DNA of 37,030 nucleotides from Gallionella sp. (GTDB lineage Bacteria; Pseudomonadota; Gammaproteobacteria; Burkholderiales; Gallionellaceae): assembly GCA_030645775.1 (NCBI GenBank), contig JAUSLX010000057.1:1-37030 (forward strand). The letters run 5' to 3'. The notes under the pieces were generated by a model that saw nothing but the letters and a program-made list of their open reading frames with translations, was not told the origin of the DNA and did no database searches. Made by a program: the position numbers and the translations under genes. The stretch's first letter is position 1, and every line of letters begins with the position of its first letter. This document shows, one piece after another, positions 1-37,030 of this stretch.

Positions 1-2
1 AT

Positions 3-2417
3 GCGTTTTGCGGCAAGCTGAAAGACGGCGAGCGCGATTTCGCTACTTCCGACATTACACAATATGCCGAGTTGTTTATTCCCGAATTGCACCGCGACAC
101 GGTGTTCCGCTTTGTGCAGTCCAACGTGTGCGACAAGGAAAATATCGGCCTCAAGGCGACCAGCGGCGGGATGATCGCGATTACCAACTGGCACTTGCTG
201 GCGGAAGCAGGTGAGGAAATTATTGATGACAACGAATTCGATGCGCCGGGTGCAGATATTGACCCGATAAAAGTGCTGAATGCCTTGCTGCCGCTAACGC
301 CGGGCAGAGCCACCGGCAATGCGCTGGATGTGCTGGATCGGCGTTTTTCGCGCGGTAGCGTGCTGGATTTTCTCGCTGGTTTGCCGGATTTGATGGTGGT
401 CAACGATGAGGCGCATCACATTCACGAACTGAAAAAAGAAGGCGAGCAAACCGAGGTGGAATGGCAAAAGAGCCTGAGCCGCATCGCTGAAAGCAAGGGA
501 ACACGATTTCTGCAACTGGATTTTTCCGCCACACCGTATAACCAGATCGGAACTGGTGCGAAAACCCGTAAGGCCTATTTTCCGCATATCGCGGTAGATT
601 TTGACCTGAAAACCGCGATGCGGCTGGGCTTTGTGAAATCGCTGGTGCTGGATAAACGCAAGGAAATCGGCGCATTGCCGCTGGAATTCAAGGCGGAACG
701 CGATGCGGAAGGAAATCCGATGTTGTCAGAAGGCCAGCGCGTGATGCTGCGCGCCGGACTGTCCAAGCTCAAGAAGCTGGAGGCCGATTTTGCGCAAATC
801 GCGCCGCACCGTTATCCAAAAATGATGGTGGTTTGCGAAGACACCACTGTGTCGCCGCTGGTCGCGCAATTCCTGATGGATGAAGGCTTGAGTGCTGACG
901 AAGTGATGGCGATAGACAGCAGCAAAAAGGGCGAGCTGAAACCGGACGAATGGGCGAAAGTGCGTGAGCGATTGTTCGATGTGGACAGGCATAAAACGCC
1001 GCGCGTGCTGGTCAGTGTGCTGATGCTGCGCGAAGGTTTCGACGTGTCCAATATCTGCGTCATCGTGCCGTTGCGCACCACGGGCGCGCAAATACTGCTG
1101 GAACAGACCATCGGGCGCGGCTTGCGGCTGATGTGGCGCGATGACGAATACACCGACATCAAAGAAGAAAACCGCGCCCGTATTCACAACGGACAAGAGC
1201 CGAACAGCATGATCGATGTGCTGTCGGTAATCGAACATCCCGCCTTTCAATCGTTTTACGATGAACTGATGCAGGAAGGTCTGGCAGGAACAACAGAGGG
1301 TGAGGGGCCGGGCAGCAGCATCGGTGATTTGATTTCGGTGGGCTTGGTCGAGGGCTATCAGGAATACGATTTCGCTATTCCATTCATCTTGAGCGAGGAT
1401 GACGAAGAGTTGAGTGTGCTGAATGTGGCGGTGGAGGGCATCGCAAAGTTCAGCAGCTACACGCAACAACAGCTCAAAGACATGCTGGGCAAGGGCGATG
1501 TGTTCGCCTCGCATGATGTGCAATCCGGCACGCGCTTCGGCGATTATCGTGTGCAGGGCGGCGTGATGACGGCAACGGGTTACAACGAGTATTTGAGCCG
1601 CATGACCGCGCGCCTGTCGCAAGTGCTGAATCAGCCGTTGACGGGTAAAAGCGGCGGCGGGGTGGCGAAATTCCCTTATTTGCAGATACATACTGTGGGC
1701 TTGGTGCAAGCCCTGGACGACTATATCCGCCAGCATTTATTCGGCGAGATGTTCGATCCGCTGGTAGATGAAAATTGGCGTTTGTTGCTGCTCGACCCGC
1801 TGCTGCAACACATCATCCGCGTGTTCGCCGAAGCGATTTTGCGCGCGGAAGAATCCGAGCAGATCAGCGGCTTTGAAGTGGCGCAACGGCATTTGTCGGA
1901 AGTGGAAAAATTGCCGATGCGCGACAGTTTTTCCATACCCACGCGCAAATGTATTTATGAGCGTCAACCGTTCCCGTCCCACAATGGCGGGTTGGAAAAA
2001 GCCTTTATGGAATGGGCGCAGAAAGATGTGGCAGTTCATGCGTTCTGCAAAATCAACGAAACCAAACACGGCTTTTGTCGCCTGCGTTATCTCAAGGATG
2101 ACGGGCTACCCGCCACGTATTCGCCGGACTTTTTGGTGAAGACGGAAACGGAGATTTTTCTGGTGGAAACCAAGGCGCAAAAAGACGTGCGCTCCGCCAA
2201 TGTGCAACGCAAATTAAAATCGGCAGCGGCTTGGTGCGAACGGGTGAACACACTGCAAGCTGAGGACAGAATGGGGCGCGAGTGGCATTACGTCTTGCTG
2301 GGCGAATCGCAGTTTTACGAATGGCGTGACAAAGCGGCGGGCATGGTGGAGTTGCTGAAATTTGCGCGGGTACGCAGGATAGCTAATGCCTTTGTACAGG
2401 CACGGTTGGGGTTCTGA
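3..2417 (+). CDS. Type III-like restriction enzyme R subunit / DEAD-DEAH helicase-nuclease (5' end outside window)
   Basis: The reading frame is open from the left edge, so the N-terminus with the Walker A motif is missing; the ORF-track start at 72 is only an internal TTG. Visible superfamily 2 helicase motifs are a DEAH box (VNDEAHHIHE), motif III (DFSATPY) and motif VI (IGRGLRL). The C-terminus carries a PD-(D/E)xK nuclease signature: SPDF followed by FLVETKAQK. This order (helicase, then a C-terminal nuclease) is that of the Res subunit of type III restriction systems, which translocates on DNA and cuts it when partnered with a Mod methyltransferase. No Mod gene lies downstream, so it would have to lie upstream of the window. 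It could also be a solitary defence helicase-nuclease. Family assignment is firm; exact system type is inferred. Confidence 0.85.
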   Translation, partial: AFCGKLKDGERDFATSDITQYAELFIPELHRDTVFRFVQSNVCDKENIGLKATSGGMIAITNWHLLAEAGEEIIDDNEFDAPGADIDPIKVLNALLPLTPGRATGNALDVLDRRFSRGSVLDFLAGLPDLMVVNDEAHHIHELKKEGEQTEVEWQKSLSRIAESKGTRFLQLDFSATPYNQIGTGAKTRKAYFPHIAVDFDLKTAMRLGFVKSLVLDKRKEIGALPLEFKAERDAEGNPMLSEGQRVMLRAGLSKLKKLEADFAQIAPHRYPKMMVVCEDTTVSPLVAQFLMDEGLSADEVMAIDSSKKGELKPDEWAKVRERLFDVDRHKTPRVLVSVLMLREGFDVSNICVIVPLRTTGAQILLEQTIGRGLRLMWRDDEYTDIKEENRARIHNGQEPNSMIDVLSVIEHPAFQSFYDELMQEGLAGTTEGEGPGSSIGDLISVGLVEGYQEYDFAIPFILSEDDEELSVLNVAVEGIAKFSSYTQQQLKDMLGKGDVFASHDVQSGTRFGDYRVQGGVMTATGYNEYLSRMTARLSQVLNQPLTGKSGGGVAKFPYLQIHTVGLVQALDDYIRQHLFGEMFDPLVDENWRLLLLDPLLQHIIRVFAEAILRAEESEQISGFEVAQRHLSEVEKLPMRDSFSIPTRKCIYERQPFPSHNGGLEKAFMEWAQKDVAVHAFCKINETKHGFCRLRYLKDDGLPATYSPDFLVKTETEIFLVETKAQKDVRSANVQRKLKSAAAWCERVNTLQAEDRMGREWHYVLLGESQFYEWRDKAAGMVELLKFARVRRIANAFVQARLGF

Positions 2418-2455
2418 GTGCTTAGGCGGAGAGGTTGAATTTCACGAGTAGCCGT

Positions 2456-2516
2456 GTGAGTAGTCCTCCGGCTTGAGGCGGGGCAGAACAAGAAATTATT
2501 TGCCGGCGTCGATGAT
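2456..2516 (-). repeat. Diverged second copy of the mnmA 3' end and its downstream flank
   Basis: This segment aligns with 4330-4385 over about 56-61 bases with a few small indels (shared block CCTCCGGCTTGAGGC, then GGGCAGA, CAAG, TTATT and TCGATGAT). Read on the minus strand it gives TIIDAGK and a TAA stop, parallel to the real MnmA end GAIIEAGQ-stop. It is therefore a fragment of an mnmA 3' end, in the same orientation as the intact gene about 1.9 kb away. Confidence 0.75.
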
Positions 2517-2560
2517 TGTTATCAGCCTGCGCAAGGCTAACCCAAAAGAGGTGAAAAGCT

Positions 2561-2902
2561 ATGCCGAAACTTAAACCGGGGACGATCATCCCCACACACA
2601 ATGAAACGGTGGCCATCAACGCAGGTATCTCCGCCGATCAGGACAATCCTGAACTGACGAAGGAGTGGTTCGCCCAAGCCAAGCCAGCAAGTGAAGCGTT
2701 CTCGCCTGAAATGTTTGCTGCACTGTCCGCAATGAAGCCCGCACGCGGTCGTCCGAAAGCGGCTGACCCGAAGGTGTTTACTGCGATTCGCCTGGACGCT
2801 GACCTGCTGGATGCTTTCAAGTCCACCGGCAAGGGTTGGCAGACTCGCGTCAACGCAGCCCTGCGTCAGTTCATCACCGAGCATCCTTTGCGCGGTTCAT
2901 AA
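2561..2902 (+). CDS. brnA: BrnA-type antitoxin, without a partner toxin
   Basis: This 113-aa protein has the C-terminal BrnA_antitoxin (DUF4415-like) pattern: a proline/arginine hinge ARGRPKA followed by VFTAIRLDADLLDAFKSTGK and GWQTRVNAALRQFI, which forms a ribbon-helix-helix-like DNA-binding domain. In the known family BrnA neutralises the RelE-fold ribonuclease BrnT and represses the shared promoter, and brnT normally sits directly upstream. Here the 143 bases upstream contain only the mnmA-end fragment, so brnT is absent. A good ribosome binding site (AGAGGTG) precedes the ATG. It may be a relic or an orphan regulator. Confidence 0.8.
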   Translation: MPKLKPGTIIPTHNETVAINAGISADQDNPELTKEWFAQAKPASEAFSPEMFAALSAMKPARGRPKAADPKVFTAIRLDADLLDAFKSTGKGWQTRVNAALRQFITEHPLRGS

Positions 2903-3028
2903 GGTGGTTGAAGTGCGGGCGCGGCTCTGCTTGTTCCTCATCCTGCCGCCGCGCCTGCAATACGCACTCAAACCGGTTGCCGTTTTTTGTCGGGTCGTGC
3001 GTCGGAAATTTGGTGTGCTTACTCATGG

Positions 3029-3114
3029 GCTGATGCTCTGGATTTCTACAGAGAACAAGCTGGGCCCGTGGTTGTCGAGTGTTTTCTCAAAGAGTTTGAG
3101 TGCGCCGCCAAGCT
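3029..3114 (+). pseudogene. Remnant of a RelE/ParE-family toxin gene
   Basis: Within the track ORF 2987-3355, only about 28 residues look like a protein family: ALDFYREQAGPVVVECFLKE followed by FECAAKL matches the N-terminal helical hairpin of ParE/RelE-like toxins. The similarity stops abruptly at the junction with the GatB-like fragment on the other strand, so the core beta sheet and catalytic end are missing. A broken toxin is the best reading; the rest of the ORF is antisense to other remnants. Confidence 0.5.
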
Positions 3115-3265
3115 ATCCAGACACCTCGTTCAGTTGTGCAGGATTCGCCTTGCCTTTGCTGGCTTTCATCGCCAGCCCGACGAAGAAGCCGAGCAGTTTG
3201 TCTTTACCGCAGCGGAATTCTACAACCTTGCTGACATTTTCGGCGATGAATGCATCTGCCAGTGT
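3113..3265 (-). pseudogene. 3' fragment of gatB (Asp/Glu-tRNA amidotransferase subunit B)
   Basis: Read on the minus strand this stretch gives [20 protein letters not shown], then [20 protein letters not shown], then QLNEV and a stop. This matches the well-conserved C-terminal tail domain of GatB (typically ...[28 protein letters not shown]). Only the last ~50 codons are present, with no start. It abuts the end of the antitoxin gene (3284) and the toxin remnant. It is a displaced gene end, not a functional gene. Confidence 0.65.
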
Positions 3266-3283
3266 TACTTTCGCGCTTACGAA

Positions 3284-3604
3284 TCAAGCATCTGCAAAAT
3301 CATGTTCACGGGGATGGATAGGTTGTACGGAAAGCCGCATGCCCATCGCTCTTAGAATCGCAGAGAAACTGCTTAAAGCTGGGTTTCCGCTGGGCGACAA
3401 AGTGCGATAAAGCTGGGTTTGATTTAGATGCGCCTGCTCTGCAACAGCCTGCACGCCGCCAAAAGCTTTTGTCATTTGGCGCAAGGCAATTAAAAGTTCA
3501 CCCTGGTCGCCATCTTCAAAAATGCTATTGAGCAATTCAAATGCAAACGCAGGATCTTTGCGGTAAAGCTCAGCCATCGCTTCGTCGTGTGATCTACTTT
3601 TCAT
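3284..3604 (-). CDS. HigA-like antitoxin (addiction module antidote protein)
   Basis: The protein is about 106 aa from the ATG at 3604. I prefer this start because AAAGGAG lies 8 bases upstream; the longer track ORF has no such site. It contains a helix-turn-helix of the addiction-module antidote type: FGGVQAVAEQAHLNQTQLYR followed by TLSPSGNPALSSFSAILRAMGM. It should bind and neutralise the toxin encoded just upstream (3594-3926) and repress the pair's promoter. The start overlaps the toxin's stop by 11 bases, indicating translational coupling. Toxin-first order is the HigBA arrangement. Confidence 0.85.
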   Translation of the reverse strand: MKSRSHDEAMAELYRKDPAFAFELLNSIFEDGDQGELLIALRQMTKAFGGVQAVAEQAHLNQTQLYRTLSPSGNPALSSFSAILRAMGMRLSVQPIHPREHDFADA

Positions 3605-3926
3605 GATCGCTTCTCCTTTGCCAGTCTTGCCAGTATTCACAGGCGCTGTTTATATCTGACTGTTGTGTATTTTTGTTGCCACCACATAGCAGCAAAACAA
3701 CCTGTTTTCCTGAAATAGCGTAATAAACTCGATACCCTGCGCCAACATCAATACGCAGCTCCCACACACCATCTCGACAAAATTTATGGTCGCCAAAATT
3801 GCCTTGTGCAATTCGCAATACGCGCCGAACCGCAGAAATTTTAGCCGTTGTATCTTTTAGCTTTTCAAGCCAATCGATATACAGGTCACGCTCGTCGTTG
3901 GTTAGATAGTGCTGTATTTCATGCAT
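3594..3926 (-). CDS. RelE/ParE-superfamily toxin (HigB-like addiction module killer protein)
   Basis: This 110-aa protein has the signature of the phage-derived Gp49-like/HigB killer family: RVLRIAQGNFGDHKFCRDGV, ELRIDVGAGYRVYYA and VVLLLCGGNKNTQQSDI. Members are small ribosome-dependent or free mRNA endonucleases with a RelE fold. It is the first gene of a two-gene unit and its TAG stop overlaps the antitoxin start. All conserved segments are present, so the pair appears intact. The substrate cannot be told from sequence. Confidence 0.88.
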   Translation of the reverse strand: MHEIQHYLTNDERDLYIDWLEKLKDTTAKISAVRRVLRIAQGNFGDHKFCRDGVWELRIDVGAGYRVYYAISGKQVVLLLCGGNKNTQQSDINSACEYWQDWQRRSDHEK

Positions 3927-3936
3927 GGATCATCTT

Positions 3937-3960
3937 CGTTTATAAACGAGAAAGTGTCAA
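3937..3960 (-). promoter_or_regulatory. Candidate promoter/operator of the toxin-antitoxin pair
   Basis: Eleven bases upstream of the toxin ATG is a perfect 12-bp palindrome, CGTTTATAAACG (3937-3948). A consensus-like TTGACA (3955-3960, minus strand) lies just beyond it. The palindrome sits where the spacer/-10 region would be, so it is a natural operator for autoregulation by the HTH antitoxin. A matching -10 hexamer at 17-bp spacing is not convincing, so the promoter itself is tentative. Confidence 0.45.
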
Positions 3961-3997
3961 ATAGATTTGGTTTATCCCAGATAATCCATTAGCCACA

Positions 3998-4117
3998 ATG
4001 TCCCCTCCCCCTTGCAGGGCTAGGGTGGGGGTAGAAACATATACATTTCACCACATCTACCCCCATCCTGATTGCCCCCTCGCTTCGCTCTCCCCCACTG
4101 CAAGGGGGAAGGGACAT
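3998..4117. repeat. 120-bp inverted-repeat (MITE-like) intergenic element
   Basis: The left arm (3998-4035) begins ATGTCCCCTCCCCCTTGCAG and ends GGGTGGGGGTAGA. The right arm (4056-4117) is its reverse complement with about 24 extra internal bases, ending CTGCAAGGGGGAAGGGACAT. The arms are separated by about 20 AT-rich bases. No coding potential is evident. The structure resembles short non-autonomous or REP-like elements that populate intergenic space; the family is not identified. Confidence 0.65.
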
Positions 4118-4156
4118 TCGGTTCTAATGAACTTTTTGGGTTTATCCCGCCCATTT

Positions 4157-4204
4157 TTACAGCACCTTGTTCAGTTGTGCGGGATTGGCTTTGCTGGACT
4201 TCAT
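4157..4204 (-). pseudogene. Second, shorter gatB 3'-end fragment
   Basis: On the minus strand these 48 bases read [15 protein letters not shown] and a TAA stop, parallel to [16 protein letters not shown] in the fragment at 3113-3265. The nucleotide match includes GTTCAGTTGTGC and TTTGCTGG. Similarity ends just upstream of the Met codon. It is too short to be a gene. Confidence 0.5.
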
Positions 4205-4255
4205 CGAAACCCGGGGTCTCATGAAAAACGGGTTCTAACATTCCAACATTTTCTG

Positions 4256-4333
4256 TGGCCCCGGGTTCCCCTGCACATGATCCAGCGCGGCAATAATCAA
4301 GGCCACTGCGGGGCATGCCTTATGGAGCTGTGA
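4256..4333 (+). pseudogene. Fragment of a REP-associated tyrosine (Y1) transposase
   Basis: In the plus frame ending at 4333 the residues PRVPLHMIQRGNNQGHC match the conserved N-terminal stretch of Y1/IS200-like RAYT transposases (commonly R-P---HHV-QRGNN). The frame then ends after GACLMEL. Everything past the first ~25 residues, including the HUH and tyrosine region, is missing. The break coincides with the mnmA-end repeat that starts at 4330. Confidence 0.55.
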
Positions 4334-4385
4334 GTCCTCCGGCTTGAGGCGGGCAGACAAGGGATTATTGTCCTGCCTCGATGAT
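4330..4385 (-). repeat. mnmA 3'-end repeat (copy at the intact gene)
   Basis: This is the partner of the repeat at 2456-2516. It spans the last seven codons of mnmA, the stop codon and about 35 bases downstream. The two copies bracket 1.8 kb holding brnA, the toxin-antitoxin pair and the gene debris. Confidence 0.75.
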
Positions 4386-5486
4386 CGCGCCACCCAGGCA
4401 CACTTCGCCGTCATATAAGACGACCGATTGTCCGGGGGTGATAGCCCATTGCGGTTGCTCAAAGGAAACCGAGCACTGAGCGCCGGATAATGCGGTGATT
4501 CGGCACGGTGCGTCTGCCTGACGATAACGTGTCTTGGCCGCATAGGGGTGATGCACTTCGGGCGCGCTGCCGCTGATCCAGTGGGCATCGAGCGCCGACA
4601 GGCTGTGGCTCAACAGGGCGGGGTGGTCGTGGCCTTGCACCACGATCAGGCGGTTGTTTTCCATGTCCTTGGCGGCGACAAACCAGGGTTCGTGCTGGAC
4701 TGACGCGTCTGGTTTGCCGGCGCCCTGTTCCTTGATGCCGCCTATGCCCAAGCCCTGACGCTGTCCCAGTGTATAGAACGACAGGCCGATGTGTTTGCCG
4801 ACGATTTTCCCTTCCGGGGTGCGCATTTCGCCCGGTTGGGTGGGCAGATAGCCGCTCAGGAATTCGCGGAACGGGCGTTCGCCGATGAAGCAGATGCCGG
4901 TGCTGTCCTTCTTAGCGTGATTGCACAGGCCGTGTTGTTCGGCGATCCTGCGTATATCGGACTTGAGCAACTTGCCCAGCGGGAACATGGCGCGGGAGAG
5001 TTGCGCCTGATTCAATCGATGCAAAAAGTAGCTCTGATCCTTGCTCTGGTCGGTGGCTTTGAGTAACTGGAACAATCCGTCCGTTTCGCGTACTTGCGCA
5101 TAGTGTCCGGTGGCGATGGTGTCCGCGCCTAATTCAATGGCGTGGTCTAAAAACGCCTTAAACTTGATTTCTGCGTTGCACAGGATGTCGGGATTGGGGG
5201 TGCGGCCTGCCTGATATTCGCGCAGGAAGGAGCTGAATACGCGGTCCTTGTATTCCTTGGCGAAATTGACCGCCTCGATGGGGATGCCGATGGTGTCGGC
5301 GACCGACACGGCGTCGAGCAGATCCTGACGCGACGAGCAATATTCGCTGTTGTCGTCATCTTCCCAGTTCTTCATGAACAGGCCGATCACGTCATAGCCT
5401 TGTTCCTTGAGCAGCAGGGCGGTGACGGAGGAATCCACGCCGCCGGACATACCGACGACAACGCGAGGTTTAGAGTTGATTTTCAC
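4365..5486 (-). CDS. mnmA: tRNA-specific 2-thiouridylase MnmA
   Basis: MnmA adds sulfur to C2 of the wobble uridine (U34) of tRNA-Lys, -Glu and -Gln, using ATP to adenylate the base and a relayed persulfide. The 373-aa protein has normal length. It shows the PP-loop [10 protein letters not shown] near residue 13, the first catalytic cysteine in [12 protein letters not shown] (about residue 100) and the persulfide cysteine in [12 protein letters not shown] (about residue 197). The start is GTG at 5486 with AAGGA five bases upstream. The NUDIX gene nudJ lies just upstream on the same strand, as in E. coli, so the two probably share a transcript. Confidence 0.97.
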
Positions 5487-5536
5487 GTTTGTCCTTATCT
5501 ACCGCAGGAATTAACAATTGCTTTTCTCGTGCGCTT

Positions 5537-5557
5537 CCTCCCCCGCAAGCGGGGAGG
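5537..5557. repeat. Short GC-rich hairpin element between nudJ and mnmA
   Basis: CCTCCCC and GGGGAGG form a 7-bp stem around CGCAAGC. There is no T-run on either side, so it is not a standard terminator. It resembles the hairpin between secD and secF (10730-10753), suggesting a family of small dispersed hairpins. Confidence 0.45.
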
Positions 5558-5575
5558 ATTGTGATGAGGGCTTGC

Positions 5576-6022
5576 TTATTCATAGTGCACCAGCAAATCG
5601 AGCGGATAGCGTTTTCCTGCCAGGTAATCTTCCACGCAGCGCAAAATGAGCGGGCTGCGATGCCGTTCCTGAGTAGCGCGGATTTCGTCTATCGTCAGCC
5701 AGACGGCGCGCAGTATGCCTTCGTCCAGCGTGAGTTCCGGGTGGTGTGCCGTGATTTCGCCACCAAAGGCAAAGCGCAGATAGGTGGTGTCGGATTCGGG
5801 GGCGTGCCAGTGGTAGATGCCGAGCAGATACTGAGGCGCGAAATCATAAGCGGATTCTTCCAGTGCTTCGCGTGTTGCGGCGGCGGCCAGTGTTTCGTTT
5901 GGCTCCCAGTGTCCGGCAGGCTGGTTGAAACGCACGCCTTGCGAGGTCTCTTCTTCGACCAGTAAGAACTTTCCGTCGCGTTCGATGACGGCGGCGACAG
6001 TGACGTTGGGTTTCCAGATCAT
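5576..6022 (-). CDS. nudJ: NUDIX hydrolase, NudJ-like
   Basis: I set the start at the ATG at 6022 (MIWKPNVTVAAVIERDGKFL, 148 aa); the longer track ORF would run back through a terminator and a tRNA gene. The NUDIX box is present as GHWEPNE, seven residues, then REALEESA, with Ser in place of the usual Gly. NUDIX enzymes hydrolyse nucleoside diphosphate derivatives; E. coli NudJ acts on thiamine pyrophosphate precursors and nucleoside triphosphates. Position directly upstream of mnmA matches E. coli nudJ-mnmA, which supports the NudJ assignment. True substrate unknown. Confidence 0.88.
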   Translation of the reverse strand: MIWKPNVTVAAVIERDGKFLLVEEETSQGVRFNQPAGHWEPNETLAAAATREALEESAYDFAPQYLLGIYHWHAPESDTTYLRFAFGGEITAHHPELTLDEGILRAVWLTIDEIRATQERHRSPLILRCVEDYLAGKRYPLDLLVHYE

Positions 6023-6059
6023 CGGTACGATTCCACCAGAAAATAGCCTTAAATAGAAA

Positions 6060-6085
6060 AGAGGCAGGATAACCTGCCTCTTTTT
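6060..6085 (-). terminator. Rho-independent terminator downstream of tRNA-Leu
   Basis: On the minus strand GAGGCAGG-TTAT-CCTGCCTC is followed by a short T-run, immediately after the CCA end of the tRNA. The plus strand also has a T-run (CTCTTTTTG), so the hairpin could act both ways. Confidence 0.8.
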
Positions 6086-6088
6086 GTT

Positions 6089-6175
6089 TGGTGCCGGGGG
6101 GGGGAATCGAACCCCCACGCCCTTTCAGGCACCGGATTTTGAGTCCGGCACGTCTACCAGTTCCATCACCCCGGC
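6089..6175 (-). tRNA. tRNA-Leu (anticodon CAA)
   Basis: The 87-nt gene starts GCCGGGG and ends CCCCGGC-A-CCA, with the CCA encoded. The acceptor stem pairs over 7 bp. The anticodon loop CTCAAAA is closed by CCGGA/TCCGG and gives anticodon CAA, reading UUG leucine codons. A variable arm (TGCCTGAAAGGGCG) of class II type precedes a 5-bp GGGGG/CCCCC T-stem around TTCGATT. The run of nine C on the minus strand is simply the T-stem joined to the acceptor stem. Confidence 0.97.
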
Positions 6176-6187
6176 GAAGTGGGGCGC

Positions 6188-6216
6188 ATTATCCATGAAA
6201 CAGTTACCCATATCAA
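6188..6216 (-). promoter_or_regulatory. Sigma-70 promoter for tRNA-Leu
   Basis: On the minus strand TTGATA (6211-6216) and GATAAT (6188-6193) are separated by exactly 17 bases, and the -10 lies 12 bases before the tRNA 5' end. Spacing and hexamers fit a strong housekeeping promoter. Confidence 0.7.
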
Positions 6217-6252
6217 CTACAATTGCGCCTTTGCAAAAATGGCTGGTTGTTG

Positions 6253-7270
6253 ATGCGTACCGATGAGTTTGATTTTGCCTTGCCTGATGCGTTGATTGCG
6301 CAGCATCCGCCGGAAAAACGCGGTGCAAGCCGATTGTTGTGTGTGCACGGGAGCGTGCTGGAAGACAGCCAGTTCGCAACCTTTTTGCAGAAGGTTAAGC
6401 CGGACGATGTGCTGGTGCTGAACGATACGCGCGTGATCCGTGCACGGCTGTTCGGCGAGAAGCAAAGTGGTGGAAAAATCGAAGTGCTGGTGGAGCGGGT
6501 GCTGAACGAACATGAGGTGCTGGCGCAGGTGCGCGCCAGCAAATCGCCCAGGGCGGGCAGCCGTATAATTTTAGCGGACGAGTTGGAAGTCGAGGTGCAG
6601 GGGCGTGTGGGAGAGTTCTTTCACCTGCGTTTCCTTTCCGAGACGCCGGTGCTGGAATTGCTGGAGCGTTATGGCCGCTTGCCTTTGCCGCCCTACATTA
6701 CGCACGCGGCGGAAGATGAGGACGAAGAGCGTTATCAGACTGTTTTTGCGCGTGAATCGGGTGCGGTTGCGGCCCCGACGGCCGGACTGCATTTTGATAA
6801 TGAGATGCTGCAAGCCTTGCGCGACAAGGGGGTAACGATCGTTTACGTGACCTTGCATGTCGGTGCGGGCACATTTCAGCCAGTGCGTGTCGAGCATGTG
6901 CACGAACATGCCATGCACAGCGAATGTTATGAAATCCCGCAGGCGACGGTGGATGCGATTGCACGCTCGCAAATTGCGGGCGGGCGGGTCATTGCGGTGG
7001 GAACCACCAGTTTGCGCGCGCTGGAGAGTGCGGCGCAATCCGGTGAATTGCTGGCGGGAACAGGCGAGACGCGGATTTTTATCACGCCGGGTTATCGATT
7101 CCGCGTGGTGGATGTGCTGCTGACCAATTTCCATCTGCCTAAATCCACGCTGCTGATGCTGGTGAGCGCGTTTGGCGGCATGGCGGAAATACGCGCGGCG
7201 TATCGCCATGCGGTGGAGCAACAATATCGTTTCTTCAGCTACGGCGATGCGATGCTGATTGATAGAAAAA

Positions 7271-7281
<11 letters not shown>
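6253..7281 (+). CDS. queA: S-adenosylmethionine:tRNA ribosyltransferase-isomerase QueA
   Basis: QueA transfers and isomerises the ribosyl part of SAM onto preQ1 at position 34 of tRNA, making epoxyqueuosine. I start at ATG 6253 ([20 protein letters not shown]), the family's usual N-terminus, giving 342 aa; the track's TTG start at 6223 would overlap the tRNA promoter. Conserved stretches include [44 protein letters not shown] and the C-terminal SYGDAMLI. tgt follows on the same strand and acts one step earlier in the same pathway. The stop codon lies inside a GTGAAAA tandem repeat. Confidence 0.97.
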
Positions 7282-8461
<1,180 letters not shown>

Positions 8462-8521
8462 AGTTGTCACGGGCTTCGTGATAGAATGCGCGCCTTTTGA
8501 TCGATTACTGGAGTAAAAACT

Positions 8522-8848
8522 ATGTTTATTAGTAATGCTTTTGCTGAAGCAGCTGCCCCGGCAGCAGGTGGCGGGATTATGGATTTTCTGCCGCTGGTTG
8601 CGCTGGTCGCCGTGTTTTATTTCATGATCCTGCGTCCGCAATCCAAGCGCGCCAAAGAACACAAAGTCATGCTGGAAGCGCTGCAGCGCGGTGATGAAGT
8701 GGTGACGACGGGGGGTGAATTGGGCCGTGTCACCAAGGTTTATGAGCAGTATGTCGGTGTGGAGCTTGCCGAGAATATTGAAGTGACCGTGCAAAAAGCC
8801 GCGATTCAAAGCGTGCTGCCCAAGGGAACCATTAAATCCATCAAGTAA
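8522..8848 (+). CDS. yajC: Preprotein translocase accessory subunit YajC
   Basis: YajC is a small single-span inner-membrane protein associated with SecDF-SecYEG. The 108-aa product has an Ala-rich N-terminus, one hydrophobic helix (FLPLVALVAVFYFMILRP), then the family's conserved RPQSKRAKEH, GDEVVTTGG and ELAENIEVTVQKAAI. A GGAG site lies 10 bases before the ATG. It sits between tgt and secD on the same strand. Confidence 0.96.
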   Translation: MFISNAFAEAAAPAAGGGIMDFLPLVALVAVFYFMILRPQSKRAKEHKVMLEALQRGDEVVTTGGELGRVTKVYEQYVGVELAENIEVTVQKAAIQSVLPKGTIKSIK

Positions 8849-8892
8849 GCACCTCCCCTTGACGGGGATGTTGCGCGCATTAGAGGTCGTTT

Positions 8893-10704
8893 ATGAACCG
8901 TTATCCACTCTGGAAAAATCTGCTGATTCTGGCTGTATTACTGGCCGGTCTGATTTATACCTTGCCGAATTTCTATGGTGAATCGCCAGCCGTGCAGATT
9001 TTGCCGTTGCGTTCCAGTATGAAAGCGGATGCCGCCTTGCTGGGTCGCGTGGAAGAGGCGCTCAGAACGGCCAATCTCAACGTGGAAAGGGTCGCGCTGG
9101 ATGGTAATAGCATCAAGGCGCGATTTGCTGACACGGATGTGCAGCTCAAAGCCAAGGATGTGCTCAAAACCCAGTTGGGTGACGACTACGTGGTGGCGCT
9201 CAATTTGTTGCCGCGTTCGCCACAGTGGCTGACCAGTCTGCATGCACTGCCGATGTATCTCGGTCTGGATTTGCGCGGCGGCGTGCATTTTTTGTTGCAG
9301 GTGGATATGAAAGCCGCGCTGGACAAGGCGCTGGAAGCGGCAACGGGCGATATTCGCACTGCGTTGCGCGAAGAGAAAATTGCCTATTCCGGCGTGGTTC
9401 GCGACGGCAACAGTTTGCTGGTGAAGTTTCGCGATGCCGGGACGCGCAGCAAGGCCGAGGAACAACTCAAGCAGCGTTTCTCCGATTATGCGTTGACTGA
9501 AAAAGAGCTGGACGGTGAATTTATGTTGCAAGCCACGCTCAAGCCGGAAGCCGAACGTCGCATCCAGGAGTCGGCGGTGCAACAAAACCTGCTGACCTTG
9601 CGCAACCGTGTCAATGAGCTGGGCGTGGCCGAACCGGTGATACAGCAGCAGGGTGCGGATCGCGTGGTGGTGCAGTTGCCCGGCGTACAGGACACGGCGC
9701 GCGCCAAGGATATTCTGGGGCGCACCGCCACGCTGGAGGTGCGCATGGTGGATGACGAGCATCAGATCGGGGCAGGCGGCGTTGCACCGTTTGGTACGGA
9801 ACTGTTCAAGGACAGGGAAGGCAATACCCTGCTGGTGAAAAAACAGGTGATGCTGACTGGTGAACGCATCAATGATGCGCAGCCCGGCTTTGATAATCGC
9901 AACAATGAGCCTGCCGTACATATCAATCTGGACGGGGTGGGCGCGCGTAAATTCAAGGAAGCCACGCGCGAAAATGTCGGCAAACGCATGGCGATCATCC
10001 TGTTTGAGAAGGGCCGTGGCGAAATCGTCACTGCGCCTGTGATTCGCGAGGAAATCGGCGGCGGACGGGTTCAGATCAGCGGCAAGATGTCCACCGAAGA
10101 GGCGCAGGATACCTCGTTGCTGTTGCGTGCAGGTGCATTGGCGGCGCCGATGGAAATTATCGAGGAACGTACCGTAGGCCCCAGTTTGGGCGCGGACAAT
10201 ATCTCGCGCGGTTTCAATTCCACCAAGATCGGTTTCATGATGATTGCGGTGTTCATGGCGGCCTACTACATGATGTTCGGCACAATTTCCGTGCTGGCGC
10301 TGGCGGCGAATCTGCTGTTGCTGGTGGCGTTGTTGTCCATGCTGCAAGCGACGCTGACTTTGCCGGGCATGGCGGGTATCGCGCTGACGCTGGGTATGGC
10401 GATTGACTCCAACGTATTGATCAATGAGCGTATTCGCGAAGAATTGCGCAATGGCATGTCGCCGCAGGCGGCCATCAATGCCGGCTATGACAGTGCGTTT
10501 GCCACCATTGTGGACTCGAATATCACCAACCTGATTGCCGGTGTCGCCTTGTTCCTGTTTGGCTCCGGGCCGATCAAGGGTTTTGCCGTGGTGTTATGTC
10601 TGGGTATTTTGACCTCGATGTTCAGTTCGGTGCTGGTGTCGCGCGCGATGGTGAATCTGGTTTACGGACGTCGTGCCCGATTGACCAATGTGTCCATCGG
10701 TTAA
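8893..10704 (+). CDS. secD: Protein translocase subunit SecD
   Basis: SecD (603 aa) is an RND-type membrane protein that, with SecF, uses the proton gradient to help pull proteins out of SecYEG on the periplasmic side. There is an N-terminal helix (NLLILAVLLAGLIYTLPNF), the signature LGLDLRGGVHFLLQVDM, the large P1 periplasmic domain, then five C-terminal helices with MAGIALTLGMAIDSNVLI and NERIREEL. Length and motifs are normal. It follows yajC by 44 bases and precedes secF. Confidence 0.97.
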   Translation: MNRYPLWKNLLILAVLLAGLIYTLPNFYGESPAVQILPLRSSMKADAALLGRVEEALRTANLNVERVALDGNSIKARFADTDVQLKAKDVLKTQLGDDYVVALNLLPRSPQWLTSLHALPMYLGLDLRGGVHFLLQVDMKAALDKALEAATGDIRTALREEKIAYSGVVRDGNSLLVKFRDAGTRSKAEEQLKQRFSDYALTEKELDGEFMLQATLKPEAERRIQESAVQQNLLTLRNRVNELGVAEPVIQQQGADRVVVQLPGVQDTARAKDILGRTATLEVRMVDDEHQIGAGGVAPFGTELFKDREGNTLLVKKQVMLTGERINDAQPGFDNRNNEPAVHINLDGVGARKFKEATRENVGKRMAIILFEKGRGEIVTAPVIREEIGGGRVQISGKMSTEEAQDTSLLLRAGALAAPMEIIEERTVGPSLGADNISRGFNSTKIGFMMIAVFMAAYYMMFGTISVLALAANLLLLVALLSMLQATLTLPGMAGIALTLGMAIDSNVLINERIREELRNGMSPQAAINAGYDSAFATIVDSNITNLIAGVALFLFGSGPIKGFAVVLCLGILTSMFSSVLVSRAMVNLVYGRRARLTNVSIG

Positions 10705-10729
10705 AAATTCGCGCAGCGAGACATTTGCT

Positions 10730-10783
10730 CCCTCGCCCGCTTGCGGGAGAGGGTTGAGGAGAGGGGAACGAGTCTGACTCGTT
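10730..10783. repeat. Two hairpins in the secD-secF gap
   Basis: The first hairpin (10730-10753) is CCCTC-G-CCCGC-TT-GCGGG-A-GAGGG, an 11-bp stem with one mismatch of the dispersed intergenic type. The second (10767-10783) is AACGAGT-CTG-ACTCGTT followed by TT. Neither has the long T-run of a full terminator. They may tune or partially stop transcription between the two genes; secD and secF are usually nearly contiguous. Confidence 0.5.
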
Positions 10784-10837
10784 TTACCATCAAGGGCGAC
10801 AACAGTGTCATGACCGTAAGGTTAAGGAAAAAACAAT

Positions 10838-11770
10838 ATGGAATTCTTTAAAATCAAGCACGACATCCCGTTCATGAGTTATGGACGTTATACCACGGCT
10901 ATTTCGCTGGTGACCTTTTTGCTGGCAATTTTTTTCCTCGCCTATAAAGGGTTGAATTTCGGGGTGGATTTTACCGGCGGTACCGTGATGGAAGTGCATT
11001 ACGCGCAGCCTGCCGATCTGGTCAAAGTACGCGAACATCTGGCGGCCAATAAACTGCCGGAGGTGCAGGTGCAAAACTTCGGCTCCAGTCATGATGTATT
11101 GATCCAGATTCCGCTCAAGCAAAACGTCGTCGGTGCCAAGTTGAGCGAGCATGTGATGGCTGTATTGCACCAGCAGGATGCCACCGTGGAAATGCGCCGC
11201 GTTGAATTCGTCGGCCCGCAGGTCGGCAAGGATCTGATCGAGAACGGCGCGATGGCGTTGTTGCTGGTCAGCCTGGGCATCGTCGGTTATCTGTGGATAC
11301 GCTTTGAATGGAAATTCGGCTTGTCCGCGATCATCGCCAATTTGCATGACGTGGTGATTATTCTCGGCTTCTTCGCCTTTTTCCAATGGGAATTCTCCCT
11401 GTCGGTGCTGGCGGCGGTCTTGGCGGTGCTGGGTTATTCGGTGAACGAGTCGGTGGTGGTGTTCGACCGTATCCGCGAAAATTTCCGCAAGATGCGCAAG
11501 GCGGAAGTCAGCGAAATCATCGACAACGCGATTACCCGCACCATGTCACGCACCATCATTACCCACGGTTCCACGCAGATGATGGTCGGCGCGATGTTGT
11601 TTCTGGGTGGCGAGACGCTGCACTATTTCGCCATGGCGCTGACCATCGGCATCCTGTTTAGTATCTATTCTTCGGTTCTGGTCGCCAGTCCGATCCTGAT
11701 GTGGCTGGGCGTGTCGCGCGAAGACTTCATCAAGCCTGAAAAAGTCGAAGCGGAAGAAGTGCTGCCTTAG
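10838..11770 (+). CDS. secF: Protein translocase subunit SecF
   Basis: SecF (310 aa) is the partner of SecD. It has an N-terminal helix (AISLVTFLLAIFFLAYKGL), the signature GLNFGVDFTGGTVMEV, a periplasmic domain and five further helices with LAVLGYSVNESVVVFDRIRE. The usual ND-T of the signature helix is replaced by NES. ATG 10838 is preceded by AAGGA. The gap to secD is 133 bases, longer than usual, and contains two hairpins. Confidence 0.96.
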   Translation: MEFFKIKHDIPFMSYGRYTTAISLVTFLLAIFFLAYKGLNFGVDFTGGTVMEVHYAQPADLVKVREHLAANKLPEVQVQNFGSSHDVLIQIPLKQNVVGAKLSEHVMAVLHQQDATVEMRRVEFVGPQVGKDLIENGAMALLLVSLGIVGYLWIRFEWKFGLSAIIANLHDVVIILGFFAFFQWEFSLSVLAAVLAVLGYSVNESVVVFDRIRENFRKMRKAEVSEIIDNAITRTMSRTIITHGSTQMMVGAMLFLGGETLHYFAMALTIGILFSIYSSVLVASPILMWLGVSREDFIKPEKVEAEEVLP

Positions 11771-11782
11771 ATCAAATCCCTT

Positions 11783-11848
11783 TTGTCCGCAGATTACACA
11801 GATTCAAGCAGATTTTAATCGTGGCTAATCTGTGTAATCTGCGGACAA
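11783..11848 (+). terminator. 22-bp inverted repeat with T-run after secF
   Basis: The arms 11783-11804 (TTGTCCGCAGATTACACAG...) and 11827-11848 are exact reverse complements over 22 bp, with a 22-base loop. The second arm is followed by TGTTTTTAT, so on the plus strand it can end the secDF transcript. The arm sequence (CGCAGATTACACAGATT) looks like a dispersed repeat rather than a purpose-built terminator. Confidence 0.7.
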
Positions 11849-11868
11849 TGTTTTTATAGAATTGGAAT

Positions 11869-12516
11869 ATGACTTTGGACCTGCTGACTATCTTTATTGA
11901 CCTCGTTCTGCATCTGGATACCCACCTGATGGCGCTGGTGCAGGACTATGGCGTATGGGTCTATGCCATCCTGTTTTTGATTATTTTTGCAGAAACGGGC
12001 CTGGTGTTCATGCCCTTCCTGCCCGGCGATTCGCTGCTGTTCGTGGCCGGCGCCTTGTGCGGGCTGGGGGCGATGCAACTGGAGTGGCTCGCCCCGTTGC
12101 TGATCGTGGCGGCATTTAGTGGTGATAACACCAATTACTGGGTTGGCCGGCTGATCGGGTTGCGTCTGCTCGAACGCGCGAATGGCCGGTTTATTAAACG
12201 CGAACACATAGACAAAACCCACACCTTCTATGAAAAGCATGGCGGCAAGACTATTATTTTTGCGCGCTTCATGCCCATCATTCGCACCTTCGCCCCCTTC
12301 GTTGCAGGCATAGGACTGATGCGTTACCGTTTGTTCATGCTGTATAGCGCGCTGGGCAGCGTTGCGTGGATAGGCAGCCTGACGCTGGCAGGCTATTTCT
12401 TCGGCAATATTCCTGTCGTGAAAAACAACCTCACCCTGATTATTCTGGTGGTTATCCTGATTTCCTTTCTCCCGGGATTTGTCGAGTATTTCCGCCATCG
12501 TCGCCGCGAAAATTAA
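11869..12516 (+). CDS. DedA-family membrane protein
   Basis: This 215-aa protein belongs to the DedA/VTT family of inner-membrane proteins, members of which act as lipid flippases/transporters (for example in undecaprenyl-phosphate recycling) and in membrane homeostasis. It shows the conserved FAETGLVFMPFLPGDSLL, the re-entrant segment GDNTNYWVGRLIG, and the FARFMPIIRTFAPFVAGIG arginine motif, with hydrophobic helices at both ends. Which DedA subtype it is cannot be decided. It is the first gene after the secF terminator. Confidence 0.93.
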   Translation: MTLDLLTIFIDLVLHLDTHLMALVQDYGVWVYAILFLIIFAETGLVFMPFLPGDSLLFVAGALCGLGAMQLEWLAPLLIVAAFSGDNTNYWVGRLIGLRLLERANGRFIKREHIDKTHTFYEKHGGKTIIFARFMPIIRTFAPFVAGIGLMRYRLFMLYSALGSVAWIGSLTLAGYFFGNIPVVKNNLTLIILVVILISFLPGFVEYFRHRRREN

Positions 12517-12696
12517 GCCGTCCGTTTGCCGGGCGGGTATCACAGTATTTTTTCGGTACGCATAAAGCCCGCCTGCCCCAGGCTGACGTGCTGCCTGTCT
12601 GGAGTAACAATTTGCAACAATTTGTGTTGAACGCAACGCTAAATGACGAGTCACAGTCCCGTCATGAAAATTCAGACACTTTAAGGAGTAGTGAAA

Positions 12697-13419
12697 ATGA
12701 AAAAAAGTCTATGGGCGTTGAGTGTTGCTTCACTGTTTGGCAATGCGTATGCGGCTGATTTTGTGGATACCGCGCGCGTCATCTCCAGCACGCCGATTTA
12801 TGAACGTGTCAGTGAGCCGCGCCGCGAGTGCTGGACTGAAACTGTGCAAACCACGTCCAAAGAGCGTTCCATGACGGGTGCGGTGGTCGGGGGCGTTGCC
12901 GGTGGCCTGCTGGGCGGCCAGGTTGGTGGCGGGCATGGCAATACCGCTGCGACAGGGGCGGGTGCGGTCGCCGGTGCGGTAGTGGGGGATCGTGTTTCCA
13001 ATCCTGATAGCGAGCGTTCGGCAACCGGCAGTATCGTTGGCGGAATAGCCGGGGCGTTACTGGGTAGTCAGGTCGGTGGCGGCTCAGGTAATAAGGCCGC
13101 TACCGCGGTAGGTGGCGTGGCGGGTGTGCTGATCGGCGACCGTGTCGCCAACCCTGAGCAGCCGCGCAGCAAACAGGTCGAGCGCTGTCGTGAGGTGGAA
13201 AACAGCCGTGAAGTCATCAAGGGTTATAACGTGACGTATCGTTACAATGGCCGTGATGTCACCACCACCCTGCCTTATCAACCCGGCAGTACGGTTAAAG
13301 TCGGCATCAGCATGATCGAGGATCAGTCCGCGCCGCAATCGAACCGTTATCAGGACAGGTATGACAGACAGGATCGGCAATACCAGGATCGGCGATATGC
13401 GCCAGGCGAGCGTGATTAA
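12697..13419 (+). CDS. Exported glycine-zipper 2TM protein with duplicated zipper
   Basis: ATG 12697 is preferred over GTG 12691 because AAGGAG sits 8 bases before the ATG and only 2 before the GTG. The 240-aa product has a signal peptide (MKKSLWALSVASLFGNAYA, then ADF). Two glycine-zipper modules follow: TGAVVGGVAGGLLGGQVGGG...GDRVSNP and TGSIVGGIAGALLGSQVGGG...GDRVANP, clearly a tandem duplication. After them come a paired-Cys region and an Arg/Tyr/Gln-rich tail (YQDRYDRQDRQYQDRR). Such Rick_17kDa-type proteins are usually outer-membrane associated; the role is unknown. Confidence 0.88.
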   Translation: MKKSLWALSVASLFGNAYAADFVDTARVISSTPIYERVSEPRRECWTETVQTTSKERSMTGAVVGGVAGGLLGGQVGGGHGNTAATGAGAVAGAVVGDRVSNPDSERSATGSIVGGIAGALLGSQVGGGSGNKAATAVGGVAGVLIGDRVANPEQPRSKQVERCREVENSREVIKGYNVTYRYNGRDVTTTLPYQPGSTVKVGISMIEDQSAPQSNRYQDRYDRQDRQYQDRRYAPGERD

Positions 13420-13436
13420 AAATTACTAACTTGCAG

Positions 13437-13464
13437 AAAAAAGCCCGGCATGCCGGGCTTTTTT
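13437..13464. terminator. Bidirectional terminator between the glycine-zipper gene and pstB
   Basis: A perfect stem, AGCCCGGCA/TGCCGGGCT, is flanked by A6 on the left and T6 on the right. It serves the two convergent genes. Confidence 0.93.
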
Positions 13465-13477
13465 CTGGCCTGAACGT

Positions 13478-14257
13478 TTAGCCGAAACGACCTGTAATGT
13501 AGTCTTCGGTTTCCTTGCGTTTCGGATTGGTGAATACCGTGCTGGTATCGCCGAATTCCATCAGGTCACCCAGGTACATGTAAGCGGTGTAGTCGGAGAC
13601 GCGCGCAGCTTGTTGCATGTTATGGGTGACGATGACGATGGTGAAGTCTTCTTTCAGCTCGTCTATCAATTTTTCAATATGGGCGGTGGAAATCGGGTCG
13701 AGTGCCGAGGTGGGCTCATCGAGCAGCAGTACTTCCGGCTTGACGGCGATGGCGCGCGCGATGCACAGACGCTGTTGCTGACCACCGGAAAGCCCCATGC
13801 CGCTCTGTGTCAGCTTGTCCTTGACTTCATCCCATAGCGCCGCCTTGCGTAACGCCCATTCGACTCGCTCTTCCATGTCATTCTTGTTCAAACTCTGATA
13901 GAGCTTTACACCGAACGCGATGTTGTCGTGTATGGACATCGGAAATGGGGTGGGCTTCTGGAATACCATGCCGACCTTTGCGCGCAGCTTGTTAAGGTCC
14001 TGGTTTTTATCAAGAATGTTTTTACCATCGAGGACGATGGAACCCGTGGCTTTTTGCTTCGGGTAAAGCTCGTACATGCGGTTAAAAGTACGCAGCAGGG
14101 TGGATTTTCCGCAGCCGGACGGGCCGATGAAAGCCGTCACCTTTTTTTCTGTGATGTCCAGATTGATATTGTTCAGGGCCTGTGCTTTGCCGTAATAAAA
14201 GTTGAGGTCTCTGACAGTGACTCTGGGTTTGACGATGTTTTCAGCGTTCATTTGCAA
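13478..14257 (-). CDS. pstB: Phosphate ABC transporter ATP-binding protein PstB
   Basis: PstB (259 aa) hydrolyses ATP to drive high-affinity phosphate import by PstSCAB. Walker A (GPSGCGKST), the ABC signature (LSGGQQQR), Walker B ([11 protein letters not shown]) and the switch His (VTHNMQQA) are all present. The start is 6 bases after the pstA stop. It is the last gene of the operon here: the terminator and a convergent gene follow, so phoU, often next to pstB, is not in this cluster. Confidence 0.97.
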
Positions 14258-14263
14258 GCCTTG

Positions 14264-15112
14264 TTAATGTGTTGAAGCTTTTTGACGGAATAGCACGCGT
14301 GCCAGAATATTGAGCGTCAGCACACTCATGGTAATCAGCAGTGCGCCTGCCCAGGCCAGACTCTGCCAGTCTTCGTAGGGACTCATGGCGAACTGGAAGA
14401 TGACGACTGGTAAATTGGCCATCGGTTGGTCCATGTCGCTGCTCCAGAACTGGTTGTTGAGTGCGGTGAATAACAACGGTGCGGTCTCGCCGCTGATGCG
14501 CGCGATGGCCAGCATCACACCGGTGATAATTCCGGCACGAGCGGCACGCAGCGTGACGAAACTGATGATTTTCCATTGAGGCGCGCCGAGAGAGGCAGCG
14601 GCTTCACGCAAGGTGCTGGGCACCAGTCGCAACATGTTTTCTGTGGTGCGTATCACGATGGGAATCACGATGATAGCCAGGGCAATGGTGCCAGCCCAAC
14701 CGGAAAAATGTTTGACGTGCACGACATAAACTTCGTAGACAAACAAGCCGATGACGATGGACGGAGCGGACAGCAGAATGTCGTTGATGAAGCGTGTAAT
14801 GGGAGCCAGCCAGCCGCGCTGGCCGAATTCAGCCAGATAGGTTCCTGCCAGAATACCGATAGGCGTACCGATTGCGGTGCCGCCTATGGTCATCATCAAG
14901 CTACCGAAGATGGCATTCAACAGACCGCCTGAACTGCCAGGTGGCGGAGTCATCTGCGAAAATACCATCGGGGTCAGTGCGGGCAGACCCCGGTCCAGCA
15001 AGGTCCATAAAATCCAGCATAACCAGAACAGGCCGAATGCCATGGCTGCTACTGCGATGGTCAGGCCCGTTGCGTTGGCGATGCGGCGACGTGTGTATAG
15101 ATCGATCATCAT
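14264..15112 (-). CDS. pstA: Phosphate ABC transporter permease PstA
   Basis: PstA (282 aa) is one of two membrane permeases of the phosphate importer. It has six predicted helices and the binding-protein-dependent transport loop ([20 protein letters not shown]) that contacts PstB. The family pattern [21 protein letters not shown] is visible. The ATG lies 2 bases after the pstC stop region, implying co-translation. Confidence 0.96.
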
Positions 15113-15114
15113 GA

Positions 15115-16077
15115 TTACGCTGCCTTTCCTTCGCGCTGCCCAAGCTTGTAGAGCATGTAACGTGCGAGTGATAACACTACAAAAGTAATAAAGAACAAGA
15201 TCAGGCCAAGCTCGATCAGCGCGGCGGTGTATAGCTCGCCGAATGCTTCGGTGAATTCGTTGGCCAGTGCCGAGGAAATACTGTTGCCCGGATTCAGCAG
15301 GGATTTGCCCAGTTCATGGGCATTGCCGATTACGAAAGTGACCGCCATGGTTTCACCCAGCGCGCGTCCCAGTCCCAGCATGATGCCGCCAGCCACACCG
15401 ACCTTGGTGTAGGGCAATACAATCCTCAACATGACTTCCCAGGTGGTGGAGCCGAGACCGTAAGCGGATTCCTTGAGCATGACAGGGACGACGTCAAATA
15501 CATCGCGCATCACTGAAGCGATGAACGGGATGACCATGATGGCGAGTATGATGCTGGCGGTCAGGATGCCTATGCCCATAGGCGGGCCGGAGAAGAAGGG
15601 GCCGATGTAGGGTAGAACGCCGATATGTTCGTTGAGCCAGGGTTCGACATGGTCGGCGAACAGTGGTGCAAAGACAAACAAGCCCCACATGCCGTAGATG
15701 ATGCTGGGAATACCCGCCAGCAGTTCAATGGCAACGCCGAGCGGGCGACGTAATACGCGCGGTGATAGCTCAGTGAGAAAGAGTGCGATCCCGAAGCTCA
15801 CCGGAATGGCAATAAGCAGCGCGATACCGGAAGTGATGAGTGTGCCGACGATAGGAACCAGCGCGCCGAATTGATCGTTGACCGGATCCCAGTCAGGGCT
15901 GATCAGAAAGCCGAAGCCGAAGGCGTGAATGGCGGGCATGCTGCCGATGACCAGCGAGCCTATAATCGCCGCGAGCAGGACCAGTACGCTAAAAGCGGCT
16001 ACGCGTGTCAGATTGCGGAACAGCGAATCGAAGATGGATTGCCTTTTCAGGCGTGCTTCGTGTAAAAACATCGACAT
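15115..16077 (-). CDS. pstC: Phosphate ABC transporter permease PstC
   Basis: PstC (320 aa) pairs with PstA to form the phosphate channel. It carries a cytoplasmic N-terminus, six helices, the conserved [15 protein letters not shown] and the coupling loop [20 protein letters not shown]. It lies 113 bases downstream of pstS, and that gap contains a strong hairpin, which probably lowers its expression relative to pstS. Confidence 0.96.
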
Positions 16078-16120
16078 AGTGTGTGCTTTTAATTAGATAA
16101 ACAGTCGGCTTAAGGCTAAA

Positions 16121-16150
16121 AATTACGGGGGGCAAGCGCCCCCCGTAATT
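16121..16150 (-). terminator. Hairpin between pstS and pstC (probable partial terminator)
   Basis: A perfect 13-bp stem (AATTACGGGGGGC / GCCCCCCGTAATT) closes a 4-base loop. On the minus strand it runs into TTTTT. It probably protects the pstS message or lets only part of transcription continue into pstCAB, a common way to make binding protein in excess. Confidence 0.8.
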
Positions 16151-16190
16151 ATAGCTTAGAGATAGGCTTTGTCAGCCACACTCCGTTTGC

Positions 16191-17240
16191 TTATTTCCAG
16201 ATTGCCTTGCCCTCTGTGCTTTTGATTTGTGCCTTCCACGCGCTGCGGATCAATTTCACCACATCGTCAGGGATAGGTACATAGTCCAGATCGGAAGCCA
16301 GTTTGCCGCCATTGGCATATGCCCAGTCAAAGAACTTCAGCACGGCCAGAGCGGATTCAGGTTTTTCCTGCATCTTGTGTACCAAGATGAACGTTGCGCC
16401 GCTGATAGGCCAGCTTCCCTTGCCGGCTTCGTCAGTCAGAATTTCGTAAAAGCCCGGTGCCTTGGTCCATTCCGCACCGGCAGCGGCGGCCTTGAAGCTG
16501 GCTTCATCTGCGCCGACAAAGTTGCCGGAACGGTTCTTCATTTGCACGGCGTTCATCTTGTTCTGCAAAGCGTAGGCGTATTCTACATAACCGATAGAAC
16601 CCTTGATGCGCTGCACATAAGACGCGACACCTTCGTTACCCTTGCCGCCGGTACCGGCTTTCCAGGAAACGGCTGTCCCTTCGCCTACCGTGGATTTCCA
16701 GTCAGCGCTTACCTTGGACAGGTAGTTGGTGAAAATGAAGCTGGTGCCGGAACCATCAGAACGATGCACTACGGTGATGATGTCGTCAGGCAGTTTGATG
16801 TCTTTGTTCAGTGCCGCAATGGCCGGGTCATTCCACTTGGTGATCTTGCCCAGATAGATGTCAGCCAGCGTTGTGCCATCCAGTTTCAAATTTCCGCTGC
16901 TGATGCCAGCGACGTTGATGACCGGTACTACGCCGCCTATGATGGTCGGAAACTGCATCAGGCCGTGTTTTTCGAGATCTTGTGGTTTCAGTGGCATGTC
17001 TGATGCGCCGAAATCAACGGTTTTTGCAGTAATCTGCTTGATGCCGCCACCGGAACCGATGGATTGGTAGTTCATGCTGATGCCGGTTTGTGTCTTGTAA
17101 GCTTCAGCCCATTTGGCGTAAGCAGGATACGGGAAAGTCGCGCCGGCACCGGTGATGTCGGTGGCGTAGCTGATGCTGGCGTAAGCCAGTGCAGTGGTTG
17201 CGGCGAGGGTAATAACGAGTTGCTTGAGTTTGCTATTCAT
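16191..17240 (-). CDS. pstS: Periplasmic phosphate-binding protein PstS
   Basis: PstS (349 aa) captures phosphate in the periplasm and delivers it to PstCA. A signal peptide (LKQLVITLAATTALAYASISYA) is followed by ITGAGATFPYPAYAKWAEAY. Phosphate-contacting motifs SIGSGGGIKQI, DFGASDMPL and HRSDGSGTSFIFTNYLS are present. It is first in the operon and lies behind a PhoB-like box. A hairpin separates it from pstC. Confidence 0.97.
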   Translation of the reverse strand: MNSKLKQLVITLAATTALAYASISYATDITGAGATFPYPAYAKWAEAYKTQTGISMNYQSIGSGGGIKQITAKTVDFGASDMPLKPQDLEKHGLMQFPTIIGGVVPVINVAGISSGNLKLDGTTLADIYLGKITKWNDPAIAALNKDIKLPDDIITVVHRSDGSGTSFIFTNYLSKVSADWKSTVGEGTAVSWKAGTGGKGNEGVASYVQRIKGSIGYVEYAYALQNKMNAVQMKNRSGNFVGADEASFKAAAAGAEWTKAPGFYEILTDEAGKGSWPISGATFILVHKMQEKPESALAVLKFFDWAYANGGKLASDLDYVPIPDDVVKLIRSAWKAQIKSTEGKAIWK

Positions 17241-17335
17241 AGTGTCTCCATTGTGTTGAGCATGCTGTCTATTGCAAATTAAATCTGTTAACCCGAAATT
17301 GTCCGTTAAGCCAACAGTGCTTCGAGGTGTTGCGT

Positions 17336-17369
17336 ATCTTAATTACCTTATGTGACAGAATTATTACAA
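17336..17369 (-). promoter_or_regulatory. PhoB box and -10 element upstream of pstS
   Basis: On the minus strand TTGTAAT and CTGTCAC are spaced as two 11-bp PhoB half-units (17347-17369), matching CTGTCAT-N4-CTGTCAT at 5 and 6 of 7 positions. A TAAGAT hexamer (17336-17341) follows 10 bases after the second unit, the usual PhoB-activated layout. The untranslated leader to pstS is about 90 bases. Confidence 0.65.
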
Positions 17370-17402
17370 AATTACGCTTCAGCGTTGAATACGCCCAAAG
17401 GT

Positions 17403-19295
17403 TTACCAATGAAGTCGCCTTAGCAGTGCGCTCTTCTTTTTCTGGTGGGATTGCATGCGATGCAGGATGTCGTCCAATGTCTGGATTGCCTCAATAATAT
17501 GCGCGCCCTTGTTCAACATGACGCATTCGGCACGCACACCCATGGCTGCATCGGTAATTTCAGCGCGACTCGGTTTGCCGTTTTTGGATAATCCCTCCAG
17601 CACCTGGGTAGCCCATATCACCGGCAAATGAGCCGCTTCGGCCAACCAGAGAATTTCTTCCTGCAACTCGGCCATTCTTTCGTAACCACACTCCACCGCC
17701 AGATCGCCGCGAGCAATCATGACGCCGACGGTTGATGAGCGCAATAATGTGAATAATAGTTCCGGCAGATGCTCGAATGCGGCGCGCGTTTCGATTTTTA
17801 GCACGATGCCAAGCTTCCCCGCATTAAGGCGTTTCAGATGTTTTTGCAATAACTCAATGTCAGCGGAATGGCGCACGAATGAAAGTCCGACCATATCGGC
17901 ATTTTGAACGACAAATTCCAGGTGTTCGATGTCTTGAGCCGTCAGACCATCCAGCACAAGTCGGCTGTCCGGCAGGTTGATGCCCTTATTGGCCAGTAGT
18001 TTCTCACCGCCTTTGCGGGCCTGTGTGATCTCGACCACGATTTCTTTTTTGCTCGCACTGCGGATTAGGCCGCCGATTCTGCCATCGTCGATCAGGATGC
18101 GTTCACCTGGTTGAACGGCGCGAAAAATCTCCGGCAGGGAACAGGAAATGCTGGCAGCGCGCAGCAAATTCCCGTTGCTATCGAATTGAGCCGGCATGCC
18201 CGGTAATGGCTCACGCGTGACGATCAAATGGTCTCCGTGGTGAAGTCGGATTTGTTCGGGGGTCGGAGGCAGTGCCCCGACATTGCCGGTACGACCCGCC
18301 CGGCGCGTTTGACCGGATGACGAGAGTCGCAGCAGTCTAAGCTCCATGCCGGGCGTGATATAGGTGGTCTGGCTGGATTCTGCCCAAAATCCGCCCCCGA
18401 TCTGTTCAACCAGTTTCAACGTGCGGGAGGCCCCCCTTGCGTCGGTAAATTCAATGATGTCGCGAGAGGTTGCCAGTGTGAGCCAATCCTCATCGACAGG
18501 AAGGTAAGCATTAGCGAGAGGCGGACAGGAAGAATCATCGCCTTCGGGGTGCAGCCATATCCGTGCGGGTGCAGTCACATTGCCATAGGTGTCCCGCTGT
18601 GGCTGCCATTTGAGTACGGCAGGCCTGAGCGCAATTTCACCCGTGCGCAACTTGGGCCCACCCAAGTCCATCAGTATGCGGCAGTGCCTGCCTGTTTCAC
18701 TGCGGGCCAGATTGATTTGTTCAATCATGCGCGCCCATATTTCCAGATTGTCGTGCGCGCAGTTGATACGCGCACAATCCATGCCGTGAACGAGCATGTC
18801 TTTGATCAATGAATAATCATCTGCTACTTCACCTGGCAAGGTGACCATGATGCGGACACGGCGACCTGAGGGGGGCTTGCCAAGCAAATTGCTGGTATTG
18901 TTTTCAAGCAGGGTTGCACCCGTTGGGGTTGAAGTGGGTATTATTTCATCTGCCGACTGCTTGCCTAACGCGCAACGCAAAAGGTCAATGATGGCAGTGA
19001 GGTTGGTGAAGACATGCGATTCCATGCGACCTAATGATGACAACCCTACCACTGCCAGTCTTTCCTGCAGCGACCGCATATCTCGCCGCCTCAGGCCAAG
19101 GTAGTGAATCAGATTGATGGCGCTTGCCAGATGGAGTGGATTTATAAGTAGCTGTGTTTTTGCAGAGAGATGCTCAACCTCCATTATCTCATCCAGCAAT
19201 CCCTCCAATTCATGCAATAAGCCATAGTAAGGATGCACATCACGGGCCTGGTGTGAGATTGATGGTTCTTTCGGGTTTTGTATGCTCGTACGCAC
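17403..19295 (-). CDS. Atypical pyruvate-kinase-like protein with N-terminal extension
   Basis: The 630-aa protein has a pyruvate kinase barrel from about residue 147: ARINCAH near 175, LGGPKLRTGE near 211, DDGRIGG near 403, the Mg/K site VLKIETR near 498, VMIARGDLAVE near 525, ATQVLE near 562 and PSRAEITDAA near 575. Pyruvate kinase makes pyruvate and ATP from PEP and ADP. Differences are striking: a ~145-residue helical N-terminal domain of unknown role, a B-domain region near 180 residues instead of about 100, and no C-terminal allosteric domain. Some consensus positions differ (CAH for FSH). It may be a real kinase or a regulatory homologue. It follows the LpxH-like gene by 60 bases. Confidence 0.8.
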   Translation of the reverse strand: MRTSIQNPKEPSISHQARDVHPYYGLLHELEGLLDEIMEVEHLSAKTQLLINPLHLASAINLIHYLGLRRRDMRSLQERLAVVGLSSLGRMESHVFTNLTAIIDLLRCALGKQSADEIIPTSTPTGATLLENNTSNLLGKPPSGRRVRIMVTLPGEVADDYSLIKDMLVHGMDCARINCAHDNLEIWARMIEQINLARSETGRHCRILMDLGGPKLRTGEIALRPAVLKWQPQRDTYGNVTAPARIWLHPEGDDSSCPPLANAYLPVDEDWLTLATSRDIIEFTDARGASRTLKLVEQIGGGFWAESSQTTYITPGMELRLLRLSSSGQTRRAGRTGNVGALPPTPEQIRLHHGDHLIVTREPLPGMPAQFDSNGNLLRAASISCSLPEIFRAVQPGERILIDDGRIGGLIRSASKKEIVVEITQARKGGEKLLANKGINLPDSRLVLDGLTAQDIEHLEFVVQNADMVGLSFVRHSADIELLQKHLKRLNAGKLGIVLKIETRAAFEHLPELLFTLLRSSTVGVMIARGDLAVECGYERMAELQEEILWLAEAAHLPVIWATQVLEGLSKNGKPSRAEITDAAMGVRAECVMLNKGAHIIEAIQTLDDILHRMQSHQKKKSALLRRLHW

Positions 19296-19355
19296 GATGA
19301 TTCTCAGTCAATAAAAAGTCAATTGACCGCATTCTAGGCGCGTTAGATTGAAGAA

Positions 19356-20111
19356 TTATGACGGATTGCTGGTTTTGCGATCCCAGACGATGAGTTCCAT
19401 TTCGCCATTCAGGTGTTCGACGATAGCCGTGCAACTGTCAACCCAATCACCGCAGTTCATATAAGTCAGGCCGCCGATATCCTTGATGTTGGGCCAATGA
19501 ATGTGGCCGCAGATTACGCCATCCAGTTTGTTTTCACGGGCGTGGCGAATAAGCGCATCCTCAAAGTCAAAGATGAAATTAACCGCTTTTTTGATCTTGC
19601 GCTTGGCATATCCGGCCAGAGACCAATAACCCGGGCGGCGCAAGGAACGGCGCAGCCAGGATAGCCAGATGTTGATCCTGACCAGAAAGTTATAGAGGAC
19701 ATCTCCGAGCAGAGCGACCCATTTGTAGTGACGCGTTACCTGGTCGAATGCATCGCCATGGATCAGCAAAAATTTCCGCCCTGTTGCAGTCACATGAGTG
19801 TGCGTCAGCTCGATTTGAATGCCGCCAAACGAAGTGCCGGCATATTCCCGAACCACCTCATCGTGATTCCCGGGTATGAACATGACTGTTTCACCATGCC
19901 GCGCCCGTTTGAGTATTTTTTGCAGTACTGTGTTGTGATCTGCGCTCCAATACAGACCGCTACGGCTTATTTGCCAAAAATCAACGATGTCCCCCAGCAG
20001 AAACAGGTTCTCGGCAGGATGGTCGCGCAAAAAATCAAGCAGGCGGTCCGCCTGGCAGGCACGGGTACCCAAATGCACATCAGATATAAATATGGAACGG
20101 ACGGGTGGCAT
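19356..20111 (-). CDS. LpxH-like metallophosphoesterase (UDP-2,3-diacylglucosamine diphosphatase family)
   Basis: This 251-aa calcineurin-like phosphoesterase has all five metal motifs: SDVHLG, GDIVDFW, GNHDE, IHGDAFD and GHIHWP. LpxH removes UMP from UDP-2,3-diacylglucosamine in lipid A synthesis. This protein keeps the ordinary GNHDE where E. coli LpxH has GNRDF, and has a basic amphipathic insert (LSWLRRSLRRPGYW), so it belongs to the LpxH-like side branch and may act on another lipid. Its ATG is 4 bases after the stop of a 46-aa ORF and has no clear ribosome binding site, so translation is probably coupled. Confidence 0.82.
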   Translation of the reverse strand: MPPVRSIFISDVHLGTRACQADRLLDFLRDHPAENLFLLGDIVDFWQISRSGLYWSADHNTVLQKILKRARHGETVMFIPGNHDEVVREYAGTSFGGIQIELTHTHVTATGRKFLLIHGDAFDQVTRHYKWVALLGDVLYNFLVRINIWLSWLRRSLRRPGYWSLAGYAKRKIKKAVNFIFDFEDALIRHARENKLDGVICGHIHWPNIKDIGGLTYMNCGDWVDSCTAIVEHLNGEMELIVWDRKTSNPS

Positions 20112-20115
20112 GGGT

Positions 20116-20256
20116 CTATATGGATGTTATCAAGGAGGAAATTGCCGGTAAGGCGACGATGATCGTCAGGGTGCAGACTACCCCCCAGCGCACGATTTTG
20201 AAAAAGAGTTGCAAGTAATTTCTCGTTTTATGAACACGATAATCGCGTGGCATCAT
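20116..20256 (-). CDS. 46-aa single-span membrane peptide between the OlsB-like and LpxH-like genes
   Basis: This frame is below the track's size limit. Its ATGATG overlaps the TGA of the OlsB-like gene (ATGA arrangement), and its TAG ends 4 bases before the LpxH-like ATG. The product begins MMPRDYRVHKTRNYLQLFFK, a basic N-terminus, followed by a hydrophobic helix (VVCTLTIIVALPAISSLITSI), consistent with a cytoplasmic N-terminus and one membrane span. No family is recognised. The exact fit between two coupled genes is the main argument that it is translated; it could also serve mainly to carry ribosomes across the gap. Confidence 0.6.
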   Translation of the reverse strand: MMPRDYRVHKTRNYLQLFFKIVRWGVVCTLTIIVALPAISSLITSI

Positions 20257-21002
20257 TTAAGGAAATGCCTGGCATAACGGTCATTCATGCGTGACATCGG
20301 CAGCAGGATTAACAAGTCTGCAGTGTTGAATTCCGGGTCCCATGCCGGTTCGCCGCAAATATAAGCGCCCAGTCGCAAGTAGCCTTTGAGCAACGGCGGG
20401 ACAGGCGCATCGAGATACTGGTTCAGGGCGTGCAGCGGTAACGGACAACGGGGGAACACGCTGTATTCAACTGGTGCGCCGTATACTCTGTGCAATTTGC
20501 GATAGAGGCTGGCGGCGACATGACCACCGTCTGCCATACTGATACTGGCGCAGCCAATCAGATACTCGTGACTGTAGCGCTGCATGTATTGAGCCAGACC
20601 GCCCCACAGTTGAGTGATCGTCCCGCCATCGCGGTAATCCCGGTGCACACAGGAACGTCCCACTTCAACCATGCTGGCACTGAGATGCAGTAATCGGGTT
20701 ATATCAAATTCGGTCTGTGCATAGTAGCCGCCGATTTTCTGCGCCTGATTGGGTGAGAGGATGCGATAAGTCCCGACGACTTTATTCTCGTCGCTTTCGC
20801 GCACGATCAGATGTTCGCAGTATTTATCGAATATATCGCGGTCGATTTCTTCTTTTGCGCTGGGCAGGTTGGCACCCATTTCTTCGGCAAACACCTTGTA
20901 GCGCAAACGTTGCGCTTCCAGTACTTCGGCATGGCTATGTGCCAGTGTGGTGATTAGTCGTCGTTGAACGACAGGGTGATTTTGTCGGTTGAGTTCCAGC
21001 AT
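20253..21002 (-). CDS. olsB: OlsB-like N-acyltransferase (GNAT fold, hemolysin-like)
   Basis: OlsB transfers a 3-hydroxyacyl chain from ACP to the amine of ornithine, making lyso-ornithine lipid. The protein shows the family pattern RLRYKVFAEEMGA, EHLIVRESDENKVVGTYRIL, EVGRSCVHRDYRDGGTITQLW and a C-terminal LPMSRMNDRYARHFL. I prefer ATG 21002 (249 aa) because AGG lies 8 bases upstream; the track start is a GTG nine bases earlier. A PlsC-type gene 88 bases upstream could supply the second (OlsA) step. The amine substrate could be ornithine or another amino acid. Confidence 0.85.
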   Translation of the reverse strand: MLELNRQNHPVVQRRLITTLAHSHAEVLEAQRLRYKVFAEEMGANLPSAKEEIDRDIFDKYCEHLIVRESDENKVVGTYRILSPNQAQKIGGYYAQTEFDITRLLHLSASMVEVGRSCVHRDYRDGGTITQLWGGLAQYMQRYSHEYLIGCASISMADGGHVAASLYRKLHRVYGAPVEYSVFPRCPLPLHALNQYLDAPVPPLLKGYLRLGAYICGEPAWDPEFNTADLLILLPMSRMNDRYARHFLK

Positions 21003-21090
21003 TGCATCCACCTGTTGGTTTGAAGATGTTTGCAGATTACGGAGCGCCTGTTGCAGCGCGATGACGGGAATATGAAGAAAGTGTTAACGG

Positions 21091-21954
21091 TTATCTGGGT
21101 GTCTGACCCATGTCCTGGCTGATCAGCAACGCGTAGGCTGACTGGGATGAGAGAATCTCTTGATTAGGGCTGATTTGCTCCGGTTTTCGTTTATGCGGAG
21201 CGATGTTTGCCAATTTCAGTGCGATGGCTTGTTGGGCAGCACGTGACAGCACACGGCGATTCTCGTTGCTAGTTATCAATGCGGGAGTGAATATAACGAG
21301 TGAGTTAAGCTGTTGACAGCACAGAATCTGCCAGATGGATTGCGCAAGGGTTGTGTCACCGGTGAAAGCCGCCGCTGTGCTCAGTTCGCCTGCTTCATCC
21401 CGGTAGTGCAGTGCAATCGGGCACAGACTGACCCCTGCATCAACCGCAGGCTGGATGAGTGCCGAGTGGAAGTGGCCGACCTGCTTGCCGTCCGTGGTGG
21501 TGCCCTCGGGGAATAGCCCTACACTAACGCCTTGATTAAGCAGCGTGCTGATGCGCTGATTGATCGAGGCTGCATTTTGGCGCAGGGAACGTTCAATGAA
21601 AATAGTGCCGCTGCGTTCGCATAGCCAACCGATCAGTGGCCAGCTGCGGACTTCCGATTTGGCAATAAACAGTGAGGGATGAATCGCATTCAGCACGAAA
21701 ATGTCCAGCCATGAGACATGGTTGGCGACCATCAGACAACCCGTTCCGTCGCGCGCAGGCGGCAGCCCATCGATCTGGATACCAATATTGAGGATGCCCA
21801 ATATTTGTCTGCTCCAGTTTTTCAGGGTGCGGCGTTGCCGCGCCTGATCCATGAATGGATAAAACAGCGCCAGCAACATCCCGTGCAAGAGGTGCAGTGC
21901 GAGGCGGCAGCCACGGAATACGCTGACCAGTCTGTTCGGCGAGCGCTTAACCAT
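21091..21954 (-). CDS. Lysophospholipid acyltransferase (PlsC/OlsA-like)
   Basis: The real gene starts at ATG 21954 (MVKRSPNRLVSVFRGCRLAL), overlapping the stop of the GGDEF gene by 8 bases; the 444-aa track ORF reads back through that gene out of frame. The 287-aa product has an N-terminal membrane helix and the acyltransferase motifs NHVSWLD (HX4D), FIERS, and FPEGTTTDG. Such enzymes acylate 1-acyl-glycerol-3-phosphate or, as OlsA, lyso-ornithine lipid. The neighbouring OlsB-like gene favours the OlsA role, but PlsC activity is not excluded. The C-terminus (about 50 residues) is poorly conserved-looking. Confidence 0.85.
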   Translation of the reverse strand: MVKRSPNRLVSVFRGCRLALHLLHGMLLALFYPFMDQARQRRTLKNWSRQILGILNIGIQIDGLPPARDGTGCLMVANHVSWLDIFVLNAIHPSLFIAKSEVRSWPLIGWLCERSGTIFIERSLRQNAASINQRISTLLNQGVSVGLFPEGTTTDGKQVGHFHSALIQPAVDAGVSLCPIALHYRDEAGELSTAAAFTGDTTLAQSIWQILCCQQLNSLVIFTPALITSNENRRVLSRAAQQAIALKLANIAPHKRKPEQISPNQEILSSQSAYALLISQDMGQTPR

Positions 21955-23134
21955 AGCAGGCAATGTCGATTTCAGGCAGAGCCGATTCGCGCCGCTCGAT
22001 GAACAGGCTGTTGCCCGGTATTTTTTTGGCCATTTTCCGGGCGGCGCTAACCGCATCCGATACTTCGTGGTGCGAATCAAATCGGTCGGAACTGATCCAG
22101 ACCGCGCCAATCGTGAGCGTGGGTAGCGGGTGATGAACGATGCGACCTTGTCTGTCTTCCGTAAAATAGCCGCCGATCGAACGGTCTTCCTTGTCGAACA
22201 TTCTTGCTGACGTTTGTGCAAAGGCAGTGAGTGCCTGATTACAACGTAACGCCCAATCGGGGCTTTGCAGGACAAGAATAAAGTCATCACCGCCGATATG
22301 ACCGATAAAATCGCACTTTGAATCGCAGACCTTGCCGAGTAGCTTGCCGATAAACTGGATGAGTTCATCCCCCCTGTAATAGCCGTACTTATTGTTGAAG
22401 TGTTTGAAGTTGTCCAGGTCGCCATAACAGACAGCGAATGATTTGCCGGATTGAAGAAAATGTTCTATGTGTTCTTTGATCGGTACATTTCCGGGCAGCA
22501 AGGTCAATGGATTGGCATAGCGTGCTGTTTCGATATGTGCTTTGGTGATTTCACGCAACAGGTCTTGTCCGACGCCCAAACCGATATAGCGGCCTTGTTC
22601 GGTAATGATGAAACCGTCGGTAAAATGCCGGATGTCGGATTCGCTCAGGAATTCGCTCAACTCATGAATAGGGGTGGATTTTTCCACCAGCAGCGGTGCC
22701 TGATTCATTAGTTCGGCGCAGGTTTTTTTGCCGGGTAGTTCACGATGGAAAGGCTGTGCGAAACTATCGAAAAATTGATGTCGGTTAATCAACCCAACGG
22801 GATGCCCCTGCTCGACGACAGGGATGGAGCGCAAACTTTTGTCGGCGGAAAAGTGAGCGAATATTTTTTCAATCCCGGTGTCCGGCTGGAACGACTCTGC
22901 ATAACGTAACAGTGTTTCGACTGTGACGCTGCGTGAATTGCCCGGCGGTTGTTCAACGATGTTATTGGCGTTGGACAGGCAGTCGGCTTCGGCAGAAGCA
23001 CACGGCGGCGGGATGGGGGCGGGATGTGCGATCAAGTAGCTTTGTCCGCAGAAGATGTCTGCGTCGCGGAATTCTGCAATCGTATCTACACCTTTCTCAG
23101 CCATTTGTGTCATGCCTTTAAGTGTTTCCATCAT
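21947..23134 (-). CDS. CBS-pair and GGDEF-domain protein
   Basis: This 395-aa protein has a ~75-residue leader, then two CBS-like units (KSLRSIPVVEQGHPVGLINR; a second with MNQAPLLVEKSTPIHELSEF and GFIITEQGRYIGLGVG), then a GGDEF domain with YGDLDNFKHFNNKYG and the active-site IGGDDF. GGDEF proteins make cyclic di-GMP; CBS pairs bind adenine nucleotides. The usual RxxD inhibitory site before GGDDF reads SKCD and is lost. There is no EAL domain or membrane span. ATG 23134 has AGGG upstream. It opens the lipid operon and overlaps the acyltransferase start. Confidence 0.9.
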   Translation of the reverse strand: MMETLKGMTQMAEKGVDTIAEFRDADIFCGQSYLIAHPAPIPPPCASAEADCLSNANNIVEQPPGNSRSVTVETLLRYAESFQPDTGIEKIFAHFSADKSLRSIPVVEQGHPVGLINRHQFFDSFAQPFHRELPGKKTCAELMNQAPLLVEKSTPIHELSEFLSESDIRHFTDGFIITEQGRYIGLGVGQDLLREITKAHIETARYANPLTLLPGNVPIKEHIEHFLQSGKSFAVCYGDLDNFKHFNNKYGYYRGDELIQFIGKLLGKVCDSKCDFIGHIGGDDFILVLQSPDWALRCNQALTAFAQTSARMFDKEDRSIGGYFTEDRQGRIVHHPLPTLTIGAVWISSDRFDSHHEVSDAVSAARKMAKKIPGNSLFIERRESALPEIDIACYG

Positions 23135-23244
23135 AAACTGCCCTGTGTATGGATAGGTGCGGTAGCGTAGCCCGCGGATATTTCAATTACGTTAAGAGGG
23201 TGTGGTCTTTGTCGTGAGCTATCAGCGCATTTTTAAAATTAAGG

Positions 23245-23273
23245 TTGAATATTTTTGATTCCGCCTGTAAAAT
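23245..23273 (+). promoter_or_regulatory. Sigma-70 promoter for rpmB-rpmG
   Basis: TTGAAT (23245-23250) and TAAAAT (23268-23273) are separated by 17 bases, 35 bases before the rpmB ATG. Confidence 0.7.
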
Positions 23274-23307
23274 CCGCGCTCTTTTGAAAATCGGTTGGAG
23301 TAGAAGC

Positions 23308-23544
23308 ATGGCGCGAGTATGTCAAGTGACGGGCAAAGGCCCGATGAGTGGAAACAATGTTTCACATGCGAACAACAGAACCAAGCGCCGCTTCTTGCCT
23401 AATCTGCAACGTCGCCGTTTCTGGGTTGAGGCTGAAAATCGCTGGGTCAGCTTACGCTTGACTAATGCGGGCCTGCGTACCATCGACAAGAATGGTATTG
23501 AGTCCGTGTTGAGCGATATGCGCGCACGCGGCGAAAAAATCTAA
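23308..23544 (+). CDS. rpmB: Large ribosomal subunit protein bL28
   Basis: The start is ATG 23308 ([20 protein letters not shown]), with GGAG upstream, giving 78 aa; the track ORF begins at the promoter's -35. The sequence matches bL28 throughout ([34 protein letters not shown]). It has no zinc cysteine pairs, only one Cys near the start. rpmG follows after 11 bases, as in most proteobacteria. Confidence 0.98.
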
Positions 23545-23555
23545 GGAGCTAGAAA

Positions 23556-23711
23556 ATGCGTGAAAAAATCAAACTTGAGTCCAGTGCCGGTACCGGTCAT
23601 TTCTATACCACGGACAAGAACAAGCGCACCACACCGGGCAAGATCGAAATGAAGAAATACGATCCCGTGGTTCGCAAGCACGTCATGTACAAGGAAACCA
23701 AGCTGAAGTAA
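23556..23711 (+). CDS. rpmG: Large ribosomal subunit protein bL33
   Basis: The 51-aa frame is too short for the ORF track. It reads [20 protein letters not shown], then [20 protein letters not shown] and [11 protein letters not shown], the standard bL33 sequence of the zinc-free type (no CxxC pairs). AAGGAG precedes the ATG at good spacing. It is co-transcribed with rpmB and closed by the terminator at 23733. Confidence 0.98.
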
Positions 23712-23732
23712 TTCAGTCTGGCTTCATCGTGC

Positions 23733-23764
23733 AAAAAAACCCGCTCAGGCGGGTTTTTTGTTTT
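23733..23764 (+). terminator. Terminator of rpmB-rpmG
   Basis: AAAAACCCGC-TCAG-GCGGGTTTTTTG with a T-run, about 20 bases after the rpmG stop. A-rich on the left, so it may also serve minus-strand transcripts. Confidence 0.93.
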
Positions 23765-23829
23765 AGTGCTTGTCGTGACGGTTTTTTCGGGGTGCCTGCG
23801 CGATTATCTGCGCAGGTTCGGTGACAAGA

Positions 23830-24378
23830 TCAGTTGGATTGGATGAGTAGTGAACTGAATTCAGGTGATTTGACCAATTTGCCAATCACATTTTGAACAG
23901 CCGGGAGGTAGGCTTCAGCGGTTTGCTTGCAGGCTGTATCAGCGATAAAGCCGCTCTCAAATTCGTAGTGCTCTGAAACAAATATTGATTTACCGTTCGA
24001 AGAGTTGATGCGCAAACTGATGTCCCACTCGCCGCCAGTGAGTCCTCGAGAAGAAGAAAAACTCAACTTTTCTAAAGTGCCAGTAAGCGTTGTTCTTGGC
24101 GTCTTGTCATCAAACATACCAGCGACTTTTAATTCATCTGCAAGTGCTTTCTGGATGTAACCCTCAAAACTCATATTGTCAGGCGGGGCAATTGGTCCCG
24201 CGCCTCTGCAAGCTTTGTCAAAAACCGCGGGGCCTGCGAATGTTCCAACGCTTATGGCACCAATGCCTATTGCTTTTAGAGCTACGTTGTTATCAGCGGA
24301 AATGTTGTATCGCTGCGGCGTGAATGTAGAGCACGCGCTAAGGGTGAGAATGGAGAGTGCGATGGCAATTTGTTTCAT
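23830..24378 (-). CDS. Putative lipoprotein of unknown function
   Basis: I start at ATG 24378 (GGAG nine bases upstream), which gives a clean lipoprotein signal: MKQIAIALSILTLSACSTF with lipobox LSAC. The 182-aa product would be lipidated and held in the cell envelope. The mature part has a Gly-rich hydrophobic stretch (AIGIGAISVGTFAGPAVF), two Cys residues, and a later section reading as beta-strands (TTLTGTLEKLSFSSS, WDISLRINSSNGKSIFVSEH). I do not recognise a named family. Downstream is the rpmG terminator, convergent. Confidence 0.75.
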   Translation of the reverse strand: MKQIAIALSILTLSACSTFTPQRYNISADNNVALKAIGIGAISVGTFAGPAVFDKACRGAGPIAPPDNMSFEGYIQKALADELKVAGMFDDKTPRTTLTGTLEKLSFSSSRGLTGGEWDISLRINSSNGKSIFVSEHYEFESGFIADTACKQTAEAYLPAVQNVIGKLVKSPEFSSLLIQSN

Positions 24379-24526
24379 GTTGTAATACTCCATGTGTGAG
24401 TAACGAAATGCACACCTCAAGGTCGGTGCGCCCTATTGAAATACGGTATGTAACTTTGCTCATGTCATTTCAACACGCTTAAGATTCGGTTTTGAGGGCG
24501 AGCGTTTGCGCCGGATGCTTTAACCG

Positions 24527-24883
24527 CTATTCAGGTTGCCCCTGCGTCCATTCCTTCGCTGTTTCGTAGTCGGTGAATACGCAAATTTCCGCATCGACGA
24601 ACAGGCGCGACAGCCAGGCGTTCCAGGTGACCCATTGGTTGTCGGTGACCACGGCGATTTTGCTGAAGTCATGGTTGTGTTCGCTGCTGAAGAATTTGAT
24701 TTCTTCCCAGGCGACATCGACGCTGTAATCCAGCATGCCGCGCAGGTCGAACAGCAGGTTGAGCGCGCCGGGGGTGGTCAGTTTGTACAGGGATTGTTGT
24801 TCGAAGGCCTTGAAGTCGGCCAGGGTGAATTCGCCCAGCACGGCTACGTTGACGAGGTTGTCGGTTTGTTCGATGGTAATCAC
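24527..24883 (-). CDS. SpoIIAA-like (STAS-fold) protein
   Basis: The 118-aa product fits the SpoIIAA-like family (PF11964 type): ITIEQTDNLVNVAVLGEFTL at the start, LLFDLRGMLDY in the middle, KIAVVTDNQWVTWNAWLSRL and CVFTDYETAKEWTQ at the end. Members have a STAS-like fold and unknown biochemical role. The start is a GTG with GAGG seven bases upstream. It lies 19 bases after the end of the EamA gene on the same strand. Confidence 0.82.
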   Translation of the reverse strand: MITIEQTDNLVNVAVLGEFTLADFKAFEQQSLYKLTTPGALNLLFDLRGMLDYSVDVAWEEIKFFSSEHNHDFSKIAVVTDNQWVTWNAWLSRLFVDAEICVFTDYETAKEWTQGQPE

Positions 24884-24902
24884 AATGCGCCTCTTTCTGT
24901 TT

Positions 24903-25748
24903 TTATGATGGGTGTTTCGGTGACAGGGTCAAGCTTATCACACCGCTGGCGATGATGAACGCCATGCCTGCCCAACTTGTCAGCGGCAGGGTTTCATTCC
25001 ACAACACAATCCCGAACAAACTGGCGAAAACGATGGTGCTGTAGGCCAGACTGCCGACCACCAGCGTCTTGCCGACGCGGTAGGCGCGGGTCATCGCGAG
25101 TTGCGCGAAGGTGGCGGTGCCGCCCAGACCCAGCAGAATCAGCAGGCCATGCGTGGTGATGCTATGCATGGTGTCGAACAGCATCAATGCACCGCTGCCC
25201 AGGGTCGCGGTCAGACTGAAGTAAAACACCGTGCGCGTTACGGGCTCGCCCAGCATCCCCAGTTGTTTGACGTTGAGGTAGGCGATCCCGGCGAGAAAGC
25301 CCGAAATCAGTCCCAACAGGCCGGTCAACAACTGGTCGTGTTGCAGTGTCGGGTGCAGCAACAGCACTACGCCGAAAAATCCCAGGCCGATGGTGATGGT
25401 CAGCGGCAGATGGAACTTGTCCTTGAACACCAGCATGGTGAGCAGGGTGAGAAATATCGGTGCGGTGTAGTTGAGCGTGATGGCGGTGGCCAGCGGCAGT
25501 ACGGTGATGCAGTAGAAAAACAGTATCAGCGCCACCGTGCCGGACAGGCCGCGCCACAGATGGTTGCGCCAGTGGTGCGTGGCGGCGCTGATGTGCTGTG
25601 AACGCATGATCAGATACACGATCAGCAGGCCAATAGCGGAGCGGTAGAACACCAGTTCGACATGCGAGAAATACGGTGCGCCCAGCTTGACGAATACGCC
25701 CATGCAGGCGAAAAGCACAGCCGCAACCAGCATCCACAAAGAACCCAT
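24903..25748 (-). CDS. EamA/DMT-family transporter
   Basis: The 281-aa protein has about ten hydrophobic helices in two EamA repeats (first half starting LWMLVAAVLFACMGVFVKLG; second half ISGFLAGIAYLNVKQLG). EamA members export small metabolites or amino acids. Substrate unknown. A GGAG site precedes the ATG. Rieske oxygenase gene lies just upstream (49 bases) and the SpoIIAA-like gene just downstream, so the three could be one transcript. Confidence 0.9.
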   Translation of the reverse strand: MGSLWMLVAAVLFACMGVFVKLGAPYFSHVELVFYRSAIGLLIVYLIMRSQHISAATHHWRNHLWRGLSGTVALILFFYCITVLPLATAITLNYTAPIFLTLLTMLVFKDKFHLPLTITIGLGFFGVVLLLHPTLQHDQLLTGLLGLISGFLAGIAYLNVKQLGMLGEPVTRTVFYFSLTATLGSGALMLFDTMHSITTHGLLILLGLGGTATFAQLAMTRAYRVGKTLVVGSLAYSTIVFASLFGIVLWNETLPLTSWAGMAFIIASGVISLTLSPKHPS

Positions 25749-25796
25749 ACAAAGTAGCTCCGTAGAATTGGGTAGAAAAACAGGTGAGAAGGTGTT

Positions 25797-26894
25797 TTAT
25801 AGATGTGGGGCAAGGTTGCGGCGCAGATACTCGTGAAAATGCAGCATGCCGTCCTCGGTGGGCGACTGGTAAGGGCCGTGTTCCTCGATGCCGCGCTGGT
25901 GCAGCGACTTGCGGCCCTGATGCATGCGCAAACAGATGATGTCGTCCTCGACAGCTGTTTCGTTGTAGGCCTTCTGTTCGGCTTCGACGTATTCGCGTTC
26001 GAACATCACGATGTCTTCCAGATAATAGAATTCGACGATGTTGGTGCAGGCTTCAGCGCCGCGGGGCACCAGCGTGCTGATGACCAGCGTGCCGGGATAC
26101 CATTCGACCATGATGTTCGGATAGTAGGTCAGCCAGATTGCGCCGTATTTCGGCAACTTGCCGCCGTGATAGCGCAACACTTGTTCCTGCCAGTCGCCAT
26201 AGGCTGCGCTGCCGACCTTTTTCAGCGCATTCTTGATGCCGACTGTCTGTACGCTGTACTGTTCGCCGAATTCCCACTGCAGGTCGTCGCAGTCGACAAA
26301 ATTGCCCAGGCCGGGGTGGAAAGGCACGACGTGGTAGTCCTCCAGATAGACTTCGATGAAAGTCTTCCAGTTGAAGGCATATTCGTCCACCTGCACGCGA
26401 TCCAGCATGTAGCCGGAAAAATCCAGATCCTGCATTACGCCGACATTGGCCAGGTCACGGGCGATATCGCGCTTGCCCGAGAACAGCATGCCGTTCCAGT
26501 TTTGCAGTGGCGATTTATTCAGATGCAAACAGGGATTTTCCGGGAAATGCGGGGCACCCAGCAACTCGCCGTCGGTCTTGTAAGTCCAGCGATGCAGCGG
26601 GCAGACGATGTGTTGCGCGTTGCCCCGGCCTTGCAGCATGGTGGCCTGACGATGGCGGCAGATATTGGAAAGTAATTCCACGCCATTCGGGTTGCGCACC
26701 AGCATTTGCGCTTCATCGCGCAGTACCTGATAGTCGCCCAGGCTGGGTACCATCAATTCATGGCCGACATAGTTGGGCCCGTGCTCGAACAGCACGCGCT
26801 GCTCCAGTTGCAGCACTTTGCTGTCGAAGTACCAGGCGAGTGGCGGTTGTACCTGAGCCGGGGTGAGTTGATTCAGTGTGGTGATATTGGACAT
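25797..26894 (-). CDS. Rieske non-haem iron oxygenase, alpha subunit type
   Basis: The Rieske [2Fe-2S] motif is present as CRH, 16 residues, CPLH (SNICRHRQATMLQ, VCPLHRWTYKTDG). The catalytic iron triad appears in the C-terminal domain (EDYHVVPFHPGLGNFVD, with a later Asp/Glu). Such enzymes hydroxylate aromatic or quaternary-amine substrates and need a reductase, none of which is nearby. The annotated ATG is 26894 (365 aa); a GTG six bases upstream is also possible. It is divergent from the isoprenoid operon. The substrate cannot be assigned. Confidence 0.88.
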   Translation of the reverse strand: MSNITTLNQLTPAQVQPPLAWYFDSKVLQLEQRVLFEHGPNYVGHELMVPSLGDYQVLRDEAQMLVRNPNGVELLSNICRHRQATMLQGRGNAQHIVCPLHRWTYKTDGELLGAPHFPENPCLHLNKSPLQNWNGMLFSGKRDIARDLANVGVMQDLDFSGYMLDRVQVDEYAFNWKTFIEVYLEDYHVVPFHPGLGNFVDCDDLQWEFGEQYSVQTVGIKNALKKVGSAAYGDWQEQVLRYHGGKLPKYGAIWLTYYPNIMVEWYPGTLVISTLVPRGAEACTNIVEFYYLEDIVMFEREYVEAEQKAYNETAVEDDIICLRMHQGRKSLHQRGIEEHGPYQSPTEDGMLHFHEYLRRNLAPHL

Positions 26895-26981
26895 ACCCAC
26901 ATCATCCTTACAAATAGTGAATACGTTTGTTACGGGAAAGGCCGCGATTTTCCCTTAAATCAGGGGGGAGGGCAACAAAAA

Positions 26982-27011
26982 TTGGCTCAGACAGGATGCG
27001 TTGGGTAAAAT
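26982..27011 (+). promoter_or_regulatory. Candidate promoter of xseB-ispA-dxs
   Basis: TTGGCT (26982-26987) and TAAAAT (27006-27011) with an 18-base spacer, about 28 bases before the xseB ATG. Confidence 0.45.
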
Positions 27012-27039
27012 GCCCTCCTTTCCTACGCAGAAGACTGAA

Positions 27040-27273
27040 ATGGCCGGAAAACCGCACAAACCACTGGGCTACGAGTCGGCAATGGTCGAGCTTGAGCAAA
27101 TTGTCGCCGATATGGAGGCGGGCAAGTTGTCGCTGGAAGACTCGCTGCTTGCCTATAAACGCGGTGCTGAACTGCTGACATTCTGTCGTGGCCGCCTTGA
27201 AGACGCGCAACAGCAGGTGCGCGTGCTGGAAGAGGGGATGCTTAAAGAGCTGCCGCTCAGCGAGGCGCTATGA
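27040..27273 (+). CDS. xseB: Exodeoxyribonuclease VII small subunit
   Basis: XseB (77 aa) partners XseA in exonuclease VII, which degrades single-stranded DNA. From ATG 27040 the product reads MAGKPHKPLGYESAMVELEQ and carries the family core IVADMEAGKLSLEDSLLAYK-RGAELLTFCRGRLEDAQQQV. The track start at 27001 would lie on the promoter. Its stop overlaps the ispA ATG. Confidence 0.95.
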   Translation: MAGKPHKPLGYESAMVELEQIVADMEAGKLSLEDSLLAYKRGAELLTFCRGRLEDAQQQVRVLEEGMLKELPLSEAL

Positions 27274-28163
27274 TGGCAGTCGATTTTGCAGGCTGGGCGG
27301 CTGCTCATCAGTCGCGCTTTGAAGAGGTGCTGCGCGGTTTGCTGCCGCAGCCCGAGGTGTCGCCGCAGCGTTTGCATCAGGCGATGCGCTATGCAGTGCT
27401 GGATGGCGGCAAACGGGTACGGCCCTTGCTGGCCTTTGCGGCGGGCGAATGGGTCGGGGCGGATGTGGCACGCGTCAATATCGCAGCGGCGGCGGTCGAG
27501 CTGATTCACGCCTATTCCCTGGTTCACGATGACATGCCGTGTATGGATGACGATGTGCTGCGCCGGGGCAAGCCGACCTGTCATGTGCAATACGACGAGG
27601 CGACCGCGTTACTGGTCGGCGACAGCCTGCAAACACTGGCTTTTCAGTTGTTAGCGGAGCGGCGCCTCAGCGATGATGGTCTGCAACAACTGGAGATGGT
27701 TAAATTACTGGCAGTGGCTTCCGGTTCACGCGGTATGGCAGGCGGACAGGCGATAGATCTGGATAGCGTCGGTCGTGCGTTAAGTCTGCCGGAACTGGAG
27801 AATATGCACATCCACAAGACAGGTGCATTGATTCGCGCCGCGATATTGCTCGGCGCACGCTGCGGAACCGTTTCGACAGAACACTTGGCCAGGCTGGATC
27901 ATTTTGGAAAATGCGTCGGGCTGGCGTTTCAGGTGGTGGATGATGTGCTTGATTTTGCGGCGGATACCGCCACGCTGGGCAAGACCGCAGGCAAGGATGC
28001 CGATAACGACAAACCGACTTATGTCACGTTGCTGGGCGTGCAGGCTGCGCGCAGCATGGCGCATGATCTGCACGCGGAAGCCGTGGAAACGCTGGCGGAA
28101 TTCGGCGATAAAGCGTTACGCCTGCGTGAACTCGCTGATTTCATCGTGTTAAGAAAGTTCTGA
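27270..28163 (+). CDS. ispA: Polyprenyl (farnesyl/geranylgeranyl) diphosphate synthase IspA
   Basis: IspA joins IPP units to DMAPP to make farnesyl diphosphate, the precursor of undecaprenyl phosphate, quinones and hopanoids. The 297-aa protein has GGKRVRPLL, the first Asp-rich motif as [21 protein letters not shown], the KTGALIRAA stretch and the second Asp motif [10 protein letters not shown]. It starts at an ATGATG overlapping the xseB stop and ends one base into dxs. Confidence 0.96.
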
Positions 28164-30007
28164 TGTACTCTTTGCTCAATACCATCAACACCCCTGAAGA
28201 TTTACGCAAGCTGACGCGCGAGAGACTGCCGCAGCTGGCTCAGGAATTGCGCGAGTTTCTGGTCGAGTCAGTCAGTAAAACCGGCGGGCATTTGTCTTCC
28301 AACCTCGGTACGGTTGAATTGACCATTGCCCTGCACTACATCTACGACACGCCGGAAGACAGGCTGGTGTGGGATGTGGGGCATCAGACCTACGCGCATA
28401 AAATTCTCACCGGACGACGTCAGGCGATGAACACCCTGCGCATGGCGGGCGGCATTGCCGGATTCCCCAAACGCGATGAAAGCCCTTACGATACCTTCGG
28501 TACCGGGCATTCCAGCACCTCGATTTCGGCGGCATTGGGTATGGCGGTGGCGGCGCAGCTGGCAGGCTCCGAGCGGCGAGCGGTGGCGATCATCGGCGAT
28601 GGTGCGATGACCGGCGGTATGGCGTTTGAGGCGCTCAACAACGCGGGGGCGATGGATGCCAATCTGCTGGTGATACTCAACGATAACGACATGTCCATCT
28701 CGCGACCGGTTGGCGCGCTGAACAATTATCTGGCACGTCTGATGTCGGGACGTTTTTATGCGGCGATGCGGCGCGGCAGCGAGAAGGTGCTCAAGGGCAT
28801 GCCGCCAGTGCTGGAATTCGCCAAGCGTGCCGAAGAACACGTTAAGGGGATGGTGACGCCGAGCACGATGTTCGAGGAGTTTGGTTTTAATTATATCGGC
28901 CCGGTCGACGGGCATGATCTGGATGCGCTGCTGGATACGCTGGGAAATATTCGGGAGCTCGAAGGCCCGCAGTTCCTGCATGTGGTCACGCAAAAGGGCA
29001 AGGGCTACGCGCTGGCGGAAGAAGACTGCCTGTTGTATCACGGCGTGAGCAAGTTCGACCGGGGTAACGGCATCGTGCAAAAGCAGGCCGGGAAACCCAC
29101 CTATACTCAAGTTTTCGGGCAATGGTTGTGCGATATCGCCGCTCAGGATCAACGTGTGGTCGGCATCACGCCCGCGATGTGTGATGGCTCAGGTATGCAA
29201 CAATTCGCAGAAAAATTCCCGGCGCGCTATTTCGATGTGGGCATCGCCGAGCAGCACGCGCTGACCTTCGCCGCAGGGCTGGCCTGTGATGGCTACAAGC
29301 CGGTGGTGGCCATCTATTCGACTTTTCTGCAACGCGCATACGACCAGCTGATCCACGATATCGCGATACAGAATCTGCCGGTGGTCCTGGCGATAGATCG
29401 CGGCGGGCTGGTGGGGGCGGATGGTGCGACCCATGCGGGCAGCTTTGATTTGTCTTATCTGCGTTGCATCCCGAATATGACCGTAATGACGCCCGGCGAC
29501 GAAAACGAATGCCGCCAGATGCTGTACACCGCAATCACGCTGGATACGCCGAGTGCGGTGCGTTATCCGCGCGGCATGGGGCCGGGCGTGACGGTATGCA
29601 GCGAAATGCAGGCCTTGCCGGTGGGCAAGGGAGAGTTGCGGCGCACCGGCAAGCGGGTGGCGATACTGGCTTTCGGTTCCATGCTGGCACCCGCTCTGCT
29701 GGCCGCCGAGCAGCTGGATGCGACTGTGGTGAACATGCGTTTCGTCAAGCCGCTGGATGCCGAGCTGGTATTGCGCATGGCGCGCGAGCATGAGTTGCTG
29801 GTTACGGTGGAAGAAAATACCGTACAGGGCGGGGCGGGCAGCGCGGTCGCGGAATGCCTGATGGAGTGCGGTATCGCGATACCGCTATTGCAACTGGGTT
29901 TGCCGGATAAATTCATCGAACAGGGTGAGCATGCGCAGATGCTGGCAGACTGCGGGCTGGATGCCGCCGGGCTGGTTGTTGCAATAAACAGCAAATTAAC
30001 CAAGTAA
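28163..30007 (+). CDS. dxs: 1-deoxy-D-xylulose-5-phosphate synthase Dxs
   Basis: Dxs (614 aa) condenses pyruvate and glyceraldehyde-3-phosphate in the first step of the MEP isoprenoid pathway, using thiamine diphosphate. It shows [19 protein letters not shown], the TPP motif [18 protein letters not shown] and [23 protein letters not shown] and the transketolase C-terminal domain ([18 protein letters not shown]). Its ATG overlaps the ispA TGA by one base (TGATG). Together xseB-ispA-dxs form a single coupled unit. Confidence 0.97.
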
Positions 30008-30062
30008 TCTTGTCGGGATTGGTTATAATCCCGCCTACCCGTAATTTGATAGAAAGCACACC

Positions 30063-30860
30063 ATGAATACACATAAATCCATTGCCGATGTACAAAACTC
30101 GGCTGATTTGCGCCAGATAGCGATCAACCGGGTGGGTATCAAAGGCATTCGTCATCCTGTCAAGGTTCAGGATAAGAGCGTCGGCGTGCAGCACACCATA
30201 GCGACTTTTAACATGTATGTGCACCTGCCGCACAATTTCAAAGGCACACACATGTCGCGCTTTGTCGAGATACTCAATCGGCATGAACGTGAAATTTCCG
30301 TGGAATCATTTGAGAAAATCCTGCGCGAAATGGTGGTGTTGCTGGAAGCACAATCCGGCTATATCGAGATGAATTTTCCGTATTTCGTCAACAAGACCGC
30401 GCCCATATCCGGCGTGCAAAGCCTGCTCGATTATGATGTGACACTGATCGGGGAAATGAAAGACGGCGACGCGCATGTGACCATGAAGGTATTGGTGCCG
30501 GTGACCAGCCTGTGCCCCTGCTCGAAGAAGATTTCCGAGCGCGGCGCGCACAACCAGCGCTCACATGTGACCATCACCTTGCGCACCAACAGCTTCGTCT
30601 GGATTGAAGAGGTGGTGGATATCGCCGAGAAGCAGGCTTCGTGTGAGCTTTATGGTTTGCTGAAACGCCCCGATGAAAAATATGTTACCGAGCGCGCCTA
30701 TGACAACCCCAAGTTTGTCGAAGACATGGTGCGTGACGTGGCTGCGGTGCTCAATGCGGATGATCGTATCGATGCCTATATCATCGAATCGGAAAACTTT
30801 GAATCCATCCACAATCACTCGGCCTATGCGCTGATCGAACGGGATAAAACCAGGGATTAG
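30063..30860 (+). CDS. folE2: GTP cyclohydrolase FolE2 (type IB)
   Basis: FolE2 converts GTP to dihydroneopterin triphosphate, opening folate biosynthesis and feeding preQ0/queuosine synthesis. The 265-aa protein shows [27 protein letters not shown], and the metal-site motif [12 protein letters not shown] with the catalytic Cys. FolE2 tolerates metals other than zinc. A TATAAT (30024-30029) lies shortly upstream, suggesting its own promoter, though the -35 is weak. Confidence 0.96.
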
Positions 30861-30913
30861 TCACTTACAGGTTTAATGATGTCAAAACGTGACAAGATTT
30901 GTGTTTTTCGTAG

Positions 30914-30976
30914 GTCGGGATTTATCCCGACAAGACGTGTTGAATGAAGCAAAAACGCCGGGATAAATCCCGACAA
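30914..30976. repeat. Pair of GGGATTTATCCC-type hairpins after folE2
   Basis: GTCGGGA-TTTA-TCCCGAC (30914-30931) is followed about 30 bases later by CGGGATAAATCCCG (30959-30972), each followed by ACAAG. This is a typical dispersed intergenic repeat arrangement. The rest of the 205-base gap (30861-31065) has no visible gene. Confidence 0.7.
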
Positions 30977-31065
30977 GTTTGGTTCCGGCTTGTCCGGCTT
31001 AGGGGTTTATAAGCTGTGTCTCCTGAGCGGTTAACACGGCTACACAAGATTTATAAATACCGGCG

Positions 31066-31359
31066 GTGAATATCAATATCGACAATGCGGACGACAGCCC
31101 GGTTATAACCTGTGCTTCATGCAAGGCATGCTGTTGCCGGCTGGAAGTGATGCTGATGGGTGACGACAATGTCCCGCCCGAATTAACGGAACGGGATCGC
31201 TGGGGTGGGTGGATCATGGCGCGTCTCGACGACGGCTGGTGCTCGGCTCTGGACAGGCGCACCCTGCTGTGTACGATTTATGCGCACCGCCCGATGATCT
31301 GTCGTGAATATCAGGCGGGCGACAGCGATTGCATTGAAGAAAGACGCCTGCACAATTAA
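31066..31359 (+). CDS. YkgJ-family cysteine-cluster protein
   Basis: The 97-aa product has the family pattern C-x2-C-x2-CCC (CASCKACCC), then WCSALDRRTLLCTIYAHRP, MICREYQAGDSDC. The cysteines probably bind zinc or an iron-sulfur cluster; function unknown. The start is a GTG at 31066 with only a weak site (GGCGG), and the true start may differ. Confidence 0.82.
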   Translation: MNINIDNADDSPVITCASCKACCCRLEVMLMGDDNVPPELTERDRWGGWIMARLDDGWCSALDRRTLLCTIYAHRPMICREYQAGDSDCIEERRLHN

Positions 31360-31425
31360 CAAGGCATACACCTGCGCACGTTGGCACTTTACGGCGGCTC
31401 ATCCGGTATTTCTCAGGTTATGGAT

Positions 31426-31737
31426 ATGACAAGTTTGCTTTTTATGCTGGCGTTAGCCGCGCTGGCCTGGTTCTGGTTCGACAGTTTACGTGCCCTTGAA
31501 GTCGCACGGAGCGGAGGGAAACAGGCCTGTAGTGACGCGCAAGTGCAGTTTCTTGACGACACGGTCGCCAGCATCGCACTGACACTGGCGCGCGACAAGT
31601 ACGGACGCCGTGTGCTGCGCCGTACCTATCGTTTTGAATTCAGTGAAACCGGCAACACCCGGCTTGAAGGGCAATTGATTCTGCTCGGCGATAAGATCGA
31701 GTCGGTCATGATGGAGCCTTACCAAATAGTGCCTTGA
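31426..31737 (+). CDS. DUF3301 membrane-anchored protein
   Basis: From ATG 31426 (AGG eight bases upstream) the product is 103 aa: an N-terminal helix (SLLFMLALAALAWFWFDSL) with the family motif ALEVARSGGKQACS, then LDDTVASIALTLARDKYGR, LRRTYRFEFSETGNTRLEG. DUF3301 proteins are small proteobacterial proteins of unknown function. ATG 31420 is an alternative but has its site too close. Convergent with the next gene, gap 11 bases. Confidence 0.82.
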   Translation: MTSLLFMLALAALAWFWFDSLRALEVARSGGKQACSDAQVQFLDDTVASIALTLARDKYGRRVLRRTYRFEFSETGNTRLEGQLILLGDKIESVMMEPYQIVP

Positions 31738-31748
31738 ACAGGGGCGAC

Positions 31749-32048
31749 TCAGGCCTTGATATTCAGCAGCGTTCCCAGCATGGCGTTGTTGGTCTTGAAT
31801 ACCGACAGATTGGCCAGATAGCTGTTTTTGGCTTGCAATTGCTGCACCATATCCGTTTCCAGTTCGACACTGCTGCCAGCGCTCTCGCTGATCCGCGCAA
31901 GCGTGCCGCCTTCAGTTACCGTACTTTGCAACACTTCCTGACGCTTAAACCCCTGAGTATTGAAATTGGCGATATTGTGCGCAGACGCTTGCAAGCGAGT
32001 TTGCGCTGCATTCATGCCGGAGAGCGCAATGGATGAAATAACGTTCAT
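31749..32048 (-). CDS. Miniature flagellar-rod-type protein
   Basis: The 99-aa product (ATG 32048) keeps the two terminal coiled-coil elements of flagellar rod/hook proteins: N-terminal SSIALSGMNAAQTRLQASAH then NIANFNTQGFKR, and C-terminal ETDMVQQLQAKNSYLANLSV then FKTNNAMLGTLL. The middle domain is absent. No other flagellar gene is in the window. It could be an orphan rod paralogue or a standalone adaptor. No clear ribosome binding site is seen. Confidence 0.75.
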   Translation of the reverse strand: MNVISSIALSGMNAAQTRLQASAHNIANFNTQGFKRQEVLQSTVTEGGTLARISESAGSSVELETDMVQQLQAKNSYLANLSVFKTNNAMLGTLLNIKA

Positions 32049-32166
32049 ATTCGTATTTGGAAACTGTTCGATTGAAGTGGGCAGTATATAGGATGGCATG
32101 ATTCGGATGTTGCCAGTCTCATTAATCTATTTTGTTCGTATTTTCGTGTGCTAAGGTATCCCTGTT

Positions 32167-33009
32167 TTATTCGCTTTCCAGTTTGTCGGAAGGTGTGAAT
32201 GACCAAGTGCGGGTGATGGTCAGGATGTCCACGTCTTTGGTGATGCTGGGGGGGAGCGGGGAAAAAGGCCCGGCGAGTTTGACGATGCGCATCGCTGCCG
32301 CATCCAGAATGCGATGCCCGGAAGAACGGCTGACTTCGATGTTTTCGATGCTGCCATCCGCATTGATTGAGACGCTGAGCTGTAATTTTCCATAAAGTTG
32401 TTCGCGCCGTGCCTGTTCCGGGTAGTTCAGGTTGCCGATGCGTTCCACCTTGACGCGCCAGTCCTCAATATATTGCGCAAAACGGTATTCCTGGGTGCGT
32501 GCGCCAATAAATTTCCGGCGCGGAAGTTTTTGATAAAAATCATTGTTTTTATTGATCTGTGCTTCCAGTCGGGCTATTTCCAGGCTGCGCTGTACCAGAT
32601 CGTCGGCGGTGTCACCGTTTTGCTGTTTTTTGGGTTGCGGTTGATCCAACTGGTAACTGCTCTTCAGCGCGGTCAGCACGCGTTTGGATTCTTCTTCCAG
32701 ATGCGCAACTTGCCTGTTAGCTTGCTCAGGGGTGATCCGGCTGTAGTCGTCGCTATTCAGCATGCTCTTGGCCTGACGGTCTTGTTCTGTATTGCCGCCG
32801 CCGTCCAGATTGGCCTGCGCCAGTGCGTCGGCCTGGAGAGGGCGGGATTTCGACTTGCTGTTGACCAGCACTACATGCAGCGGTTGCATGATGTCCGCCG
32901 CACTGCGCGGCTCGGGCAATACCAGTGTAACGCCAAACATGGCGAAGCCATGTACTGCAATGGAAAAAGCCATCGCCAGTGAAATGCCCGATTTCAGCGT
33001 GTCTAGCAA
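32167..33009 (-). CDS. TonB-like protein
   Basis: The 280-aa product has an N-terminal membrane helix (GISLAMAFSIAVHGFAMFGV), a charged, Gln-rich middle (residues ~85-165) with coiled-coil character, and a TonB-type C-terminal domain: YPEQARREQLYGKLQLSVSI, SIENIEVSRSSGHRILDAAA. TonB passes energy from ExbBD to outer-membrane receptors; ExbB and ExbD are not nearby. The start is TTG 33009 with GGGGA at good spacing, overlapping the RNB gene's stop by 7 bases. Confidence 0.85.
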   Translation of the reverse strand: MLDTLKSGISLAMAFSIAVHGFAMFGVTLVLPEPRSAADIMQPLHVVLVNSKSKSRPLQADALAQANLDGGGNTEQDRQAKSMLNSDDYSRITPEQANRQVAHLEEESKRVLTALKSSYQLDQPQPKKQQNGDTADDLVQRSLEIARLEAQINKNNDFYQKLPRRKFIGARTQEYRFAQYIEDWRVKVERIGNLNYPEQARREQLYGKLQLSVSINADGSIENIEVSRSSGHRILDAAAMRIVKLAGPFSPLPPSITKDVDILTITRTWSFTPSDKLESE

Positions 33010-34976
33010 GTAGTTTCCCCGACGGCGGCCACCGTCGTTTCAACGGCTCCGCTCGTCTCGGCAGATGTTTGTTCCACTTCCGCAGCTTCCTCGGCATCTT
33101 CTTCGGTTTCGATGCCATCGCCGGTGGCGAGTGTGGCGACATAGCGTGTCAACACGGATAAATCAAGCAGGTCGATTCCGGTGACGGCGAGCTGCACGCG
33201 GGTATGGGCAGGCAGTTGTTCCGGCAGAGACGGCGCACGAAATACCAGCGGAATCTCGGTCATTTTCACCAGATTTTCGCGGATAACAGTGGCCGTAATG
33301 AGCAGGGGCGATTCATGAATCGCCTGCTCCTGTTGCAGCCAGCGCAAACACCAGTAACGCTCCATGTTGCGCTGGAAATCGTTATAAATGCCATACATGG
33401 TGTCGAAGTCGCGCAGGATGGTGTACAGCCCGGTGTCGTTCTTCGGATATGGCGCTTCCTTGTCATGCAGCATGGCGATGATCTGGCGCTGATTCACCAT
33501 GTCCACATAGCGGCGCAGCGGTGAACTGGACCACATATATTGCTCCACGCCCAGCCCCTGATGGGGCGCTGCAACGGTACTCATCCTGACCTTGCCGCCC
33601 TGCTGGGTGCGGTAGATGCCGGGAAAACCATGCTCTGCAAGATGCTTGCCCCATTCGCAATTAACCAGAATCATCAACTCGGACACGACCTTGTCGATTG
33701 GCGAGCCGCGTCTGCGGTTAGTGATGCTGACGTGATTGTTATCGATGTGGAAGTTGTAGTCCACCTGAGTGTTGTTGTCCGCCTTGCCCCGAGCGGATTC
33801 CATCTTCTGAACCAGATGCCAGAGCAGGGTCAACTCATTGGCATAAGGGTAGTCGAGCTTTCCTTCGGCCAGCGTTGCTTCGTTGAACAGCGGTTCCAGC
33901 GTGTCATGGCGCAGATTGGCCGCAATATGCACGCGTTCGACGCGGCTCTCATAGTTGAGTATGGCCAGCGTGTCTGCCTCGACTTCGATATACATCGACA
34001 GAGCGGGGCAGACGCGGTCAGCTGTCAGCGTGAAAGCTTCTACCACGCTGTCCGGCAGCATGGTGATTTTTCCGCCCGGCATATACACCGTGGAAAGCCG
34101 TGAGGCGGCGAGTTTGTCGCCCTCCGAATCGCGCGGCATGCCCAGCGCGGGCGCGGCTATATGTACGCCGATACGCCAGTTGTCGTTAGTTTGTTTTTCC
34201 ACCGAGAAGGCATCGTCGATTTCCGTCGTGGCTGCATCGTCTATGCTGAAGGCATTACTCGCTCCCATGGGCAATTCGTCCCAGGCGCTCAATGCTATGG
34301 GTGGAAAGCCGATGCCTTTGGGGAAATTCTCAAACAGAAATTTTTGCAGATGGTAATCCTGCGTGGAAGGCAGTGCGCCGCAACGGTGTAACAGGTGCAC
34401 GGCGGAAATATGCGTGGCGGCACAGGCGGCTTCCAGCGCCTTGACTTCGAGGGTGTTGCGATCCGGGTTGTAGAGCAGTGGGTTGATGTGAGCGGCGAAC
34501 TCGGCGGGCAATTCGAAATTGATGAGCTGTTCCGTATAACGTGTTTGCAGTTCCAGCGCCAGACGTTTTTTTTCGGCGCCCGCGAGGGCCGCTTTCAGTA
34601 TTTCCGGCGGCGCGGCGCGATAGCGGCCTTTGCCTTTCTTGTGGAAATAGACCGGCGCACCCTGCAGGCGTATCAGTGCGGCAGCCGCTTCCAGCGAACT
34701 CGGCTTGTGCCCGTAATATTCCGTGGCGATTTGTTCGAAGCCAAATTCTTCCGGCGGGCAGCATTCCCACAGGAATTCCACCTCGATGTCGGCTGCCAGT
34801 GCCTCGGCCTGAGGGATAAAGTCTGCCATCTCCGGTTGGGTGAAGTGCAGCATCACGTTGGCCGCCTTGATCTTGCTGCGTTTGCCGGACAGACTTTCGA
34901 TCTGTAGCGAGGTAGTATTGTCGGTCATGATGCTGCCGACCTTAAAACTGCCGTCTTCTTCGTAAAGGATATTCAT
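33003..34976 (-). CDS. RNB-domain exoribonuclease (RNase II/R family)
   Basis: I start at ATG 34976 (MNILYEEDGSFKVGSIMTDN, 657 aa); the 50 extra track residues read back through intergenic sequence. The RNB catalytic site shows FSIDDAATTEIDDAFSV and the C-terminal SSPLRRYVDMVNQRQIIAML. The N-terminus (FKVGSIMTD, SKIKAANVMLHF) is not a classical cold-shock domain and the C-terminal S1 region is poorly conserved, ending in a Glu/Ala-rich tail (EEDAEEAAEVE). Such enzymes degrade RNA 3' to 5'. It overlaps tonB, a coupling conserved in some betaproteobacteria as far as I recall. Confidence 0.9.
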   Translation of the reverse strand: MNILYEEDGSFKVGSIMTDNTTSLQIESLSGKRSKIKAANVMLHFTQPEMADFIPQAEALAADIEVEFLWECCPPEEFGFEQIATEYYGHKPSSLEAAAALIRLQGAPVYFHKKGKGRYRAAPPEILKAALAGAEKKRLALELQTRYTEQLINFELPAEFAAHINPLLYNPDRNTLEVKALEAACAATHISAVHLLHRCGALPSTQDYHLQKFLFENFPKGIGFPPIALSAWDELPMGASNAFSIDDAATTEIDDAFSVEKQTNDNWRIGVHIAAPALGMPRDSEGDKLAASRLSTVYMPGGKITMLPDSVVEAFTLTADRVCPALSMYIEVEADTLAILNYESRVERVHIAANLRHDTLEPLFNEATLAEGKLDYPYANELTLLWHLVQKMESARGKADNNTQVDYNFHIDNNHVSITNRRRGSPIDKVVSELMILVNCEWGKHLAEHGFPGIYRTQQGGKVRMSTVAAPHQGLGVEQYMWSSSPLRRYVDMVNQRQIIAMLHDKEAPYPKNDTGLYTILRDFDTMYGIYNDFQRNMERYWCLRWLQQEQAIHESPLLITATVIRENLVKMTEIPLVFRAPSLPEQLPAHTRVQLAVTGIDLLDLSVLTRYVATLATGDGIETEEDAEEAAEVEQTSAETSGAVETTVAAVGETTC

Positions 34977-35060
34977 GGATGCGTGCGAAAAAAATTGGCA
35001 CGAATTATAACAGTTCAGCCTCGTCGGCGTGGTTTGCCACGGCCAACAAAAAAGCACAAT

Positions 35061-35084
35061 AAAAAAGCCGACTTGCATCGGCTT
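35061..35084 (-). terminator. Terminator of the cytochrome c gene
   Basis: On the minus strand AAGCCGA-TGCAAG-TCGGCTT is followed by a T-run, about 20 bases after the cytochrome stop. Confidence 0.85.
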
Positions 35085-35104
35085 GTTGTGAGGCGGGAAC
35101 AGTC

Positions 35105-35425
35105 TTACTTCTGGCTCAGTACCCATTTCACGAGTGTCTTGATGCTCTCGTCACTGACTGACTGTGGTGTGGGAGGCATAGGCATGCCGCCGAAAGAGCC
35201 CTTTCCACCATTGCGCACCTTGGCTTCCATTTTGGCCTGAGCGTCCTTGTCGTCCTTGTACTTGGCGGCGACATCTTTCATGGATGGGCCGACAGATTTG
35301 CTGGCTACAGCATGGCAGGCGGCGCAATTGCTTTTCTTGAATAGTGCTTCGCCGTCATCCGCTGCAAAGGCGGAGGCGGAAACAGACAGGGCAGCGGTTA
35401 AAGCGATGACATAACGAAGTTTCAT
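35105..35425 (-). CDS. Small c-type cytochrome (c551/c552 class)
   Basis: From ATG 35425 (GGGAG seven bases upstream) the product is 106 aa with a signal peptide (MKLRYVIALTAALSVSASAFA). The mature protein starts ADDGEALFKKS and has one haem site, CAACH, plus the distal Met in GGMPMPPTPQ. Length and motif fit periplasmic class I electron carriers such as c551/c552. It is monocistronic, bounded by its own terminator. The redox partner is unknown. Confidence 0.93.
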   Translation of the reverse strand: MKLRYVIALTAALSVSASAFAADDGEALFKKSNCAACHAVASKSVGPSMKDVAAKYKDDKDAQAKMEAKVRNGGKGSFGGMPMPPTPQSVSDESIKTLVKWVLSQK

Positions 35426-35565
35426 AACGGTCTCCCATGGTAAAAAAACAATGTGCGAATTGTACACTTAACAATCTTTTAATAAAGCTGCGCGCCACAT
35501 AGATGCCGACATAGACCCCTTATCCTGTGCATGGTTCCGTGAATGACACGCAACAAGGCTTGGCG

Positions 35566-36000
35566 CTAACCTGAGAAAAGTTGCCACCAGCGCCTCCGGT
35601 TGTTGGGCACAGGCGCGTGAATCTCGACGGGCGAAGGCTGCGCGATGCTGAGTATCCAACGCGGCGGCGTGGGGGTGGCGTTGTGACTGCATGAAGAACC
35701 CAGCGTGCACGGGTCATAGACTTTGATTAACGTGGGGCGCTCGACATGGTCAACATAGACTATGCCGCAGTAGTGGTAGTCATGTTCATGCCGTAACAGC
35801 GTGTTCAGTGCATCAATGCGGACGGTGAGTTCATCGCCGTTCAGCGGTGTGACGGGCAGGGTTTCTCCCACCTGATAGAAGAACCACGGGTTTCCTTTGA
35901 CGTGTTCCCACAGCACATCCAGTTGCTGCCATTGCAGGATGCCGTAGAAAGTTCCTTTCAGGCGAGTATGAAAAACTTCTGCAGCGAGGTCATCCATCAT
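35566..36000 (-). CDS. Conserved protein of unknown function
   Basis: The 144-aa product starts MMDDLAAEVFHTRLKGTFYG and contains ILQWQQLDVLWEHVKG, REHDYHYCGIVYVDHVERPT and IKVYDPCTLGSSCSHN. It seems related to a widespread but unnamed betaproteobacterial family (recollection, not a search). The Cys/His residues in HDYHYC and CTLGSSC could form a metal site. No signal or membrane segment. GGGA precedes the start, and its ATG overlaps the TGA of the upstream repeat protein, so the two are translated together. Confidence 0.75.
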   Translation of the reverse strand: MMDDLAAEVFHTRLKGTFYGILQWQQLDVLWEHVKGNPWFFYQVGETLPVTPLNGDELTVRIDALNTLLRHEHDYHYCGIVYVDHVERPTLIKVYDPCTLGSSCSHNATPTPPRWILSIAQPSPVEIHAPVPNNRRRWWQLFSG

Positions 36001-36689
36001 ATTCCCAGCGAAATTCTGGCATGGAAGGGTGTATTCGTTTCAACCGGATTCGTTTCAACCGGATTGGTTTCCGTGCCGGATAGTCGTCGTGATGTATCCG
36101 GCCGTTTGCTATGCGCCACAAACCAGCCCAGCCAGGCCGCCCAATTGGGTCTTTCTGAGTGAGAGGCAGGCTGCACAGCTTGCTCAACCCCTGTTCGTCT
36201 GTTGTCGATGCGGTGACTGCCTGTGTCGTCTGGCGCTATCGAGCGGTTGCGTCGCCCGGTATTCGCACTACCTTCGTTCCGATGGACGCTTGCCGTCTGC
36301 GGTTCTCCGGGGGTGTCGCGTTCCTGGTTTGCATGCTCTGTCCTTTCCTGTTCACCAAGATGGTGCAGGTAATTTGTCAAGTGGGGTGTTTCGGTTGTGG
36401 GTGGGGGGGCTATCGGAGCGTGGTGCAACCCCAACGGCATCCTGCCATTTTCTATGGAACGACTGGTTGTATCATCGGGTGATGTCGCGTTGTTACGTCG
36501 CCCGGCCTTACTCTTGCTCCGATCACTGCCTGGCTGTCGCGGTTCTACGGGTACGGGGCGTTTATGCCGCGCGTTTTCCGACAACACCTGTTCACCTGCC
36601 ACAGGAGACTGTGGTTTTGTGAGGGGTGGTTGTTTTACCTGCTCGTCAATTTTGTGCAGGTAAACCGACCAGTAAGGTGTTCTGTGCAT
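35997..36689 (-). CDS. Modular low-complexity repeat protein, unknown
   Basis: The 230-aa frame ends in an ATGA overlap with the next gene. It is rich in Arg, Pro, Thr, Asp and Asn and appears modular: TPYWSVYLHKIDEQ and TPHLTNYLHHLGEQ begin two units, with AGRRNNATSPDDT and TGRRNRSIAPDDT deeper in each, and a third partial RPNWAAWLGWFVAHSK. It ends in VETNPVETNPVETN. No ribosome binding site is visible at ATG 36689, so the start is uncertain. No known domain is recognised. The opposite frame 36029-36622 is less likely. Confidence 0.55.
   Translation of the reverse strand: MHRTPYWSVYLHKIDEQVKQPPLTKPQSPVAGEQVLSENARHKRPVPVEPRQPGSDRSKSKAGRRNNATSPDDTTSRSIENGRMPLGLHHAPIAPPPTTETPHLTNYLHHLGEQERTEHANQERDTPGEPQTASVHRNEGSANTGRRNRSIAPDDTGSHRIDNRRTGVEQAVQPASHSERPNWAAWLGWFVAHSKRPDTSRRLSGTETNPVETNPVETNTPFHARISLGI
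36033..36062. repeat. 15-bp direct repeat (two copies)
   Basis: ATTCGTTTCAACCGG occurs twice head to tail, with a third degenerate copy following. It encodes the VETNP repeats at the end of the repeat protein. Confidence 0.85.
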
Positions 36690-36890
36690 AAGAAATAAGG
36701 AAGATACACTCAGATTCGGACTACCGATAATTCTAAACGGAATATATAGATATATCTATGCCTAGGCCTATGTTTGCGGGGGGATTATTTTCATAATTCT
36801 GGACAACCATAAATCCAACGCCTAAACTCGCCAATGTTCGTTAACGGGTTGAGTTCATCAAGCGTTTCCTGCTAGATGTATGGCTTGGCG

Positions 36891-37030
36891 TGTTGACGCC
36901 GACCGAATAGTGACCCAGTGTGCCGATTGAATATTGACCCAGGACAGGCTGCTGTTTTTAGGGACAGCAACTGTGGATAAGTGTACCAAGAACTGGTTTT
37001 TGAAGTTCACTTTTTCCCATTTTTTTGCAA
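36891..37030 (+). mobile_element. Probable end of an IS21-family insertion sequence (continues beyond window)
   Basis: From TGTTGACGCC at 36891 the sequence holds two spaced copies of a TGACCCAG-type motif (CCGAATAGTGACCCAG, then GATTGAATATTGACCCAGG). This multiple-repeat terminal pattern starting with TG is like the non-coding ends of IS21-type elements as I recall them. No transposase frame starts within the window. The stretch 36690-36890 before it is AT-rich and has no visible gene. Confidence 0.55.

Follow-up and report, generated by a model that had tools for sequence, protein, structure and literature searches.

The 37,030-nucleotide stretch of Gallionella sp. DNA analysed here (the window) encodes a pyruvate kinase that we judge, with moderate confidence, to be an accessory, catalytically competent isozyme of the NF011314/Pyk2 type, PhoB-controlled in many Proteobacteria. 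Its build and the kind of enzyme are already known; what is new here is the hypothesis that ties its regulation to phosphate starvation. For a good part of the Proteobacteria, the evidence favours such a role in phosphate starvation.

The open reading frame lies exactly at the coordinates given in the first-pass annotation; it is on the minus strand and encodes 630 residues (Table 1). Pfam detects the pyruvate kinase barrel alone (E = 3e-48), and a Foldseek search with the predicted full-length structure (pLDDT 86) retrieves solved pyruvate kinases at about 1e-26, so the resemblance is not due to chance. The kinase passes the 642-bit cut-off of the model NF011314 (PRK14725, 'pyruvate kinase') with 761 bits, and its residues 23–629 align to model positions 15–608 of 614. 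The canonical model TIGR01064 scores 219 bits, below its cut-off of 306. Judged by this alignment, the architecture, whose N-terminal domain had been called new, is already catalogued, as the curated model NF011314 spans all of it. The name of the model is simply 'pyruvate kinase' and says nothing of phosphate or of a role as isozyme.

A separate canonical pyruvate kinase of 487 residues is also encoded in the genome, a check that the first-pass annotation had proposed. Since the catalytic residues of the window kinase are kept as well, we regard it as an accessory isozyme. The specialised role suggested earlier draws support from this canonical enzyme and from the occurrence of the kinase in only part of the genus.

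Table 1. Features of the window at and around the pyruvate kinase gene
Feature	Position	Strand	Basis or remark
Pyruvate kinase, NF011314/PRK14725-type (Pyk2-like), 630 aa, GTG start	17403..19295	-	NF011314, model, Foldseek
N-terminal all-helical domain, residues 1–146, conserved family-wide	18858..19295	-	no Pfam domain, no PDB fold match
Enlarged B (lid) region, after RTG (residue 219) to KGIN (residue 437)	17988..18641	-	model, length comparison, hhalign
(beta/alpha)8 barrel, second part: K500/E502, R529-G530-D531, T563	17406..17987	-	no C domain follows
OlsA/PlsC-like acyltransferase	21091..22425	-	best model OlsA, 129 bits, below cut-off
OlsB-like ornithine N-acyltransferase (GNAT)	20253..21011	-	best model OlsB, 178 bits, below equivalog cut-off
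Calcineurin-like phosphoesterase, PlcP-like candidate	19356..20111	-	LpxH-like, far below LpxH cut-off
PstS, phosphate-binding protein	16191..17240	-	461 bits, cut-off 339
pstC, pstA, pstB (three genes)	13478..16077	-	gene order, and homology to the Pst genes of related loci
PHO-box-like site CCGTCATAATTCTTCAAT upstream of kinase	19347..19364	-	score 12.0, moderate
PHO-box-like site TTGTAATAATTCTGTCA between kinase and pstS	17353..17369	-	2 mismatches to consensus

Gene neighbourhood of the kinase

The kinase belongs to a series of same-strand genes transcribed in the order CBS-GGDEF, OlsA-like, OlsB-like, LpxH-like phosphoesterase, kinase and pstSCAB. The first-pass annotation had placed it at the end of a lipid operon. 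This description was helpful for the upstream side, where ornithine-lipid-like and PlcP-like genes are found, and incomplete for the downstream side, where pstSCAB come next and point to phosphate stress. The presumed lipid operon is more plausibly a phosphate-starvation island, with Ols-like genes, PlcP-like gene, kinase and pstSCAB on one strand. As mechanically called, the OlsA/PlsC-like reading frame overlaps that of the CBS-GGDEF protein by 479 bases (21091–23134); its acyltransferase domain begins only at residue 218, and the true start therefore probably lies well inside the frame.

The neighbouring phosphoesterase is unlikely to be LpxH. Sister genomes that share the gene encode a separate, true LpxH elsewhere (about 275–279 bits), which indicates an accessory enzyme; no true LpxH was found in the window's own assembly, which is 92% complete. 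Family resemblance and context make the protein plausibly PlcP-like. Enzymes known to remodel lipids in phosphorus starvation include PlcP and the glycosyltransferase Agt, and plcP clusters carry putative PHO boxes (PMC4796936).

A lipid operon conserved throughout the family was rejected: the exact gene order is shared by just two near relatives, with a third matching in part. The closest Nitrosomonas/Nitrosospira orthologues lack the phosphate linkage.

PHO-box-like sites

PhoB is encoded in the genome of the window (TIGR02154, 352 bits, cut-off 296). We scored upstream regions with a PHO-box matrix built on six sites of E. coli. The site upstream of the kinase overlaps the stop codon of the preceding gene. 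Its score is moderate, a value of 12 or more being reached by 2 of 41 canonical kinase promoters as well, and its core is kept in a 90% relative and in a Sulfuritalea and a Nitrosomonas orthologue. The site between the kinase and pstS is strong and the top-scoring one of the island. Its position after the kinase and before pstS argues against a single transcript of kinase and pstSCAB, and the kinase is thus not simply part of the pst operon.

Among the validation genes, 16 of 58 have an upstream site scoring at least 12, compared with a mean of 0.6 and a maximum of 3 for 200 column-permuted matrices, and with the 2 of 41 canonical kinase promoters (p = 0.003). With the threshold raised to at least 13, the figures are 12 of 58 and 0 of 41, respectively (p = 0.001). 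The validation promoters also stand well above dinucleotide shuffles. Pooling all family loci, including those from phyla without an expected box, gives a weaker contrast (p = 0.04 at 12). Over all loci, most sites (19 of 26) have the orientation of the coding strand.

Phosphate-gene linkage and distribution of the family

Genes that recur near family kinases encode Pst, PhoU, PPK, Ppx, OlsAB, and PlcP-like and Agt-like proteins. Phosphate/polyphosphate or lipid-remodelling genes lie near 19 of 81 discovery loci. Markers and thresholds were fixed after these loci and then applied to new genomes; sequences at least 80% identical were removed, and control regions were drawn from the carrier genomes. 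In the validation set, whose figure alone is free of hindsight, 6 of 25 loci have such genes nearby, against 0 of 51 control regions (p = 8e-4). Classical phosphate and polyphosphate markers alone account for 3 of the 25 (p = 0.03). Either phosphate signature, linkage or box, is present in only about a quarter of family members. In unrelated genomes, an Agt-like lipid glycosyltransferase gene directly adjoins the kinase on the same strand (L131:867-4095, L191:8924-12672); at two further loci the direct neighbours are polyphosphate kinase and exopolyphosphatase genes (L189:8902-14583, L196:8895-14483).

These data bear on a different explanation, by which the protein is an ordinary accessory pyruvate kinase for low oxygen or high glycolytic flux and its phosphate neighbours are coincidental in this lineage. 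Such a role would suit the majority of family members, which have no phosphate gene nearby, and the behaviour of Pyk2 of Corynebacterium glutamicum, which is induced 14-fold under oxygen deprivation and activated by FBP (PMC5112673). However, both the linkage and the PHO-box enrichment replicate in genomes outside the set from which the idea was formed, and no ldh-type gene was noted beside the window kinase. We therefore consider a low-oxygen or high-flux role unlikely, if still worth keeping in view, and prefer a response to phosphate starvation.

The distribution of the family is patchy. Matches above the NF011314 cut-off occur in 14 of 41 relatives, and among the genomes of wider groups in 8 of 399 (phylum), 27 of 369 (class) and 45 of 399 (order). 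Of 14 named control genomes, Corynebacterium glutamicum alone reaches the cut-off, with a match that we take, from the published description, to be Pyk2. Loci with a named source come from Nitrosomonadales, Acidobacteria, Planctomycetes and Bacteroidetes, among others, and the closest named relative of the window kinase belongs to a Gallionella MAG (96% identity). One genome (G007) has its orthologue broken into two reading frames of 365 and 267 residues (L045:8062-10952), through either decay of the copy or an error of assembly; here the phosphoesterase adjoins the split kinase on the other side. Two genomes (G008 and G038) each carry two differing family copies in differing contexts. Weaker family matches are also carried by two IMG/VR contigs labelled viral (L150, L151), which are possibly host DNA.

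Catalytic core and additional domains

The catalytic residues of the barrel (R176, N178, D210, K500, E502, D531 and T563) are all conserved. The Lys/Glu pair and the ARGDL motif reported previously were located at K500 and E502 and at residues 528–532, and the key residues are invariant in an alignment of 14 diverse family members. Two alterations near the active site are found family-wide: RINCAH replaces the canonical R(F/V)NFSH, and MLNKG, with a deletion of four residues, replaces MLSAE(S/T)AxG. After the barrel, the chain ends with a long final helix (residues 600–629); the C domain is absent by Pfam and from the predicted model, in agreement with the truncation described before.

At the other end of the chain, the roughly 145 extra residues that had been read as helical are indeed all helical in a confident model (residues 1–145). 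Modelled alone, this domain (about 145 aa) reaches a pLDDT of 90, and a search for fold relatives in the PDB found none (best E = 2.6).

The B region, counted from RTG to KGIN, comprises 217 residues, compared with exactly 78 in nine canonical kinases. The enlargement noted by the first-pass annotation is thereby borne out, while its size, given as nearly twice the normal, was understated at what is about 2.8 times. The extra lid segment of about 129 residues is beta-rich and is followed by an ordinary B barrel. Because hhalign finds a weak alignment between this segment and the B barrel (probability 89, E = 2e-6), it is possibly a degenerate duplicate, which suggests, without proof, that the lid was duplicated and then decayed. 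Alphaproteobacterial short-B relatives (L066-L069, about 490–515 aa) share the N domain and the C-terminal truncation with the window kinase and do not contain the extra segment; the lid enlargement is thus a separate modular feature of one branch. A strong PHO-box-like site lies upstream of one of these four relatives (L066).

The altered loops raise the question of whether the protein is a phosphate-responsive enzyme with an unusual phosphoryl donor, acceptor or allosteric effector, such as another nucleotide, or a phosphate or polyphosphate signal to which the N domain or the extra lid segment would respond. RINCAH and the shortened MLNKG loop would be in line with such a function, as would the large lid insertion and an N domain without known fold relative. 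However, the core residues for PEP, metal and phosphoryl transfer are all kept, and Pyk2 works with PEP and ADP and can stand in for the canonical enzyme in vivo (PMC5112673), which makes unusual substrates or effectors improbable. A catalytically dead or purely regulatory protein, to which the accessory status beside a canonical enzyme and the altered loops might point, is highly improbable, since diverse members strictly conserve the catalytic residues and a relative is active (PMC5112673).

A putative phosphate-starvation isozyme

For the favoured phosphate-starvation isozyme we propose that the barrel and the lid (B) domain perform the chemistry as in any pyruvate kinase, and by analogy with its characterised relative the window kinase would convert PEP and ADP to pyruvate and ATP. 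The helical N-terminal domain would probably assume the assembly role of the absent C domain; Pyk2 is apparently a hexamer, and the window kinase may form one too. Such an isozyme would be retained for particular circumstances. For many Proteobacteria, the Gallionella-like bacterium of the window among them, this would most likely be phosphate starvation, under which PhoB would induce the kinase alongside Pst uptake, polyphosphate enzymes and the synthesis of phosphate-free lipids. Control by PhoB is suggested by gene linkage and motif statistics, and in the window by a moderate box. The kinase would presumably be of benefit under low phosphate. On the broader proposition that the Proteobacterial NF011314 kinases constitute a phosphate-starvation isozyme class, PhoB-controlled and linked to Pst/PhoU, polyphosphate kinase/exopolyphosphatase and phosphate-free lipid genes, we are evenly divided.

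If the tie to phosphate is true, cells would exchange the isozyme of the last step of glycolysis, a core enzyme, when phosphate is scarce. It would also make testable the question of why many bacteria keep a second pyruvate kinase devoid of the C domain. No report of a Pho-regulated pyruvate kinase was found in a literature search that covered a minority of subscription journals.

Comparison with known pyruvate kinases

With the canonical TIGR01064 enzymes (PykF, PykA, PKM), the window kinase shares the pyruvate kinase barrel, the catalytic residues and the fold. It differs from them by the extra N domain, a B region of 217 instead of 78 residues and the lack of a C domain. The claim that its layout is unlike that of normal pyruvate kinases therefore holds against PykF and PykA and fails against NF011314/PRK14725 and C. 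glutamicum Pyk2, which have the same layout. Within NF011314, where the N domain, the long B region and the absence of the C domain recur, there is no structural difference.

The characterised point of reference is Pyk2 (NCgl2809), an active pyruvate kinase in vitro and, by complementation, in vivo (PMC5112673). It has an N extension of 120 residues, an A domain at 128–213 and 346–606, and no C domain, and is apparently hexameric by size (PMC5112673). By this description, Pyk2 resembles the window kinase in its N extension of about 120 residues, its split A domain with about 132 residues between the halves, its missing C domain and its status as accessory to a canonical kinase. Pyk2 depends on Mn and K and is activated by FBP without a C domain (PMC5112673). 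The earlier statement that the window kinase has no allosteric domain is thus literally true, yet a missing C domain does not equal missing regulation. We know of no phosphate response of Pyk2. There is a difference in genomic setting: whereas pyk2 shows linkage to ldhA and induction under oxygen deprivation (PMC5112673), the window gene lies between ornithine-lipid/PlcP-like genes and pstSCAB.
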